Source: Magnetospirillum molischianum DSM 120 (lineage in GTDB: Bacteria; Pseudomonadota; Alphaproteobacteria; Rhodospirillales; Magnetospirillaceae). From it: a stretch of DNA of 64,000 bases. The position numbers and the translations under genes are program-made. The notes beneath the pieces are model-generated. The model had not been told where the DNA came from, did not search any database, and was given only the letters and a program-made list of their open reading frames with translations. The stretch lies in contig NZ_CAHP01000015.1 of assembly GCF_000294655.1 (NCBI RefSeq), positions 606-64,605 of the forward strand. Direction: 5' to 3'. How positions within the stretch are numbered: position 1 is the stretch's first letter; every line of letters begins with the position of its first letter. Positions 1 through 64,000 of this stretch are shown here, one piece after another.

Positions 1-249
1 TTTGTGGTTCCAGTCATGCCCCTGGATATTGCGCAGATACAGGAAGCAGAGGCCGAACCCCCAGGTCTTTCTGGCCTGGGTCAGCCCGATCAAAAGGTCG
101 GCGATCTGCTCGTTCTCGTCGGAGAGCCTCGGGCTATAGCGATAGCACGTCTCGCTGAGCCCAAACGTCCGGCACGCCAACGCAATACTGATCCCTCGTC
201 GCGCCACAGCTGTCTCGGCCATCTCCCGGCGCTGGGATGGCCGGGTTAT
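1..249 (-). CDS. IS3-family transposase OrfB, N-terminal part only
   Basis: This frame is entered from OrfA by a -1 shift and reads 83 codons before leaving the window. Recognisable OrfB N-terminal features include an arginine-rich start, a short helix-turn-helix with SETCYRYSP, and the approach to the integrase core (a WGF motif, then the HDWNHK segment that normally precedes RVYRIY). The DDE catalytic domain lies beyond the edge. An internal ATG in REMAETAVARRG could also start translation. The product would be the OrfAB fusion transposase. Confidence 0.75.
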   Translation of the reverse strand, partial: MTRPSQRREMAETAVARRGISIALACRTFGLSETCYRYSPRLSDENEQIADLLIGLTQARKTWGFGLCFLYLRNIQGHDWNHK

Positions 250-509
250 TTTTTTCCGAGAGCCTCCTTCAGCAATTCGTTTTGCATGCTGAGCTCGGCG
301 AACATCTTCTTCAGCCGCCGGTTCTCGTCCTCCAGCCCCTTCATCTCCGAGATCATCGAGGCGTCCATGCCGCCGTATTTCGCCCGCCATTTGTAGAACG
401 TCGCGCTGCTCATCTGGTGCTCGCGGCACAGCGTCAGGACCGGGATACCCTCCTCCGCCTGACGCAGGATCCCCATGATCTGGGCGTCCGTGAACCGACT
501 CTTCTTCAT
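246..509 (-). CDS. IS3-family transposase OrfA (helix-turn-helix)
   Basis: An 87-residue OrfA with an N-terminal HTH_Tnp_1 domain (the KSRFTDAQIMGILRQAEEG region and SSATFYKWRAKYGG recognition helix), followed by a leucine-zipper-like coiled coil (LEDENRRLKKMFAELSMQN). It binds the IS ends and dimerises. It ends GGA AAA AAA TAA on the minus strand, and the A-AAA-AAA heptamer at about 249-255 allows a -1 shift into OrfB. A clear purine-rich ribosome site (GAGGAGATTCGG) precedes the ATG. Confidence 0.85.
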   Translation of the reverse strand: MKKSRFTDAQIMGILRQAEEGIPVLTLCREHQMSSATFYKWRAKYGGMDASMISEMKGLEDENRRLKKMFAELSMQNELLKEALGKK

Positions 510-577
510 CCGAATCTCCTCGTTCGCAAAACCGAGAAAATTCTACGTCCGCATCCCCTTATTTCCAGGGGGGATTA

Positions 578-603
578 CCCCCGGACTTAAACCCGTCCGG
601 GGG
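578..603. terminator. GC-rich inverted repeat between IS element and gloA
   Basis: A perfect 9-bp inverted repeat (CCCCCGGAC at 578-586, GTCCGGGGG at 595-603) encloses an 8-nt loop. It lies 57 nt beyond the gloA stop, so it could terminate the lpx/gloA transcript. It could equally belong to the IS end and block read-through into the transposase. There is no T-run on either side, so intrinsic termination is uncertain. Confidence 0.4.
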
Positions 604-659
604 CGTCCTTGGTTTCGGAACGGGGAAACCATCCCCCCTCTCCACATTGCCACGCAAAG

Positions 660-1067
660 CTACGCCTGAATTAACTCGACGCGATATCCATCTGGATCCT
701 CGACGAAAGCGATAACGGTGTTGCCATGCTTCATCGGTCCGGGGGGCCGAACGATTTTTGCACCGGCTTGCGACAGCGCTTCACAGGCTGCGTAAATATC
801 CGGGACGCCCAGGGCAAGGTGCCCGAAACCTCCCCCCAACTCATATGAAGGGGTGTCCCAATTATAGGTTAACTCAACCACGGTCTGTTCGCTTTCGACG
901 CCGTAGCCGACAAAAGCGAGAGTAAAGCGTCCCTCCGGGTAATCCTGACGGCGCAATAGCCGCATTCCCAACAGGTTAGTATAAAACGCAATCGAGCGGT
1001 CCAGATTGCCCACCCGGATCATGGTGTGCAGGAACCTCCATCCGGCGGTATCGGGAGATGCATTCAT
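660..1067 (-). CDS. gloA: Lactoylglutathione lyase (glyoxalase I)
   Basis: A 135-residue vicinal-oxygen-chelate enzyme, the usual GloA length. It isomerises the methylglyoxal-glutathione hemithioacetal to S-lactoylglutathione in the cytoplasm. Two beta-alpha-beta-beta-beta modules are visible, and the four expected metal ligands appear in context: His in FLHTMIRV, Glu in VVELTYNW, His in GFGHLALGV and Glu in RVELIQA. Its ATG overlaps the lpxB stop (ATGA), so it is translationally coupled and is the last gene of the lpx operon. The link with lipid A genes is positional, not functional. Confidence 0.92.
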   Translation of the reverse strand: MNASPDTAGWRFLHTMIRVGNLDRSIAFYTNLLGMRLLRRQDYPEGRFTLAFVGYGVESEQTVVELTYNWDTPSYELGGGFGHLALGVPDIYAACEALSQAGAKIVRPPGPMKHGNTVIAFVEDPDGYRVELIQA

Positions 1068-2239
1068 TGCCTGCCTCCGATGAAAGACAAAATTGTTTCG
1101 GCTGCGCGGGCGCTGGGACTGGTCTCACCTAATCCCAGGCGAGTCAGGGCCTCACGCGCTCCGATATGTTGCGCGTCAACCGCGTTCTGGTCATCCAACA
1201 GTTCGGCGACCGCTGCCGCCAGTCGTTCGGGGCGGCAATTGTCCTGTAACAATTCAGGCATCACAGAGCGCTCGGCCAGGATGTTGACCAGAGAGACGAA
1301 TTTCAAGTCCAGGCCCATAAAACGGGTGGCGACGAAGGCTGAAACCGGCGAGACGCGATAGGCGATAACCGCAGGAACGTCAGCCATCGCCAGTTCCAGC
1401 GCGACCGTCCCAGAGGCCGCCAGGGCCGCCGAGGATGCGGCAAATGCATCAAAGCGTTCAGTCGCACCACGCAACACCATCGTCGGGAGTTTCCAGCCTG
1501 CTGCGGCTTGGATCACCTCTTCGGCGACAGTCTCGACTGTCGGCACAGCAACCACAAGATCGGGATAACGGATAGCAAGACGGTCCAGAGTGGCACCGAA
1601 CACAGGCAACAGTCTCGACGTCTCTGACCGCCTACTGCCGGGCAGCAGACATAGTATCCGTTGGTCAGGAGACAGTCCATGACGGGCGCGGAATGCCATC
1701 CCATTCCCCTGCCCTGCTCCGCCTTCGATCACGGAATGACCGACATGGACAGAACGCAACCCTTCCTTCTCGAACCATGCCGGTTCATTCGGAAACAGGG
1801 TCAACAACAGATCAAGCACCTGAGCCAACGATCGCGTCCGGCCTTTCTTCCACGCCCATACCATCGGTGCGACGTAATGGATGCGTGGGACGCGTATGCC
1901 CCGCTCCTTTAATCCGCCATGGATTCTCCCGCAAAAACCCCAAGAATCGATCGTAACCAGGGCATCGGGCGATTTCGTTTCGATATCGGAAAGTGTCTGA
2001 CGGATACGACGGAGGATACGGGGTAAGCGTGGCAGTACTTCAACCAAGCCCATCACCGACAGCTCGCCCATCGGAAACAGTGAAATCAGACCTTCGGCCT
2101 GCATTTCCTCGCCGCCGATACCGGCGAAGCGAACGTCTCCTTTGGTCTGCCGTTTCAGCGCCGCCATTAAGCGAGCACCTAACAGATCCCCTGAAGGCTC
2201 TCCGGCAATAAGATAAATCAGGGGGGCGTCAGACGTCAT
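1064..2239 (-). CDS. lpxB: Lipid-A-disaccharide synthase
   Basis: This 391-residue GT19-family glycosyltransferase joins UDP-2,3-diacylglucosamine to lipid X (2,3-diacylglucosamine-1-phosphate) to give the tetra-acyl disaccharide of lipid A at the inner face of the cytoplasmic membrane. Family features are the start IAGEPSGDLLGARLM, the HYVAPMVWAW segment, LLPGSRRSE, and the C-terminal ASGTVALELA followed by P-A-V-I-A-Y-R. The length is normal. The start overlaps the lpxI stop by ATGA, so substrate supply and use are coupled. Confidence 0.95.
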   Translation of the reverse strand: MTSDAPLIYLIAGEPSGDLLGARLMAALKRQTKGDVRFAGIGGEEMQAEGLISLFPMGELSVMGLVEVLPRLPRILRRIRQTLSDIETKSPDALVTIDSWGFCGRIHGGLKERGIRVPRIHYVAPMVWAWKKGRTRSLAQVLDLLLTLFPNEPAWFEKEGLRSVHVGHSVIEGGAGQGNGMAFRARHGLSPDQRILCLLPGSRRSETSRLLPVFGATLDRLAIRYPDLVVAVPTVETVAEEVIQAAAGWKLPTMVLRGATERFDAFAASSAALAASGTVALELAMADVPAVIAYRVSPVSAFVATRFMGLDLKFVSLVNILAERSVMPELLQDNCRPERLAAAVAELLDDQNAVDAQHIGAREALTRLGLGETSPSARAAETILSFIGGRQ

Positions 2240-3066
2240 GACAGGGTGACTCCGACGACGAACACACCCAAACGACGCGCTTCTTCAGCGACTGCTTCCC
2301 GCCCCAAAACCAGGGCGCCATCCGCTTCGACCGCAATGCCGCGCACTCCGGCAGCGGCGGCAGCGGCAACCGTATTGGTGCCGATGGCAGGAAGATCGAT
2401 GCGGCGATCCTGGCCGGGTTTCTTCAGCTTAACCAGAACGCCGCCGGTACCGTCACGAGCGAGGCGTCCGCAACGGTCAAGCAGCCGATCGGTTCCCTCG
2501 ATCGCTTCGACACCAAGCACGATTCCCTGCTGCACCACAACGGCCTGCCCGACATCGACGGCTCCCAATGCACGAGCAACCTCAATCCCACGGGCGATAT
2601 CCGCTTCGGCCTGCACGTCAGGGGCCGGTCCACCATACAAGCCGGGACTAGCCAGACAGGAGGATAGAACCTGATCGATCCCCACGACACGAAAGCCTTC
2701 GCTTTCCAGTTCCGCGACGACGGCACGAAGCAGGCCGTCGTCACCCAGAGCCTTCAATCCAATCCGGGCAAAGAAGCGGGCAGTGCGAAAATCCGGGGCC
2801 AATTCAGACAAAGACGGACGGCGCACCGGGCCGACCATTACAACCTCCTCCACCCCGGCACGGCGGAGGCTCTCGAAGCCGCTTCCTGCCTCGCCCAGAC
2901 GAATCCAGTCCGTAGGCAGGCCTGCGGCAGAGATTACCGTTGGATCGGCATGACCGGACAGAGCGAGAAAATGAGCCGGCCGTCCCTCGGCACGGCACGC
3001 GGCGGCGATCAGTCCAGGAAGACAACCGCCGCCAGCGATAATGCCGAGCTTGTTCTTAGACGCCAT
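2236..3066 (-). CDS. lpxI: UDP-2,3-diacylglucosamine diphosphatase LpxI
   Basis: The 276-residue product matches the LpxI (DUF1009) family, the alphaproteobacterial replacement for LpxH. It hydrolyses UDP-2,3-diacylglucosamine to lipid X plus UMP. Visible features are the glycine-rich start GIIAGGGCLPGLIA, the middle TDWIRLGEAG and MVGPVRRPSL, and the C-terminal catalytic domain with EGTDRLLDRC and the KxxxPGQDRRIDLPAIG segment. The start overlaps the end of lpxA by 11 nt and the stop overlaps lpxB, placing it between the enzymes before and after it in the pathway. Confidence 0.93.
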   Translation of the reverse strand: MASKNKLGIIAGGGCLPGLIAAACRAEGRPAHFLALSGHADPTVISAAGLPTDWIRLGEAGSGFESLRRAGVEEVVMVGPVRRPSLSELAPDFRTARFFARIGLKALGDDGLLRAVVAELESEGFRVVGIDQVLSSCLASPGLYGGPAPDVQAEADIARGIEVARALGAVDVGQAVVVQQGIVLGVEAIEGTDRLLDRCGRLARDGTGGVLVKLKKPGQDRRIDLPAIGTNTVAAAAAAGVRGIAVEADGALVLGREAVAEEARRLGVFVVGVTLS

Positions 3067-3859
3067 CGCCGGTGAATTTCGGCGTACTGAGCGAACGGGA
3101 GGTATCCGAGCGGATGAATGCGACGATTTCCATCACCACCGCATTGCCCTGGAACTGGTCCTCGACATCGGACAACCGCTCCTGCAACGTCCCCTCGGGA
3201 GCAAACAGCAAGCGGTAGGCATTGCGCAAGGTGTGGATGTCGTCACGCGAAAAGCCGCGCCGCTTCAGACCGACGATATTGAGTCCATTGAGATGGGCCC
3301 GATTGCCGATCACCACGCCAAAGGGAATGACGTCCGCTTCGACTCCCGACATGCCGCCGATCATTGCGTGTTTGCCAATGCGGACGAACTGGTGAACCGC
3401 CGACAAGCCACCTAAAAACGCGTAATCGCCAACGGAAACATGCCCGGCCAGAGTCGCATTATTGGCCATGATGACATTGTTACCCAGAATACAGTCGTGA
3501 GCGACATGAGCGCTTGCCATAAACAGGCAATTATCACCCACCCGCGTCACCATTCCACCGCCTTCTGTGCCAGGATTCATCGTCACATGTTCACGGATCT
3601 GGTTATTGGCGCCGATCTCCAAAACTGAAGGTTCGCCCTTGTACTTCAAATCCTGCGGGCGATGACCGATCGAGGCGAACGGAAAAATACGCGTTCCAGA
3701 GCCGATCCGCGTCCGCCCCGCGACAGCGACATGCGACACCAGTTCGACGCCCTCTTCCAGGACAACATCAGGACCAACCATACAGAACGGACCGACCAAA
3801 GCCGAGGCAGCAATCTCGGCCTTGGAATCGACAACTGCGCTGGGATGAATTTGCGTCAT
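3056..3859 (-). CDS. lpxA: Acyl-ACP--UDP-N-acetylglucosamine O-acyltransferase
   Basis: A left-handed beta-helix acyltransferase of 267 residues, the normal length, catalysing the first step of lipid A synthesis (3-O-acylation of UDP-GlcNAc). Hexapeptide repeats run through the first two thirds, with the catalytic His in ASAHVAHDCILGN, and a C-terminal helical domain follows (GLKRRGFSRDDI, then a YRLLF motif). The ATG overlaps the fabZ stop (TAATG). Sharing a transcript with fabZ fits the common use of 3-hydroxyacyl-ACP. Confidence 0.96.
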   Translation of the reverse strand: MTQIHPSAVVDSKAEIAASALVGPFCMVGPDVVLEEGVELVSHVAVAGRTRIGSGTRIFPFASIGHRPQDLKYKGEPSVLEIGANNQIREHVTMNPGTEGGGMVTRVGDNCLFMASAHVAHDCILGNNVIMANNATLAGHVSVGDYAFLGGLSAVHQFVRIGKHAMIGGMSGVEADVIPFGVVIGNRAHLNGLNIVGLKRRGFSRDDIHTLRNAYRLLFAPEGTLQERLSDVEDQFQGNAVVMEIVAFIRSDTSRSLSTPKFTGDGV

Positions 3860-4323
3860 TATTCGTCCAAAATCATGGCGGCATAAGTCGCTTCAGCAAC
3901 CAGAACACCGGCAACCTTAGCTTCCGCGCGGAACTTCCACACATTGGCGCGGCTGCGTTCCTTGAAGACATGGATCATCAACTGATCACCGGGACCAACC
4001 GGCTTACGGAACCGGCAGGTATCGACGCTCATAAAATAGACCAGTTTCCCCTCGGCCGACGGCCCCAGCGTCTCGACCACTAGGACGGCGGCAGTTTGCG
4101 CCATCGCCTCGACGATCAGAACGCCCGGAAACACAGGACGCGAAGGAAAATGACCCTGGAAAAACGGTTCATTAATGGTGACGTTCTTGATGCCGACGGC
4201 GCTTTCGTTGGCGACGACATCAATTACCCGATCCACCATAAGAAACGGGTAGCGATGTGGGATCATCTGAATGATCCGGTTGATGTCGATGACCTTGCCC
4301 CGGTCGGTAACGGTGGTGTCCAT
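3859..4323 (-). CDS. fabZ: 3-hydroxyacyl-[acyl-carrier-protein] dehydratase FabZ
   Basis: This 154-residue hot-dog-fold dehydratase removes water from 3-hydroxyacyl-ACP in fatty acid elongation. The diagnostic motifs are [13 protein letters not shown] and [22 protein letters not shown], whose His and Glu are the catalytic pair. It lies between lpxD and lpxA as in most Gram-negatives. It competes with LpxA and LpxD for the same acyl-ACP, so co-transcription helps set the balance of phospholipid and lipid A. A 64-nt gap separates it from lpxD. Confidence 0.96.
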
Positions 4324-4387
4324 ATCGATCCCTGCCCTCTTTCTAACCTTCCCTGGCCGGCAACAGAGCCGGCAACTGAACCATATA

Positions 4388-5407
4388 TTATCCCTTGCGC
4401 CGAACCATCCGGCTCAACAAAGCCGACGTGCGCAGCCAGTCCGCCATCGATACCGCCGGCGATCCTCCAACTGTCTCACCGGGACCGATATCGCGCATCA
4501 CCCCGGATTGAGCCGCAATGCGGGCTCCCGTTCCGATGTGCAGATGCCCCGTCAGTCCGGCCTGCCCCCCAGCGGCAACGAAATCACCGAGACGGGTCGA
4601 TCCAGAAACGCCAACCTGCGCGACCAGGACGCATCCACGGCCTAGATGGACGTTGTGCCCAATCTGAACGAGGTTGTCTATCATGCAGCCATCACCGATC
4701 ACCGTATCGGGACCGGCACCGCGATCGATCGTGGCATTGGCACCGATTTCAACCCCGTCGCCAATCACGACGCGCCCTAATTGCGGCACTTTAAGGTGCC
4801 CCTGAGGACTCATCGCAAAGCCGAATCCATCTTGCCCGATCCGCGCACCGGGATAAATCGCGACCCGGCGTCCCAGGAGGGCATGAGTAACCGTGGCTCC
4901 GGCACCGATCGAGCAATCATCACCGACAACAACACCGTCACCGATCACAGCATTGGCACCGATGCGGCAGCGACAACCGATCTCGGCCCGAGCGCCGATC
5001 ACGGCTCCTGGTTCAATCCGGCATCCTTCGCCAACCGACGCAGAAGGATCGACCCAGGCGGTGGGAGCTTGCCATGGTTCAGGCGGCCGCACCGGATAGA
5101 ATGCCTGCGCGATACGCGCATAGGCCCGATAGGGATCGTCGGCAACCAGCAGCGCCATTCCCTTCGGGGCCTTGTCCGCCATTGCCGGGGCGACGACGCA
5201 AAGGCCAGCCCGGCTCGCCTGGAACGCCTCGATATATTTTCGATTATCGAGAAAGGAAACGTGTTCTGGACCAGCAACATCCAGCGGTGCGACATCAACG
5301 AAAACGGCTGTTGAGTTAGCTTCGCCGTGCCGAGCCGCGTCGGCGATTCCGGCCAGAGCCTCAAGGGTAAACGGCCCTGCTGCAGTGAAGAAACGCGAAT
5401 CGGCCAT
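4388..5407 (-). CDS. lpxD: UDP-3-O-acylglucosamine N-acyltransferase
   Basis: LpxD of 339 residues transfers a 3-hydroxyacyl chain to the 2-amino group of UDP-3-O-acyl-glucosamine, the third step of lipid A synthesis. An N-terminal uridine-binding domain (about 1-100; [13 protein letters not shown]) precedes a long run of hexapeptide repeats (about 105-300; [21 protein letters not shown]), with the catalytic His in [12 protein letters not shown]. The C-terminal tail is short and basic. It starts 6 nt after the stop of the Skp-like gene. Confidence 0.96.
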
Positions 5408-5413
5408 GGCTTT

Positions 5414-6061
5414 CTACTTTCTACCCGGTTTGGCTGGCGGCGAATCCTCGACCACCGGCACAGGAAAGGTAATATTCGGCAACCGACGGTTAACCCGCTC
5501 GATCACGAGGCTTGTGACATCCATGCTGGGCTCGTGCAACACGACCTGCTGTTTCGGGAGAACCAAAGTCGCTCCCATCTCGCCCGCTATTTCCCCGGTG
5601 ATACCAAGGATAACATTCATCAGTTCGGTGACGGCATTGTCAGTCGATTTCTCCAACGCTCGAACCGCCATCTGGGTCCGTCGCTGAAAGGCGACAACCT
5701 GCTGCTCCAGATCCTTGACCTTCTGGTCATAGGCTTCCTGTGACATCGTCCCCTTCTGTCGGGCCAGATCCTGATCGCTGACCTGAAGACGCTGTCGTGC
5801 CGAATTAAAATCGTTCTGAAAACTCTGCTGGTAATGGTCGCGTTGGCTTATCAGAGCCTTGCCGGCTAGAGATTCACGCTGGGCCTGTTGGACATCGACG
5901 ATAATGATGGTGGCAGGAACAGCGGCTCGCTTCGCTGCCGGGGTGTCTGCGGCGGTTGCAACCGAGGCCATCATTAATGCTGCTGCCAACCCACAGCCAG
6001 CCCAGCGTCCTGCGCCGCCAACTGCGGACATAAAACACATTATACCCCTGCTCATACCCAT
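5414..6061 (-). CDS. skp: OmpH/Skp-family periplasmic chaperone
   Basis: The product is about 215 residues: a hydrophobic signal peptide (GCGLAAALMMASVATAA), then a coiled-coil-rich OmpH-like domain (DQDLARQKGTMSQEAYDQKV and a following Q/E-rich helix) between short beta segments (IIIVDVQQAQRES near the start, EIAGEMGATLVL near the end). Skp proteins hold unfolded outer-membrane proteins in the periplasm and deliver them to BamA, encoded just upstream. Several in-frame starts exist (6070 TTG, 6061, 6055, 6040 and 6031 ATG). I chose 6061 because AAGGGG lies about 10 nt before it. The proline-rich C-terminus is unusual for Skp. Confidence 0.85.
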   Translation of the reverse strand: MGMSRGIMCFMSAVGGAGRWAGCGLAAALMMASVATAADTPAAKRAAVPATIIIVDVQQAQRESLAGKALISQRDHYQQSFQNDFNSARQRLQVSDQDLARQKGTMSQEAYDQKVKDLEQQVVAFQRRTQMAVRALEKSTDNAVTELMNVILGITGEIAGEMGATLVLPKQQVVLHEPSMDVTSLVIERVNRRLPNITFPVPVVEDSPPAKPGRK

Positions 6062-6127
6062 CCGTATCAAACCCCTTATCGAGATCCCCGCCCCATTCCA
6101 TCATTCCGGGGCGGGCTTCCCCCAGGG

Positions 6128-8395
6128 TTAGAATTTGGTGCCGAAATTGAATTTCAGCAATTCGGTCTTATCGTAGCTCTCTTTCATTAGCGGGACACCT
6201 ATATCAAGAGAGACCGGTCCCATTGGAGACTTCCACGAAACACCGACACCGGAGGACAGACGCAACGAGCTGCCTTGGCGCACCCCGGTCGAATCTTTAA
6301 TATCTGACGGACCGACGGTCCCTGCATCGGTGAAGACCTGACCGGAAACACCGAATTCATCGGGTAAGCCGATGGGGAAGCGAACCTGTGCCGACCCCGT
6401 AAGCATCCAGATGCCACCCAGGGAATCTTCTGTAGCGATATCGCGGGGGCCAACACCGGCACTTTCGAAACCGCGCAGACTGTCGCCGCCGACGAAGAAC
6501 CGATCGGTAATGCGCACCCGTTCGCCCAAGCCGACGATATATCCGTTGTTCGTCGTTAGGCCCAGGACCACCTGATCATCCAGGGTGTAGTACTGACCGC
6601 CGGACAATGTTCCGCGGACAAAATGAATATCGCCGCCTAAACCCGCGCCTTCCGCCGCGACCCGCACGAAATAGCCCTCACCAGGTTCAATACGGCTATC
6701 GCGCTTGTCATAGGTCAGTCCGGTTGTCACCGAAGAGGTGACTCGCGACCCCACCTGATCGAGAATATATCTTGATGTAGTGGTGACGTTGGAAACCTTG
6801 TCCTGTTTCAGGGTGTATTTCCAATCCTGCCGCAAAGAATCGGAAATCTGATAGCCGAGGCGCAGGCTGCCGCCGATAGTCTCTGAATCGTAGGAGCTGT
6901 AATTACTAAGGTCGCGATTAATGGCGAAGGCATCGAAGCCAGCCGCAATTTCGCGCTCTAGGAAATAAGGCTCGGTGAAGGAAAAATTGATCTGAGTGCG
7001 CTTGCTCGCCAGCATTGACGACAGGGTGACGTCCTGTCCTCGGCCGAGAAGGTTACGCTCACGGATCGACGCTTCGATCATCGGGCCGATCTGACTCGAC
7101 CACCCTACCCCGAAGCTCAATTCGCCGGTCGATTTTTCCTGAACCTCAACCTTGATCACTGTGCGATCTGGAGCCGTTTCGGACGGCACGTTCGTGACTT
7201 CGGCCTTCTCGAAGAAGTTAAGATCTTTAAGACGTTGACGCGAACGCCGCAGCTTCGCCGTGTTGAAGGCATCGCCTTCAACTAGCCTGAACTCGCGCCG
7301 AATCACTTTGTCGAGGGTCCGGACGTTCCCGGTGATGTCAATCCGTTCGACGAAGACCCGAGGCCCTTCCTGGATGTCATAAGTGACATCAATGACTTTG
7401 GTCTCGCGGTTGCGGTTGACCTGGGGGCGAATGTCAACGAAAGCGTAGCCCTTGGTTCCAACCGCGTCGGTTAGCTTCTGGACGATATCCTCGACCTGAT
7501 CGGCGTTGTACCAGTCACCTTCACGGCTGACGACAATCGGCTGAAGCTCTTCGGGCTTAAGATCGCGCAACCCGGCGTTGATCGTTGACTTACCGAACGT
7601 ATATCGCTCGCCCTCTTCGATCGTGTAGGTGATAAAGAAACCCTCACGATTAGGCGTCAGTTCAGCAATTGCCGATGCTACCCGGAAATCGGCAAAACCG
7701 TGCTTCAGATAAAATCGCCGTAGCAACTCACGATCGTAAGTGACACGATCAGGATCATAAGTGTCGTCGGTAGTAAGGAAGCGGTACCAGCGTTCTTCCT
7801 TTGTTTGAAGGGTCTCGCGCAGCTTAGTCTCGTCATAGCGGCGATTGCCAACAAAGGAAATACGGCGAACATAGGTGGGATCACCCTCGGCGATCTCGTA
7901 AACGAGATCGACGCGGTTTTGCTCAAGCTGAATGATCTTAGGTTCGACTGTCGCGGCAAACCGACCGTTACGGCGATACAAATCAAGGATGCGCTTTACG
8001 TCCGCTTGAACCTTGGAGCGGGTGTAGACAGTCCGCGGCTTTAACTGCGCTTCGGAGGAAAGCTGTTCTTCCTTGATCTTACGGTTTCCCTCAAAGGCAA
8101 TTCTGTTGATGATCGGGTTTTCCACGACCCGCACCACCAACTGATCGCCTTCGCGCCGGATCGCTACGTCTGCGAACAACCCCGTATTGAACAAAGCCTT
8201 CAAGGAACGGTTGACCCGTTCCGTATCGAACATATCCCCGTCCGAGATCGTCATATAGGATTTGACGGTTTCGGCCTCGATTCTCTGGGTTCCCTGAACC
8301 ACGACGGAACGCACACGCGTCCCATCGTCGGCCCATGCGGGGTTCGTGGCAGCCAGAAGTCCCGCTGCCAGACCGGTCCACTGCAAGAATCGCAT
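6128..8395 (-). CDS. bamA: Outer membrane protein assembly factor BamA
   Basis: This Omp85-family protein inserts beta-barrel proteins into the outer membrane. From the ATG at 8395 it has a signal peptide (MRFLQWTGLAAGLLAATNPAWA), five POTRA repeats over about residues 25-410 and a C-terminal 16-strand barrel containing the conserved R-G-F (GGDSLRGFES). It ends in the terminal Phe typical of outer-membrane proteins (FNFGTKF). A longer frame from 8464 would overlap rseP and lose the signal peptide, so it was not used. The product is 755 residues, normal for alphaproteobacteria. Confidence 0.96.
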   Translation of the reverse strand: MRFLQWTGLAAGLLAATNPAWADDGTRVRSVVVQGTQRIEAETVKSYMTISDGDMFDTERVNRSLKALFNTGLFADVAIRREGDQLVVRVVENPIINRIAFEGNRKIKEEQLSSEAQLKPRTVYTRSKVQADVKRILDLYRRNGRFAATVEPKIIQLEQNRVDLVYEIAEGDPTYVRRISFVGNRRYDETKLRETLQTKEERWYRFLTTDDTYDPDRVTYDRELLRRFYLKHGFADFRVASAIAELTPNREGFFITYTIEEGERYTFGKSTINAGLRDLKPEELQPIVVSREGDWYNADQVEDIVQKLTDAVGTKGYAFVDIRPQVNRNRETKVIDVTYDIQEGPRVFVERIDITGNVRTLDKVIRREFRLVEGDAFNTAKLRRSRQRLKDLNFFEKAEVTNVPSETAPDRTVIKVEVQEKSTGELSFGVGWSSQIGPMIEASIRERNLLGRGQDVTLSSMLASKRTQINFSFTEPYFLEREIAAGFDAFAINRDLSNYSSYDSETIGGSLRLGYQISDSLRQDWKYTLKQDKVSNVTTTSRYILDQVGSRVTSSVTTGLTYDKRDSRIEPGEGYFVRVAAEGAGLGGDIHFVRGTLSGGQYYTLDDQVVLGLTTNNGYIVGLGERVRITDRFFVGGDSLRGFESAGVGPRDIATEDSLGGIWMLTGSAQVRFPIGLPDEFGVSGQVFTDAGTVGPSDIKDSTGVRQGSSLRLSSGVGVSWKSPMGPVSLDIGVPLMKESYDKTELLKFNFGTKF

Positions 8396-8438
8396 CGGGT
8401 TCCCCCTCGTCAGCCCAGTGTACCGACCCGGCCCCGGG

Positions 8439-9596
8439 TCACGAGAACAAACGCAAAACAGCATCCCAGACCGGCAGGGCCACGATGTCGTTCCGAGTCG
8501 CGAAGACCATTAACGCCAATACCAGAAACAACCCGATTCGAAAACCAAATTCTTGTGCCTTTTCTCCCAGAGGGCGGCCAAGGATCGCTTCGAAGGCATA
8601 AAAGAGAAGGTGTCCGCCATCGAGGACTGGGATTGGGAAAAGATTGATTAACCCCAGATTCAGCGACAGAAGGATCGTGTAATAGATAACACTGCTGATC
8701 CCAAGCTGTGCCGCTTCACCCGCGCCCTTGGCGATACGGATCGGCCCACCCAATTCATCTGAATTGCGGGTTCCGCTAATCATCTGACCGATGCCGACAA
8801 AGGTCGAACGAATCATGCTCCCTGTTTCGGCCAGAGACTCGCCCAAAGCCGAGACTGGGCCGTGATGGATGATCCGGGTGCTGGTCGGATCGGCTGCAAC
8901 ACCGAGAACAGGCACCTTCTCCATATCGCCGAACAGGCTCTTGCGGGTGTCGATCCTCGGCTGCGCCTGAATTGTGAAGGTTTCTTCGCCACGCTTAATC
9001 GTCATCGCCAGCGGGCGGTCAATCTCAAGACGAACGACTCTCTGGATGTCCTGGAAGCGCTCGACCGAACGACCGTTGATCGCAAGGATACGATCGCCAG
9101 CTTTCAGCCCCACCTCTTCGGCTGCAGTACCGGGATAGATACCGCCGATCACCGGCTCGGTCACCGGCTGCCCCAAGACCATGAACAACCCGGCCAAGCC
9201 CAAAATGGCGAAAATGAAATTCGCAGCCGGACCGGCAACGACGATCGCAGCACGTTGTCCGACCCGTTTGTGCTGGAACGACCAGGATTTTTCCTCGTCG
9301 CTCATCGGCTGGTCGCTTTGAGTCGCTGACGCTGCGTCAGCATCGCCGTAAAACTTAACGTATCCGCCGAGTGGGATCAGGGCAATCCGCCAGCGCGTCC
9401 CGGTCTTGCTGGTCCGTCCCCACACTTCCGGACCAAAACCGATTGAGAACACCTCGACCTTGACGCCATTGGCGCGGGCGATGAGGAAGTGCCCGAGTTC
9501 GTGGACGAACACAACCACAGTGATGATGACCAAGAAGATCACCACGTAGTACCACACGCCGTGAAGGACGTTGGAGAGCAGAAGAGACAGGTCCAT
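8439..9596 (-). CDS. rseP: RIP metalloprotease RseP (site-2 protease)
   Basis: A 385-residue intramembrane zinc protease that in the family cleaves anti-sigma factors and leftover signal peptides. The zinc motif HELGH sits in the first membrane segment (about residues 32-36). One PDZ domain follows (about 125-205; GLKAGDRILAINGRSVERF), and the second metal region NLFPIPVLDGGHL lies near the C-terminus. With a single PDZ it is shorter than E. coli RseP (450 residues), as is usual in alphaproteobacteria. It lies between dxr and bamA, the standard order. Confidence 0.94.
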   Translation of the reverse strand: MDLSLLLSNVLHGVWYYVVIFLVIITVVVFVHELGHFLIARANGVKVEVFSIGFGPEVWGRTSKTGTRWRIALIPLGGYVKFYGDADAASATQSDQPMSDEEKSWSFQHKRVGQRAAIVVAGPAANFIFAILGLAGLFMVLGQPVTEPVIGGIYPGTAAEEVGLKAGDRILAINGRSVERFQDIQRVVRLEIDRPLAMTIKRGEETFTIQAQPRIDTRKSLFGDMEKVPVLGVAADPTSTRIIHHGPVSALGESLAETGSMIRSTFVGIGQMISGTRNSDELGGPIRIAKGAGEAAQLGISSVIYYTILLSLNLGLINLFPIPVLDGGHLLFYAFEAILGRPLGEKAQEFGFRIGLFLVLALMVFATRNDIVALPVWDAVLRLFS

Positions 9597-9612
9597 GGGA
9601 CTCCGAAACCAG

Positions 9613-10773
9613 CTAAAGGCGCCCGATCACCGACTCGGCAAAGCGCCGCGCCACCTGATCCTGGGCCAGAACGTCGTCGATCGAAAGGAGTTCGCGGTGA
9701 TTGACGCCCTCAATCGTGCGTTCAACCACACGGGCGATGTCAAGGAAACCGATCTTGCGTGCCAGGAAGGCAGCCACGGAAACTTCGTTGGCCGCATTCA
9801 ATACCGCCGCAACCGAGCCTCCGGCGCGCAATGCCTCGCGGGCAAGACGCAGTGACGGGAACAGAGTCTCGTTCGGGGCTTCGAAGATCAAAGTGCCGAT
9901 CGCCGCCAGATCAAGACGCGGCACCGGAGCCGGAATCCGGTTGGGCCAGCCCAACGCATAGGCAATCGGCGTCCGCATATCGGGCGAACCCAACTGCGCC
10001 AGAACGGAACCGTCGGTGTAAGCGACCAGAGAATGAATCACCGATTGCGGATGAACGACAATATCGATCTTCTCTTCAGGCATATTGAAGAGGTGATACG
10101 CTTCGATCAGTTCCAGCCCTTTATTGAACATGCTGGCGGAATCGACCGATATCTTTGCACCCATCGACCAGTTGGGATGGGCAACGGCCTGTTCCGGCGT
10201 AACAGAAGACATGAACTCGCGACTTTTGCCGCGGAATGGCCCACCCGAAGCGGTCAGAATAATCTTCTCGACCTGATCGTGCTGGTTAACGTCCAGTACC
10301 TGGAAAATCGCTGAATGCTCTGAATCGACCGGCAACAGGGTGGCGCCATGGGTCTTGACTTCGGCCATCATCAACTGACCGGCACAGACCAGGACTTCCT
10401 TGTTGGCCAAGCCGACAGTGGCACCCCGACGAATCGCCCGCAGGGTTGGTGCCAAACCGGCCGCGCCCACGATCGAAGCCATGACCCAATCCGCCGGAAG
10501 ATCGGCAGCATCTGCAACGGCAGCGGCACCGGCCGCAACCTCAATGCCGGTACCGGCCAAAGCTTCCTTTAGCGCCGGATAAGCGGATTCGTCGGCGACG
10601 ACAGCCAAACGGGCATTCAGACGTCTTGCCTGGTCCGCAAGGGTATCGACGCGGGAATTAGCCACCAGCGCCTCAACCCGATAGAGGTCGGGGCTGGCCT
10701 CTACCAATTCTACGGTATTACAGCCGATCGAACCGGTCGAGCCGAGAATCGTAATCCCACGCCTTGCGCTCAT
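9613..10773 (-). CDS. dxr: 1-deoxy-D-xylulose 5-phosphate reductoisomerase
   Basis: DXR catalyses the first committed step of the non-mevalonate isoprenoid pathway, reducing and rearranging DXP to MEP with NADPH. The NADPH motif ITILGSTGSIGCNT is at the N-terminus, and the metal/substrate motif PVDSEHSAIFQ and the flexible-loop region ASGGPFR are present. The ATG at 10773 gives 386 residues starting MSARRGITIL, matching family starts. A GTG at 10788 would add five residues. Its product feeds UppS, encoded two genes upstream in the same operon. Confidence 0.95.
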   Translation of the reverse strand: MSARRGITILGSTGSIGCNTVELVEASPDLYRVEALVANSRVDTLADQARRLNARLAVVADESAYPALKEALAGTGIEVAAGAAAVADAADLPADWVMASIVGAAGLAPTLRAIRRGATVGLANKEVLVCAGQLMMAEVKTHGATLLPVDSEHSAIFQVLDVNQHDQVEKIILTASGGPFRGKSREFMSSVTPEQAVAHPNWSMGAKISVDSASMFNKGLELIEAYHLFNMPEEKIDIVVHPQSVIHSLVAYTDGSVLAQLGSPDMRTPIAYALGWPNRIPAPVPRLDLAAIGTLIFEAPNETLFPSLRLAREALRAGGSVAAVLNAANEVSVAAFLARKIGFLDIARVVERTIEGVNHRELLSIDDVLAQDQVARRFAESVIGRL

Positions 10774-10796
10774 AACCCCCCCACTCACTTTTCAAC

Positions 10797-11585
10797 TTAC
10801 TGCCAGATCAAGACCGCTTTGCCGGTAACAAGAGTCAAAGCAGCCACTGTGATCGCCGCAGACAAAAGACCATCGACGCGATCGAGAACCCCGCCATGGC
10901 CCGGAATGATATTGCTTGAATCTTTAACGCCCCACCGCCGCTTGACCCAAGATTCCAAAAGATCGCCCGCTTGGGCCACGACAGCCAGTATTGCGCTCGC
11001 GAAGGCAACCCAGATAACACCGGAAAGCTGCTCCGCAACGGCGACACCGATACCAACCAACGCAGCGCACAGCATGCCGCCCAGTAGACCGGCCCAGGTC
11101 TTTTTCGGGCTGACCCGAGGCATCAATAGCGGACCACCAATCAGACGGCCGAACGCATAGGCACCGATATCGGTTGCCCAAACCACTAGCAAAAGCCACC
11201 AGACCGTTGCCGCACCGTGGTCGGGAGCGCCGCGAAGCCAGACCAACGCCAACGACGGCAGGCCGATATAAAGGGCACCCAGCCCCGACCATGCGCGACG
11301 GCCCGGAACCGGACAAACCAGCAGGACCGATACCAGCACTGCCCCTCCGACGGCGTAAAGAGCCATCTCCGGGGCACTGACTGCCAGCAAGGAGGCCGCG
11401 AAGCACAGGAGTGCGGCAGCCCGTGCGGCATAGCCAAAACCACCGCAGGCAATGCGGTGCCACTCCCAACACATCAATGCTGCCGCAATGGCGACCATTA
11501 AGGCAAAGGGATAACCGCCGTACCAAGCGGCAAGCAGAGCTGGCGGAGCCAAGGCCAGGGCAGACAGGGCACGTGTTTTTAGCAC
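10797..11585 (-). CDS. cdsA: Phosphatidate cytidylyltransferase (CDP-diglyceride synthase)
   Basis: This 262-residue integral membrane enzyme makes CDP-diacylglycerol from phosphatidate and CTP. About eight hydrophobic segments are visible, and the C-terminal CDS signature is present as VKDSSNIIPGHGGVLDRVDG with its conserved Lys-Asp, Pro-Gly-His-Gly-Gly and Asp-Arg-x-Asp. The start is GTG. It lies 9 nt after uppS, as in most proteobacteria. Confidence 0.94.
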   Translation of the reverse strand: MLKTRALSALALAPPALLAAWYGGYPFALMVAIAAALMCWEWHRIACGGFGYAARAAALLCFAASLLAVSAPEMALYAVGGAVLVSVLLVCPVPGRRAWSGLGALYIGLPSLALVWLRGAPDHGAATVWWLLLVVWATDIGAYAFGRLIGGPLLMPRVSPKKTWAGLLGGMLCAALVGIGVAVAEQLSGVIWVAFASAILAVVAQAGDLLESWVKRRWGVKDSSNIIPGHGGVLDRVDGLLSAAITVAALTLVTGKAVLIWQ

Positions 11586-11594
11586 TTGAACGAC

Positions 11595-12326
11595 TTACCT
11601 CGCCCCGCCGAAGCGGCGGTCGCGACGATGGAAGTCGCGCAAGGCGGTTTCCAACTCGGCACGACCGAAATCCGGCCACAGGGTCTCAATGAACACCAAT
11701 TCGGCGTAAGCGCCCTGCCAGAGCAGGAAGTTACTGATCCGTTTCTCGCCGCTGGTGCGGATGATCAGGTCGGGATCGGGGATGCCCGAGGTGAAGAGAT
11801 GAGAGCCGACAACCGTTTCATCAACGATGTCTGGAGAAAGCTCGCCCGAGGCGACAGACCGTGCGACCGAGCGCATCGCCTCGACAATCTCCTGACGGCC
11901 ACCGTAGGAAAGAGCCAGAACCAACGTCAAAGCGACATTCGATTCTGTCCGCGACTCGGCTTCCTCGATCAAACGGACGATATCGGGACCGAGCCGCGAG
12001 CGTTCGCCGATCACTTTGAGGCGGATACCGTTTTTATGCAGATTGGCAATCTCGTTGCGCAGATAAAGACGCAACAACCCCATCAGATCGGCGATTTCGC
12101 TCGCCGGACGTTTCCAGTTCTCGGAAGAAAATCCGTACAACGTCAGATAGGAAACCCCCATCTCCCGCGCAGCCTCAACCGTTCGGCGAACCGATTCGGC
12201 GCCGCGCTTGTGCCCAGCGGTGCGAGGCAAGCCCCGCGAGCGCGCCCAGCGGCCATTGCCGTCCATGATAATGGCGACATGGACAGGAGGCGGAGGCAAC
12301 TCGGCAGCTTGGGGCGAGGATTCCAT
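11595..12326 (-). CDS. uppS: Isoprenyl transferase (undecaprenyl diphosphate synthase)
   Basis: The 243-residue cis-prenyltransferase condenses isopentenyl diphosphates onto FPP to make the C55 carrier lipid for peptidoglycan and LPS. The catalytic N-terminal motif VAIIMDGNGRWARSRGLPR is intact. So are the LTLYGFSSENWKRP segment and the C-terminal DPDLIIRTSGEKRISNFLLW motif. It follows frr by 6 nt and precedes cdsA. Confidence 0.96.
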   Translation of the reverse strand: MESSPQAAELPPPPVHVAIIMDGNGRWARSRGLPRTAGHKRGAESVRRTVEAAREMGVSYLTLYGFSSENWKRPASEIADLMGLLRLYLRNEIANLHKNGIRLKVIGERSRLGPDIVRLIEEAESRTESNVALTLVLALSYGGRQEIVEAMRSVARSVASGELSPDIVDETVVGSHLFTSGIPDPDLIIRTSGEKRISNFLLWQGAYAELVFIETLWPDFGRAELETALRDFHRRDRRFGGAR

Positions 12327-12332
12327 ATCTGA

Positions 12333-12905
12333 TTAGACCTGAATAATCTCTTTTTCCTTGCTCGTCAGTAGGTCGTCTATTTTCTTGATTGTCTCGTCAG
12401 TGACAACCTGGATTTCCTTCTCGTGCTTCTTAATTTCATCTTCAGAGAGATGGCCATCTTTTTCCATCTTCTTCAGTGAGTCCATCCCATCACGACGGAC
12501 GTTGCGAACGGAAATGCGAGCTGCCTCGGCATATTTGCCGGCGACCTTTTGCAATTCCTTGCGACGCTCTTCGTTCAACGGCGGAATCGGCACGCGGATC
12601 AACTGCCCGTCGGCCTGGGGATTAAGACCGAGGCCAGCATTAGCGATCGCCTTCTCAACGGCCTTGACCTGCCCCTTGTCCCACACCTGCACGGTCAGCA
12701 TCCGGGGCTCGGGCACGCCGACGGTCCCACATTGCGACAACGGCATGGTCTGGCCGTAGGCCTCGACCACGACAGGATCAAGCAGATTGGTCGAGGCACG
12801 ACCGGAACGCAGGCCGGAAAAGTCCTTCTTAAGAACCTCGACGGCACTGTCCATGCGCCGAACGATATCCTTCCTGAGATCGCTCCAGGTGGTCGAAACA
12901 GACAC
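12333..12905 (-). CDS. frr: Ribosome recycling factor
   Basis: A 190-residue RRF that, with EF-G, splits post-termination ribosomes. Conserved segments are [17 protein letters not shown] near the N-terminus, [18 protein letters not shown] in the middle and the long C-terminal helix ending in a KKIDDLL segment. It starts with GTG behind a good AAGGGG site 7 nt upstream. It follows pyrH closely (15 nt). Confidence 0.97.
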
Positions 12906-12920
12906 GATCGAACCCCTTTT

Positions 12921-13643
12921 CTAATCGTTCGCGATAGTTGTGAAAAGCCCGCAACCCGAAACCACCTGGGCGAAAGCGCCCGGACGGTGCAGGTCGAACA
13001 CGACGATGGGCATCCGGTTCTCGCGACAGAGTGCGATTGCTGAAGTGTCCATCACCGCCAGATCACGGGCCAGAACCTCATTGAAGGTCAGGCGATCATA
13101 ACGAACCGCATCCTTAACCTTCTTTGGGTCGGCGGAATAAACGCCATCAACCTGAGTGGCCTTGAGCAGGGCATCACAGCCCATCTCGACCCCGCGCAGG
13201 GCGGCAGCGGTATCGGTGGTAAAAAATGGATTGCCGGTACCGGCGGCAAATATCACCACCCGCCCCTTTTCCAGGTGGCGGATAGCTCTTCGGCGAATGA
13301 ACGATTCACAGACGGTCGGCATCACGATCGCCGACTGAACCCGTGTTTCAACCCCGTTTTTCTCCAGGGAGTTTTGCAGCGACAGAGCGTTGATCACCGT
13401 CGCCAGCATGCCGACATTATCGGCCGCAGCTCGTTCCATTCCCGTCGAAGCGCCAGAGACGCCGCGAAAGATGTTACCTCCACCGATAACCACGCAGACC
13501 TCGACGCCGAGATCGCGGACCGATCGGATTTCACCTGCGACGCGATCGAGGGTGACGGGATCAAGCCCGTACTCCTTGGCCCCCATCAGGCCTTCGCCGG
13601 AAATTTTGAGAAGAACGCGTCGGTACTGAGCGTTGCTGGCCAT
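12921..13643 (-). CDS. pyrH: Uridylate kinase
   Basis: This hexameric UMP kinase (240 residues) phosphorylates UMP to UDP, the entry point for UTP, CTP and UDP-sugars, including the UDP-GlcNAc used by the lpx genes downstream. Amino-acid-kinase-fold motifs include [23 protein letters not shown], the [19 protein letters not shown] loop and the C-terminal NRMPIVVFD. The 167-nt gap to tsf carries a hairpin and probably a separate promoter for the pyrH-frr part. Confidence 0.97.
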
Positions 13644-13765
13644 AGGCTCCCTTTGGGGCTTGGTGGCTCAAAGGCCGGGAAGCGCGGTCGGCGATTATGC
13701 ATTTAGACCGAGCGGCGGCGATCATACACTATTCCGCCAACCTGTCGCGCCTGTTGTCGCGGACG

Positions 13766-13791
13766 GGACCGCCCCCTATAGAGAGCGGTCC
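13766..13791 (-). terminator. Hairpin downstream of tsf
   Basis: A 7-bp perfect stem (GGACCGC at 13766-13772, GCGGTCC at 13785-13791) lies 20 nt beyond the tsf stop in the tsf-pyrH gap. It may act as a terminator or attenuator for the rpsB-tsf transcript. No T-run follows, so it may be a weak or Rho-assisted site. Confidence 0.4.
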
Positions 13792-13810
13792 TTATGTCCG
13801 AATCTGAGCG

Positions 13811-14737
13811 TCAGCGCCCGAGCTGGGCGGCGACTTCGGCGGCGAAGTCGGTTTGCTCTTTCTCGATACCCTCGCCGAGAGCGAAGCGGGCAAAACCGGC
13901 CAGACGGATCGGTGCGCCGAACTCCTTGCCCTTGACTTCGAGCAGCTTGGAGATCTTGTTCTCCTGGTCGATCACGAAGATCTGCTCGGTCAGGCAGACT
14001 TCTTCGTAGTACTTACGGATCCGGCCTTCGACCATCTTTTCGATGACATTGGCGGGCTTGCCAGACGCCTGAGCCTGTTCGGTCAGAACGCTCCGCTCGC
14101 GATCCAGCGCCGAAGTATCAACCGAGGTCGGGTCAAGGAACTGCGGGTTGGCAGCGGCAACGTGCATCGCCAACTGACGGCCCAGTTCGAGCAGGCGGGT
14201 CTTGTCGCCAGTCGATTCCAGCGCGACCAGACAGCCGATTTTGCCAAGGCCCGGCGCAACGGCAGTATGGACGTAGGATGCGACAACGCCATCGGTCACT
14301 TCGAGGCGCACCGAACGGCGCAACGACATGTTTTCACCAATGGTGGCAATCAGAGCCGTCAGCTGGTCGCCAACGTTCTTATCCGAGCCGGGGAACGCTG
14401 CAACGCGAACCGCATCAATGTCGCCATCCTGGGTCAAGGCCACCTGGGCGACAGCGGACACGAAGCCCTGGAACTGATCGTTGCGGGCGACGAAATCGGT
14501 CTCGGCATTGACTTCGACGACAACACCCTTGGTCCCTTCGGCGGCGACGCCAACCAGACCTTCGGCGGCAACGCGGCCAGCCTTCTTGGCGGCAGCGGCC
14601 AGACCCTTCTTGCGCAGCCAGTCGATGGCAGCCTCAAGGTCGCCGGCGGCTTCATTCAGCGCCTTCTTGCAATCCATCATGCCGGCGCCAGTCTTCTCGC
14701 GGAGCTCCTTGACGAGCGAAGCGGTAATCTCGGCCAT
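13811..14737 (-). CDS. tsf: Translation elongation factor Ts
   Basis: EF-Ts (308 residues) is the guanine-nucleotide exchange factor for EF-Tu. The start at 14737 gives [19 protein letters not shown] with the N-terminal MMDCKKAL motif. The core [13 protein letters not shown] segment and a dimerisation domain follow. A GAGAGGA ribosome site lies 8 nt upstream. The frame stays open upstream to 14974, but that would run into rpsB with non-family sequence, so the shorter start is used. It pairs with rpsB as in nearly all bacteria. Confidence 0.97.
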
Positions 14738-14790
14738 GGGGTAATCCTCTCTCGGCGTTTTCTTTCGTGGGGGCTTGGTGAGATCAAACG

Positions 14791-14820
14791 AATGGCGGCG
14801 ACCGCAAGCCGCCGCCATTC
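14791..14820 (-). terminator. Hairpin between rpsB and tsf
   Basis: A 10-bp perfect stem (AATGGCGGCG at 14791-14800, CGCCGCCATT at 14810-14819) with a 9-nt loop lies 19 nt after the rpsB stop, followed on the minus strand by CGTTTGATC. It looks like a partial terminator or attenuator that lowers tsf expression relative to rpsB. Confidence 0.5.
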
Positions 14821-14837
14821 GGACACGACAGAACCGA

Positions 14838-15635
14838 TCAGACCGGCTGAGCGGCGCCCTCGGCGGCGGAAGCCGCCTCGATCTCGGGGATCTGCTCAAC
14901 CGGAGCCTCGGCGCTGGCGCCCAAGTCGCCACCGCCACGGGTGATTTCAGCCTGGATACCGTCCAGAACCGCACCCGACATCAGGTCGCAATAGGTCTGG
15001 ATGGCGCGGATGGCGTCATCGTTACCGGGGATCGGGAAGCTGATGCCTTGCGGATCGCTGTTCGAATCGATCACAGCCACCACCGGGATGCCCAACTTGT
15101 TAGCTTCCTGGACGGCCAGGGCTTCTTTGTTGGTGTCGATGATGAACAGGATGTCGGGCAGACCGCCCATTTCCTTGATACCACCCAAAGCGCGTTCAAG
15201 CTTATCGCGCTCGCGGGTCAGGTTCAGCTGCTCTTTCTTGGTCAGGCCGGACAAGGCACCGGTGCTGAGCTGCTCGTCGAGTTCACGCAGGCGACGGATC
15301 GACTGGGAGATCGTCTTCCAGTTGGTCAGCATGCCGCCGAGCCAGCGATGGTTGACGAAGTACTGACCGCAACGACGGGCGCTCTCGGCGACGATCTCGG
15401 ACGCCTGACGCTTGGTGCCGACGAACAGAACGCGGCCACCGGCTGCGGTCACGTCGCGAACGGCCTGCATGCCGCGATGCAGCATCGGAACCGACTGCTG
15501 GAGATCAATGATATGAATCCCGTTGCGAACCCCGAACAGATACGGGGCCATCTTCGGATTCCAGCGACGGGTGTTGTGACCGAAGTGGACACCAGCCTCG
15601 ACGAGCTGGCGCATGGTGAACGTGGGAAGAGCCAT
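14838..15635 (-). CDS. rpsB: 30S ribosomal protein S2
   Basis: The 265-residue S2 starts [20 protein letters not shown]. It carries the classical S2 motifs [14 protein letters not shown]-like [15 protein letters not shown] and, in the second half, [20 protein letters not shown], plus an alanine/glutamate-rich C-terminal tail. The frame is open upstream to 15788, but the extension is arginine-rich leader sequence and not S2. This is the first gene of the translation/envelope block. Confidence 0.97.
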
Positions 15636-15677
15636 CGGAAAGTCCTTTGCTTCTCCGGTTGAACCTCCGCGGGCGTC

Positions 15678-15694
15678 GCCGGGGAACCCCCGGC
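15678..15694 (-). promoter_or_regulatory. GC-rich hairpin in the rpsB leader
   Basis: GCCGGGG (15678-15684) can pair with CCCCGGC (15688-15694) in the transcribed leader 43-59 nt upstream of the rpsB start. S2 autoregulates its own leader in other bacteria. That this hairpin plays such a role here is inference. Confidence 0.3.
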
Positions 15695-15759
15695 ACCGGA
15701 GCGAACGGACGGCATAAGAATGCCGCCGCCGCGAACCCGCGTGCGGATTGATGCGCCGG

Positions 15760-15788
15760 TTGATACCGCCTTGGGCCGTCTTTTGCAA
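15760..15788 (-). promoter_or_regulatory. Candidate housekeeping promoter for rpsB-tsf
   Basis: On the minus strand, TTGCAA (15788-15783) is followed after exactly 17 nt by TATCAA (15765-15760), a fair -35/-10 pair about 125 nt upstream of rpsB. The upstream gene mepA ends at 15831 on the same strand, so a separate promoter is expected here. Confidence 0.35.
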
Positions 15789-15830
15789 GCGGCCTCGCGG
15801 GAAATTCAGGCTACATCGAAAAATAAGGGG

Positions 15831-16658
15831 CTAATCGCGGAGCAGGTCGGTACACGCGGCCGGTAACGGCTTAACCTGACGGTGTGGTTTTTCTCGCGGA
15901 ATATCCAGCGGCTGGGCCAGCCAAGACTCAAGTTCGGCTCCGCACCCGTCGCCCTCGGGGATCGAAGCCTGCGGCTCGCATAAAGCCGACTCGGGCGGAC
16001 AGGCCAAACGAGCGTGAAAATGCTCGTCATGCCCCCACCATGGCCGCAGCTTTACCAGCCACCCTCGCCGCTCCGGCGCAACCGAGCGGCATAAAGCGAG
16101 TTTGATCGCCGGATTGACGAAGATTCGGTCAATGTCGGGTGAGGTCGCTGCCAACTCAAGCAGGCGGGCCTGTGTCGAACTCCAACGGGTGGAATCGATC
16201 CGACCATTGCGCACCATCGACACGGGATGTGGCCGGGCCAGCTCGGCAGGGCTGAGTGGCTGCGAGGGCTGCCGGAACCAGATATCGACATCGAGTCCGT
16301 TCTGGTGGCTGGCGTGACCAAATGGCAACGGGCCGCCTCGGGGTTGGGCCATGTCGCCGATCAGCAAAAGGGGCAGACCTTCGGACTGGACGGTGGCTGC
16401 GAGGGTGCTGACAAAAGCAACAGTCCGAGGATGCCCCCAGGCGCGATTGCGTTCAGGCCGCAGCACCTGATAGCCCTCCCCTGCTAACGGCAAGGTAGCG
16501 GCTCCACGCAGACATCCCGCAGCAGCCGATCCGATCGCCTCGCTGGGGCCGACTGCGGGCTGACGAAGCATGGACCAGGGCGTCCCATCAGCGGCAGCAC
16601 CCGCGCCTCCCCCCAGAACCAAAACGGTTAACAGCAATATTGTCGTGAAGGGACTCAC
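15831..16658 (-). CDS. mepA: MepA-like penicillin-insensitive murein endopeptidase
   Basis: The 275-residue product has a signal peptide (about 1-23; TTILLLTVLVLGGGAGAAA) and an M74/LAS metallopeptidase domain that cleaves peptidoglycan cross-links in the periplasm. Zinc-site motifs are visible: FGHASHQNGLDVDIWF (His and Asp ligands) and WWGHDEHFHARLACP (His-x-His). Six or more cysteines suggest disulfides. The GTG start overlaps the stop of the HD-GYP gene (GTGA), so the two are translationally coupled. Confidence 0.9.
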   Translation of the reverse strand: MSPFTTILLLTVLVLGGGAGAAADGTPWSMLRQPAVGPSEAIGSAAAGCLRGAATLPLAGEGYQVLRPERNRAWGHPRTVAFVSTLAATVQSEGLPLLLIGDMAQPRGGPLPFGHASHQNGLDVDIWFRQPSQPLSPAELARPHPVSMVRNGRIDSTRWSSTQARLLELAATSPDIDRIFVNPAIKLALCRSVAPERRGWLVKLRPWWGHDEHFHARLACPPESALCEPQASIPEGDGCGAELESWLAQPLDIPREKPHRQVKPLPAACTDLLRD

Positions 16659-17791
16659 CCTACCCCCGTTTCGGCAAAGAGAACCTGGATATCGAGGATT
16701 TCCGGCATACTCTTGACCAGAGCGGCGACACAGGCACCATCAAGCTTGTTGTTCGCGACATCGGCGTGCAACGCGGCTATCGCATCGGCATTGTTCCATG
16801 CCGATTTGTAGGGGCGACGCGACGTGAGCGCATCGAACACATCAGCGACGGCAACAATCCGGGCCTCAAGCGGGATATCCGCTCCTTTCAGCCCGCGCGG
16901 ATAACCACTGCCATCTATCTTCTCGTGATGGCAGGCGACGATCTGGCGCAGCATCTGGAGATGAGCCGTAGAGATGAATCCAAAATCGCCCACGGCTAAA
17001 TCGACAATTTCGACGCCACGGATGACATGGCCCTGCATCACGGCGAATTCTTCCGGGGTCAACGGTCCCGGCTTCAGCAAGATGTGGTCAGGCACTGAAA
17101 TCTTGCCGACGTCGTGAACGGGAGCAAACTGGAAAAGATATTCAACGAACTCGTCGCTAAACCCTAGCGGGCCAGCCAGCTTTAATCCGATTGCACGGGA
17201 ATAGCGCGCCATTCGGGCAAGGTGGCAACCCGTCTCGCCGTCACGTACCGCTGAAATTTGCAGTAACACCTTCACCGTCGATTGCATGCTGTGCAGAGCA
17301 TCAAGCTCACGCAACACCATCTGCGCAATCAGGTCGCCATAGGGCTTAAGGCGACGCACCACTTTCGGGGCAAAAAAGCCGGGAACCACACCATTCAAAA
17401 AAAGGAAACCGCGCAGCCCTTCCCGTCCGCTGATCGGCACGGTATAGCTGGAGTAGTATCCGAACGAAACCAACCGCGCCGCATATTCATGCCCAGTGCG
17501 GGCGACCGCCTCCAGATCATTCAGAATTCGGGTGCCGCCCGTCCGGGCAAGTTCGACCAAGCTGGGCAGAGCCGAGAGAGGTGCCGTGGCATGGTCAAGA
17601 GGACTCTCTCCATCACTGGAATGGATAAAGGTTTTTAGCAGATCAGTCCGAGGATCGTAGAGAGCGACAGCAATACGGCCGAGGTGAGCTAGCTCGGCCT
17701 CGCTCCTGATTTCTTCGTGAAGAGCGCCAATCTGAGCGGCCAGCCCCTGATGGAACGGCACAGATCCTTCGGCTTTCGCTAAAGACGTCAC
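16655..17791 (-). CDS. GAF-like/HD-GYP domain protein, probable cyclic-di-GMP phosphodiesterase
   Basis: The N-terminal 170 residues look like a GAF sensor. The C-terminal half is an HD-GYP domain with the metal pair His226-Asp227 in PVHDVGKISVPDHILLKP, a second His in QGHVIRGVEIV, HHEKIDGSGYPRG carrying the GYP signature, and a conserved DVFDALTSRRPYK block. HD-GYP enzymes hydrolyse c-di-GMP. No membrane segment or receiver is seen, so it should be a cytoplasmic sensor. I chose the GTG at 17791 because a GGTGGAG site precedes it. A TTG at 17812 would add seven residues. It is coupled to mepA. Confidence 0.85.
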   Translation of the reverse strand: MTSLAKAEGSVPFHQGLAAQIGALHEEIRSEAELAHLGRIAVALYDPRTDLLKTFIHSSDGESPLDHATAPLSALPSLVELARTGGTRILNDLEAVARTGHEYAARLVSFGYYSSYTVPISGREGLRGFLFLNGVVPGFFAPKVVRRLKPYGDLIAQMVLRELDALHSMQSTVKVLLQISAVRDGETGCHLARMARYSRAIGLKLAGPLGFSDEFVEYLFQFAPVHDVGKISVPDHILLKPGPLTPEEFAVMQGHVIRGVEIVDLAVGDFGFISTAHLQMLRQIVACHHEKIDGSGYPRGLKGADIPLEARIVAVADVFDALTSRRPYKSAWNNADAIAALHADVANNKLDGACVAALVKSMPEILDIQVLFAETGVG

Positions 17792-17878
17792 AATCTCCAC
17801 CCAGAAAAACAAAATGGACGATAAAATTACGCTTAAGATAGCCTATCCATTTTCCCAGGAACATATGTCATCCGGCAC

Positions 17879-17906
17879 GCCCCCTCCATTAATCTATGGA
17901 GGGGGC
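17879..17906 (-). terminator. Strong hairpin after the acyl-CoA synthetase gene
   Basis: An 11-bp perfect stem (GCCCCCTCCAT at 17879-17889, ATGGAGGGGGC at 17896-17906) with a 6-nt loop lies 20 nt downstream of the synthetase stop and upstream of the HD-GYP gene. It is a probable terminator separating the two transcripts, although no T-run follows. Confidence 0.6.
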
Positions 17907-17925
17907 ACGTATAGAGTGAAAACCC

Positions 17926-19563
17926 TTAGGCGATCATCTTCTTAGCCATTTCACGCAGAACGTACTTCTGTACCTTGCCAGTCGATGTTTTAGGTAACGC
18001 CGTAAAGATTATCGTCCGGGGGCATTTGTAGTGAGCAAGCTTCGTGCGGGTGAAGGCGATGATTTCGTCCTCCGTCACCGGCGCCGCCCCCTCCTTCAAG
18101 CCGATGAAAGCGCACGGAGTTTCGCCCCATCTCTCGTCAGGACGAGCAACGACGGCAGCTTCTGCCACAGCGGGATGCTGGTACAGTACGCTTTCGACCT
18201 CAATCGTCGAAATATTTTCTCCGCCAGATATAATAATATCTTTAGATCTGTCCTTCAATTCTATGTATCCATCGGGATGCCAAACTCCCAGATCTCCGGT
18301 ATGAAACCACCCTCCGGAAAATGCTTCGGCAGTCGCGACCGGATTCTTGAAGTAGCCTTTCATCACCACATTGCCGCGAAAGAACACTTCGCCCATTGTG
18401 TTCCCATCCTGAGGCACAGGCTCCAGACTTAACGGATCGGCAATCATCACCGCTTCCTGGTTGACGTAGCGCACGCCCTGCCGCGCCTTTTTCCTGGCCC
18501 GTTCCTCTTGCGGCAAATCGTTCCATTCGTCGTGCCAAGCGCAGACAGTCACCGGGCCATAAACCTCGGTCAGGCCATAGACGTGAGTGATACGAAACCC
18601 CTGCCCTTCCAACCGCTCGATCACGGCGGCAGGCGGCGGCGCGGCGGCAGTCATGAACGCAACTTCGTGCGGCAGCGGTCTGCGTTCTTTTTCCGGGGTA
18701 TTGGTCAACATCCCCATCACAATCGGAGCGCCGCACATATGGGTAACCTTGTGCGTCTCTATCGCGGCAAAGATCGCCCGCCCCTCGATCCGACGCAGGC
18801 AGACATGGGTGCCAGCCAGGGCCGTGATGGTCCACGGGAAACACCAGCCATTGCAATGGAACATCGGCAAGGTCCACAGATAAACTGGATGTCCACTCAT
18901 TCCCCAGGTAACGGCATTCCCCAACGCGTTGATATAGGCGCCGCGATGGTGATAGACGACGCCCTTCGGGTTGCCGGTGGTTCCTGAAGTGTAATTAAGC
19001 GCAATTGCTTCCCACTCGTCTGTCGGCCAGCGCCAGACATAAGCCGGATCGCCCGAGGACAGGAACGTCTCGTAATCGCATACACCGATCAGGGTGCCGC
19101 TCGCTGTATCTGGATCGTTGATGTCGATCACCAGAGGCGGTGCTTTCAGCAGAGACAACGCCTTGGTGATCACCGGAGAAAACTCGCGGTCGGTCAGCAG
19201 AACCTTGGCTCCGCCGTGTTCCAACATGAAAGCGATCGCCTCTGCGTCAAGGCGGATGTTCAAAGCGCATAGGACTGCCCCCAGCATCGGAACACCGAAA
19301 GTTGCCTCGAATGCCGCCGGGATGTTGGGGGCCATCACAGCAACGGTATCGCCGACACCGACGCCCCGCTGGGCCAGAGCCGAGGCCAGCCTGCGGCAAC
19401 GGTCATAGGTTTGACGCCAAGTGAAGCGGCGCTGATCGTGGATTACCGATATACGGTCGGGGAAAACCGAAGCGGCCCGCTCGAGAAAGCCTAGTGGGGA
19501 GAGAGGAACGAAATTGGCGGGATTTTTGTCGAGACCGACGTTGTAAGGATTTTGGTCCGTCAT
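17926..19563 (-). CDS. Acyl-CoA synthetase (AMP-forming), fatty-acyl or short-chain type
   Basis: A 545-residue ANL-superfamily ligase activating a carboxylate to its CoA thioester through an acyl-adenylate. Motifs present are the P-loop NYTSGTTGNPKGVVYHH, the A5-like THVYGLTEVYGP, the hinge region GWFHTGDLGVWHPDGYIELKDR and the catalytic Lys in LPKTSTGKVQKYVLR. Overall it resembles the medium/long-chain and methylmercaptopropionate-CoA ligase branch. The substrate cannot be read from sequence. It stands alone, with a terminator after it and a divergent gene upstream. Confidence 0.85.
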   Translation of the reverse strand: MTDQNPYNVGLDKNPANFVPLSPLGFLERAASVFPDRISVIHDQRRFTWRQTYDRCRRLASALAQRGVGVGDTVAVMAPNIPAAFEATFGVPMLGAVLCALNIRLDAEAIAFMLEHGGAKVLLTDREFSPVITKALSLLKAPPLVIDINDPDTASGTLIGVCDYETFLSSGDPAYVWRWPTDEWEAIALNYTSGTTGNPKGVVYHHRGAYINALGNAVTWGMSGHPVYLWTLPMFHCNGWCFPWTITALAGTHVCLRRIEGRAIFAAIETHKVTHMCGAPIVMGMLTNTPEKERRPLPHEVAFMTAAAPPPAAVIERLEGQGFRITHVYGLTEVYGPVTVCAWHDEWNDLPQEERARKKARQGVRYVNQEAVMIADPLSLEPVPQDGNTMGEVFFRGNVVMKGYFKNPVATAEAFSGGWFHTGDLGVWHPDGYIELKDRSKDIIISGGENISTIEVESVLYQHPAVAEAAVVARPDERWGETPCAFIGLKEGAAPVTEDEIIAFTRTKLAHYKCPRTIIFTALPKTSTGKVQKYVLREMAKKMIA

Positions 19564-19724
19564 TTTCGCTTCCCCTATTCATTGATTGGAGGTGTATTCC
19601 CCTCCGATTAAGACGAAGATTGAGGCTCGCCTCGAACTTTTTCAACCATCATCTTGACCTACCCCCTTCCTGGCGAGAGAAACCCTCTTGACAGCAAGGG
19701 CCGCTCGGGCTGCATGTCGCGGAT

Positions 19725-20633
19725 ATGCGTCTTGCTCTCGTCATCAACCGCTCCGCTGGTGGCTTCCGCCGTTTTCCTCCCGCCGCTACCGTTGCGGCGA
19801 TCCGCGATGCGTTCATCGAGAATGGGCATCAGGTCGAACTCAGAATGATCGGCCGTCACGACCTGCCCGCATGCTTCGCCGCGCTGTCCTGTCGGAACGA
19901 TCTTGACGCCGTGGTGGTCGGCGGTGGCGACGGCACCATCCTTTCTGCTGTCAGCAACGGGGTTGGGTACCACCTTCCCCTCGGGATTCTACCACTTGGC
20001 ACCCTTAACCTGTTCGCTCGCGATGTCGGGCTCCCACTCGACCCGATCTTAGCCGCCCACGCTATCGCCCACGCAGGAACGGCCAGGATCGATCTTGCGG
20101 AAGTCGATGGACGGCCCTTTGCGATCTGGGCGTCATTCGGAATGCATCCTTGGATCGTCCGTCGCCGCGACCACCTCCAGCGCCGCCATTTGCGTAAGAT
20201 GACAGCGATGGCTCTGGCCGCCTTGCGTGGATTTTTCCGTTTCCCTCAGGTCGATGTCACCCTGACGCTGGATCAAACCGAAACGCGCACGGTACGAACG
20301 CCGATGCTGTTTATCAGTAACAACACGTGGCGAGACGAACCGCCGCCGTTGTCTCGGCAAACGCTCGACACAGGTCGACTGGAAATTCACATCGCTACCT
20401 GTTCCGGGCGGCTGTCGTTGCTGTGGCTGGCGCTTGAGACGATGATGGGACATTGGCGAACCAGTCGACACCTCCAGACATTTTCCGCCAGCGAAGTGCT
20501 GATTGCCAGCCCCCAACGACGGTTAATGGTGTCACTCGACGGTGAGGTCGCGGTGATGTCAACGCCATTACTGTTCCGGGTCAGGCATCGGGTCTTGAAG
20601 GTGCTGATACCTGGACGAGAGGTCAAAGAGTGA
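19725..20633 (+). CDS. Diacylglycerol/lipid kinase family protein
   Basis: This 302-residue protein has a DAGK catalytic domain with the nucleotide loop VVVGGGDGTILSAVSNG and the family segment PLGILPLGTLNLFARDVGLP. The C-terminal half has the beta-sandwich expected of YegS/BmrU-type lipid kinases (MLFISNNTW, DTGRLEIHI, LMVSLDGEV). Members phosphorylate diacylglycerol, sphingosine or phosphatidylglycerol; the actual lipid is unknown. It leads a three-gene operon with overlapping ends. The ribosome site is poor, so the start is less certain. Confidence 0.85.
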   Translation: MRLALVINRSAGGFRRFPPAATVAAIRDAFIENGHQVELRMIGRHDLPACFAALSCRNDLDAVVVGGGDGTILSAVSNGVGYHLPLGILPLGTLNLFARDVGLPLDPILAAHAIAHAGTARIDLAEVDGRPFAIWASFGMHPWIVRRRDHLQRRHLRKMTAMALAALRGFFRFPQVDVTLTLDQTETRTVRTPMLFISNNTWRDEPPPLSRQTLDTGRLEIHIATCSGRLSLLWLALETMMGHWRTSRHLQTFSASEVLIASPQRRLMVSLDGEVAVMSTPLLFRVRHRVLKVLIPGREVKE

Positions 20634-21403
20634 GAACCGTCGCCCATTTGTCCGACTTGCATTTCGGCCGCACCGATCCACGGTTGGTTGGTGCACTTCT
20701 GGCCGATCTAGATCGGACTCAGCCTGATCTGGTGGCTATTTCCGGGGATTTGACACAGCGGGCCAGATCAAACCAGTTTGCCGAGGCGCGCGCTTTTCTC
20801 GACCGCCTGACTCCGCCAGTGGTCTTAGTGCCGGGCAATCATGATTTATCGCCGCTCTATCGCCCTCTTAACCGACTTCTACGCCCTCGGGACAAGTTCA
20901 ACCGTCACCTTCCCCGCCACACGTTTCCCTCGGTATGGCGAGACCAGTCCCTAATCGCGATCGGACTTGATTCTACCCGTCCGTTACGCTGGAAATCGGG
21001 AGCGCTGACTGATACCCACCTTGACGAACTCGATCGCTTGCTGGCGAATATCGCCCCCGATGTGGCTCGTATGGTGTTCCTTCATCACCCGCCTGCCGCT
21101 GCAAGCGGGGGGCATCCTTATGAAGCCCTGATCGCGCATGGAATCGATGTCGTTCTAAGCGGGCACGCCCATCACACCCGAGTTGAACCGATTATCGCCC
21201 CGACCGGCGGCGCGTTGGTTCTGGTCCAAGCCAGCACGGCTTGTTCGACCCGCCTGCGCGGCGAGTCCAATGGCTATTGCCTCATCCGGCTCGACCGCCA
21301 TCTGATCGAGGTAACGGTTCAGGGCTGGAACGGAGATCATTTCCACCCCATGCGCCACCATAGATTCATTAAGCAAGGGGCCGACTGGCGGAGACATCCA
21401 TGA
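20630..21403 (+). CDS. Calcineurin-like metallophosphoesterase (CpdA-like)
   Basis: The 257-residue protein carries the full dinuclear-metal signature: HLSDLHFGR (D-x-H), AISGDLTQRA (GD), VPGNHD (GNHD), FLHHPP and SGHAHHTRVE (GHxH). It resembles class III cyclic-nucleotide phosphodiesterases and lipid-phosphate hydrolases. With a lipid kinase before it, a phospholipid or nucleotide substrate is possible (inference). The GTG start overlaps the preceding stop by 4 nt and its own stop overlaps the next ATG, so all three genes are coupled. Confidence 0.87.
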   Translation: MRTVAHLSDLHFGRTDPRLVGALLADLDRTQPDLVAISGDLTQRARSNQFAEARAFLDRLTPPVVLVPGNHDLSPLYRPLNRLLRPRDKFNRHLPRHTFPSVWRDQSLIAIGLDSTRPLRWKSGALTDTHLDELDRLLANIAPDVARMVFLHHPPAAASGGHPYEALIAHGIDVVLSGHAHHTRVEPIIAPTGGALVLVQASTACSTRLRGESNGYCLIRLDRHLIEVTVQGWNGDHFHPMRHHRFIKQGADWRRHP

Positions 21404-23376
21404 TCGATCTTCAGCGCGATATGGCCAAGGCAGCGGCCTTAGCCCAAGCCGGCAAGACCAAACCGGCCATCGCCTTGCTGGAACGTGTTGTGACGGCGGC
21501 TCCAACGGCTTTGGCTGCTCGCTACTCTCTCGCGCTAACTCTGCTGACAACCGGTCGCTATGCCGAGGCATTGCCGCATCTCGACCGTATTCTGGAGGTC
21601 GAGCCAAAAAATCCGGCGGCACTTTATAGCAAAGCGCGGGGACTGATGGCACTCGACCGCGCCGAAGAAGCGTTGCCGCTGCTGCGACCACTGGCTGAGG
21701 CCGGCGATCCTGATAGCCTGCTCGCGACCGGCAATGCGTTCCGCAGCCTCAATCGGATTGCCGAGGCAGCCGAAGCCTATCGAACCTTAACCCAACGTGC
21801 GCCCGGACACCTTGGCGGTCATGTCAACCTTGGTTTGCTTCTGGTTGCGACCGCGCCGGAAGCTGCCATTCCGGCATTGGAGCACTCGGTTCGCATCCAT
21901 CCGGGCATCGCCGAACTGCACGCATTGCTGGGGCAAGCCCTACTACGGCAAGGCCGATATGATGAGGCAGCCGAACGTCTGAACTTGGCACTGAAGATCG
22001 ACCCTAATCTGCAACCGGCCAAAGGACACCTGTTGCGGGCCTGCCGCGAAACCGCCGATTGGGATCAGGAAGAAGCACTGTTCGCCGAGATTCGCGCAGG
22101 GCTGTCAGCTCCATCGTCGGCACGGTTGACGATCTCAACCCAGGACGCGCTGTTCTATCCTTTCGACGGAAACGAACTGCGTAAGATCGCCGCTGCTGAG
22201 GCCGCCTTCCGCGTTCCCGGCCGCCCCCGTCCCGTGGCAAGACCACGCACCACCACCACCTCGCCACCGCTGACTGTCGCCTATCTGTCACCGGATTTCC
22301 GCGAACACGCCACCATGCATCTAGCGGGAGATCTGTTCGGTCATCATGACCGTGCCCGCGTCAGGGTCGTCGCAGCCTCGGTTGGGCCGGATGACGGCTC
22401 GGACTGGCGCCGCCGAATTGCCGCCGACTGCGATCTATTCCTCGACCTCTCTACCCTGGGTGATCGTGCCGCTGCCAATCGCTTAGCAGCCGAGGGAGTT
22501 AACATCCTGGTTGACATGTCGGTCTATACCCGACACGCCCGCCCCGGCATCGCCGCCTTGCGTCCGGCACCAGTACAGATCGCCTGGTTGGGGCTTGCCG
22601 CAAGTTCATCCGCGCCTTGGATCGACTACGCCATCGTTGATCCGGTTCTGGTCCCTCCCCCTCACCGCAACCATTTCTCCGAAGCGTTGATCTTTCTTCC
22701 CCACGGATATCAGGCGAATTTAGCGTGGAAGCCTTTGATCGCGCCGCCACCAAGATCAGAATTGGGTCTCCCCGATGACGGCGTCGTGTTCTGTTCCTTC
22801 AATGGTCACCGCAAGCTCGACCGCGCTACCTTCTCACTCTGGATGAGAGTCCTGGCGGCTGTGCCAGGATCGGTTCTGTGGCAGTTGGCTCCGCCCCCTA
22901 TTGCCCGAACCCGGTTGGAGCAGGCCGCCATCGCCGCAGGGATCGCACCTGAGCGGCTGATTTGGGCTCCTCGCCTGCCCTGGGACGAGCATCTGAAGCG
23001 ACTTCCTGCCGCTGATCTGTTCCTCGATGCCTTGGTCTGCGGCGCGCATACCACCGCTGCCGATGCCTTACGGATGGGGGTGCCACTGCTCACCTGTGCC
23101 GGTCCCCGACTGGCTTCGCGAGTCGCCGCCTCGCTACTCGAATCGATCGGATTGCCCGAATTGATCACCCCCTCTCCCGAGGGGATGTTCAATATGGCGC
23201 GGGAGCTTGCTCTGGCCCCTGCCCGTCGTGCTGCTCTCCGTGCCAGATTGGCAACGCTATTGCCGCAGGCAGCAGCGTTCGATCCCAGAGGGTTCGCTAG
23301 AGATCTTGAAACGGCATACGAACAGGTGTGGATGCGCGCGTCCGCTGGTAAACCGGTCAGGGATATCGGTGGTTGA
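21400..23376 (+). CDS. TPR protein with SPINDLY/O-GlcNAc-transferase-type glycosyltransferase domain
   Basis: The 658 residues split into five or six TPR repeats (about 1-230) and a GT41 domain (about 285-650). GT41 signatures include VAYLSPDFREHATMHL, LVDMSVYTRHARPGI, PVQIAWLGLAASSSAPWIDY and FCSFNGHRKLDRATFSLWMR, then the nucleotide-sugar region around DLFLDALVCGAHTTAADALR with GVPLLTCAG. Eukaryotic OGT and SPY modify Ser/Thr; bacterial members glycosylate surface or flagellar proteins. The start overlaps the phosphoesterase stop (ATGA). The acceptor is unknown. Confidence 0.9.
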   Translation: MIDLQRDMAKAAALAQAGKTKPAIALLERVVTAAPTALAARYSLALTLLTTGRYAEALPHLDRILEVEPKNPAALYSKARGLMALDRAEEALPLLRPLAEAGDPDSLLATGNAFRSLNRIAEAAEAYRTLTQRAPGHLGGHVNLGLLLVATAPEAAIPALEHSVRIHPGIAELHALLGQALLRQGRYDEAAERLNLALKIDPNLQPAKGHLLRACRETADWDQEEALFAEIRAGLSAPSSARLTISTQDALFYPFDGNELRKIAAAEAAFRVPGRPRPVARPRTTTTSPPLTVAYLSPDFREHATMHLAGDLFGHHDRARVRVVAASVGPDDGSDWRRRIAADCDLFLDLSTLGDRAAANRLAAEGVNILVDMSVYTRHARPGIAALRPAPVQIAWLGLAASSSAPWIDYAIVDPVLVPPPHRNHFSEALIFLPHGYQANLAWKPLIAPPPRSELGLPDDGVVFCSFNGHRKLDRATFSLWMRVLAAVPGSVLWQLAPPPIARTRLEQAAIAAGIAPERLIWAPRLPWDEHLKRLPAADLFLDALVCGAHTTAADALRMGVPLLTCAGPRLASRVAASLLESIGLPELITPSPEGMFNMARELALAPARRAALRARLATLLPQAAAFDPRGFARDLETAYEQVWMRASAGKPVRDIGG

Positions 23377-23411
23377 GTGTTCTGGCGAAAAATAACTATA
23401 AAAACAATTCT

Positions 23412-24233
23412 CTAACGTCGCCTCTTCACACTCAGCCAGAAGGAATTGCTGGGGGCGGGAAAGGCATTGGTGCCAATCGCATCCCACACGGGAGCCAAAT
23501 GCGCCGACAGACGTGGATCTTGAGCCGCGAAGAAACACGGCAAAATCGGCTCTAACCAGGAAGCCTCGCCCAGCAACAATGCCGCCAGCAGATATTGCTC
23601 GTTATACATCAGCCCTTCCGCCTGGGGCGGATAGTCATAGGGCAGATAAATATCGTGAACATGGACGATCACGCCGGGTGTCAATTCTGGTAAAACATCA
23701 AGAAACAGGGTTGTGACGTCGGAATTTTCGAGGCTGCGGTGTGAGCTGTCGATGAACAGAATATCGCCAGGTTTGAGCTGGGAAAACAGAGCCGGATCGA
23801 CCGTTTCGGCCGGAGCGCGGATAATCTTGTCGCATAAAGTATCAATTTCGGCACGAGGCTGAGGGTCGATCGAAACTATCTTGGTTCTGAGGTTACGCTC
23901 CGTGATAACGTGGCGCGCAAATTTAGTTGAGTTACCAGAACCTATTTCAATTAGGAGACGCGGGTTGTGACGAACCAGCATTCCGCTCAACGCTACGGCA
24001 TCAAGCGACGTGAACCAGGGGTTGAACCAGCGTGGTTCAGGCGATTCGTCCGGCGCCTCGCGCTGGATCGTGGTGAATAGGGAGCGCAGATCAGTCAACG
24101 CCTCAAGCCTGCGGGCATAGCCAGAGCGTCCACGCTCAAGGATCGCTGTCAACCGGGGATGCGTCGGTGTCCCAAAGCCCCAGCGGGGGCGACATTCATA
24201 GCTATATTGTCCGATTCTGACCGTAGCGGCCAC
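23412..24233 (-). CDS. Class I SAM-dependent methyltransferase-like protein
   Basis: The 273-residue product has a Rossmann methyltransferase core of the Methyltransf_24 type: motif I LLIEIGSGNSTKFARHV, motif II VSIDPQPRAEID, then GDILFIDSSHRSLENSDV and the VIVHVHDIYLPYDYP segment. The acidic and His residues after strand 4 resemble metal-dependent sugar or O-methyltransferases. The substrate is unknown. It starts with GTG behind GGGGGAG and is the last gene of the ATP-grasp/alpha-E/cytochrome run, 25 nt after cytochrome c. It converges with the glycosyltransferase gene. Confidence 0.78.
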   Translation of the reverse strand: MAATVRIGQYSYECRPRWGFGTPTHPRLTAILERGRSGYARRLEALTDLRSLFTTIQREAPDESPEPRWFNPWFTSLDAVALSGMLVRHNPRLLIEIGSGNSTKFARHVITERNLRTKIVSIDPQPRAEIDTLCDKIIRAPAETVDPALFSQLKPGDILFIDSSHRSLENSDVTTLFLDVLPELTPGVIVHVHDIYLPYDYPPQAEGLMYNEQYLLAALLLGEASWLEPILPCFFAAQDPRLSAHLAPVWDAIGTNAFPAPSNSFWLSVKRRR

Positions 24234-24258
24234 GCTTTATCACTCCCCCGTTAAACGG

Positions 24259-24714
24259 TTATCGTGCCGAAATTGCGGCCTGACGGGCACGAATTTCGGA
24301 CGGCCAACTCGATTCGATGAACGCAATCACGTCACGGATCTCGGCATCGGTGAGAACGCCGACAAAAGACGGCATTGAGCTTTTGTAATCAGGTGGGACG
24401 AAACGCGCCATCCCGTGCTTGGTCACGGCAAATAAATAATCGTTTGGATGATGCCAACTATGACCGGTGACGTCATGAGGCGGAGCAGGCAACTCGCCGT
24501 TGGGCTTGCGGCGTTGCCAATTGGGTTCTCCCTGCAATTGGGCACCGTGACATCGGGCGCAGTGATCGGCATAGAGAGACGCGCCCCGCGCCACCTGAAC
24601 AGCATCGTCAGGGTCGATAAGCTGAACAGCCCCACGATGGTATCCCCATCCCCCCACAATTCCGACCAAGACGATTCCGGCGACAACAGCCGCGATAACG
24701 TGACGCCTGCGCAT
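24259..24714 (-). CDS. Membrane-anchored c-type cytochrome
   Basis: A 151-residue protein with an N-terminal hydrophobic anchor or uncleaved signal (VIAAVVAGIVLVGIVGGWGY) and one haem site C52-A-R-C55-H56. The likely distal Met is in KSSMPSFVGVLTD, followed by the C-terminal helix IRDVIAFIESSWP, giving a mono-haem class I fold exposed to the periplasm. The ATG at 24714 is used; a GTG at 24720 is possible. It starts 12 nt after the alpha-E stop. Its presence beside the ATP-grasp pair is unexplained. Confidence 0.85.
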   Translation of the reverse strand: MRRRHVIAAVVAGIVLVGIVGGWGYHRGAVQLIDPDDAVQVARGASLYADHCARCHGAQLQGEPNWQRRKPNGELPAPPHDVTGHSWHHPNDYLFAVTKHGMARFVPPDYKSSMPSFVGVLTDAEIRDVIAFIESSWPSEIRARQAAISAR

Positions 24715-24726
24715 CGACACAAACCC

Positions 24727-25656
24727 TTAGCTCAACAGAAAATCCTTATGAATCTGATCGGCCAAGGCATTATTGGTATCGATAAAATCATCAATGAATG
24801 GCCCCAGACCGTGCGCCAACAGGTGATCGATTCTTCCGTAATGAATTTGAGCATGAGCTGCGCCGGCCAGACGGGTACATTCGGCCGAGGGACTGAGACG
24901 CTCAAGAATATCGCGGACCTGATTGAGACAGCTGTGAAGGGAACGCGGTAACGCCGCCCGCATCACTAAGAGATCGACCGCTCGCAACGGAGTGATATCA
25001 CCACCATGAACCGTGCGGAAGGCGCGGAAGGCACTGACCGAACGTAACACTGCCGCCCAATGTAGTTGATCGTCGGCGTCAATCACGGTCTGACCGGGGA
25101 CGACGCCGGTAGCGCGGACACCGAGCAAGCGGGCGGTATTGTCAGCCCGTTCGAGGAACGTACCGAGACGGATGAAGTAATCGGCCTCGTCTCGCAACAT
25201 GGTGCCATAGGTGATGCCGCGGAATTGGTGCGAACGCTCGCGCACCCATTCGCAAAAGGCAATCAGCCCCTGTTCACGCAGACGGGGGCCGTCCAATCCT
25301 CGCGCCTCCAACCAAGTGCCGTTCAGCGATTCCCAGGTTTCTACCGGAATGACGCTGCGGACGGCGTGGGCATTCTCACGCGCGGCGCGCAGCGAGGAAT
25401 AAATCGAGGACGGGTTGGTCGGATCGAGGACGGCATACTCGATCACCGACACCGCCGACCGTTCGCCGTGGCGGGCGGCGAAGTCGTCTTCACCACCGGC
25501 GATCGTCAGAACCGGCTGCCAACAGGCGGCGCGGTCACGGGTCGATGGCACCGACAAAGACAATCGGTTGGCGACTTCGACGAAGCGAGTGATATTCTCC
25601 GCCCGCTCCATATATCGGCTCATCCAGTAGAGATGATCGGCGGTGCGGCTCAGCAT
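24727..25656 (-). CDS. Alpha-E domain-containing protein
   Basis: This 309-residue, nearly all-helical protein matches the alpha-E family. It begins MLSRTADHLYWMSRYMERAENI, with REQGLIAFCEWV and LRDEADYFIRLGTFLERADNTARLL further in. Alpha-E proteins are almost always encoded beside a circularly permuted ATP-grasp enzyme and are predicted to take part in ribosome-independent peptide synthesis or tagging. Their exact role is not established. Its start overlaps the ATP-grasp stop by 7 nt. Confidence 0.9.
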   Translation of the reverse strand: MLSRTADHLYWMSRYMERAENITRFVEVANRLSLSVPSTRDRAACWQPVLTIAGGEDDFAARHGERSAVSVIEYAVLDPTNPSSIYSSLRAARENAHAVRSVIPVETWESLNGTWLEARGLDGPRLREQGLIAFCEWVRERSHQFRGITYGTMLRDEADYFIRLGTFLERADNTARLLGVRATGVVPGQTVIDADDQLHWAAVLRSVSAFRAFRTVHGGDITPLRAVDLLVMRAALPRSLHSCLNQVRDILERLSPSAECTRLAGAAHAQIHYGRIDHLLAHGLGPFIDDFIDTNNALADQIHKDFLLS

Positions 25657-27068
25657 GGGTCATTCTCCAGCACCCAAGTATCCTTGGTTCCACCACCCTG
25701 CGATGAATTGACCACCAGCGATCCTTCACGCAAAGCCACCCGTGTCAACCCGCCGGGAACCAGGGTCGCGGTGTCTCCCATCAGGACATAGGGACGCAGA
25801 TCGACATGGCGGGGCGCAATCCCCTTGTCGACCAGGGTCGGCACCGTCGATAGAGACAAAGTAGGCTGGGCAATATAATTGGCGGGATTAGCAAGAATGC
25901 GGGCACGGAATGCCTCGATCTCCGCCTTGGTTGATGTCGGACCGACCAGCATGCCGTAACCGCCCGCCCCCTGCACTTCCTTGACCACCAATTCAGGCAG
26001 CCGTTCCAGCACATATTGACGTTCGTCCTCCAGCTCCAGACGCCAGGTCGGAACATTGGACAGGATCGGCTCCTCGCCCAAATAGAACCGAACCATATCA
26101 GGAACATGGATATAGGTTGCTTTATCATCGGCAACGCCGGTGCCGATGGCGTTGGCCAACGTAACTCCGCCAGCACGATAGGCTTCCAGAAGCCCCCGCA
26201 CTCCCAGCGTCGAACTCGGGTTGAACGCATCAGGATCCAGGTAATCGTCGTCGATACGACGATAAATCACATCCACCCGCTTCGGCCCCTGGGTGGTGCG
26301 CATATAGACCCGTTTATCCTCGACAAACAGGTCGCGCCCTTCGACCAGCTCGACTCCCATTTGCTCGGACAGAAAGGCATGCTCGAAATAGGCGCTGTTG
26401 TAATAGCCCGGCGTCATCACCACCACGGTGGGCTCGCCAGTACAGGCGACCGGAGCCACCGCACGCAGGTTACGCAGAAGCTGATCGGGATAGGAATCGA
26501 CCGCCGCGACGCTGTAGCGGGTGAACAGATCGGGGAACAGTCGCATCATCATGGCCCGGTTCTCCAGCATATAGGAGACCCCGGACGGCGAACGAAGGTT
26601 GTCTTCAAGCACAAAGAACTCGTCTTCGCCGGTGCGAACCACGTCGATTCCCGCGATATGGATGTAGACGTCGCGGGCGACCTTCAGCCCCTTCATCTCG
26701 GGCCGGTACAGTCCGTTACCAAACACTCGTTCTGCCGGAATCACCCCCGCCTTGATGATATCCTGGTCGTGGTAGAGATCCTTGAGAAAGGCATTGAGAG
26801 CCCTCACCCTCTGGCAACAACCATCAGACAACCGCTTCCATTCCCGTGCGGCAAGGATGCGGGGGATCGGGTCAAACGGAATTAGCCGCTCAGTTCCTTC
26901 CTGATCTCCATAAACGGCGAAAGTGATCCCAAGACGTCGGAACAGGGCGTCGGCCTGTTCGTTCTTGCGAGGCAACAGATCGGGTGGCATCGACAACAGC
27001 CAATCCTCGTAGGTCCGGAAGGCAGGGCGTACCCCACCGTCGGCCGACTTCATCTCGTCGAACGCCAT
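25650..27068 (-). CDS. Circularly permuted type 2 ATP-grasp protein
   Basis: The 472-residue enzyme carries the family blocks FPLDPIPR-like RLIPFDPIPRIL, VYIHIAGIDVVRTGEDEF, FVLEDNLRSPSGVSYMLENR and VVKEVQGAGGYGMLVGP, and ends in the SQGGGTKDTWVLE tail. Such enzymes are predicted carboxylate-amine ligases that form peptide-like bonds with ATP. Usual partners are an alpha-E protein, a transglutaminase-like protease and sometimes a proteasome-like peptidase. Here only alpha-E is present in the run, followed by a cytochrome c and a methyltransferase. Confidence 0.92.
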   Translation of the reverse strand: MAFDEMKSADGGVRPAFRTYEDWLLSMPPDLLPRKNEQADALFRRLGITFAVYGDQEGTERLIPFDPIPRILAAREWKRLSDGCCQRVRALNAFLKDLYHDQDIIKAGVIPAERVFGNGLYRPEMKGLKVARDVYIHIAGIDVVRTGEDEFFVLEDNLRSPSGVSYMLENRAMMMRLFPDLFTRYSVAAVDSYPDQLLRNLRAVAPVACTGEPTVVVMTPGYYNSAYFEHAFLSEQMGVELVEGRDLFVEDKRVYMRTTQGPKRVDVIYRRIDDDYLDPDAFNPSSTLGVRGLLEAYRAGGVTLANAIGTGVADDKATYIHVPDMVRFYLGEEPILSNVPTWRLELEDERQYVLERLPELVVKEVQGAGGYGMLVGPTSTKAEIEAFRARILANPANYIAQPTLSLSTVPTLVDKGIAPRHVDLRPYVLMGDTATLVPGGLTRVALREGSLVVNSSQGGGTKDTWVLENDPC

Positions 27069-27165
27069 CTTCCCCCGGTCCTCCCGTGTCGCCTGTATCG
27101 AACTGTTGAGACTTTAGCCTCTGCTCAATTCCCAGGCAACAACCCAACCGGCTTGGTTTTCGGGC

Positions 27166-27528
27166 TTACCGTCCCTTCCGCCACAACGGACGTACCCGCA
27201 GAAAGACGCGGTACCCCACTTCAAGAATAAACCGTGAAGGTGGTAACGCGGCCAGACGAGCGGCTAGCCCGAGACCGGGCACCCGCGCCCACAGGGCGAT
27301 GAAGGCATCGACTCCCGACAGAACCTGACCAGACGCATCACGAAGATGGAACACACCCAACGCCTGAGTGCGGTCGAGTCCCTCCCCCAGTTCATCAGCG
27401 GAACAAGACGAGACATCGACCCAGCGCACCGCCTCCTCCGGGGTTAAGCGGCGATAGGCCTCGATCTCACGAGAACAAACTGGGCAGGCACCATCATAAT
27501 AGACGCTCACGGGAGAGGATTCGGTCAT
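27166..27528 (-). CDS. DCC-family thiol-disulfide oxidoreductase (DUF393)
   Basis: The 120-residue protein starts with the DxxCxxC motif that names the family (YYDGACPVCSREIEAY). It also has the conserved GVDAFIALWARVPGL segment and a basic C-terminus. The fold is thioredoxin-like, but substrates of the family are poorly known. It is likely monocistronic, about 97 nt upstream of the ATP-grasp gene's start on the same strand and divergent from mazG. Confidence 0.85.
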   Translation of the reverse strand: MTESSPVSVYYDGACPVCSREIEAYRRLTPEEAVRWVDVSSCSADELGEGLDRTQALGVFHLRDASGQVLSGVDAFIALWARVPGLGLAARLAALPPSRFILEVGYRVFLRVRPLWRKGR

Positions 27529-27659
27529 CGGAGCATTCCTTCGAACAGCGGTTACAACAGCTTATACGGTCGCGGCCGGTCGCTGGATCACTCTCGTCCT
27601 TGCCTGCAAGCGTCAGGGTGCTACGATCCCGTCCTACCCCTGGCGGAGCCCCCCCTATC

Positions 27660-28493
27660 ATGGACGAAAATTACGTGCCTCCTGCCCTGACGCGGCCAAT
27701 CGACCGGCTGCTGGGTGTCATGGCGCGGCTGCGCGATCCTGAACGCGGATGTTCCTGGGACCGTGCCCAAAATTGGGCGACCATCGCTCCATTCACCATT
27801 GAGGAAGCCTACGAAGTTGCCGACGCCATTGCCCGCAATGACAGCGAGGCGGTGAAGGAAGAGTTGGGTGACCTGCTGTTTCAGGTGGTGTTCCAGACCC
27901 GTATCGGCGAAGAAAAAGGACATTTCGACTTCGAAACAGTGGCGGAAGCCGCCGCAGAAAAGATGATACGTCGTCACCCTCACCTGTTCGCCGGACACGA
28001 CGCACCTGATCCCGTTGCCCATCTTGAAGCTTGGGAAGAGATCAAAGCGCGAGAACGGGCCGATGCGGGCGGGGATGGTGTTCTCGACGGTATCGCCCGT
28101 GCCCTCCCCCCGATGACCCGCGCCTTAAAGCTACAGAAAAGAGCCGCTCGGGTTGGCTTCGACTGGGACGAACCCCAGGCGATTCTCGACAAACTGGCGG
28201 AGGAAGCCGAAGAAGTTGCGGTTGAGATCCGGGCCGGTTCGTTACACGACCGGGTCGAGGATGAAATTGGCGACCTGCTGTTCGTTTGCGTTAATCTTGC
28301 CCGCAAACTGTCCGTCGATCCGGAACGGGCGCTGGGGCGGGCCAACGACAAATTTGAACGTCGATTTCGCTACATTGAAAACGCTTTGCGCGGCGAAGGG
28401 CGTTCGCCTGCCCTCGCATCGCTCGACGAAATGGAAGCGTTGTGGCAGGCTGCAAAACGGTTAGAGCCAAGCGGAGGTGGCCGTGACGGCTGA
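27660..28493 (+). CDS. mazG: Nucleoside triphosphate pyrophosphohydrolase MazG
   Basis: MazG cleaves NTPs and dNTPs to monophosphates and pyrophosphate, cleaning the nucleotide pool and lowering ppGpp in E. coli. The 277-residue protein has two MazG repeats, each with the metal-binding ExxE-x12-ExxD pattern: FTIEEAYEVADAI then EELGDLLFQVVF, and KLAEEAEEVAVEI then DEIGDLLFVCVN. The CSWDRAQNWATIAPF segment is typical. The ATG at 27660 fits the family start. An upstream in-frame start at 27600 adds unrelated residues. Confidence 0.94.
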   Translation: MDENYVPPALTRPIDRLLGVMARLRDPERGCSWDRAQNWATIAPFTIEEAYEVADAIARNDSEAVKEELGDLLFQVVFQTRIGEEKGHFDFETVAEAAAEKMIRRHPHLFAGHDAPDPVAHLEAWEEIKARERADAGGDGVLDGIARALPPMTRALKLQKRAARVGFDWDEPQAILDKLAEEAEEVAVEIRAGSLHDRVEDEIGDLLFVCVNLARKLSVDPERALGRANDKFERRFRYIENALRGEGRSPALASLDEMEALWQAAKRLEPSGGGRDG

Positions 28494-29130
28494 GTGGACC
28501 AAACGGCTGGCGGTCTTGGCTGCCTTGTTCCTGCTGTCGTCGTGCTACATCCCTGACAAGTTCCGGGCCGAGCTGCGGCTGTCCCGCTATGGCGATTTTG
28601 CCATCAGCTACAAGGGCGATTTGCTGTGGGCGCCGATCCTTGACGATTACCGCAAGGGCAAAGTCGACCCCAAGGACGAAGCCGAGAGAATCGAGAACAT
28701 CCGCAAGGATTTGGTCCGCGACATCGCTTTTCGTAAAATCGAGTCGCGGGGGCGCGGCCGGTTCGCTGTTGAATACGAACGGGCCGGACGGCTTGGGAAT
28801 GTCCAGTTGACCGCCTTGATCCGGCGCGATGCCCGTATGCTGGCGCTACGTTCGCTTGAGAACGGCGCGGTCATCGTTGCCGCCAACGGAATAAAGCCCT
28901 CCGATGCTCAGATTCTCGCCGAACTCGGCCTGACGATGGAGGGCGAGTTCCGCATCACCACTGACGCCAATGTTGTCGAGAACAATGCGACAGAGGTCCG
29001 TCAGTTCGGCACCAATCGGGTCTATGTCTGGAAGATCGATAATCCGTTGTCGCCGATGCCGCATCTGGTGATGTTGCGCGATCCCGATCCGCTCCGTCCG
29101 CTACCCCCCCGGCCGTCGGAACAGAAATAA
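28483..29130 (+). CDS. Putative lipoprotein of unknown function
   Basis: The N-terminus is a lipoprotein signal with a clear lipobox (ALFLLSSC), so the mature protein should be lipidated at that Cys and sit in the membrane facing the periplasm. The remaining 195 residues have no motif I recognise: charged N-terminal half (DEAERIENIRKDLVRDIA) and a beta-rich C-terminal half ending PLPPRPSEQK. The GTG at 28483 lies 5 nt after GGAGG and overlaps the end of mazG by 11 nt, so translation is coupled. Confidence 0.75.
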   Translation: MTAEWTKRLAVLAALFLLSSCYIPDKFRAELRLSRYGDFAISYKGDLLWAPILDDYRKGKVDPKDEAERIENIRKDLVRDIAFRKIESRGRGRFAVEYERAGRLGNVQLTALIRRDARMLALRSLENGAVIVAANGIKPSDAQILAELGLTMEGEFRITTDANVVENNATEVRQFGTNRVYVWKIDNPLSPMPHLVMLRDPDPLRPLPPRPSEQK

Positions 29131-29154
29131 CACAGGGAAAAGCGAGAGGTCGCG

Positions 29155-29937
29155 ATGAACACAACCTGGACCGACCGTACTGTGATGATTACCGGGGCCA
29201 CCGCTGGATTTGGCGTCGCCATCGCCCGCCGCTTTGCGGCTGCGGGCGCACGGCTGGTGATCTGTGGAAGACGGGTCGAACGACTTGTGACCCTGACGGA
29301 GGAACTAGGAACGCCCATCCATGCCGCGCCGCTCGACGTTCGTGACCGCGCCGCAATCGCCACCTTTGTCGCGAATCTGCCGCCCGACTTCGCCGCCATC
29401 GACGTCCTCGTCAACAATGCAGGGCTTGCCCTAGGACTTGAGCCAGCCTACGACACCGATCCCGACGATTGGGATACGATGATCGACACCAACCTGAAAG
29501 GGCTGGTTCAGGTCACCCGTGCCATTCTGCCCGGAATGGTCGAACGCGATCGCGGCCACATCGTCAATATTGGCTCAATTGCTGGGAATTACCCCTATCC
29601 AGGCGGTAATGTCTATGGGGCAACCAAGGCGGCGGTAAAGCAATTTTCCGCTAATTTGCTGGCCGATCTGGTCAAGACCCGGTTGCGCGTCACCAATATC
29701 GAACCGGGCCTATGCGGTGGGTCGGAATTCTCCAACGTTCGCTTCCATGGCGATTCCGAGAAGGCCGCCAAAGTCTATGATGGCACCACACCACTGACCT
29801 CGGAAGATGTTGCCGAAGCGGTGTTCTGGGCTGTTTCGGCTCCGGCTCACGTTAATATCAGCCGGATAGAAATGATGCCGTCCTGTCAAGCCACCGCCGG
29901 AATGGCGGTGCACAGGAGAACCAACGAATCTTCATAA
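29155..29937 (+). CDS. Short-chain dehydrogenase/reductase (YdfG-like)
   Basis: A 260-residue classical SDR. The cofactor motif TGATAGFG follows the first strand, with ICGRR after strand 2 favouring NADP(H). NNAG is present, and the catalytic Ser (NIGSIAG), Tyr and Lys (YGATKAAVKQF) are intact. The closest relatives by pattern are YdfG-type 3-hydroxy-acid or serine dehydrogenases (MIDTNLKGL, NIEPGLCGGSEFSNVRFHGD). It follows the lipoprotein gene by 24 nt. Confidence 0.88.
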   Translation: MNTTWTDRTVMITGATAGFGVAIARRFAAAGARLVICGRRVERLVTLTEELGTPIHAAPLDVRDRAAIATFVANLPPDFAAIDVLVNNAGLALGLEPAYDTDPDDWDTMIDTNLKGLVQVTRAILPGMVERDRGHIVNIGSIAGNYPYPGGNVYGATKAAVKQFSANLLADLVKTRLRVTNIEPGLCGGSEFSNVRFHGDSEKAAKVYDGTTPLTSEDVAEAVFWAVSAPAHVNISRIEMMPSCQATAGMAVHRRTNESS

Positions 29938-29949
29938 AATATTATAAAT

Positions 29950-30498
29950 TCAAACACTTGATCCCGCCTTTCGCCATGGCGGATCAAGATCCAGAATCCG
30001 CACGAATGCGGGGCAGTCCGTGCGATGAGCACCGGGAAGAATGCCGATGCTCATCAGAAACTCTCCCACCACTTCGCCCCCAGTGAAAGCGAAAGTCTGG
30101 CGGAACAGCTTGACCCAGGCGTCTTTGTCGCGGGGGTGATGGCGATTGATCCAGGCGGCAAACGATCCTTCGGCGTCGCGGATCGACAAGATGCGGCGGG
30201 CATTGCCGATCACAGCTTCAATCTTACGTCGATTGCGGATGATCTCGGCATTGACCATAAGACGCTCGATATCCGCCTCGTCGTAAACAGCGACGATGGC
30301 TGGATCGAAACCATCGAATGCTGTCACCAGCGCCGGGCGTTTTTTCAGAACGATCAGCCAGGACAGCCCTGCCTGGAAAATCTCCAGGCACAGACGCTCG
30401 AACAAAGCCCGGTCATCCTGGATTGGAACGCCATATTCGTGGTCGTGGTAGGGACCGTGGAACGGGTGGCCGGGGGCGATATCACAATACCAATTCAT
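29950..30498 (-). CDS. tag: DNA-3-methyladenine glycosylase I
   Basis: Tag excises 3-methyladenine from alkylated DNA. The 182-residue protein shows the family start WYCDIAPGHPFHGPYHDHEYGVP, then FERLCLEIFQAGLSWLIVLKKR, the NAEIIRNRRKIEAVIGNAR helix and a C-terminal GAHRTDCP. Together these supply the Cys/His residues of the structural zinc site. The length is normal. It converges with the SDR gene. Confidence 0.94.
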   Translation of the reverse strand: MNWYCDIAPGHPFHGPYHDHEYGVPIQDDRALFERLCLEIFQAGLSWLIVLKKRPALVTAFDGFDPAIVAVYDEADIERLMVNAEIIRNRRKIEAVIGNARRILSIRDAEGSFAAWINRHHPRDKDAWVKLFRQTFAFTGGEVVGEFLMSIGILPGAHRTDCPAFVRILDLDPPWRKAGSSV

Positions 30499-30522
30499 CG
30501 CCCCCTCCCCGGTCTGGTTCGA

Positions 30523-30927
30523 TCAAGCCTGTTCGAGTTCGACCAAGGTGCCGCAGAAATCCTTTGGATGAAGGAACAGGACCGGCTTATCGTGCGCACC
30601 GATCTTCGGCTCTCCATCACCCAGAACCCGAGCGCCGGTCGCCTTTAACTGGTCGCGGGCAGCCAGGATATCGGCCACCTCATAACAGATATGATGGATA
30701 CCGCCATTCGGGTTTTTGGCCAGGAACCCGGCAATCGGCGACGCCTCACCCAAGGGATGAACCAGCTCGATCTTTGTGTTGGGCAGAGTAACGAACACCA
30801 CGACGACGCCATGCGCCGGCTGGGGAACCGGTTCGGAAACAACCGCACCCAGCGTGTCGCGGTAAAGAGCGGTTGCGGCGGCAAGGTCCGGAACGGCAAT
30901 GGCAACGTGGTTCAGTTTTCCGATCAT
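30523..30927 (-). CDS. mce: Methylmalonyl-CoA epimerase
   Basis: A 134-residue vicinal-oxygen-chelate protein that interconverts the (R) and (S) forms of methylmalonyl-CoA in propionate, odd-chain fatty acid and ethylmalonyl-CoA metabolism. Family motifs are KLNHVAIAVPDLAAATALYR, TKIELVHPLGEASPIAGFL, GGIHHICYEVADI and the C-terminal HPKDFCGTLVELEQ, which supply the metal-binding His, Gln/His and Glu. The ATG at 30927 gives the family start. No mutase gene is seen nearby. Confidence 0.92.
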   Translation of the reverse strand: MIGKLNHVAIAVPDLAAATALYRDTLGAVVSEPVPQPAHGVVVVFVTLPNTKIELVHPLGEASPIAGFLAKNPNGGIHHICYEVADILAARDQLKATGARVLGDGEPKIGAHDKPVLFLHPKDFCGTLVELEQA

Positions 30928-31097
30928 CGTGGTCTCGATCCTGTTCGGTCCGGGCGTTTCTGCCCAGTTCCCTATAGCACGCCAAACCGTTACCGCCAAA
31001 GCGCAAGCCGTGCTTTCGCTTTACAGGCTCAGGCTGTTGGCGTTACCACTTTAAGGTCGGCAGCGACATCCGCCGCAAAGAAAGTGGGGAATCGATC

Positions 31098-33467
31098 GTG
31101 ACGGAGGAGAAAGCTGCAACCAAAAGCCATCGTTCCACACGACGTCGCTGGACCATTATCGCCGTCAATGCGGTGGCTCTGACCGGCTTGCTGGGAGGGG
31201 CGACGGTCTGGCTGGCTTTGATGAGTCCTCTGCCTCGCCAAACAGGTCGGATCGAGCTGTCTGGATTGAGCGAGCCCGTTACTATCGCCCGAAATGATCG
31301 CGGGGTGCCACGCATCCAAGCCGCCAACCGTGAGGATTCTTGGTTTGCCCTCGGTTGGGTCCATGCCCAGGATCGGATGTGGCAAATGGAGACAATGCGC
31401 CGCCTCGGTTCAGGGCGGATCTCCGAGGCGGTGGGAGCAACGGGTCTGGTCAGTGATCGTTTCATGCGGACGTTGGGGTTGCGGCAACAGGCCGAACGCT
31501 CTCTTTCCCGCCTGGACGAACCAACCCGCGCCGCCCTGACCGCCTATGCCAACGGTGTCAACGCCTGGCTGACATCGCCCGAAACTCGTCTACCGCTTGA
31601 ATATACCCTGTTAGGGGTTCGTCCCGAACCATGGAGTCCGGTCGATTCGTTGCTATGGCAGAAGCTGATGGCGCTGCAACTAGCAGGAAATTGGCCCGAT
31701 GACATTCTGCGGGCAAGACTGGCTCGGCGGATCGATTCCAAACGAATTCCCGATCTGTTTCCAACCGGATCGCCCGAATCCACCCAAGGATTGTCTGATG
31801 CCAACTGGCGCGCCCTAAGCGCCGTGATTCCGGCGGCGGTGCGCCCTGCCCCCGCCTCGAACATTTGGATCGTCTCAGGCACCCGCAGCGCCAGCGGCAA
31901 GCCAATCTTATCCAACGACCCCCACCTCCCCTTCACCGCCCCATCCTACTGGTATCTGGCCGAAATCGAGGCACCAGGCATGTCCCTGGCGGGAGCGACG
32001 TCACCCGGCCTGCCTTTCCATGTTATCGGCCATAACGATCGGATCGCCTGGGGATTCACTTCGGCCGAAGCCGACACCGTTGACCTTTTTATCGAAAAGA
32101 CGGACGGCGACAACGCCTACCGCACCCCCGAGGGAAGTCGTCCCTTCACCGTGCGCGAGGAGGTCATCAAGGTTAAAGACAGCCCTGATATAACCTTGCG
32201 AGTTCGCGAAACGCGTCACGGTCCGGTCATCTCCGATCTGATCGCGGGTGATCTGGCCGGGCCAAGCGATGTCGTGGCCTTTGCTTCGACCGCACTTAGC
32301 GACTCCGACACCGGGGTTCAGACTCTAATGCGGATGAACTTCGCGCGAGACTGGCCCGGATTCGCTGCGGTATTGCGCGATGTCCAGGCTCCGGCTTTGA
32401 ATGTTGGCTATGCCGATGTCAGCGGCACGATTGCACTCACGACGGTCGGACGAATCCCAATCCGGCGGTCGGGTAACGGGCTGACACCCGCGCGGGGCTG
32501 GACCGGATCGGGCGATTGGACGGGATGGATTCCGCCCGGCAAACTACCGCAAACGGTTAATCCGCGCTCTGGCATCCTTATCAATGCCAACAACCGCCCG
32601 ACACCAGACAAATACCCGTATTTGATCGCTGCGCTTTGGCCCGAAACGTATCGGGCCGAACGATTGCGAGAGATTCTGGAGACACGGAAGGGAATGACCA
32701 TCGCCGACATGGTGGCGATTCAGGGGGATATCGTGTCCCTTCAAGCCGTCGAGGTGAAGGATCTGTTGACTGGGGTAGAACCTGCCTCGGAGCGAGGACG
32801 CGAAGCGGTACGGCTGATTGCCGACTGGACTGGAGAGGTTTCAGGCGACCGCCCCGAGCCTCTGCTTCTCGCCACCTGGGTCGCTAATCTGACCCGCGCC
32901 GTCTTCGCCGACGAATTGGGTGAATTGTATGATCCACAATCACCTCCATCACCACAGGCGTTGATCGGCGCGTTCACCAAGCGACGCTATTGGTGCGACG
33001 ACTTTTCAACCCCCGCAGCGGAAAGCTGCGAGGAACTGATCGAACGTAGTCTGAACCAATCGCTGACAGATCTCTCTGCCGATTGGGGACATGACATGAG
33101 CCGGTGGCGGTGGGGCGATGCTCATCGGGCCCGCTTCACGAATCCTGTACTGGGACAAGTGCCTCTACTGCGACGGTGGGCAAACCTAGAAACACCGACC
33201 AACGGCGATAACGCCACTCTGTCGCGCGGTAGCTACCGTATCGAGGGCAAGAATTTCCCACACGTTCATGGACCGAGCCTACGGACGGTATTCGACCTTT
33301 CTGCCCTTGACGACAGCCGTTATCTGATCGTCCCCGGCCAGTCGGGACATCCAATGTCGCCTCATTATGGAGATCAGCTGAAGGATTGGAGCGACAACCG
33401 CTCTTTCCGGCTAGAGCACGGAGAGGATTGGGTATTAACCCTTGTGCCGCGCCCGACCGCCCCCTAG
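31098..33467 (+). CDS. Penicillin acylase family protein (Ntn hydrolase)
   Basis: A 789-residue precursor with a membrane anchor or signal at about residues 18-42. As in penicillin G acylase and AHL acylases, autocleavage should expose Ser254 (APASNIWIVSG) as the N-terminal nucleophile of the beta chain. The NDPHLPFTAPSYWYL motif and GHNDRIAWGFT loop follow, then a conserved NANNRP. Natural substrates may be N-acyl compounds such as AHLs or acyl amides; specificity cannot be read. It starts with GTG. Its stop shares the CTAG tetranucleotide with the convergent flavin reductase stop. Confidence 0.88.
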   Translation: MTEEKAATKSHRSTRRRWTIIAVNAVALTGLLGGATVWLALMSPLPRQTGRIELSGLSEPVTIARNDRGVPRIQAANREDSWFALGWVHAQDRMWQMETMRRLGSGRISEAVGATGLVSDRFMRTLGLRQQAERSLSRLDEPTRAALTAYANGVNAWLTSPETRLPLEYTLLGVRPEPWSPVDSLLWQKLMALQLAGNWPDDILRARLARRIDSKRIPDLFPTGSPESTQGLSDANWRALSAVIPAAVRPAPASNIWIVSGTRSASGKPILSNDPHLPFTAPSYWYLAEIEAPGMSLAGATSPGLPFHVIGHNDRIAWGFTSAEADTVDLFIEKTDGDNAYRTPEGSRPFTVREEVIKVKDSPDITLRVRETRHGPVISDLIAGDLAGPSDVVAFASTALSDSDTGVQTLMRMNFARDWPGFAAVLRDVQAPALNVGYADVSGTIALTTVGRIPIRRSGNGLTPARGWTGSGDWTGWIPPGKLPQTVNPRSGILINANNRPTPDKYPYLIAALWPETYRAERLREILETRKGMTIADMVAIQGDIVSLQAVEVKDLLTGVEPASERGREAVRLIADWTGEVSGDRPEPLLLATWVANLTRAVFADELGELYDPQSPPSPQALIGAFTKRRYWCDDFSTPAAESCEELIERSLNQSLTDLSADWGHDMSRWRWGDAHRARFTNPVLGQVPLLRRWANLETPTNGDNATLSRGSYRIEGKNFPHVHGPSLRTVFDLSALDDSRYLIVPGQSGHPMSPHYGDQLKDWSDNRSFRLEHGEDWVLTLVPRPTAP

Positions 33468-33949
33468 GGTAAGGGGAAGTCTAGATAGCCGCCACCCTGG
33501 TAGATTAGTGGACGGGCGCCGTCACGTGATAGAATAGTCTGCACTTCACCGATGAAAATCAGGTGGTCACCGCCTTCGATGGTGCGAGTCAACACACACT
33601 CCAGCACCGTCAAAGCGCCCGGCAAAGCCGGTGATCCATCGGACAGGGATTCCCACGCCAGATCGCGCCAGCGCGCATCGACCGGACCAGCAAACCGGGC
33701 CGAGATATCGCGCTGATCGTCAGCCAGAATGTTGACGGCAAAGCGTCCTGCCGCCTCGATCGCGGAAACGCACGATCCAGTCCGACCAAGACAGAACAAC
33801 ACCAAAGGCGGATCGAGAGACAGAGAAGAAAAAGCGCTGACAGTCACCCCGACCGGCGAATCGGTCTCAGGATCAATTGCCGTAATGACTGTCACGCCAG
33901 AGGCAAAGCTACCAAGCGCTTTGCGAAACGAGCGGGAATCGAGGGACAT
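33464..33949 (-). CDS. Flavin reductase family protein
   Basis: The 161-residue protein has the split-barrel FMN-binding fold of HpaC/flavin-reductase-like proteins: FRKALGSFASGVTVIT, the GVTVSAFSSLSLDPPLVLFC block, FAVNILADDQRDIS and a late GDHLIFIGEV. Members supply reduced FMN/FAD to two-component monooxygenases or act as ferric reductases. No partner oxygenase lies in the window. Confidence 0.88.
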   Translation of the reverse strand: MSLDSRSFRKALGSFASGVTVITAIDPETDSPVGVTVSAFSSLSLDPPLVLFCLGRTGSCVSAIEAAGRFAVNILADDQRDISARFAGPVDARWRDLAWESLSDGSPALPGALTVLECVLTRTIEGGDHLIFIGEVQTILSRDGARPLIYQGGGYLDFPLP

Positions 33950-34019
33950 GTCATTAACCTCCCTGGCTAAGACCGGCCTGCCAGAGCGGACCAGCCCCTC
34001 TTACCCCACCCCGGAAACG

Positions 34020-34418
34020 CTATTCTTCGTCCGGGCTTTCAATACCAACCAATTCGGGATCGGGATCGGTACCGTCTTCGTTGATCGACATGCCGTCTTC
34101 CAGCAATTCGTCTTCGTTGGCAACGGTCTCGAAGGCGAGATCGCTGTCGGCGACAAAGCCTTCCATCTCGTCCTCTTCCGGCTCGTCATTCTCGACGTGC
34201 TTTTGCAGCCCCTGGATCAGGGAATTTTGCAGAACATCAAGAACAACCGTATCCTCAGCGATTTCGCGCAGAGCGACTACCGGGTTCTTGTCATTGTCGC
34301 GGTCAAGAGTCAGCCGCGCGCCGCCGGAGATGTCACGGGCGCGCTGCCCGGCCATCAGAACCAGCTCAAAGCGGTTGGGAACCTTGAGAACACAATCTTC
34401 AACCGTGACACGAGCCAT
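34020..34418 (-). CDS. rpoZ: DNA-directed RNA polymerase omega subunit
   Basis: The first 60 residues are a standard omega subunit ([42 protein letters not shown]), which helps assemble and stabilise RNA polymerase. The remaining 70 residues form a very acidic tail (many Asp/Glu), giving 132 residues against about 91 in E. coli; long acidic tails occur in alphaproteobacteria. ATG at 34418 is preferred over a TTG at 34424. The gene stands alone, with a likely promoter at 34460-34487. Confidence 0.93.
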
Positions 34419-34459
34419 CGTCAAATTCCGCCATTAACTGCCCAAAAGGGAAGAGGGTT

Positions 34460-34487
34460 TATATAGACCTTTGGCCGACAAAAGCAA
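34460..34487 (-). promoter_or_regulatory. Candidate rpoZ promoter
   Basis: On the minus strand TTGCTT (34487-34482) and TATATA (34465-34460) are separated by 16 nt, about 42 nt upstream of the rpoZ start and in the gap between rpoZ and the histidine kinase gene. Confidence 0.35.
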
Positions 34488-34494
34488 GCATGCC

Positions 34495-36558
34495 CTATAT
34501 GGGGGTGGCTGGTGGTGGACTCAAGGTGAAGTGAAACGTCGTCCCGACACCGGGTTCCGATTCGACCCATAGGGTGCCACCATGACGCTCGACAATGCGT
34601 TTGCAAAGGGCAAGACCGATTCCGACGCCGGGAATGGCGCTGTGGGTATGCAGTCGTTTGAAGATCACAAAAATCTGATCGAGATAGGCCGCATCAATAC
34701 CGATGCCGTTATCCTCAACCAGAAACTCCCACATATCACCCGCACGGCAGCTTGATACAGTGATCACCGAAACCCGAGTGCGGTCTCGGTATTTCAAGGC
34801 GTTACCGATCAAATTCTGAAAGAGCTGGATCAGTTGAACCTCGTCGGCGGCGACTACCGGCATAGATCCTGTATGGATGATCGCCCCACTTTCGGCAACC
34901 GCATTCGACAAATAGCCGAGTGCCACAGACAGCGCTCGACCAGAATCGACCTCATCGAAACCGCGACCAACAGAATCGACCCGCGAGAATTCCAGCAATC
35001 CCTCGACCAACCGCATCATCTGTTTGGCGGCATTGACAATAAATTCGACGAATTCAGATATTTCGTTGTCGCGAGAACCGTAACGCAATTCCAACAACTG
35101 AGCATAACGAACCAGAGTGTTCAACGGCTCACGCAGATCATGCGAAGCGGCATAGGCGAATCGCTCCAGATCGGTATTCGAACGGGTCAGGGCATCGATC
35201 GTGCGGGTCAGAGCATCGGCGCTCTCTTTCCGCTCTGTGATGTCACGCATCATCGCAAGCATCTGAGGGCCGGTGTCGTCGATGGTTACCCGGCGCAGAT
35301 CGACCTCCACCCAAAACACATGGCCATCGCGATGGCGAGCCAGCCACTCCAGAACATGCGATTCTTCGGCGGTGCGGCGCAGACACGTAAGTGTTGCATC
35401 CCGATCATAGGGCGCATTGCCTTCGCTTAGGTCGGGAACAATCAGGGACGGGATCTCTTCAGAGGGATAGCCGAACATCTCGCGCATACTGCGATTGGCC
35501 ATCCGGATCGCGCCGGTCTCGATATCGAAGATGATGATGGAATCGTTGATCGCATCGAAGATAGTCCGAAACCGGGCCTCGCTAATCGTCAGTCCATTTA
35601 GGGCCGAAGTCAATTCTCGCGTTTTAGCGGAAACTTGACGACGAAGCAACCCCACCCAAACCAATTGCAGCAATATAACGAGGCAGACTAGCCCCCCACC
35701 GAGAAGAATGTCCTGAATAATAGTATCGTCAATATTAGATACCAGCGATTTCCCCAGCCAATGTTCCTCTATCTTATTCCGTTCTTCTGGCGATATTAGG
35801 TTAAATCCTGCATTAACAACATCGCGGACATCCTCATTACCTTTGAGAACGACCCAATGGAACTGGCCAGAATAGAGCGGTTTCGATGCTCTGAACCGGC
35901 CTTCGAGCCCTTTTTTGATCAGATAGTATATTGCTGGCGGCCGATCGATACAGGCAACCTTGATCTCTCCTTGCGTTCCGGCATCGATTATCGCCTCATA
36001 ACTGGGATACCGGCGAACGCTATCGATTCCGCGCATCGCCAGGAAATCGATACAGGCGTCACCATCCTTGACCCCGACAGAGAAGCCACGCAGCGTCGCG
36101 GCATCTTTGATACCTGACAGGCTGGCATCAAAGACGATAGAAACGTCGATGGTAGAGTAAGGCGTCGAGAAATCATAAATCTCGTCACGCGCCGAGGTCC
36201 AGAACGCCATATCGAGAACATCGGCTTCGCCGGCATTGAAACGTCGTTGCGCCTCGCCCCACTCCATGCCCAGCACCGTAACCGGAATCCCGGTGCGAGC
36301 CGACCATAGAGCCCAAAGATCGGGAACAATGCCCTGAATCTCGCCCTGCTCGTCGCGAAATGTGAATGGAGGATATGCATCATCAACAAGAACGCGCAGA
36401 CGGCGTATCGCTGCGGTATGAACCGAAGTATTCGCAGGCGTTACATTGGCGGCATCTGCCGGAGACGCTCCGAATAATCCCAGCGACGGTATCAGCCCCA
36501 GTCCGATCAGAACGGCTCCAACAACCAGAGCGGTAACGATCCTGGGGATTGTCATCAT
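34495..36558 (-). CDS. Sensor histidine kinase with periplasmic solute-binding domain (SBP_bac_3-PAS-HisKA-HATPase)
   Basis: The 687 residues run: signal/membrane segment (about 7-35), type-3 extracellular solute-binding domain (about 50-275; RVLVDDAYPPFTFRDEQGE, GFSVGVKDGDACIDFL), a membrane span (about 283-303), PAS (about 325-445), HisKA with phospho-acceptor His473 (AYAASHDLREPLNTLVRY) and HATPase_c (QNLIGNALKYRD, VEDNGIGID, GVGIGLALCKRI). It should sense an amino-acid-like ligand in the periplasm. Its ATG overlaps the livF stop (ATGA), coupling it to the transporter. No response regulator is adjacent. Confidence 0.9.
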   Translation of the reverse strand: MMTIPRIVTALVVGAVLIGLGLIPSLGLFGASPADAANVTPANTSVHTAAIRRLRVLVDDAYPPFTFRDEQGEIQGIVPDLWALWSARTGIPVTVLGMEWGEAQRRFNAGEADVLDMAFWTSARDEIYDFSTPYSTIDVSIVFDASLSGIKDAATLRGFSVGVKDGDACIDFLAMRGIDSVRRYPSYEAIIDAGTQGEIKVACIDRPPAIYYLIKKGLEGRFRASKPLYSGQFHWVVLKGNEDVRDVVNAGFNLISPEERNKIEEHWLGKSLVSNIDDTIIQDILLGGGLVCLVILLQLVWVGLLRRQVSAKTRELTSALNGLTISEARFRTIFDAINDSIIIFDIETGAIRMANRSMREMFGYPSEEIPSLIVPDLSEGNAPYDRDATLTCLRRTAEESHVLEWLARHRDGHVFWVEVDLRRVTIDDTGPQMLAMMRDITERKESADALTRTIDALTRSNTDLERFAYAASHDLREPLNTLVRYAQLLELRYGSRDNEISEFVEFIVNAAKQMMRLVEGLLEFSRVDSVGRGFDEVDSGRALSVALGYLSNAVAESGAIIHTGSMPVVAADEVQLIQLFQNLIGNALKYRDRTRVSVITVSSCRAGDMWEFLVEDNGIGIDAAYLDQIFVIFKRLHTHSAIPGVGIGLALCKRIVERHGGTLWVESEPGVGTTFHFTLSPPPATPI

Positions 36559-37289
36559 AGATTGGGGTCCTCGGCTCCCCCAGCGCCGCCGTCAAGATAG
36601 TGTGCTCTGATCTCAGGATTGTTCAACAGCTCTGCACCTGATCCTGAGAGAGCGATCCGCCCGGTCACCATCACGTGGGCGCGGTGTGCCAACGACAAAG
36701 CGTGAAAAGCATTCTGCTCCACCAGCAGAACAGTAACACCCTGCTCCCTGTTAATTGTAGAGATGATATCGAAAATCTGACGAACAACCAAAGGCGCCAG
36801 ACCTAGAGATGGCTCGTCGAGCAACAGCAGACGCGGCCGACTCATCAGCGCCCGCCCGATTGCCAGCATTTGCTGCTCCCCTCCCGATAGGGTGCCGCCA
36901 CGCTGCTCCAATCGCTCACCAAGACGGGGAAACAGCTCCAAAACCCGATCGAGATCATCCTTGAAATGACGATCATCGACAATTGACGCGCCCATCCGCA
37001 GGTTTTCCAGTACGCTCATTCGCGGAAAGATCCGCCGCCCTTCAGGAGAATGAGCTAACCCTCTTCGTGCGATTTGATGGGTAGGAAGGGCGGTAATATC
37101 CTCGCCTGCTAAAATCACGCGCCCGGCGCTCGCACGAGGATTGCCGCAAATCGTCATCAGCAGAGTTGTCTTGCCGGCGCCATTAGCTCCGACGAGGGTG
37201 ACGATCTCGCCTTCCCTGACGTCAATATCGATCCCGTGCAGAGCCTCGATCCGACCGTAGCCTGAATGCAATCCCTCGACGCGAAGCAT
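36555..37289 (-). CDS. livF: Branched-chain amino acid ABC transporter ATP-binding protein LivF
   Basis: A 244-residue ABC ATPase with Walker A GANGAGKTTLL, signature TLSGGEQQMLAIGRAL, Walker B RLLLLDEPSLGLAP and the LivF-type MVTGRIALSGSGAELL end. It powers uptake through the LivH/LivM channel at the cytoplasmic face. The order livH-livM-livG-livF is canonical. It starts 3 nt after livG, and its stop overlaps the start of the sensor kinase. Confidence 0.94.
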   Translation of the reverse strand: MLRVEGLHSGYGRIEALHGIDIDVREGEIVTLVGANGAGKTTLLMTICGNPRASAGRVILAGEDITALPTHQIARRGLAHSPEGRRIFPRMSVLENLRMGASIVDDRHFKDDLDRVLELFPRLGERLEQRGGTLSGGEQQMLAIGRALMSRPRLLLLDEPSLGLAPLVVRQIFDIISTINREQGVTVLLVEQNAFHALSLAHRAHVMVTGRIALSGSGAELLNNPEIRAHYLDGGAGGAEDPNL

Positions 37290-37292
37290 AGG

Positions 37293-38123
37293 CTACCCCT
37301 CCGCGCCTGTGACGACGGCAGGTTCGTCCGGCTCACCGAGATAGGCTCTGATCACCGCCGGATTGCCCCGCACCTCGGCTGGGCTGCCCTCGGCGATGAG
37401 ATTGCCATGATCCAGAACCACCACCCGATCAGAGATGCCCATAACCACACTCATATCGTGTTCGATTAGCAACAGGCCGATCCCTTCCTCGTCGCGGATA
37501 CCGCGCAGCAATTGGTTAAGTTCGCCTGATTCACGGGGATTAAGCCCCGCAGCCGGTTCGTCCAGACACAACAGCAATGGGCGGGTACACATAGCCCGCG
37601 CGATTTCAAGTCGGCGCTGATGGCCATAGGGCAGCGAACCAGCCTCAGTATCGGCAAAAGATGTAAGACTGGTCCGATCCAGCCAATGGCGGGCCAAATC
37701 GATGGCCGCGTGTTCGGCCCGACGATAGCGACCCAGCCCCAGCAGCCCCGCGAGAGAAAACGCCGACGCCGCCATAAGAACCCGATGCTGGGCGACGATC
37801 AGGTTCTCAAGCACGCTCATCCGCGGGAACAGACGGATATTCTGGAACGTCCGTGCTACCCGTGCCTTGCGGGCGATAACATGGTCAGCCAACGTCTCGA
37901 GTCCCAACGCACTACCATCAGGATGGTGCAGAACCAATCGCCCAACCTGGGGGCGATAGAACCCGGTGATGCAATTGAACAACGTGGTCTTTCCAGCGCC
38001 ATTGGGACCGATCACCGCAGTGATTTCCCCCTGCCCTGCCGAGAAAGACAGATCGCTGATCGCCGACAAACCGCCGAATCGCATCGTCAGCCCATGGACA
38101 TCAAGGAGCGGCGGCGGCCTCAT
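37293..38123 (-). CDS. livG: Branched-chain amino acid ABC transporter ATP-binding protein LivG
   Basis: The second ATPase of the transporter, 276 residues: Walker A IGPNGAGKTTLFNCITGF, the LivG-specific ARTFQNIRLFPRMSVLENL, the degenerate signature SLPYGHQRRLEIARAM and Walker B LLCLDEPAAGLNP. The ATG at 38123 overlaps the livM stop (ATGA) and begins MRPPPLLDVHGLTMRFGG. A longer frame from 38183 would extend into livM and is not needed. Confidence 0.94.
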   Translation of the reverse strand: MRPPPLLDVHGLTMRFGGLSAISDLSFSAGQGEITAVIGPNGAGKTTLFNCITGFYRPQVGRLVLHHPDGSALGLETLADHVIARKARVARTFQNIRLFPRMSVLENLIVAQHRVLMAASAFSLAGLLGLGRYRRAEHAAIDLARHWLDRTSLTSFADTEAGSLPYGHQRRLEIARAMCTRPLLLCLDEPAAGLNPRESGELNQLLRGIRDEEGIGLLLIEHDMSVVMGISDRVVVLDHGNLIAEGSPAEVRGNPAVIRAYLGEPDEPAVVTGAEG

Positions 38124-39373
38124 GCCCGTCCTCCCAATCTGATCGTCGGCGACCGTGAGGAGAGTAAGCCGCTTGGCTTCCATAGCATGATCAACACCAT
38201 CGCCGCACCAAAGGCCAGCATCCGATACATTTGCAAGTCACGGAACCATTCCGGCAGACCGACCAGCAACAGCGCAGCAAGAACAATACCGATCTGGCTT
38301 CCCATTCCGCCCAGAACCACGATTGCCAGAATCATTGCAGATTCAATAAAAGTGAAGCTCTCGGGGCTGATAAAGCCCTGGCGGGTGGCAAAAAACGACC
38401 CAGCAAATCCGGCGAACATGGCGCCCAGGGCAAAGGCTGACAATTTGATCGTGGTTGGATTGATTCCCAACGAGCGACAGGCGATCTCGTCCTCACGCAA
38501 CGCTTCCCACGCTCGGCCAACCGGAAGACGGCGGATGCGCAACGTGAAGAGGTTGGTCGCCAAAGCCAGGGCCAGGATCAGGAAATATAGGAAGATCACC
38601 CGGTGGTCGGCGGAATAATTAAGACCGAAGAACTCAGCAAAGCCTGTCTGCCCCTCGGGCGGAACCGCTTTGAACGACAGGCCGAACAAGCTCGGTCGCT
38701 CGATACCGGAAATGCCGATCGGACCACCTGTCAGATCTTGCCAGTTTTGCAGGACGATACGGATGATCTCACCAAAACCCAACGTGACAATGGCCAGATA
38801 ATCGCCGCGCAATCTCAGAACAGGAAAGCCGAGAGCCAAGCCAAAAGCGGCGGCAAATAGCCCGGCCAGCGGTAAACAGACCCAGAAAGACAGGCCGAAC
38901 GTCATGGACAGCAAGGCGTAGGAATAGGCTCCGACAGCATAAAAGGCGACAAAACCGAGGTCGAGAAGCCCGGCCAGCCCGACCACAATGTTCAGCCCCC
39001 AGCCCAGCATGATGTAAATCAGCACCATCGTCGCTTTATCGACCAGATTGCGGTCGGCAAAGGGGAGGAACGGCAAGACCAATGCGAACAGTGCCAGCGC
39101 CCAGCCAACCCCGAATCGGGTCCACTCGGGCGGTGGCGGCGGAACCGGCAGGCGGATCGAGAAATCTCTTATCCAGCGCCGGAACAAATCGATGATCAAC
39201 CGCCCGCAGAATACCCCTCCGGCAGCCCAGGCAACCAGTTCAGGACGTCCGGACAAGGACAGGCCATTGGCCGAATCGACGAGACGCACCCCCAAAAGCG
39301 GCAAGGCGAGGAGCGCGGCGAGCAACGCCGCCAGAGCGGCGGAACGGATCAGAGGGGGGGATGAATCCTCCAT
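38120..39373 (-). CDS. livM: Branched-chain amino acid ABC transporter permease LivM
   Basis: This 417-residue permease has about ten membrane segments and the LivM/LivH-family loops DLGFVAFYAVGAYSYALL and RVGRAWEALREDEIAC-like VGRAWEALREDEIACRSLGI, which contacts the ATPases. The last part (FAGSFFATRQGFISPESFTF) is also typical. It has an extended, hydrophobic N-terminus with two extra segments. ATG 39373 (MEDSSPPLIRS) is chosen because it follows the livH stop by 4 nt; the frame from 39463 would overlap livH. Confidence 0.93.
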   Translation of the reverse strand: MEDSSPPLIRSAALAALLAALLALPLLGVRLVDSANGLSLSGRPELVAWAAGGVFCGRLIIDLFRRWIRDFSIRLPVPPPPPEWTRFGVGWALALFALVLPFLPFADRNLVDKATMVLIYIMLGWGLNIVVGLAGLLDLGFVAFYAVGAYSYALLSMTFGLSFWVCLPLAGLFAAAFGLALGFPVLRLRGDYLAIVTLGFGEIIRIVLQNWQDLTGGPIGISGIERPSLFGLSFKAVPPEGQTGFAEFFGLNYSADHRVIFLYFLILALALATNLFTLRIRRLPVGRAWEALREDEIACRSLGINPTTIKLSAFALGAMFAGFAGSFFATRQGFISPESFTFIESAMILAIVVLGGMGSQIGIVLAALLLVGLPEWFRDLQMYRMLAFGAAMVLIMLWKPSGLLSSRSPTIRLGGRA

Positions 39374-39377
39374 TTCC

Positions 39378-40292
39378 TTAAACTTTCTCGACGTCAGGAC
39401 GACCGAACAGGCCGGAGGGACGGAACAACAGAACTCCGACCAGGATCGCGAAGGTAGCGACATCCTTGTATTGGATCGAGAAGTAGGCGGACCATAAGGA
39501 TTCGGTCAGGCCGATCAGCAACCCGCCCAACATTGCCCCAGGAAGAGAACCGATCCCGCCAAGAACAGCGGCGGTGAATGCTTTTATACCGGCAATAAAT
39601 CCGATATAAAAATCGATCACACCATAATAAAGCGTTACCATCATCCCAGCAACACCAGCCAAAGCGGCACCAATGACGAATGTAGTCGAGACAACTCGAT
39701 CGACATTGACACCCAACAGCGCCGCCATTTTCATATCCTGCTCGGTCGCGCGCTGTGCTCGCCCAAGCGAGGTCCGGGCGATTATCCAGGTGAACCCGAC
39801 CATCAGAGTCAGGGTCAGCAGAAAGATGACAATCTGCAACCAACTGATGCTGAGAGCAATTTCCGCGCCCAAATCGAGGGTGATGCCACCCTGTATCACC
39901 GGGGGAAGCGGCTTGACGCGCGCACCTTGGGCAATTTGCACGAAATTCTGCAACAGGATCGATACCCCAATCGCAGAAATCAACGGTGCCAGTCGAGGTG
40001 CCCCGCGCAAGGGACGATAGGCCATCCGTTCGACCACCCACCCCCACAAGGCGGTGAACACCATGGTCACCAGTAGGGCGGCCAACAAAGCCAACGCGAC
40101 AGAGCCGCCGCCAATACTTGAAAAAACAAGGTAGGCGATTAGCGAAATAAAAGCACCTAACATGTATATTTCGCCATGAGCGAAATTAATCATGCCGATG
40201 ATTCCATAGACCATCGTATAGCCAAGGGCGATCAAACCGTAGATTGCACCAAGAGTCAGGCCATTAATCACTTGCTGGAAGAAATATTCCAT
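39378..40292 (-). CDS. livH: Branched-chain amino acid ABC transporter permease LivH
   Basis: LivH is 304 residues with eight or so membrane helices. Signature segments are GLTLGAIYGLIALGYTMVYGI, INFAHGEIYMLGAF and the ATPase-contacting TSLGRAQRATEQDMKMAALLGVN region. It is the first gene of livHMGF plus the sensor kinase. ATG 40292 is preferred; a GTG at 40298 is possible. No livK/livJ-type binding protein is encoded next to it, so the binding protein must be elsewhere. Confidence 0.94.
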   Translation of the reverse strand: MEYFFQQVINGLTLGAIYGLIALGYTMVYGIIGMINFAHGEIYMLGAFISLIAYLVFSSIGGGSVALALLAALLVTMVFTALWGWVVERMAYRPLRGAPRLAPLISAIGVSILLQNFVQIAQGARVKPLPPVIQGGITLDLGAEIALSISWLQIVIFLLTLTLMVGFTWIIARTSLGRAQRATEQDMKMAALLGVNVDRVVSTTFVIGAALAGVAGMMVTLYYGVIDFYIGFIAGIKAFTAAVLGGIGSLPGAMLGGLLIGLTESLWSAYFSIQYKDVATFAILVGVLLFRPSGLFGRPDVEKV

Positions 40293-40477
40293 CCGCACCC
40301 CAGTGCTTGCGACCCGGATCGGGCCAGCCTAATCAAAACTACTCACAGGGCTGCGCCTGTCAACCGCGAACACAGTCAACGGCGTCATCCACCGTTGCCC
40401 TGCATGCTTTTTAATCAGGGCGCGCAAGCTGTCTGATACACTCGCAGCAACGCGCAGAGTGTAGAAGGGAGGGCGTC

Positions 40478-41362
40478 ATGGCGCAGTCGCAACCGACCGA
40501 CGACGTTATCCGCATTCGTATCGATACGACCAGGGCGGTCGATGCCTTCCTCTGCCTTCTGGCGGAACAGGCGGCGGAGGGAGAGACCCGTGAACCGGCC
40601 AATCCGGCTGCAACGGCGATCTGGCGGGAACTGGCTCCATTCAGGCTGGTCGAATACGCCTATATTGACGAATCTGTTGGCCCGATCGACGGAGCGTATG
40701 TCGGCTTTCCGAATGGAATGTTGTACGCGGTCGAAGAGGACATTCCCGATCGGGCGGTCACAGATCTTATCTCGGCGGGAGAGCACCGCCTTAGCGCCCT
40801 ACCACCTCTATATGTCTACGTACCATTGCGTCAGCCGATTGGAATTCGGGCGATTGAATCGTTCCTGACCGAACTGTCCGCCCATATCGGGCATTCCCTT
40901 GTCGGCGTGCTGCCGGATTCAGATGAACGAATGGTGGCTCGGGTGTTCGACTCAGAAGGAACACGAGCGGCGACAGCGGAAACTGACCGCCATCTTGGTA
41001 AAAGAGACATCTTAGAACGTTTCGGCGCCCGCAGCCGTCGGTCTGATGGTCGAGCCTATGCCGTATTGACACTCTCCTTTGCCCGCCACGTTCTGGAGTT
41101 CGCCAATACGAAAGAGCGCGATGCCTTCATCGTCTGGTCGCATTATCTGTGCGACTGGATTTTTGCTAATGGCGGAGATGCCGCCGCACTGGGGTTTGCA
41201 GAACTCTGTCGCCCAGCCGAAATTGCCCCAGCGCCCGATAACGGTTGCACCACAGTACGTCTGGGCCTCGTATTTCCACCGATTCCGGCTCCTCCCGAAG
41301 GCATGCGGGAGGCGTGGATCGTTATCTTGCGCGCCATCGGTGGAAGCGCGACCAGACCGTAA
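40478..41362 (+). CDS. Conserved-looking protein of unknown function
   Basis: A 294-residue cytoplasmic protein with no signal peptide or membrane helix. I do not recognise the family. Composition is ordinary for the genome and an AAGGGAGGG site precedes the ATG by 4 nt, so it is a real gene. The N-terminal region alternates strands and helices (VIRIRIDTTRAVDAFLCLL) and the C-terminal third has a Trp-rich helix (AFIVWSHYLCDWIFANGG) and a strand-proline-strand end (VRLGLVFPPIPAPPEG). It is transcribed divergently from livH and converges on a receiver-domain gene. Confidence 0.7.
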   Translation: MAQSQPTDDVIRIRIDTTRAVDAFLCLLAEQAAEGETREPANPAATAIWRELAPFRLVEYAYIDESVGPIDGAYVGFPNGMLYAVEEDIPDRAVTDLISAGEHRLSALPPLYVYVPLRQPIGIRAIESFLTELSAHIGHSLVGVLPDSDERMVARVFDSEGTRAATAETDRHLGKRDILERFGARSRRSDGRAYAVLTLSFARHVLEFANTKERDAFIVWSHYLCDWIFANGGDAAALGFAELCRPAEIAPAPDNGCTTVRLGLVFPPIPAPPEGMREAWIVILRAIGGSATRP

Positions 41363-41374
41363 ACCTATTTGACA

Positions 41375-41743
41375 TCAGGCTGCGGCTTCGATCGCCCCCA
41401 GCAGGGCATCGACTTCAAACGGCTTTTCCAGTACCGCGACGGCACCGAGACGGCTAGCTGTTTCGAGTCCCTGAGCCTTGTCCAGTCGAGCGCTGCCACC
41501 CGATATGGCAATGATCCGGGCATCGGGTAGCATCGTCTGGAGTTCCAGAATAGTCTGGATACCATCCATTTCCGGCATGATGATGTCCGTCACGATAATA
41601 TCGAATTGACTTCCTTCGGCGACGATTTCAACCGCGATCAGGCCGTTATCGGCCGTAACGATCTCGTGGCCGACCGCGCTCAACACGTCAATTAATGAAT
41701 CGCGCATCAGCTTAGTGTCTTCAACGATCAGAATACGGCTCAT
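41375..41743 (-). CDS. Single-domain response regulator (CheY-like receiver)
   Basis: A 122-residue stand-alone receiver with all active-site residues: acidic pair in ILIVEDTKLMR, phospho-acceptor Asp53 in IIVTDIIMPEMDG, Ser/Thr switch in IIAISGGSARL and Lys in VAVLEKPFEVDALL. It has no output domain, so it must act by protein contact or as a phospho-relay intermediate. It could receive phosphate from one of the two orphan sensor kinases in the window, but this is speculation. It starts 22 nt after erpA. Confidence 0.9.
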   Translation of the reverse strand: MSRILIVEDTKLMRDSLIDVLSAVGHEIVTADNGLIAVEIVAEGSQFDIIVTDIIMPEMDGIQTILELQTMLPDARIIAISGGSARLDKAQGLETASRLGAVAVLEKPFEVDALLGAIEAAA

Positions 41744-41765
41744 GAATTTTCTACTTCGGGCGTGG

Positions 41766-42119
41766 TCAGACCGTAAAGGAATTACCACAGCCACAAGTGG
41801 CTGTAGCATTGGGATTGGTAATTTGGAATGACGAGCCGATCAAATCATCAACGAAATCGACAACAGCACCATTCAAAAGATCGAGCGATGCCTCGTCAAT
41901 GACAAGGGAGATACCCCGCTCATCAAACACTTTGTCGTCGTCATTTACGGCGTCATCAAGGGTAATTCCGTACTGAAAGCCAGAACACCCCCCTCCTGAA
42001 ACCGAGAGACGCAACTTTAGTCCCGGCTTCGCTTCAGCCTCGATCAGAGTGCGCACGCGTGCAGCGGCGCTTTCAGTCACGCCGACTCGAGCATTGGAGA
42101 GCGAAAGGGCTTCGGTCAT
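41766..42119 (-). CDS. erpA: Iron-sulfur cluster insertion protein ErpA (A-type carrier)
   Basis: The 117-residue A-type carrier has the three conserved cysteines: one in SGGGCSGFQYG and two in the C-terminal CGCGNSFTV. It passes Fe-S clusters from scaffold proteins to targets. The ATG at 42119 (MTEALSLSNARVGVTESAA) fits the family start; upstream in-frame sequence to 42248 is proline/arginine-rich and not part of the family. In many relatives erpA lies beside dgt and xth; here these genes are separated. Confidence 0.92.
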   Translation of the reverse strand: MTEALSLSNARVGVTESAAARVRTLIEAEAKPGLKLRLSVSGGGCSGFQYGITLDDAVNDDDKVFDERGISLVIDEASLDLLNGAVVDFVDDLIGSSFQITNPNATATCGCGNSFTV

Positions 42120-42249
42120 ACGGCACCTCGGGGGGACAGAACCAATCCCAGGCACCCTAGCACCAAACCCTCGGGCGGGGAAAGAGGGGGTTGAGACATC
42201 TTTTACCCCCTTGCGAAAGCCCTGTTCGAACGGTAGTTTTGCGGGCAAC

Positions 42250-42542
42250 GCCGGGTTAGCTCAGTTGGTAGAGCAACCGCCTTGAAAAGTTACGAGTGCC
42301 TTGGGGGAAACCCCGAGAGTAGAACCGCCCAAATTCGGGGAAAGCTACCGCCTTCGACTGAAGGCCACGCCAATCCCGAGCCAAGCCCCATCATAGGGGA
42401 AGGTGTAGAGACTAGACGGGTGGCACCTAAAGCCCCAGTGGCAACGGTGAAGGGATAGTCCAGCCCACGAACGTAAGGCGGCGAAAGCCGAAGTGGGACG
42501 GTAAGCGGTAGGTCGTCAGTTCGAGTCTGACACCCGGCACCA
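42250..42542 (+). tRNA. tRNA-Thr(UGU) interrupted by a group I intron
   Basis: Exon 1 is 42250-42283 and exon 2 is 42501-42542. Joined, they make a perfect 76-nt tRNA: acceptor GCCGGGT/ACCCGGC, D stem GCTC/GAGC, anticodon stem ACCGC/GCGGT around loop CTTGTAA (anticodon UGU), a 5-nt variable loop, T stem GTCAG/CTGAC with TTCGAGT, and an encoded CCA. G1-C72, C2-G71 and G35-U36 agree with threonine identity. The intron breaks the anticodon between U34 and G35. Unspliced RNA could not form the anticodon arm, so function depends on splicing. Confidence 0.93.
42284..42500 (+). ncRNA. Group I intron (IC3-like), probably self-splicing
   Basis: The 217-nt intron follows a U and ends in G. Helices found by eye: P1, exon CUU with guide GAG at 42294-42296, giving the U-G splice-site wobble. 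P2, CUUGGGG/CCCCGAG capped by GAAA. P3, 42325-42330 with 42418-42423. P4, 42334-42339 with 42375-42380. P5, CCUUC/GAAGG. P6, CCCC/GGGG. P7, GACUA 42410-42414 with UAGUC 42456-42460. P8, CACC/GGUG. P9, CCCAC/GUGGG with a GAAA-capped P9a. The core text (GGTGTAGAGACTAGACGG, then ATAGTCC) strongly resembles the Azoarcus tRNA-Ile intron. There is no internal reading frame. Confidence 0.92.
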
Positions 42543-43086
42543 TCAACCAACATCTCACCGCCGCCAATTCGACTAATGTGTACGGCTGCGGAAGGCGCGA
42601 ATGCGCCACCGCCGAAATCAGGTCAACCGAGCAAGCAGACCTTCCGACAAGAAAAAGCGATTGGTGAGCCGAAAGCGCACACCGTTCTATCCAAAAACGA
42701 CTGCGTCGCTACAGCATCCAGCGGTGATCGAGACGGTCGGATTGTCCAGGTCTGGGACACCCGATCCGAGACCGACTCGGAGCGCAAGACGCGGATCAAT
42801 ACCCCGCTCCGGGCTGCGCTGGCCGAGATCGACGCGGCACCGGTGCGGCCGGCCGCTCCGGGCCGGTGCTGGCCGCCCAAGCCGCCGGGACGGCTCCCGC
42901 TGCCGATGACGGTGGCGCGGCTGACCGAACTCGATTCCCAGGCCGCCGCTCTGCGGCTGGTGTCGTGATGCCACTCGCAACCAGATCAGAAATCACTGAC
43001 GTTTTGTCAACCGCCCGGCTTCCAAGAGGCGGGGGCGGATTTGAGACCGCTGGCTTTGGCGGGAATCCTGAGATCTTGGAGGATGG
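42543..43086. other. 544-nt spacer between two tRNA genes, no recognised gene
   Basis: The interval between tRNA-Thr and tRNA-Arg holds only low-confidence frames. The longest, 42576-42968 on the plus strand (130 codons), has an Arg/Pro/Ala-rich C-terminal part (LRAALAEIDAAPVRPA), no convincing ribosome site and no family I recognise. The 3' half is very GC-rich. It may be a decayed gene or remnant of an element inserted at a tRNA 3' end, but I see no integrase, attachment repeat or conserved RNA. Confidence 0.4.
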
Positions 43087-43163
43087 TGGCGCGCCCAGCA
43101 GGATTCGAACCTGCGACATCTCGCTTAGAAGGCGAGTGCTCTATCCAACTGAGCTATGGGCGC
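43087..43163 (-). tRNA. tRNA-Arg(UCU)
   Basis: A complete 77-nt cloverleaf on the minus strand: acceptor GCGCCCA/TGGGCGC, D arm GCTC AGTTGGATA GAGC, anticodon stem CTCGC/GCGAG around CTTCTAA (anticodon UCU), T arm GCAGG TTCGAAT CCTGC, discriminator G and encoded CCA. It reads AGA codons. No intron is present. Confidence 0.96.
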
Positions 43164-43317
43164 CTGTGCCGTTCCATCAATTTGGCGGGTGTTTTTAAGA
43201 CTAACCGCCCGTTTGTTCCACAAATTTTTCGGCATAGAGGCTTAGATTTTACCCTCGCCTCTCTTTCATCCGACAGCCTGGCCCACCCCGCTTGAGCCAA
43301 GGAGACCCATTCAGAAT

Positions 43318-43626
43318 TTAGAACCGGCCAAACTCCCGCTTGTCACTGCGGAAATTATCCGCATAGGACTTGGGTTTCTGCCTGCGAGGCAGCTCGTTGT
43401 CAACCCGATAGTCGAGTCCTTTGCGTCTGGCAAACGCAACCGCCTCGTCCCGGCTGGCAAAGGTCAGTCGAATTTGAGTAGCGGTGTCGCCTGAACCGGA
43501 CCACCCCATCAAAGCGTCAGGCAGCTTCGCCTCAGTCGGTTCGGCCTCCAGCACCCAGTTCCGAGCACTCCCCCCCGGCCCCGACTGCATCGCCGACTTA
43601 CTGGGCCGATAGATGCGAACCTGCAT
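43318..43626 (-). CDS. NADH dehydrogenase accessory subunit, NDUFS4 (18 kDa)-like
   Basis: The 102-residue protein matches the ETC complex I subunit (NDUFS4-like) family found in alphaproteobacteria and mitochondria. Motifs are VRIYRPSKSAMQSG at the start, WVLEAEP, the MGWSGSGDTATQIRLTF block, DEAVAFARRKGLDYRV and the C-terminal KPKSYADNFRSDKREFGRF. It binds the peripheral arm of respiratory complex I. The ATG at 43626 fits the family. It stands alone, apart from the nuo operon. Confidence 0.92.
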   Translation of the reverse strand: MQVRIYRPSKSAMQSGPGGSARNWVLEAEPTEAKLPDALMGWSGSGDTATQIRLTFASRDEAVAFARRKGLDYRVDNELPRRQKPKSYADNFRSDKREFGRF

Positions 43627-43956
43627 GGCTCCAAGCCTCCATTTACACTGTCTTGACGGCACCCTAGCAGACCTGCGCCCGCTACGAAAGCCCACGCGGA
43701 CAGGCTTTTCGCCGAGTTGACAGCGACAAGCTCGAACGGCAATACCAGACTGATCAGGATCAAATACACCGACCGCCTGACCGACGAGGGACCTTGAGTC
43801 CCCGGTCGGCAGCACGTCGGAAACCTCTCGCATGCCGAGGCACGCAATAATGAGGCGATAAGTCAGCGGACCTAGACTTTTATCATTCTGCTTCCGTCAA
43901 GCCCTGAATATTTCAAGTATCAGGAAAGCGGAACCCAAAACCGATATTTCGAACCT
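43627..43956. other. 330-nt intergenic region without a supported gene
   Basis: This stretch lies between the complex I subunit start and the flgE stop. It should hold the promoter of the subunit gene; a GGAGG occurs 12 nt before its ATG. Frames in it (for example to 43833 and 43847 on the minus strand) have no recognisable domain and appear non-coding. I see no clear hairpin with a T-run after flgE and no RNA gene. Confidence 0.4.
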
Positions 43957-45708
43957 CTATTTGTATAGATCGCGAGCAACTGTTGTCATTTCGTCAGCGG
44001 TCTTGAACACGGTAGCGTTCATCGAATAGGCCTTCTGAGTCACGATCATCCGGGTAAATTCGTCGGCCAGATCGACGTTCGAGGCTTCGACTGCCGATGC
44101 TGCGATCTGATTGCCACCACCTTGCTTCGCAATTTCGGCAATGCTCAAGGTCCCGGCATTGGCAGTTCGCTGGAACACCGTTCCCGAGGCTGCATTAAGC
44201 TGATCGGCAGCAGTAAACGTCGCCACAGGCACCATGGCCAGAGTCCGGGTCCGTCCATTGCTGAAATGAGCGATCAACTCACCTTTCGTATTGAACGATG
44301 CAGAATCCATCACTCCGGATGTATAGCCGTCCTGGTCCAGGCTTTTGATGTCGATCTTTCCGGCCTTGGCTCCAACGTATTGGGTCATCTTCGAGGTGTC
44401 GATCGTGATGGTATTGCTTCCCGGCGACGTCGTCGCGTTCGAGCTTCCCGTCGTGTTCCATTTAATTGAGAAGTTAATTGAGCTCGGAGACTGAATTCCA
44501 CCAGCCCCATTAAAAGTGACAGGCACTGAATCGCCCGAACTATTTGGTCCGATCGCGGTTAGCGTGAAATCCTTCCCGGAATGAACCCGAACATTCCATT
44601 GCCCATTCGCCTGTTTTTCGAAGAAAACAGGCACTGTTCTTGAGTCGTAGTTGTTGTCAAACACGGTAAGCGCCAGGGGCGTCTCATTGACGGTTGGGGA
44701 CATTATCGCCTGCCCCCCACTCGGCGGGTTGCTACCCAGATAGATCGTCTTCGACGGCGCGGCAACGCCGCCAAACGAAATGCCCACAGATTGACTTGCT
44801 GGGACCGCAGTGACATTGCCACTCGAATCGGTGGTCAATGTCACGTTCGAAATCGTCGAGGGAGTAATGGTGGCATTGGCCGAAGCAGGCAGGGAATAAC
44901 TGAGAGACCACGTATTCCCGTTGCTCCTCTGCCAATTGACGGTCAGAGGAAGCGGATTACCTGAGAGGTCATTGACCCAAGCGTCTTGTGTGAACGTCTG
45001 ATTGGGGGGAGTCGTCGAGGCGTCCGCCGGAATGTTAACGACCGGCTGGATTGTGGTGGTGACGGCTCCGTTGATCTTCTGTCCGGGGGTTGTGTAGATC
45101 GGGACCAGAGTCTGCGGAGCTCCAGAAGATGCGGTCGTTCCAGCCGCTGGAATTTGAGAGACGGCGCTCGTGGACACGCCGGCGATACGCCCCTCAGAAT
45201 CGGCCATCCACCCCATCAAAAACTGCCCACCGGCCGTCTTGAAATAGGTCTTATCTGCGGTAGCGCTTGAACTCGTCGCAGTCGAATCACCATAAGTCGT
45301 AAACCCGCCTGCGCGAGTGTATTGAATATTTCTCTCGTCTGTTACGCTGAGGCCGGTCTGCGGTTTGCCATTGGCATCGGGCTGGGAAACGATAAAGAAC
45401 CCACGCCCATTGATGCCAAGATCTGTCCAATTGGAGGTCGGTGTCAGCAATCCCTGCTGGGTGATGGCATAACGATTGACCGCAGTAACACCAAATATGT
45501 CAGTGCCTGTCGTCGCCGTGGACTTGCCAGCGCTGTTATTCGTGTTGGTGGGAGAAGAATGAGATTCTGACAAGACGGTCTTGAACTGGGTGTCCAGCCG
45601 CTTGTAACCAGTTGTGTTCACATTGGCGATGTTCTGGGAGATGCTCCCCATCGCTCCATCCATCGCCTGCATCGCACCGCTGGCATTCGTTAAAGCACCC
45701 CATACCAT
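43957..45708 (-). CDS. flgE: Flagellar hook protein FlgE
   Basis: The 583-residue hook subunit has the conserved rod/hook N-terminus (GAMGSISQNIANVNTTGYKR), the early ITQQGLLTPT and DLGINGRGFFIV, then NIQYTRAGGFTTYG. A long Ser/Thr/Gly-rich variable centre follows, then the terminal flagellar motif (AASAVEASNVDLADEF, TQKAYSMNATVFKTADEM). The start at 45708 is set by GGAGG 5 nt upstream. An ATG at 45720 would place the site inside the gene. No other flagellar gene is adjacent. A sigma-54 promoter lies 50 nt upstream. Confidence 0.93.
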   Translation of the reverse strand: MVWGALTNASGAMQAMDGAMGSISQNIANVNTTGYKRLDTQFKTVLSESHSSPTNTNNSAGKSTATTGTDIFGVTAVNRYAITQQGLLTPTSNWTDLGINGRGFFIVSQPDANGKPQTGLSVTDERNIQYTRAGGFTTYGDSTATSSSATADKTYFKTAGGQFLMGWMADSEGRIAGVSTSAVSQIPAAGTTASSGAPQTLVPIYTTPGQKINGAVTTTIQPVVNIPADASTTPPNQTFTQDAWVNDLSGNPLPLTVNWQRSNGNTWSLSYSLPASANATITPSTISNVTLTTDSSGNVTAVPASQSVGISFGGVAAPSKTIYLGSNPPSGGQAIMSPTVNETPLALTVFDNNYDSRTVPVFFEKQANGQWNVRVHSGKDFTLTAIGPNSSGDSVPVTFNGAGGIQSPSSINFSIKWNTTGSSNATTSPGSNTITIDTSKMTQYVGAKAGKIDIKSLDQDGYTSGVMDSASFNTKGELIAHFSNGRTRTLAMVPVATFTAADQLNAASGTVFQRTANAGTLSIAEIAKQGGGNQIAASAVEASNVDLADEFTRMIVTQKAYSMNATVFKTADEMTTVARDLYK

Positions 45709-45757
45709 CGACGCCTCCATTCCCAGCGGAACACACTTTAAATTCCGTAGGGATGAA

Positions 45758-45773
45758 TGCAAGGGGCGGGCCA
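45758..45773 (-). promoter_or_regulatory. Sigma-54 promoter for flgE
   Basis: On the minus strand the 16-mer TGGCCCGCCCCTTGCA gives the -24 GG and -12 GC with exactly 10 nt between them (consensus TGGCAC-N5-TTGCA). It ends 49 nt before the flgE start. Hook genes are classically sigma-54-dependent, activated by FlrC/FlbD-type enhancer-binding proteins, so position and function agree. Confidence 0.75.
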
Positions 45774-45847
45774 CACCACATTGGACAGCAAAACCGCCTT
45801 ATACGGTCGCCGTGAAAAAATCAGGCGGGAAAAAATGATGCTCAGAC

Positions 45848-45902
45848 AAAAAAATTAGCCGGGAACCCGGCAGGAAATTCCCTCCCGGCAGTTCCTGCCG
45901 GG
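45848..45902 (-). terminator. Compound intrinsic terminator after the Sel1/trypsin gene
   Basis: Starting 9 nt beyond the protease stop, three copies of a CCCGGCA-type arm can pair in more than one way: CCCGGCAGGAA (45866-45876) with TTCCTGCCGGG (45892-45902), or two smaller hairpins (45858-45871 and 45884-45902). On the minus strand the last hairpin GCCGGGTTCCCGGC is followed by TAA and then seven Ts, a classical intrinsic terminator. It insulates the sigma-54 flgE promoter downstream. Confidence 0.75.
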
Positions 45903-45910
45903 AATAAGGA

Positions 45911-47569
45911 TCAATCGATCCGGCACTGGATGAAGACGGTAACCCGCTTGATCCGTTCGCCAACATCAGCAGCAGAGCCAACCGGACCGGCAGCGGCCGT
46001 TTCATAACGAATGGAATTGCTATCCAGGAAGCGGCGGGCAATATCGGCCTTGATCGCGAAATTGATATTCTGCGGCAGATCGCCGGTTTGCCCGGCGATT
46101 TTCATCGCGTTCAGCTTCGAGGAAACTACCCCGACGATAGTACCACTCATGTCGACCAATGGACCGCCGGAATTGCCTTTTTGTACCGGAGCCGTGATCT
46201 GGTAATGGCGGGCATCACCGCGCAATCCCGCCATGGCGCTGATCACCCCCGCCGTGATGTTGGCTTCACGCGACAACAAAGACGAAAGCGGAAATCCGAT
46301 CACCACCACTTCGTCCCCCGAACGCAGAGGGCGGTCGGCACGAAAGCGCCCAACGTCGTCTCCGCGCAACGATGTCTTCAGCGCCGCAAGATCGTCAGTG
46401 GTGTTCTTGGCCTGAAGGGTGGCTGGAATCGCCTGACCATCTGCGGCCGTAACGCTGATCGAGCGACAGGATTCGACAACATGCGCATTGGTCAGCACCG
46501 TACCATCGCGTCCAATCACAAAGCCGGTCCCGGTCGCCATACGGCCGCGACCACGCCCATCGACGGAAACGGGAGGACTAACCTTCTCCGGCGAAGCCTG
46601 ATCAGCAGGCGGGGGCGCCGCCGCCGACACTCCCCCCGGTCCGTTCTGACCGGGTTTCCAGTTCGCCAGACGTGCGCGGGTCTGGGCCAAATCTTGCGGT
46701 GACAGACGAGCACCAACCCCATCGCGATCGCGGAGGTAGGCGGTCTTAAGGTTCGCGGGAGCGCGATCCCCCCCAACGGATAGCCAGAAATAAGCCTCGG
46801 GCAGATTCACAGCCAATCCGTTGCCGACCGCCAGCATCGCACCAAGGTTATGGGCTGCCTGGGGATGCCCCCGTTCGGCGGCACGGCGGAACCAGATAGC
46901 GGCCTCGGACGGATTCTTAGCCACCCCCTCCCCGGTCAACAACGCGACCCCCAAAATGAACTGCGCCACGGGGCGGCCTGCTTCGGCGGCAGCGCGAGCG
47001 TCAACCACGGCCCGAGCCCGATCGATCGGCATGGAACGACCGTTCCATCGCAGTTCCGCCATTTTCTCCAAACTGGGGGGATAAGCTTTTTCGGCGGCAC
47101 TGCGGAAATAACCTACACCCCGAGCTTCGTCGCGGGGAACCTCGACGCCCTCGTAATAAAGCTCACCCAAAGCGTTAAGACTTTCGGGAACGCCGCGATC
47201 GGCGGCACGCCCCAGCCAGTCCAAAGCCTTGGCGACGTCCTTGGGAACCCCCCGACCCAACAGGTACGCGGTCCCCAACCAATGTTGCCCCAACGGATTG
47301 CCCGAAGCGGCGGCGGCAGTCAGCAACCGCAAGGCCTCGGCATCGTCACGGGGAACACCGCCCAGACCGAGAAACAGAATCTGCCCCAGCCTGGCCATGG
47401 CAGAGGCATTTCCCTCTGCGGCCAGGGGACGATACTCGGCGGCGGCGGCGGCAAAGTCGCGACGTTGCCAAGCCGCCTGCCCCTCTTCCCATCCGGCGAA
47501 CACTGCCCCGGCGGGCAACAATCCGGCCAAAATGGCAAGAATGGTCCGGGCATATCTCGGTGCAACCAT
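45911..47569 (-). CDS. Secreted Sel1-repeat protein fused to a trypsin-like serine protease domain
   Basis: The 552 residues comprise a signal peptide (about 1-25), six or seven Sel1-like TPR repeats (about 35-270; GNPLGQHWLGTAYLLGRGVP and similar), a proline-rich linker (about 310-345) and an S1C/DegP-like protease domain. The triad is visible: His363 in LTNAHVVESC, Asp in TTDDLAALKT and Ser467 in KGNSGGPLVD. No PDZ follows. It should act in the periplasm; the Sel1 part probably recruits partners. It starts one nucleotide before the neighbouring MCP-like gene's stop. Confidence 0.87.
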   Translation of the reverse strand: MVAPRYARTILAILAGLLPAGAVFAGWEEGQAAWQRRDFAAAAAEYRPLAAEGNASAMARLGQILFLGLGGVPRDDAEALRLLTAAAASGNPLGQHWLGTAYLLGRGVPKDVAKALDWLGRAADRGVPESLNALGELYYEGVEVPRDEARGVGYFRSAAEKAYPPSLEKMAELRWNGRSMPIDRARAVVDARAAAEAGRPVAQFILGVALLTGEGVAKNPSEAAIWFRRAAERGHPQAAHNLGAMLAVGNGLAVNLPEAYFWLSVGGDRAPANLKTAYLRDRDGVGARLSPQDLAQTRARLANWKPGQNGPGGVSAAAPPPADQASPEKVSPPVSVDGRGRGRMATGTGFVIGRDGTVLTNAHVVESCRSISVTAADGQAIPATLQAKNTTDDLAALKTSLRGDDVGRFRADRPLRSGDEVVVIGFPLSSLLSREANITAGVISAMAGLRGDARHYQITAPVQKGNSGGPLVDMSGTIVGVVSSKLNAMKIAGQTGDLPQNINFAIKADIARRFLDSNSIRYETAAAGPVGSAADVGERIKRVTVFIQCRID

Positions 47570-47866
47570 CTATCGCTGCGACTCGGCTCGCATATTGTGG
47601 GCAAGACGGCTCAGTTCCTCGACCGCAGCCCCCATTTCCGCCTCAAGCGTCTGAGTGATGCCGTCGATGCTCTCCGAAACGTGTTTCACCTCTCCGGCAA
47701 CGACGGCGAAGCCCTTTCCGGCTTCACCGGCACGGGCGGCTTCGATCAGGGCGTTCAGCGCCAGGATCCGAGTGGTGCCGGTGACCTTTTTGATCTCTTC
47801 GACCTTACGCGACACCACATCGGCAAGAGCGGCAGTGAGTTCAATAATACGATCCTGGTCGGACAT
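47570..47866 (-). CDS. Small protein consisting of a chemoreceptor signalling-tip segment
   Basis: A 98-residue protein that is essentially only the cytoplasmic hairpin tip of a methyl-accepting chemotaxis protein: [20 protein letters not shown] and [13 protein letters not shown] match the CheA/CheW-binding tip (usual [15 protein letters not shown]...FAVVAxEVR). No membrane segment, ligand domain or full-length coiled coil is present. Frame and start ([14 protein letters not shown]) are intact, so it may be a functional soluble mini-receptor or a relic. It abuts the protease gene without a gap. Confidence 0.75.
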
Positions 47867-47956
47867 GATGGTCTCCGCACGGAGGGTTTCATTGCAGTGT
47901 ACGGTCGGCAAGGCTGGTGGGCAATTCGGTATTCGCTGGGCGGTGCCGGTTTCACT

Positions 47957-48749
47957 TCATCGACTTGTTTTACGTCGCTCGATATCGATCCAGACCGGGG
48001 TGTGATCGCTGGCCCAATCACCTCCTCGCGGGCCGCGATCGATGCCTGCGGCGCAAAGCCGGTCGGCCGCGCTCGGAGACAGCAAAAGATGATCGATCCG
48101 CAACCCATGATCACGGTTCCACGCCCCCCCTTTGTAATCCCACCAACTGTAATGGCCCGCCTCGGGGTGCAAGGCTCGGAAAGAATCAAGATAACCAAGA
48201 AAAATCAACTCACGAAAGGCCCTGCGCGTTTCGAGACGACACAGAGCGTCGGCGCGCCACGCGGCCGGATCGCAGACATCTACATCAGCGGGACAGACAT
48301 TATAATCCCCCCCCCAGCACGACAGGCAGATCCCCTGTCAGGACATCGCGGGCGCGGGCGGTCAGACGTCGCATCCAGTCCAGCTTGTACACGTATTTCC
48401 CCCCCGGAACGGGGTTGCCGTTGGGCAGGTATAGCGACACCACCCGAATTCCGTCGATGATAGCCTCAAGATAGCGGGCCTGAGGATCACTCTCATCGCC
48501 GGGCAATCCCCGGACCACAGATTCTGCTGGCTGGCGCGACAGAATGGCGACGCCATTGAACGTCTTCTGTCCATGGAATACGACATGAAAGCCCGCAGCC
48601 TCGATTTCCGCTCGGGGAAAATCAACGTCTTGGCATTTCGTCTCCTGGAGAAGAAGGATATCTGGATTAGAGCTACTCAACCATTCGAGCAAAGCCGGAA
48701 GACGCACTCGGATCGAGTTTACATTCCATGTCGCGATTCTGATACTCAC
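47957..48749 (-). pseudogene. xth: Exodeoxyribonuclease III gene with a +1 frameshift in a 9-G run
   Basis: The first 149 codons from the GTG at 48749 encode a normal ExoIII N-terminus (SIRIATWNVNSIRVRLPALL, the Mg-binding LLLQETKCQD, LYLPNGN), ending in VVLGGGL then TAA at 48300. Shifting by one base at the run of nine G (48307-48315) continues with DYNVCPADVDVCDP, then FLGYLDSFR and the catalytic DWASDHTPVWIDI end at 47957. Eight G would restore VVLGGDYNV. This is a real mutation, a phase-variable tract or an assembly error. Intact, it would be about 263 residues and repair abasic sites. Confidence 0.88.
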
Positions 48750-48989
48750 GCAGCCACCCCTGTTCTGTAATAATTTTTTGATAAACTCGTTGTGTTCGCC
48801 ATCATTCAAGGCGATATTCGCCACAATTAGAATCAGTTCGCCACATTTCGGCCGCTAGACGCCTGACGAAAAGGACCCGAGGGTGTGGTTTAGGCACAGC
48901 GACTATAACCGCATGATCCCAGCGACAGCCCTTTGGGGTCCGCCTGGAGAGATGGACAGTACCGCATTTCAATTCAACGGCTTGTCGGC

Positions 48990-51191
48990 ATGAATCGCGT
49001 TTTCTTCCCCAGTGCTGCCGCAGTTGCGATCTGTGTCCTCGCCACCATTGCGGCACCAGCCATTGCCGAAACACCCACCCCCCCATCACACCCGATCCAT
49101 CTTCAACTGAAATGGCGGCACCAATTCCAGTTCGCAGGCTACTACGCCGCGATTGAGAAGGGGTATTTTGCCGCTGAAGGTCTTACGGTCGATCTGATCG
49201 AAGGCGGGGCGGGAACAAATGGTGCCTTGGACGTCTCGACGGGCAAGGCCGATTTTGCGATTAGCTCCCCCAGTGTGCTGCTCGAACGCAACCGCGGCCT
49301 GCCGGTGGTAGCGGTGGCGGCAGTGTTTCAACACTCACCCCTGGTATTGTTGGTTCGACGCAACAGCGGCTTCGACACTCCCCAATCGCTGGGCGGTCGG
49401 CGGGTAATGCTGGGCGGACGCGACGGAACCGACGATTCCGAAATCCTGGCGATGTTCGCAGCCGAAGGGATGACCAAGCAACCGGTTGTTCTTCTGCCGC
49501 ATAGCGGTAATTTCTCCGACCTGATGGAAGGTCGTGTCGATGCGATGTCGTCTTACAGCACCGACATCCAAGAAACTCAGAAAGCAGGAGAGTTGCTTCG
49601 TCCTCGCCAATACGGCATCGATTTTTATGGCGACATCCTTATTACCAGCCTCTCCCTTGCTACCAATCAGCCTAACATGGTCAGGGCCTTTAAACGTGCG
49701 AGCCTGCGGGGATGGCAATACGCCCTGGCGCACCCAGAAGAACTTACCGACTTGATCCGTGCCCGCTACGCTCCGGAAGAAAGCCGCGAACATCTCTTGG
49801 GCGAAGCGGCGGCGATGCGTGAATTGATCCTGCCCGAATTAGTTGAAATCGGGCATATGAACCGAGGACGATGGACCCATATCGGCGAAACCTACGCGAT
49901 GCTTGGCCTCCTTAGGCCTGACTGGACCCTGGACCGGTTTTTGTTCTCTGATATCGAAGAGGAGCTACACAACAGCTCCAACACTTGGATCATGGTTGGG
50001 AGCATCGCCGGATTTGCCCTTTTCCTGATTGCCATCCTATTGGCAGGCTTCGTCGCCCGGTTACGCATCCTGGTACACCGCCGAAACCGAGAGCTTGCCG
50101 CCAGCGAAGAGCAGTTCCGCGCCATCTTCGACAGCGTTAACGATGCGATCTTTCTTCAGGCTCCCGAAGATGGCGCGATCCTGGCCGTCAATCAGCGGAT
50201 GTGTGAGCTGTTCGGCTACCGGCAGGAAGAATTGTTGGATCTTTCCATCGGCGATCTTGGCCTGGATGGTAAGAGCGGTGGCCGCACCGATATCGGGCAT
50301 TGGCTTGCCAAGGCCCGCAGCGACCGCCCACACCTGTTCGAGTGGCGGGTGCGGGCCAAAGATGGTCACGGTTTCTGGGTAGAGATCAGCCTACGTCAGG
50401 CTCGGATCGGCGGAGAAGATCTCCTTTTAGTAGTAGCAAGAGATATTTCAGCCCGCAAGGAGGTGGAAGAGAAACTGCGCCGGACGATTGAGGATCTGGT
50501 CAGTTCCAATAGCGATCTCGAACGCTTTGCCTATGTCTCTTCCCACGACTTGCAAACCCCGCTCCGGAATGTCGTCAGCTATGCCCAACTTTTGGACCGA
50601 CGCTATCGCGGCAAGCTTGACGCCGACGCCGATGAATTCATCGGCTTTATTGTAGACAACACCCGCCACATGTCTGAACTGATCAACGACCTGCTTGATT
50701 ATACCCGTGTCGGGCGGCCGTCTCTGCCGCTGGTTCCGGTTGATGCCCGCCGCCCCGTCGAACAAGCTGTCGCACTGCTGCGCCCTGAGATCGAAGCGTG
50801 CGGGGCAAAAATCATGGTCAAGGAGATGCCTCGGGTGATGGCAGACGAAGCGCAGATGGTCAGCCTGATGCAAAACCTGATCGGTAATGCCCTAAAATAC
50901 CGCCATCCAGACCGGAAACCAGAAATCAAAATCGAAGCCGTACCCCATCTTGGGGCGATGTGGTGCTTTGCCGTTCAAGACAATGGCGTCGGCATCGAAA
51001 AACAATACTTTGCCAAGATCTTCGAAATTTTCCAGCGCCTCTATCCTGATCATAAATCGTCTGGAACAGGTATCGGTCTGGCGCTGTGTCAGCGGATTAT
51101 TCACCGCTTCGGCGGCGACATTTGGGTGGAATCAATACCGGGGGTGGGGACGACGTTCTTGTTCACCCTACCGGCCGCGCCGGAATTATAG
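48990..51191 (+). CDS. Sensor histidine kinase with NMT1/THI5-like periplasmic binding domain, PAS, HisKA and HATPase
   Basis: From the ATG at 48990 (733 residues): signal peptide (AAAVAICVLATIAAPAIA); NMT1/SsuA-like binding domain (about 35-310; LKWRHQFQFAGYYAAIEKGY); a membrane span (about 335-355); PAS (about 375-490); HisKA with His519 (AYVSSHDLQTPLRNVVSY); HATPase_c (QNLIGNALKYRH, VQDNGVGIE, GTGIGLALCQRI). The binding domain resembles thiamine-pyrimidine, sulfonate or nitrate binders. Its kinase half is close to that of the 34495-36558 sensor, indicating paralogy. No receiver is fused. The start lacks a clear ribosome site. Confidence 0.88.
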   Translation: MNRVFFPSAAAVAICVLATIAAPAIAETPTPPSHPIHLQLKWRHQFQFAGYYAAIEKGYFAAEGLTVDLIEGGAGTNGALDVSTGKADFAISSPSVLLERNRGLPVVAVAAVFQHSPLVLLVRRNSGFDTPQSLGGRRVMLGGRDGTDDSEILAMFAAEGMTKQPVVLLPHSGNFSDLMEGRVDAMSSYSTDIQETQKAGELLRPRQYGIDFYGDILITSLSLATNQPNMVRAFKRASLRGWQYALAHPEELTDLIRARYAPEESREHLLGEAAAMRELILPELVEIGHMNRGRWTHIGETYAMLGLLRPDWTLDRFLFSDIEEELHNSSNTWIMVGSIAGFALFLIAILLAGFVARLRILVHRRNRELAASEEQFRAIFDSVNDAIFLQAPEDGAILAVNQRMCELFGYRQEELLDLSIGDLGLDGKSGGRTDIGHWLAKARSDRPHLFEWRVRAKDGHGFWVEISLRQARIGGEDLLLVVARDISARKEVEEKLRRTIEDLVSSNSDLERFAYVSSHDLQTPLRNVVSYAQLLDRRYRGKLDADADEFIGFIVDNTRHMSELINDLLDYTRVGRPSLPLVPVDARRPVEQAVALLRPEIEACGAKIMVKEMPRVMADEAQMVSLMQNLIGNALKYRHPDRKPEIKIEAVPHLGAMWCFAVQDNGVGIEKQYFAKIFEIFQRLYPDHKSSGTGIGLALCQRIIHRFGGDIWVESIPGVGTTFLFTLPAAPEL

Positions 51192-51193
51192 GA

Positions 51194-51607
51194 TCAGCTT
51201 TTCGAGGAACCACCGCCATGGTGGGGGGGAGAAAAGAGATCGAGAGCCTTGCACAACAACTCGCCAATCGGACGAGGGCGCGGCGGCGATAATCTGTCGG
51301 CTAGATAATCTGCCACCGCCTTAACCGGATCTGTCTCTGCGGTCAGCCGGACGTCAACGCCACGACGAACCATCTTAGTGACGAATCCTTCACCCGACGA
51401 ATTGGCGATCAAAACATCGATACCGTCAAGCGGATGCGGACGCCCATCCTCGTGATGATGGAACACCATCGTGCTCTCAAGAACAATTCGCTGCGGCAGA
51501 GCGGAAACAGCGCCCCCCGCGCACTCCCAGACCAGCCAGAAGCGCGCCCGTCCGGCATGGCCAGAAATCCGGGAAAAACGGGAATCGACGGCGACTGCGA
51601 TCTTCAT
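51194..51607 (-). CDS. NifX/NifB-type iron-molybdenum cofactor-binding domain protein
   Basis: A 137-residue protein with the dinitrogenase iron-molybdenum cofactor fold: MKIAVAVDSRFSRISGHAGRA at the start, WLVWEC, then GIDVLIANSSGEGFVTKMVRRGV. An added His/Pro/Gly-rich C-terminus (SPPHHGGGSSKS) and HHHE in the middle could bind metal. Members include NifX, NifY and VnfX but also non-nitrogenase proteins of unknown role. No nif gene is in the window. It converges on the sensor kinase with a 2-nt gap. Confidence 0.75.
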   Translation of the reverse strand: MKIAVAVDSRFSRISGHAGRARFWLVWECAGGAVSALPQRIVLESTMVFHHHEDGRPHPLDGIDVLIANSSGEGFVTKMVRRGVDVRLTAETDPVKAVADYLADRLSPPRPRPIGELLCKALDLFSPPHHGGGSSKS

Positions 51608-51740
51608 TGTGTTACCTTACGGGATTGCCAAGCCAGTGTGAAGCTCGTCATAGACGGCAGGATTGCTTTCCGGGAAAACGGCCAACGAACAAACAATTTT
51701 CACCAAATGCGCTATACTTTTAGCTTCAAGCTTCGACTCT

Positions 51741-51769
51741 CATAAGCGTCTCAAGACGCGCCACTTATG
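51741..51769. promoter_or_regulatory. Inverted repeat upstream of the NarL-type regulator
   Basis: CATAAG (51741-51746) pairs with CTTATG (51764-51769), and an inner GCGTC/GACGC (51746-51750, 51755-51759) can form a small hairpin. It lies about 55 nt upstream of the regulator start in a 215-nt divergent intergenic region. It may be an operator or leader hairpin. Confidence 0.3.
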
Positions 51770-51822
51770 GGGGTGGAGCTCATGCGGTTAACAATCTTGA
51801 ACCCGAACTGAGGAGTTTGTCC

Positions 51823-52452
51823 GTGACAGTTCGCATTGTCATCGCCGAGGATCAGCAACTGGTTCGTCAGGGTCTGGTCGCGTTGCTTGCCTCCGATGAC
51901 GTCGCCATTATCGGTGAGGCGCAGAACGGTAGGATCGCCATTGAGATGGCGCGAAGCTTGGCTCCCGACGTCATGCTGATGGATCTTTCCATGCCTGAAA
52001 TGGATGGAGTTGAGGCAACACGACAAATCAAGCGGTTTGCCCCTCGGGTCAAGATTTTGGTTCTCAGCGCCGCCAATTGTGAGAAGAGAGTGGCCGAGGC
52101 GTTAGCGGCCGGAGCCGACGGATACGCCCTAAAAAAAATGAGCCACGGCGAATTGATCGAAGCGATCGGTGCCGTCTCAACTGGCCGCCCCTATCTTGGC
52201 CCCGGTCTTTCGGAAGAGTTAGTCCGTGAGCATCTGGCTGGAACCGAACAGGGTGGGGTCAACCTGACGGGACGCGAACGCGAAGTGCTGCGCCTGATCG
52301 CGCTGGGACTAAAAAACCGCGAGATCGCAAACGATCTCGGTATTGCGGTCAAAACGGTCGAAACGCACCGCACTAAGATCATGCAGAAGCTTGATCTGCA
52401 CAATTCTGCGGAGCTGGCCGCTTACGCCCTCCGACGTGGGATGATCGAGTAA
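51823..52452 (+). CDS. LuxR/NarL-family response regulator
   Basis: A 209-residue two-domain regulator. The receiver (1-120) has the acidic pair in VIAEDQQLVRQG, phospho-acceptor Asp54 in LMDLSMPEMDGV, and Lys in GYALKKMSHGELI. The GerE-type HTH (about 145-205) contains LTGREREVLRLIALGLKNRE and VKTVETHRTKIMQKL. The GTG at 51823 lies 7 nt after AGGAG. A TTG at 51817 would sit on top of that site. It may partner the sensor kinase encoded 0.6 kb away, across the NifX-like gene; this is inference. Confidence 0.9.
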   Translation: MTVRIVIAEDQQLVRQGLVALLASDDVAIIGEAQNGRIAIEMARSLAPDVMLMDLSMPEMDGVEATRQIKRFAPRVKILVLSAANCEKRVAEALAAGADGYALKKMSHGELIEAIGAVSTGRPYLGPGLSEELVREHLAGTEQGGVNLTGREREVLRLIALGLKNREIANDLGIAVKTVETHRTKIMQKLDLHNSAELAAYALRRGMIE

Positions 52453-52464
52453 AAAAACCGTTCT

Positions 52465-52977
52465 CTATGCCTGCTCGTCGCGACGGGGAAACCACCGGGC
52501 GCGAAGTGTGGCGATAAAGGCCCGCGCCTGACGCCACGCTGCCCAGGATTCTAGGCGGGCATGCGCCCAATTTTTGGCACGGATCACTGTGTCATGAACC
52601 CAGACAAACCAACCGAAGCTCATCAGGGCCGGACGGCACAGGGTGTAAAGCCGGGCGAACAACGCCGTCGCCACCAGCTTGGCCGAGATCAAAACCACGA
52701 GACCGGACAAAAAATGACCGGTAGCTATGGCCCAGACCGCCACCAGTTTGACCGGAAGAATCAGCAAAAACGGTAGCAGAAAGACGAAGGCTGCGGCTTT
52801 CGCTGGCAGAGCGACGATCATCGCCTCGATCCGGGCAATCGAGGCCAAACGCCCCAGACGAGCCATCAGGCTTCTCAACCACCCCCACAGATATTCCTCG
52901 AACAACATCAACAGCACCGCCAGCGGCACTGTCAGCAGGGAGGACAAGGAGCGGGAACGGGAAGGCGTTGTGGTCAT
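52465..52977 (-). CDS. Small integral membrane protein of unknown function
   Basis: 170 residues with two or three hydrophobic stretches (VPLAVLLMLFEEYLWGWL; AAAFVFLLPFLLILPVKLVAVW; FLSGLVVLISAKLVATALFA) and a basic, Trp/Arg-rich C-terminus (ARLESWAAWRQARAFI). Ser/Thr/Arg-rich N-terminus. I recognise no family, although similar transmembrane proteins are common in alphaproteobacteria. Starts at 52977 or, less likely, further upstream. It converges on the NarL-type regulator with a 12-nt gap. Confidence 0.65.
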   Translation of the reverse strand: MTTTPSRSRSLSSLLTVPLAVLLMLFEEYLWGWLRSLMARLGRLASIARIEAMIVALPAKAAAFVFLLPFLLILPVKLVAVWAIATGHFLSGLVVLISAKLVATALFARLYTLCRPALMSFGWFVWVHDTVIRAKNWAHARLESWAAWRQARAFIATLRARWFPRRDEQA

Positions 52978-53149
52978 GGCTCGTACCGGAAATAAGAGGG
53001 AACGGTATTCGGAGCAGAGTCTTGCGTCGTCGCCTTGGAAAAAGATTGCTGCGCGACGCAATCAACACATTGTTGCATCTTGGCACGGCGGCACCGATCC
53101 CGCACGGGGCAATCTTGCGGTGGTGTGGCCCGAATCAGACGGCGTGCGA

Positions 53150-53998
53150 TCAATTATGCCCTCCCCCCTCGGCCTTTTTCTCCTTCTTTTCCTTCGCTGC
53201 CTTAGGGGATTTCCCTCCCTTCTCCAGCGCTGGATCGCGCACCTGTTCCGGCTTCAGAAACATAGGCAATGGCTTCAGCCATTCCGATGCATCACTGGCA
53301 CGCTCCGCGACGGCAAGACGGCCATCGGACGACGAAATCATTGCCGCTGACACCGAAGCCAGAACACGGCGACGGTCCTCGTCACTACCGCCTTCGGCGC
53401 GGACAGCGAAAGCGGCACGAATAGGCAGAGCGGCATCGGGGCCATTGGGACGCAGCTTTACCATCCACTCCGCCTTGCGCGTGGTCTCGTCTAGCACGCC
53501 CTCATGCACCATCACCTCCTGATCGGCGGCGAATATCCCAACGGCGTAACGAAGCAGAACGCCCGGCGGAGCGGAAAGGCGCAGCCCCAGCGGCACCAGA
53601 GTTTCGCCATGGACCACCAACTCACCTTCGATAGCATAAGCCAAACCGTCCGCTCCGGGAAAGCGGGCGATTTCGTCACCAAAGTTTAAACTGGCTTGGT
53701 TCGAATGAGACCACCCCCGCGCAATTTCTTTGCGCTGGAGAAACCGCTCGACCGTGCGACGCAGCGGATGGAAGAGTTCGTCATCGGTGGGGGTAAAAGA
53801 GTCCCGTTTACGCGGGGCTGGCAGCAAGGCAATTGCCTCGATGCTGAAGGGCGCAAAACCATCGCGAACTGGGGCATGATCGACCATAACAAACGAATCG
53901 ACGTGAACGGGAACGATGGGAGCATCCGCGGCAAGGATCGGAAAACAGGTGGCGAACAGGCTCACACTGGCCAGAATCGCCATTTTAACAACGTTCAT
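53150..53998 (-). CDS. Exported protein of unknown function
   Basis: 282 residues starting with a signal peptide (VKMAILASVSLFATCFPILAA), then a mixed alpha/beta region with no motif I can name (LFHPLRRTVERFLQR, a beta-rich centre around ELVVHGETLVPLGLRL). The C-terminal tail is highly charged and Lys-rich (SPKAAKEKKEKKAEGG). The start at 53998 has GAGAGG upstream; an in-frame codon at 54019 would spoil the signal. It follows scpB by 71 nt on the same strand. Confidence 0.65.
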   Translation of the reverse strand: MNVVKMAILASVSLFATCFPILAADAPIVPVHVDSFVMVDHAPVRDGFAPFSIEAIALLPAPRKRDSFTPTDDELFHPLRRTVERFLQRKEIARGWSHSNQASLNFGDEIARFPGADGLAYAIEGELVVHGETLVPLGLRLSAPPGVLLRYAVGIFAADQEVMVHEGVLDETTRKAEWMVKLRPNGPDAALPIRAAFAVRAEGGSDEDRRRVLASVSAAMISSSDGRLAVAERASDASEWLKPLPMFLKPEQVRDPALEKGGKSPKAAKEKKEKKAEGGGHN

Positions 53999-54069
53999 GC
54001 CGCAGCCTCTCTTCACCAAACAAAGCCGTCATATTGGACGCACGCGTAAGGATTCAACTGCGGACAGAA

Positions 54070-54729
54070 TCATGGCTGATCGTTGGGATCAAGTGCGCTT
54101 TCGTACACCTCCACCCCGTCGTCGCTCTCGTCATTAATTTCGGGCAGAGTGTCGATCAATGCCCCGCCACCAAAAGCCCGATTACCATAAGCTCCGGCTG
54201 TAGCGTTGGGATCGAGGAGACCGGCCGCCTCAAGATCCTTGATCCCCGGCAAATCGGAAATCGTTTCCAGGCCAAAATGGTCGAGAAACGTATCGGTAGT
54301 TCCCCAGGTCAGCGGCCGCCCCGGTGTTGCCCGCCGCCCTCGCGGCCGGATCCATCCGGCAGAGAACAGGATGTCCAGCGTCCCCTTCGACAGCGTAACA
54401 CCCCGCACTTCCTCGATTTCTGCGCGGGTCACCGGCTGGTGATAAGCGATGATCGCCAAGGTCTCGACTGTGGCGCGCGACAGCTTACGCTCTTGCGACC
54501 GCTCGATCTGCAAGCGCCCGGCCAGATCAGCGGCAGTACGAAACGCCCACCCCTGCCCGCGCCGTACCAGTGAGATACCGCGCCCAGCATACAGCCCTTC
54601 CAACTCGTTAAGAAGAAGGAGGAGATTGGCTCCGTCAGGAAGATAGGCGGCAAGTGTGCGTTCGCTGACCGGTTCTCCCGACGCAAAAATTACCGCTTCG
54701 ACGAGCCGCAAAAGATCCGGATCAGTCAT
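54070..54729 (-). CDS. scpB: Segregation and condensation protein ScpB
   Basis: ScpB (219 residues) is the winged-helix dimer subunit of the SMC-ScpAB condensin that organises and separates the chromosome. Family features: LLRLVEAVIFASGEPVSERTL, ETLAIIAYHQPVTRAEIEEVRG and the winged-helix segment GWIRPRGRR with P-G-R-P, then TTDTFLDHFGLETISDLPG. It ends in an acidic tail. It starts inside the end of scpA (8-nt overlap), so the subunits are made together. Confidence 0.94.
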   Translation of the reverse strand: MTDPDLLRLVEAVIFASGEPVSERTLAAYLPDGANLLLLLNELEGLYAGRGISLVRRGQGWAFRTAADLAGRLQIERSQERKLSRATVETLAIIAYHQPVTRAEIEEVRGVTLSKGTLDILFSAGWIRPRGRRATPGRPLTWGTTDTFLDHFGLETISDLPGIKDLEAAGLLDPNATAGAYGNRAFGGGALIDTLPEINDESDDGVEVYESALDPNDQP

Positions 54730-55546
54730 AATTTTCTTCGGTCTCGTCGCTGTCCTGGCGTTGCCCGGCGCGGACATAGATCGGCGAATAGGCAGGGCCA
54801 TCCTGACGGAGGCACAACCGCCCCTGCCGGGCCAGTTCGAGCGCAGCGACGAAAGTCGAGGCCATCGCCGATTTCATCTTCAGCGCATCCCCCTCAAGCG
54901 GTGGCAGATAGGCCATCAGAACCGACCAGTCGGGCAAAGCCCCGATCCCCAGCATCGCTTCGAGCCGAGCCAGCGCATGTTCGACCGACCACAGATCGGC
55001 CGCTTCAACCGTCAGCACCGTCACCGAACGCCGGGTAAGATAGTCGGCATACACTTTAAGAAAATCGTAAAAACCGAGGTCGAAAACCGGGCGGTCAACC
55101 ACCACGATTCCTTCGGCCGCACCGGGACCGAAAACATCACGCCCTAACCGTGGACCGGCGAACAAAAGCTCCCCTGCATCCTGCATCGCTTTAAGACGAC
55201 GCAGGCGAAAAGACAGTGCCTCGGCCTGTTCTTCAGGACTTGATTCATCGCCGGGATCGGGGTCAGGCTCGGGAAGCAGAAGCCGCGATTTCAGATAGGC
55301 CAGCCAAGCCGCCATAACCAGATATTCCGCAGCCAGATCAAGCTGGTTTTTACGGATATTATGAATGAAATCAAGGTACTGATCAGCAAGCTTTAGAATC
55401 GACATCCGGCTGATATCGACTTTTTGCTCGCGCGCCAACTGAAGAAGAAGATCAAGCGGGCCTTCCCAGCCATCGATATCGAGTAGCAAGCGCTCTGCCA
55501 CGGGGCGCTCTGCATCGACCTCCTCTTCGACGGCGAATGACTCCAT
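54722..55546 (-). CDS. scpA: Segregation and condensation protein ScpA
   Basis: The kleisin subunit of bacterial condensin, 274 residues, bridging SMC heads. The N-terminal SMC-neck-binding helix region is clear (GWEGPLDLLLQLAREQKVDI and ILKLADQYLDFI), followed by YLVMAAWLAYLKSRLLLP and a C-terminal winged helix (FVAALELARQGRLCLRQDG). It lies between the M50 protease and scpB, the usual order in Rhodospirillales. Confidence 0.94.
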   Translation of the reverse strand: MESFAVEEEVDAERPVAERLLLDIDGWEGPLDLLLQLAREQKVDISRMSILKLADQYLDFIHNIRKNQLDLAAEYLVMAAWLAYLKSRLLLPEPDPDPGDESSPEEQAEALSFRLRRLKAMQDAGELLFAGPRLGRDVFGPGAAEGIVVVDRPVFDLGFYDFLKVYADYLTRRSVTVLTVEAADLWSVEHALARLEAMLGIGALPDWSVLMAYLPPLEGDALKMKSAMASTFVAALELARQGRLCLRQDGPAYSPIYVRAGQRQDSDETEENYD

Positions 55547-55552
55547 CCGACG

Positions 55553-56233
55553 TCACCCCTCCGGCCCCAGAACCCCCAGCAATCCCTTGGCAATCGCCCG
55601 AACCGGGCCGTCAACCAGCCACCCGAGTAGATCGAGATCAATCCCCACAGCATTACCCAGCATCGGCAACAGGAACAGAAAGCCAAGCACCAGGAGGATA
55701 CCAAACCGCTCCAATCGCGCCAATTGCACCGCAAGCGGCCATGGGAGCAATCCGGTCAGCACCCGCCCACCATCAAGCGGCGGGATCGGAAGCATATTGA
55801 AGACGGCCAGCAAGAGATTGATATAAATTGCATTTTTAAGATTTTCAAACAGCCAGACCTGGGCTGGATCTGGCACGAACGGGATCATCCAAAATCCGAC
55901 CACCGCCAGGGCCGCCAACAGAATATTGGCAGCAGGACCAGCGGCGGCGACAACGATCATTCCCAGCCGCAATGGCCGCAACCGGGAAAAATCGATTGGC
56001 ACCGGCTTGGCCCAGCCGAACATGATTCCTCCGACGATCACAAGAAACGCGGGAAGGATCACCGTTCCAAAAGGATCAACGTGGCGCAACGGGTTGAGCG
56101 AAATCCGCCCCATACGTTCGGCGGTGTCGTCGCCCATAGCCCGAGCGGCGTAGCCGTGCGCAGCCTCGTGCAATGTTACCGCCAGGATCACCGGCAAAGC
56201 CCAGACGGCGATCCCCGACAGAACATCGTTCAT
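55553..56233 (-). CDS. Site-2 protease family (M50B) membrane metalloprotease
   Basis: A 226-residue polytopic protein with five or six membrane helices, zinc motif HEAAHGYAARAMGDDTA near residue 20 and the second motif NMLPIPPLDGGRVLTG that supplies the Asp ligand. It is the compact, PDZ-less type found beside scpA in many bacteria; physiological substrates are unknown. Its start overlaps the nagZ stop by ATGA. Confidence 0.9.
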   Translation of the reverse strand: MNDVLSGIAVWALPVILAVTLHEAAHGYAARAMGDDTAERMGRISLNPLRHVDPFGTVILPAFLVIVGGIMFGWAKPVPIDFSRLRPLRLGMIVVAAAGPAANILLAALAVVGFWMIPFVPDPAQVWLFENLKNAIYINLLLAVFNMLPIPPLDGGRVLTGLLPWPLAVQLARLERFGILLVLGFLFLLPMLGNAVGIDLDLLGWLVDGPVRAIAKGLLGVLGPEG

Positions 56234-57264
56234 TGGGCGGCTCGTGCCAGAAGAGCTTCAATCCGATGTGCGGCAAGGGCTGTGTCGAACGGCTTCGGTG
56301 TCCGCCGACGGGCCTCTGCCCGCGCCAGTCGCTCCAACGCCCGGTCAGTCAGCGGTCGGGCCACGCTGGCCACCGCCTGCATCTCGCTCATCACGCCATT
56401 ACAGTGAAGAACAATGTCACACCCCGCATCGAGACTGTCGTCGGAGCGATCCTCGAACCGCCCACCTAACGCCTTCATCGACAGATCGTCCGATAAGAGG
56501 ACACCATCAAAGCCCAGACGGCGACGAATGACTTCGCCGATCACGATAGGCGAGGTCGTCGCCGGGCGATCGCGATCGAATGCGGTATAAACAACATGAG
56601 CCGTCATCCCCCAAGGCGCATCGGATAAAGCGCGGAATGGGATGAAATCGTTAGCTTCCAAACTCTCGGCCGACTCATCAACGACCGGCAGATCGACATG
56701 GCTATCGACGGTGGCCCGACCATGACCGGGAATGTGCTTGACGACTGGCAGCACTCCCTCGTCCAGCAATCCGTCCGCCACCTCGCGGGCCAGATCGGCC
56801 ACCATCGCCGGATCGGTGCCATAAGCACGATCGCCGATCACATCATGAGCCCCCAGAACGGGCACATCGAGCACCGGGGCGCAATCGACATCAATGCCGA
56901 GATCGGCCAATTCGCGGCCGATCAGACGGAAATTGAGTCGCAACGCTTCTTTCGCTGCAACGATGTCGCTTTCCGCCAGCGCGGCAAACGGCGCGCCCGG
57001 TGGCGCCTTGCGCCAATGGGGGGGCTTTAGCCGTTGCACCCGCCCCCCTTCCTGATCGATCAGGACCGGTGCGTCGGCACGACCGACCGAATCGCGCAAC
57101 GACTCGACCAGCGCACGAACCTGATCCGGCGTGTCAATATTGCGACCAAACAGGATAAATCCCAACGGATTGGTCGCGGCGAAGAGGCGGCGTTCAGCCT
57201 CGGTGATCGCCAGTCCGGCACAACCGAGAATCAAGGAAGCCGGGGGCTGTCTATTTTCGGGCAA
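56230..57264 (-). CDS. nagZ: Beta-N-acetylhexosaminidase NagZ
   Basis: A GH3-family cytoplasmic enzyme that releases GlcNAc from anhydro-muropeptides in peptidoglycan recycling. Key features: LGFILFGRNIDTPDQV, the substrate/catalytic loop VVKHIPGHGRATVDSHVDLP (Lys-His and the His/Asp pair) and VLLSDDLSMKALGG with the catalytic Asp. I place the start at the TTG at 57264, 6 nt after AGGGGTG and overlapping the end of the SPOR gene; this gives 344 residues, the family length. An ATG at 57378 would add 38 residues from within the SPOR gene. Confidence 0.92.
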   Translation of the reverse strand: MPENRQPPASLILGCAGLAITEAERRLFAATNPLGFILFGRNIDTPDQVRALVESLRDSVGRADAPVLIDQEGGRVQRLKPPHWRKAPPGAPFAALAESDIVAAKEALRLNFRLIGRELADLGIDVDCAPVLDVPVLGAHDVIGDRAYGTDPAMVADLAREVADGLLDEGVLPVVKHIPGHGRATVDSHVDLPVVDESAESLEANDFIPFRALSDAPWGMTAHVVYTAFDRDRPATTSPIVIGEVIRRRLGFDGVLLSDDLSMKALGGRFEDRSDDSLDAGCDIVLHCNGVMSEMQAVASVARPLTDRALERLARAEARRRTPKPFDTALAAHRIEALLARAAQ

Positions 57265-58258
57265 CGATACACCCCTGGTTACGACGGGTAAGGTCTGCAC
57301 ATATCTGGCGGGCGGATTGTTCGTCGAGACCACCAGCTCGGATGCGCCAATACACGCCCTTGCCTTCCAGTTCAACACGAACGATGTCCGACTTCAGCCC
57401 CCCAAGAAGATCGGCATAGGTTTTTTGAATGCGCGCCCATTCCTTATCGGCAAGATCGGCAGCGCGAACAGCCCCCAGCTGGACGACGAAATCTCCCCCG
57501 CCAGTACGACGGACAGGGGCGGGAGCCGGAACGACATTGGCAACCTGTGCCGGAGTAATGACCTGAGGCTTCGAGGCAGGCACGGGCGGCGGTGCCTTGG
57601 CGACAGGCGCGGGGGCAGCGGCAACAGGTGCGGCAGGAACGGCCGGAGCGGCGCGGGTCTGAACCGGCTGATAAGACGAGGCTGGCGGCGGCGGGGCCAG
57701 TGCCGAGGTCGCAGGAAGCGGCGATGTCGGTGCTGGTGCTATTGCCACGGGAGCCGCTGCTGGAGCAACAGCCTGAACCGGAGGAGCTACCGAAGGAATT
57801 GCCTGAGCAATGGGTTGAGAATTAGCGACTGGAGCCTGCGGCAAGGTCAGAGTTTCAGTTGGAACTGCCGAAGGACGAGGGGGCGCCTTGGGGCTTTCGG
57901 GCGGCGGTAACAGCCGCTCGACCCGTCCATCGGTTTCCGAACCAGATTCCATCCGCTCGTAGACCAGCTTGTCCTGGTTGGGAACCTGCATTCCACCACG
58001 ATCGTCAGGACGCATTTTGAACGGACGGTCTTCGGCCTTGATTACCGGAACGCCGTCCCCCGCTCCCTTGCGCCCACCGATAAAGTGCAGCCCGACCGCG
58101 ACGATCGCACCAACCGCCACCACAGCCGCCACAATCGTGACGATCCCGCGCAGGCGATGACCTGCGCGGGCTTCGTGAGAATCGGCATCGGCGTCGTAAC
58201 GTTCCGGGATGATGTCCAGAATGTCGCGATCGTAATCGTCGCTGGGACGCAAGACCAT
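57251..58258 (-). CDS. SPOR domain-containing membrane protein
   Basis: 335 residues: a short cytoplasmic start, one membrane helix (about 38-60; GIVTIVAAVVAVGAIVAVGL), a long Pro/Ala-rich periplasmic linker (about 110-255), and a C-terminal SPOR domain (about 258-335; FVVQLGAVRAADLADKEW, then VYWRIRAGGLDEQSARQIC). SPOR domains bind denuded glycan strands at the division site. It starts 2 nt after argS and overlaps nagZ, a gene set repeated across alphaproteobacteria. Confidence 0.9.
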   Translation of the reverse strand: MVLRPSDDYDRDILDIIPERYDADADSHEARAGHRLRGIVTIVAAVVAVGAIVAVGLHFIGGRKGAGDGVPVIKAEDRPFKMRPDDRGGMQVPNQDKLVYERMESGSETDGRVERLLPPPESPKAPPRPSAVPTETLTLPQAPVANSQPIAQAIPSVAPPVQAVAPAAAPVAIAPAPTSPLPATSALAPPPPASSYQPVQTRAAPAVPAAPVAAAPAPVAKAPPPVPASKPQVITPAQVANVVPAPAPVRRTGGGDFVVQLGAVRAADLADKEWARIQKTYADLLGGLKSDIVRVELEGKGVYWRIRAGGLDEQSARQICADLTRRNQGCIVARK

Positions 58259-58259
58259 G

Positions 58260-60014
58260 TCAGCGCATTTCCTCCATGGGCTCAACACCGATGATGCCGA
58301 GACCCGAGGCAATCACCAGAGTCACCGCCCGCAACAATCCAAGCCGGGCCACGGAAAGCTCGCGGTCGGCCTCAATCAGGAAGCGCAACCGGGAATCATC
58401 CTTGCCCTTATTCCACAGACCGTGGAACGCGGCGGCAAGATCGTAAAGGTAGAACGCGATCCTATGCGGCTCGTGCGCTTCGGCGGCGCTTTCCACCACG
58501 CGGGGCCATCCCGCAAGCAGCCTGATCAAAGCAAGCTCGGCCGGGTCGGTCAAGCGCCGCAAAACACCGGGTTCCGGAACCAGCGTAAGCGGATCAATCT
58601 CGGGCCACATCTCGGAAGCATGGCGCATCACCGAGTAACAGCGGGCGTGAGCGTACTGAACATAGAACACCGGGTTATCGCGGCTTTGTTCCAGCACCTT
58701 ATCGAGATCGAAATCGAGATGAGCGTCGTTCTTGCGAGTCAGCATGATGAAGCGAACAACGTCGCGCCCCACAGCATCGACCAAATCACGCAGTGTGACG
58801 AAGGTCCCTGCCCGCTTGCTCATCTTATAGGGCTCGCCGCCCTTGAGGAGATTGACCATCTGGCACAACTTGACGTCCAGAGCGCCATGACCGCCGGTCA
58901 TCGCCGCAACAGCCGCCTGCATCCGCTTGACGTAGCCGCCGTGGTCGGCTCCCCAGACGTCGATCATGACGTTGAAGCCACGACGGTATTTGTCGAGGTG
59001 ATAAGCGATGTCAGACGCAAAATAGGTCCAGGACCCGTCAGACTTCTTCAGCGGACGGTCAACATCATCGCCGAATTGAGTGGCACGGAACAGAGTCTGA
59101 GGACGGGGCTCCCAATCGTCGGGCAATTTACCCTTCGGCGGCTCAAGCACGCCTTCGTAGATCAGTTCCTTTCCGGTCAGGAACTGTTCAGCCGCCGTAA
59201 CCTTGCCCGCATCAACCAGACCGCGTTCCGAGATGAAAACGTCGTGACGGACACCCAGAGCAGCCAAATCGCTCTTGATCATTCCCATCATTGCATTGAC
59301 GGCAAAATCGCGGAACAGCGGAAGCCACTCCGACTCGGGCGCGGTCTGGAAACGAGGGCCATACAGCCGGGCCAATTCCTCGCCCGAGGCCTTCAAATAC
59401 TCGCCAGGATACAGACCTTCTGGGATTGCGCCGATATCCTCGCCCAGTGCCTCGCGGTAACGCAGGTGAACCGAACGCGCTAGCACATCGACCTGCGACC
59501 CGGCATCGTTAATATAATATTCGCGGGCAACGTCGTGACCGGCCTTGCTTAACAGCGAAGCCAGAGCATCACCGACCACAGCGCCACGGGCATGGCCAAC
59601 ATGCATCGGGCCGGTCGGATTGGCCGAAACATATTCGACATTGACGCGGAGCGAATGGCCGATGTCGGATTCGCCGTAGCCGATTCCCTCGCGCAGAACG
59701 TCACCCAGCCGCTCGGCCCAGAAATCGTCGGACAGACGCAGATTGATGAAACCGGGACCGGCGATCTCGGCCGCCATCACTGCCGGATGGACGCGCAGTT
59801 CGGCGGCCAGCTTCTCAGCCAGATCTCGCGGCTTAACCCCAGCGGGCTTGGCCAGAACCATCGCCGCATTGGTGGCAACATCGCCATGCGACGTCTCGCG
59901 CGGCGGCTCGGCCGTGACGCGGCTGGTATCGAGGCCGGACGGCAACGCGCCGGCAGCGGTCAAACGGTCGAGAGCAGCAACGATTTCGTCGTGAAAGTAC
60001 CGGAACAGATTCAT
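58260..60014 (-). CDS. argS: Arginyl-tRNA synthetase
   Basis: The class I synthetase charging tRNA-Arg, 584 residues. It has the Arg-specific N-terminal domain, the HIGH-like motif [35 protein letters not shown] as the KMSKS loop, and the C-terminal anticodon-binding DALR domain ([19 protein letters not shown]). The ATG at 60014 ([12 protein letters not shown]) agrees with family starts; the frame is open to 60176 but lacks homology there. Confidence 0.96.
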
Positions 60015-60135
60015 GGTGTCGATTTCGCTGGGAAAGGTTGGGGGCCAGGATCGTGCCACCACCGCCCGGTCCTGTCCATCCCCGTCACTTCGCGAGGGGG
60101 ATGAAGAAGCGTTCAGGGCCTGATATGGCGCTCTT

Positions 60136-61353
60136 TTAAGGCTTTTCCTGGAGGTCGAACATCCGCCGATGCTCATCGAGAGCGAAAAGGTCGGTCATTC
60201 CGGCGATATAATCGCCTACAACGCGTGCGGTCCGGGGGGTTCCCTCGCCATCGGTCAGGCGATGCCATTCCGGGGGCAGGCATTCCGGCTCGGCCCACAT
60301 CAGGCGGAACAGTTCCTTGACTACCCGCCGCCCTTTGCTGGTCATCCGGTTGACACTGAAATGCCGATACATATGGGTGAACAGAAAGCCGCGTAGGGCG
60401 GCATCGTTAGCGCGCATCTCTTCCGAAAATGCCACCAGCGGACGCCCAAGATGGCGAACGTCGTCGGCGCAAGCAGGCCGAAACTCGGCAATGCGGCGGC
60501 GTGTCTCCTCGGTCAGATCGAGAATCATAATTCCAATCATCCGCCGCACCACCTCGTGGATGTACAGCGACGGTTCGGCGTCGGGGAAATCGGCGCGAAC
60601 CTGATGGAACAGCGGACCAACCAGAGGCAGGTCATCCAGATCGCGGATCGAGAACAAACCGGCTCGCAATCCATCGTCAAGATCATGGTTATTGTAGGCG
60701 ATATCGTCGGCCAGCGACGCAACCTGAGCTTCGGCACTGGCATAGCTGTCGAGACCGAGATCGTGCAGTTCGGCGTATTCGGCAATGGCGCGTGGTAGCG
60801 GCCGCTCCTTGCCTTGGGCTAGGGGGCCGGTCAGTGGGCCATTATGTTTGACCAACCCCTCCAGCGTCTCCCAGGTCAGGTTCAGCCCATCGAAAGAGAT
60901 GTAGCGGCGCTCCAGTCGCGTGACGATCCGCAGCGATTGGGCATTGTGGTCAAAACCACCGAATTCATGAAGAACCTCTTCCAGGGCATCCTCGCCGGCA
61001 TGGCCGAACGGGGTGTGACCGAGATCGTGCGCCAGGGCCAGCGCCTCGGCCAGATCTTCGTTCAGCCCCAGCATCCGGCTGACAGACCGGGCAATCTGCG
61101 ACACTTCAAGAGAGTGGGTCAGCCGGGTACGGTAGTTTTCGCCCTCATGATAGACGAAAACCTGGGTCTTGTATTGCAGGCGGCGGAAGGCGGCAGAATG
61201 GATGATTCGGTCGCGGTCGCGTTGGAATGGCGAGCGGGTTGGGCTGTCCGCCTCATCATAGAGCCGCCCGCGCGTCTGCTCGGGACGGCACGCGAAGGGC
61301 GCGGGCAAACCGACGCCATAGGGGATCGAGCGTGGATCGGTTGTAGAACTCAT
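60136..61353 (-). CDS. dgt: Deoxyguanosinetriphosphate triphosphohydrolase-like protein
   Basis: This 405-residue HD-superfamily enzyme hydrolyses dNTPs to the nucleoside and triphosphate. Landmarks: [37 protein letters not shown] (first His), [19 protein letters not shown] (HD motif) and [18 protein letters not shown] (last Asp). The length matches the alphaproteobacterial dGTPase-like type. Its ATG overlaps the stop of the diguanylate cyclase gene (ATGA). A 121-nt gap separates it from argS. Confidence 0.94.
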
Positions 61354-62534
61354 GCTGGAGACACTACCTCCCGTGCGGGAACAAAGGCAATCCCCGCATC
61401 GTTCGGGGCCAGGATACAGCAATCGCGTCCAGCCGCCTTCGCTTGATAGAGAGCAGAATCGGCCCGCCGCATTAACGAATCCAGAGAATCGCCTTTGATA
61501 AAAGAGGCAATTCCAATACTAACCGTCCCGTTCACACAACGCGCGGATTCGTCCTGTGCATAGGTACGACGTAACCGGTCGGCCACAACCACAGCCTCTT
61601 TGGCATCTGTATTGGGCAGCAGGGCAACAAATTCCTCGCCACCAAAGCGGCAAAAGCTGTCCTCGGTCCGCAGCGATGACTGAGCCAAGGCGGCAAAGCG
61701 GCACAGCAATTCGTCGCCGAAGGCGTGTCCACGCGTGTCATTGGCCCGCTTGAAATGATCGAGGTCGAACAGCAGCACAGTGAGAGGCTCGTTTGAGCGT
61801 TCTGCATGGGCAAGGGATTTACATGCGGCCAGACCGAAAGACCGCCGATTCAAAGCCCCTGTCAGCGGATCGGCGCTGGCCTGCCGTTTCAGGTCGGCAT
61901 TGAGCCATTCCGAGATCAGAATCAACTGGGCAAAGGTGTTAATCAGAATATGGATAAATCCGAACAAATGAACGCCGACAATAAATGTAGCTCCCGAGAA
62001 GAAATCTGTAATGGTTTCCCCTGAAGACACATAAAAACGTATCGCATAGAAAAAAGAAAGGCTAAGATTTACCATACCACATATTCGACGAACAAGAATG
62101 GGCGACGGGCCTGGACGCAACAGAAACCAAGCTGAAATCGCAGAAAAAATAGACGATATCGCCGACATTATCATTACGCGCGCTGAAATTGATGGGTCAA
62201 TATAAACGAAATAGGATAGAGCAACAGCAACAATAACAGTCAATACAAGACCTGGGCGCAAACTGCTCGGTCTTCCCACGAATTGCTGGAACCCGGTGAG
62301 CAGAAACACCAGCGCCAACACGATCAAAGAGTTGGAAGCGACGACGCCCAGGAAATCCGGCAAGACTTCACGCGCGGCAGAAAAAAACATCCCGACCGCA
62401 CCGATTGCGTTGCCGATCGCCCAGCGGGCAACGCCCGGAACGGGCAGGTTCTGCCTGTTCACCAGACAGAGTGCTCCAGCGGAGAAAATCGCGGTAAGGA
62501 CAAGAGGCACAAGCAGGGTGCGGACATCTAGCAT
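61350..62534 (-). CDS. Membrane-bound diguanylate cyclase (GGDEF domain)
   Basis: 394 residues: six to eight hydrophobic segments over about 1-220 forming a membrane sensor module of no recognised type, then a GGDEF domain (about 230-385). The active loop reads GGEEF, the substrate region is TGALNRRSF and DLDHFKRANDTRGHAFGDELL, and an inhibitory I-site RTED sits five residues before GGEEF, so product inhibition by c-di-GMP is expected. The start is ATG at 62534. Coupled by ATGA to dgt. Confidence 0.9.
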   Translation of the reverse strand: MLDVRTLLVPLVLTAIFSAGALCLVNRQNLPVPGVARWAIGNAIGAVGMFFSAAREVLPDFLGVVASNSLIVLALVFLLTGFQQFVGRPSSLRPGLVLTVIVAVALSYFVYIDPSISARVMIMSAISSIFSAISAWFLLRPGPSPILVRRICGMVNLSLSFFYAIRFYVSSGETITDFFSGATFIVGVHLFGFIHILINTFAQLILISEWLNADLKRQASADPLTGALNRRSFGLAACKSLAHAERSNEPLTVLLFDLDHFKRANDTRGHAFGDELLCRFAALAQSSLRTEDSFCRFGGEEFVALLPNTDAKEAVVVADRLRRTYAQDESARCVNGTVSIGIASFIKGDSLDSLMRRADSALYQAKAAGRDCCILAPNDAGIAFVPAREVVSPA

Positions 62535-62696
62535 TGTAAGATCCGGCGGGACACGGCACGTTAATTCTGCCACGGCCTAAGAACAACCGCCTAAGGCATT
62601 TACGCCAACAGAGGATGTGCTCCCCTAAGGCTGCCCCCGGCAAGCAGCCCCATATGGGCGGGTTGTCGGCTGTGACAGCGGCTGGTATCGTCCAGG

Positions 62697-62723
62697 CCGG
62701 TTCGTACCGAATAGCCGAACCGG
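62697..62723 (+). promoter_or_regulatory. Leader hairpin upstream of argC
   Basis: CCGGTTCG (62697-62704) and CGAACCGG (62716-62723) form a perfect 8-bp stem with an 11-nt loop that ends 23 nt before the argC start. It is not followed by a T-run. It may be an operator half-site pair for a regulator or a leader structure controlling argC translation. Confidence 0.35.
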
Positions 62724-62746
62724 ACGTTATATGATTGGGGAACGAG

Positions 62747-63787
62747 ATGGACGAAATCAAGACGGCGATCCTGGGAGCCAGCGGCTATACCGGTGCCGAA
62801 TTGTTGCGCTTTTTGGCCGGACACCCCGCCTTTCGCGTTACAGCGTTGACAGCTGATCGCAAAGCCGGTCAGGCGATGGCGCACGTCTTCCCGCATTTTG
62901 CCGCCCTGACCCTCCCCGATCTGGTATCGATCGATCAGGTTGACTTCTCGGGGATCGACGCAGTGTTCTGCTGCTTGCCTCACGGCACTACCCAGGACGT
63001 GATCTCCACCCTGCCCGCTTCGGTCAAGGTCTGCGATCTGTCGGCCGATTTCCGGCTGCGTGACGTCGAGACCTATGCACGCTGGTACGGTCATCCGCAT
63101 CAAGCGCCAGAGCTTCAGAAAACCGCAGTTTATGGTCTGACTGAGCTGGCTCGCCCGGAAATCCGCAAGGCTCGGCTGGTCGCCAATCCCGGATGCTATC
63201 CGACCTCGGCGCAATTGCCGCTGATTCCGCTGTTGCGGGCCGGGTTGATCAAGGCCGACGACATTATCATCGACGCAATGTCTGGCGTGTCGGGAGCAGG
63301 CCGCGCCGCCAAGGAAGCTAATCTTTATACTGAGGTCGCCGAGGGTATCCACCCCTATGGCATCGCAGGCCACCGCCACGCCCCCGAGATCGAACAGGGC
63401 TTGTCCGATGCCGCTGGACGGACGGTCGATGTCAGCTTCACCCCGCACCTGATGCCGATGAACCGGGGGATGCTATCGACGATCCATGTCCGCCCCGCTG
63501 CTGGCGTCGATGCCGCAGCGCTGCGCTCAGCTCTGTCCGAGATTTATCGGGACGAACCGTTCGTGCGGGTGCTGCCCGATGGAGGAGTGCCGGCCACCCG
63601 CAATGTGCGCGGTTCGAATCTGTGTCTGATCGGAGTATTTGCCGACCGCGTTCCCGGCCGTGCAATCCTTGTCTCGGCAATCGACAATCTGGTCAAGGGA
63701 GCATCCGGTCAAGCTCTCCAAAACATGAACCTGATGTTCGGACTGCCCGAGACCATGGGTCTTGATCTGCAACCCCTGTTCCCCTGA
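62747..63787 (+). CDS. argC: N-acetyl-gamma-glutamyl-phosphate reductase
   Basis: ArgC (346 residues) reduces N-acetylglutamyl-phosphate to the semialdehyde in arginine synthesis with NADPH. The cofactor motif ILGASGYTGAELLR is at the start, the active-site Cys is in LVANPGCYPTSAQLPLIP, and SGVSGAGRAAKEANLYTEV and GHRHAPEIEQGL are intact. The ATG at 62747 is used; a TTG at 62735 is the only in-frame alternative. It is divergent from the diguanylate cyclase gene and 8 nt before the next gene. Confidence 0.95.
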   Translation: MDEIKTAILGASGYTGAELLRFLAGHPAFRVTALTADRKAGQAMAHVFPHFAALTLPDLVSIDQVDFSGIDAVFCCLPHGTTQDVISTLPASVKVCDLSADFRLRDVETYARWYGHPHQAPELQKTAVYGLTELARPEIRKARLVANPGCYPTSAQLPLIPLLRAGLIKADDIIIDAMSGVSGAGRAAKEANLYTEVAEGIHPYGIAGHRHAPEIEQGLSDAAGRTVDVSFTPHLMPMNRGMLSTIHVRPAAGVDAAALRSALSEIYRDEPFVRVLPDGGVPATRNVRGSNLCLIGVFADRVPGRAILVSAIDNLVKGASGQALQNMNLMFGLPETMGLDLQPLFP

Positions 63788-63795
63788 GGCGAAAC

Positions 63796-64000
63796 ATGAG
63801 CGGTTTGATCCTTCCCTGGCAGGGCAGATTGCCCGAGATCGACGCAACCGCGTTTATCGCACCCAACGCCACAGTAATAGGCGATGTGACGATTGGAGCC
63901 GAATCAAGCATCTGGTTCGGCTGCATCCTGCGCGGCGACGTCAATGAAATCCGCATTGGGGCGCGGACCAACATTCAAGACGGTACCGTGATTCACGTCA
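63796..64000 (+). CDS. Gamma carbonic anhydrase-like hexapeptide protein, 5' part (cut by window end)
   Basis: Only the first 68 codons are present. They show the gamma-class carbonic anhydrase/PaaY-like start: ATVIGDVTIGAESSIWFGCI, LRGDVNEIRIGARTNIQDGT and VIHV approaching the first zinc His. These are turns of a left-handed beta-helix. Full-length members are about 170-190 residues and form trimers with Zn or Fe at subunit interfaces. It is co-transcribed with argC. Confidence 0.88.
   Translation, partial: MSGLILPWQGRLPEIDATAFIAPNATVIGDVTIGAESSIWFGCILRGDVNEIRIGARTNIQDGTVIHV

Follow-up and report, generated by a model that had tools for sequence, protein, structure and literature searches.

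A group I intron splits a probably imported tRNA-Thr(UGU) gene in Magnetospirillum molischianum

Introduction

The bacterial tRNA genes named as hosts of group I introns in the portions of the literature available to us are those for Leu(UAA), fMet, Ile(CAU) and Arg(CCU), with short inserts also described in cyanobacterial genes for Arg, Gly and Lys. One report claims 'group I introns' for most chloroplast tRNA isotypes, Thr being included by exclusion, and its accessible text gives no core structure (PMC9840617). The known IC3-like introns of Leu(UAA), Arg(CCU), Ile(CAU) and fMet genes are small and free of ORFs, interrupt the anticodon loop, have a U.G pair at the splice site and fold into a P1-P10 core. 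The intron described here is like them in each of these respects. It lies in a 64,000-nt stretch of the genome of Magnetospirillum molischianum DSM 120 (hereafter, the window), and its core family also fills Leu(UAA) and Arg(CCU) genes of relatives. Unlike the known introns, it has Thr(UGU) as its host, U34/G35 as its site and a guide fitted to GUAA. The accessible portions of open-licence PMC articles, including PMC3984707, PMC4033280, PMC8450103, PMC5733544, PMC6341768, PMC11835236 and PMC6125680, contain no report of a group I intron in a bacterial tRNA-Thr gene.

Two further systems bear on the locus. tRNA-dependent lysogeny (Guerrero-Bustamante and Hatfull, 2024; PMC10865867), as far as the accessible text of that paper goes, can be likened to the situation in relatives of the window, where the native tRNA-Thr(UGU) gene is broken at the anticodon and a tRNA-Thr(UGU) gene is carried. 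In that text the word intron occurs once, in a reference title, whereas in the relatives a group I intron interrupts the rescue tRNA at the crossover or beside it; the portions of the open-licence PMC literature that we covered contain no group I intron in a rescue tRNA. The window itself, unlike tRNA-dependent lysogeny, has no broken halves. The second system is archaeal: a tRNA-Thr(GGU) gene has an intron together with a tRNA fragment from a mobile element (PMC3293823), and disrupted tRNA genes have been proposed to protect against integration (Randau and Soll, cited in PMC4390854). In the parts of these articles available to us, the archaeal case is alike in the fragment upstream of an intron-bearing tRNA, the element-borne intron and the proposed protection. 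It is unlike in that the introns there are archaeal tRNA introns, whereas those described here are bacterial ribozymes with many cases.

Results and Discussion

A tRNA-Thr(UGU) gene split at the anticodon

The gene lies between an iron-sulphur gene and a second tRNA gene, with the following features (coordinates are those of the window):

41766-42116, minus strand: iron-sulphur (IscA/ErpA-like) gene (Pfam PF01521); alignment of its surroundings with the two closest congeners extends to nt 26 of the tRNA
42250-42283, plus strand: 5' exon of tRNA-Thr(UGU), nt 1-34, last base U34 (ARAGORN with introns; splice rule)
42284-42500, plus strand: group I intron, 217 nt, last base G (RF00028; our own model R1)
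42290-42296, plus strand: internal guide sequence UUACGAG; GAG pairs with CUU of the exon as P1 (U.G at the splice site) and UUAC with GUAA of the 3' exon as P10
42300-42317, plus strand: P2 hairpin, 42300-42306 with 42311-42317 (covariation in 19 Thr(UGU) introns)
42325-42423, plus strand: P3, 42325-42330 with 42418-42423, around P4, P5, P6, P6a and the 5' strand of P7 (covariation)
42410-42460, plus strand: P7, 42410-42414 with 42456-42460, a pseudoknot with P3; P8 is 42424-42427 with 42446-42449 (covariation)
42464-42497, plus strand: P9, 42464-42468 with 42493-42497, and the P9b GAAA hairpin, 42480-42489 (19 Thr(UGU) introns)
42501-42542, plus strand: 3' exon of tRNA-Thr(UGU), G35 through the encoded CCA (ARAGORN with introns; splice rule)
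42543-43086, no strand: 544-bp spacer that separates the two tRNA genes and has no similarity to congeners
43087-43163, minus strand: intact intronless tRNA-Arg(UCU) gene, where similarity to the congener G005 restarts

With introns allowed, ARAGORN recognized a 217-nt insert in 42250-42542 and joined the exons into a 76-nt cloverleaf tRNA-Thr(UGU) with an encoded CCA. Under the rule that U ends the 5' exon and G ends the intron, CUU/GUAA is the sole solution and places the splice point between U34 and G35. The identity bases of tRNA-Thr are G1-C72, C2-G71, G35 and U36, all of which are present in the spliced sequence. At 217 nt, the intron has no room for a homing endonuclease gene. A reading frame of 130 codons in the spacer (42576-42968) has no Pfam match and is probably not a gene.

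Neither ARAGORN without introns nor Rfam at its gathering score reported anything at 42250-42542. The whole RF00028 model aligned with 42274-42476 (48.2 bits, E 2.7e-11), which leaves the match 1.8 bits short of the curated gathering score of 50; the covariance-model search proposed in the first-pass annotation therefore returned a significant E-value and a bit score short of the Rfam cut-off. That cut-off was passed by none of 10 sibling Thr(UGU) loci and by 3 of the 17 introns of all hosts tried. As 14 of 17 sibling introns score below it, the cut-off and not the fold is at issue for the window; scores of this kind may also be why genes like it lack annotation. Our own covariance model (R1) matched the intron with an E-value of 1.2e-26, the window's core being one of its 26 training rows.

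Structure and guide sequence of the intron

The core test structure, P3-P8 plus P7, was named by hand and then counted over aligned cores. Of 754 cells in 26 related cores, that of the window among them, 99.7% pair, and changes on both sides occur in 15 of 29 core pairs, a number matched by none of 500 shuffles; the same structure slid out of register was only 29-50% paired. Core covariation of this kind rules out artefact or chance as the source of the intron, and the presence of a group I core rules out a protein-spliced one. When the anticodon stem, P1, P2, P9 and P10 were added for 19 Thr(UGU) introns, 97.2% of positions pair and 18 of 57 pairs have both-side changes; the named set came from a scan with CGAGT fixed in the pattern, so that P1 and the first base of P10 are there by construction. 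The introns of the window and of G247, a genome of another family, were found independently of that scan. Both-side changes affect 6 of the 7 pairs of P2, and only 7-8 of the 19 introns retain the P10 pairs other than the two inner ones. The fold of the pre-tRNA has a z-score of -2.86, with 2 of 200 shuffles equally good, and its unconstrained minimum-energy structure includes the cloverleaf stems, P1, P2 and P4.

The guide sequence of the window, UUACGAG, complements all seven anticodon-loop bases, CUUGUAA. Guides matched their own hosts generally: over 140 of 150 introns (the 10 without the P2 loop motif were dropped, and the wrong site was chosen in one Thr(UGU) row, L193), they formed on average 3.61 of 4 pairs, compared to 2.65 (maximum 2.80) in 1000 permutations of the hosts. 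Further, the intron ends in G and the U of the 5' exon pairs with a guide G, both of which are traits of group I. By its architecture, covariation and guide-host match, the intron of the window is a group I intron.

These results bear out most of what the first-pass annotation had read from the letters. The 217-nt group I intron that it placed between U34 and G35 of tRNA-Thr(UGU) is supported by ARAGORN, the splice rule, RF00028 (E 2.7e-11) and core covariation; the helices that it drew from P1 to P9 pair and covary in the related cores and the 19 Thr(UGU) introns; and the host tRNA that it took to be otherwise perfect is the cloverleaf that ARAGORN recovers, CCA included. Its assignment to the IC3 subgroup also agrees with the absence of P5abc, the short P2 and the tRNA anticodon host, as a classification by features. 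A short P2 and a tRNA anticodon host are marks of this subgroup, and the P5 trait is stated as one in the portions of the literature available to us. Two further features lay beyond what the letters could tell the first-pass annotation: the difference from the congeners' native gene at this locus and the connection with integrated elements in relatives.

The cell should need the spliced tRNA

The genome search produced 44 tRNA matches, all of which we typed; Thr(GGU) and Thr(CGU) are among them. An intact second tRNA-Thr(UGU) gene, the circumstance that the first-pass annotation had weighed against its own reading, was rejected by this typing: none is present among the 44 in a draft assembly of 61 contigs, in which an unassembled copy is possible. 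ACA codons are in use (25 of 2651 codons in seven ORFs taken for genes), and the anticodons GGU and CGU do not read ACA by ordinary wobble. Because ACA is used, no other Thr(UGU) was found and GGU and CGU do not read this codon, the split gene should be needed and, judging from the genome sequence, its spliced product should be required by the cell. We consider it very improbable that the gene is decayed or silent, with an intron that no longer splices and ACA read otherwise. The RF00028 score slightly below the Rfam cut-off would agree with decay, but the core, guide sequence and exons are all intact, and both the typed tRNAs and the use of ACA argue against it. A tRNA that the cell needs would hang on a ribozyme that default tRNA and Rfam searches overlook; such genomes therefore appear to be without tRNA-Thr(UGU).

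Import of the gene

The two closest congeners (G015 and G005) have an intronless tRNA-Thr(UGU) gene beside the same IscA-like gene. This gene is identical to the window's spliced tRNA at 56 of 76 positions, whereas 18 intron-bearing copies of other genomes match it at 69-76 of 76 (one aligned over 77), and the copy of G247 is a 76/76 match. The gene was probably imported, because its spliced tRNA is far nearer to intron-bearing copies than to the gene that congeners have at the same locus; by this comparison, the split gene of the window is probably an imported replacement for the native intronless one. Five intronless genes within the family match the window's exons at 59-68 of 76 positions and, since they reach 68/76, a donor nearer home is possible. 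Similarity to the contigs of intron-bearing relatives ends within 8 bases of the tRNA ends. The interval between tRNA-Thr and tRNA-Arg(UCU) measures 544 bp in the window. In G005 its place is taken by about 14.2 kb of different DNA, in which Pfam found no mobile-element domain among the ten ORFs submitted. In G015, the tRNA-Arg side was unmatched within the available 16 kb.

Related introns and their hosts

Searches with the intron and then with R1 covered 317 genomes of the order, 385 of the class and 398 of the phylum and identified kin in 52, 49 and 41 of them, respectively, each count including the genome to which the window belongs. For several relatives, ARAGORN had split the gene wrongly and thus assigned wrong isotypes (His, Ser, Ile, Phe and others); we discarded these labels and reset the splits by rule (U or C at the 5' site, G at the 3' site and a paired anticodon stem). 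The 173 loci then gave 151 distinct introns, whose hosts have ten anticodons: Leu UAA and CAA; Arg CCU and UCU; Thr UGU, CGU and GGU; Lys CUU and UUU; and CAU. Sixteen loci stayed without a resolved split, among them L111 and L127, which look like Lys(CUU) by eye, and L194, which is cut at the locus edge and has both exons on the longer record; L145 (ambiguous between Leu and Ser) was set aside from the host list and trees.

Introns interrupt Lys(CUU), Lys(UUU) at two sites, Arg(UCU), Thr(GGU) and Thr(CGU) genes at L039, L047, L051, L124, L163, L049, L236, L050 and L057; as group I intron hosts, these five are absent from the literature covered. The tRNA-Leu(CAA) introns of L224, L231 and L234 lie between C34 and A35, and their 5' exon seems to end in C, with C-G in place of U.G. 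Three intron-bearing tRNA genes (L229, L233 and L234) share one genome (G1053), their hosts being a CAU tRNA, Leu(UAA) and Leu(CAA).

A targeted scan of named genomes yielded 19 contigs of Alpha- and Betaproteobacteria, all 19 with a split tRNA-Thr(UGU) gene and one of them belonging to G247. Eighteen were typed as tRNA-Thr(UGU) with the identical U34/G35 site; in the other, from Variovorax sp. OV329, the locus edge cuts the gene, the window matched over 42250-42493, and the full record has both exons. Carriers include Massilia alkalitolerans, Zoogloea sp. LCSB751, Pseudochelatococcus lubricantis, Paraburkholderia humisilvae and an Acidiphilium MAG. The first-pass annotation had called the host unusual and perhaps undescribed: the accessible open-licence PMC literature indeed has no bacterial report, yet a host carried by 19 named contigs besides the window is hardly unusual. 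In a search of the split-gene genomes for an intact intronless copy, which may miss divergent ones, Burkholderia sp. WAC0059 (G1070) gave a 79% match that is a candidate for such a gene.

The 19 Thr(UGU) introns required 2 label changes on a tree of 144 rows (L145 and six introns over 320 nt were dropped from the 151) and 3 on a tree of 130 rows (14 further long or remote rows dropped), compared to about 18 in shuffles; guide columns were excluded from both. A single Thr(UGU) clade was not rejected on the 130-row tree (p-AU 0.334), and the Thr(UGU) set has mostly Leu(UAA) introns as its nearest neighbours. On these trees the Thr(UGU) introns cluster; we claim clustering and not a proven single origin because many branches are weak.

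Elements that carry the split gene in relatives

Of the 20 genomes with the split gene (G247, that of the window and 18 named), 8 show some sign of an element; in the other 12, the sequence searched has neither halves nor a linked operon. In 4 of the 20 (G1055, G1064, G1066 and G1069), inserted DNA with the split copy on it interrupts the native intronless tRNA-Thr(UGU) gene at the anticodon. ARAGORN scored the rejoined halves as tRNA-Thr(UGU), with one stem mismatch each in G1066 and G1069. In a Thiobacillus MAG (G1055), the 2.4 kb between the halves contains the intron-bearing gene in full, a gene for a ParE-like toxin and a 138-aa reading frame, which resembles an integrase N-terminus by eye and was named by neither Pfam nor NCBIfam. 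Paraburkholderia sp. CNPSo 3272 (G1066) has an element of about 6 kb, its halves about 5.9 kb apart, with five genes (orf99, Int1, Int2, Int3 and orf154) followed by the intron-bearing gene. In Hydrogenophaga (G1064) and Pelomonas (G1069), one contig has the 5' half adjoining these five genes, and a second contig has the intron-bearing gene with the 3' half 94-97 bp behind it. The traits of a tRNA-dependent element (broken native tRNA, rescue tRNA of the same isotype and recombinase) are all on one contig in G1066 and on two contigs each in G1064 and G1069. A 5' half, Int1-Int3, orf154 and the split gene are also present in Massilia (G1054), where orf99 was not detected; Int3 and orf154 adjoin the split gene of the Acidiphilium MAG (G1060); a 3' half lies 98 bp behind that of G1070 and, in G1061, on a different contig.

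The recombinase operon is beside the split gene or a 5' half in 5 of the 20 genomes. Of the recombinases of G1064, Int1 and Int2 match PF00589 (phage integrase family) and Int3 does so only below the cut-off; NCBIfam gave only matches far below its cut-offs for the recombinases, and PADLOC gave none for two of them. Relatives of Int3 were found in 6 of 22 genomes tried, five linked to the split gene or a half and one remote (G1062), and in 3 of 398 genomes of the phylum sample. The difference between 5/20 and 3/398 has a p-value of 8e-6, for an Int3 picked from this very set and E-value limits that differed between the samples. Cargo near the split tRNA of Hydrogenophaga and Pelomonas (L333, 2060-6005; L331, 12733-14825) comprises ThsB-like, TIR and HAD_SAK_2 RNA-repair-type proteins and a metallophosphoesterase, possible defence genes.

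The window's copy does not show these traits: the window contains no half of a native tRNA, the genome has no Int3 relative and the 3' spacer bears no resemblance to element ends. An element origin for this copy therefore rests on the relatives. A lone AATGTGTAC 33 bp after the window's tRNA, which is like an arm of the Paraburkholderia element, was given no weight, the pattern having been chosen post hoc, and a weak 25-base match behind the Zoogloea gene was not counted.

Tied together, the comparisons make it likely that the split gene was imported whole, exons and intron together, and took over the locus of the native intronless tRNA-Thr(UGU), and that in several relatives its lineage supplies the rescue tRNA of integrated elements whose insertion breaks that native gene at the anticodon. 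The recombinases of these elements would cut the anticodon loop of the native gene; the carried tRNA would rescue the cell, as the accessible text of PMC10865867 describes for phage tRNAs; and the intron would hide the carried copy from the recombinase and then excise by splicing. We infer that such an element could have delivered the window's copy and later been lost, perhaps via recombination between the two 5' exons, of which no remnant gives proof. The elements could also be a later association with the split gene.

Lone tRNA halves beside intron-bearing tRNAs

Of 149 tRNAs with introns, 26 have a lone 5' half of the same tRNA within 1.5 kb upstream and on the same strand; of 94 intronless controls, none has (Fisher p 1.7e-6). 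The controls, from the window's genome and relatives, are unmatched by genome, and kin introns are not independent. This count is likely an undercount because the flanks searched were mostly 0.6-1.5 kb. Lone 3' halves downstream did not differ clearly (6 of 139 versus 1 of 94). Both halves rejoin without mismatch at a tRNA-Leu(UAA) gene (L043) and at another tRNA-Thr(UGU) site (L087), and in the six cases with both halves we read the alignments as placing the intron site within the halves' overlap or no more than one base off. The overlap in G1066 spans nt 28-35, 8 bases, and is imperfect.

A wider reading, to which we give close to an even chance, is that proteobacterial tRNA group I introns are att-site shields. 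Elements whose recombinases cut anticodon loops would carry a replacement tRNA of the same isoacceptor. With an intron at or next to the crossover, this copy would go unrecognized by the integrase of the element itself and by later invaders, yet would still give a working tRNA through splicing; once the element decays, the split gene would remain as the sole copy, as in the window. If true, introns would be selected because they divide the sequence that an integrase targets within a rescue tRNA; tRNA group I introns would then have a function, and their anticodon position and their spread between species and between tRNA hosts would be explained. It is also quite possible, if somewhat less so, that the link between introns and halves is incidental, integrases and introns alike favouring anticodon loops without any protection. 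Mycobacteriophage tRNA-dependent lysogeny works with phage tRNAs that are not described as intron-bearing in the accessible text of PMC10865867, the 3' halves taken by themselves are not clearly enriched, and G925 has a full-length Int3 relative (48% identity) with no tRNA or half in 8 kb and no R1 match in 3.8 kb, this genome not being among the R1 matches listed for the phylum sample. An incidental link sits less easily with 5' halves found beside 26 of 149 intron-bearing tRNAs and none of the controls, and with intron sites that fall inside the overlap, or within one base of it, in all six cases with both halves.

A more conventional account of how the intron reached a threonine tRNA is ordinary gain: a vertically inherited tRNA-Thr(UGU) gene would have received it through reverse splicing or DNA transfer, the source perhaps being a tRNA-Leu(UAA) intron. 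The Thr(UGU) and Leu(UAA) introns have in common their P1 (CUU:GAG) and a 5' exon ending in CUU, and the nearest tree rows are mostly Leu(UAA); the first Thr(UGU) intron may have arisen in this way from a Leu(UAA)-type intron. For this genome, however, such a gain is unlikely: the exons are only 56/76 identical to the congeners' native gene and match foreign intron-bearing copies.

The flanks also held arrangements of other kinds. Between the halves of L043 (395-1888) and L087 (440-1884) lie mini-elements of ~1.4 kb, each with an intron-bearing tRNA and one open frame, of 309 and 266 codons, respectively, from stop to stop; that of L087 is HNH-like by eye and neither element has an integrase. 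The sole control with a lone 3' half is an intronless tRNA-Thr(UGU) gene (L244), with the half about 1.3 kb downstream, and is perhaps an element with an intronless rescue tRNA. At L137 (156-380), two tandem 5' halves of tRNA-Thr(CGU) lie upstream of the intron-bearing copy, as if left by successive integrations.
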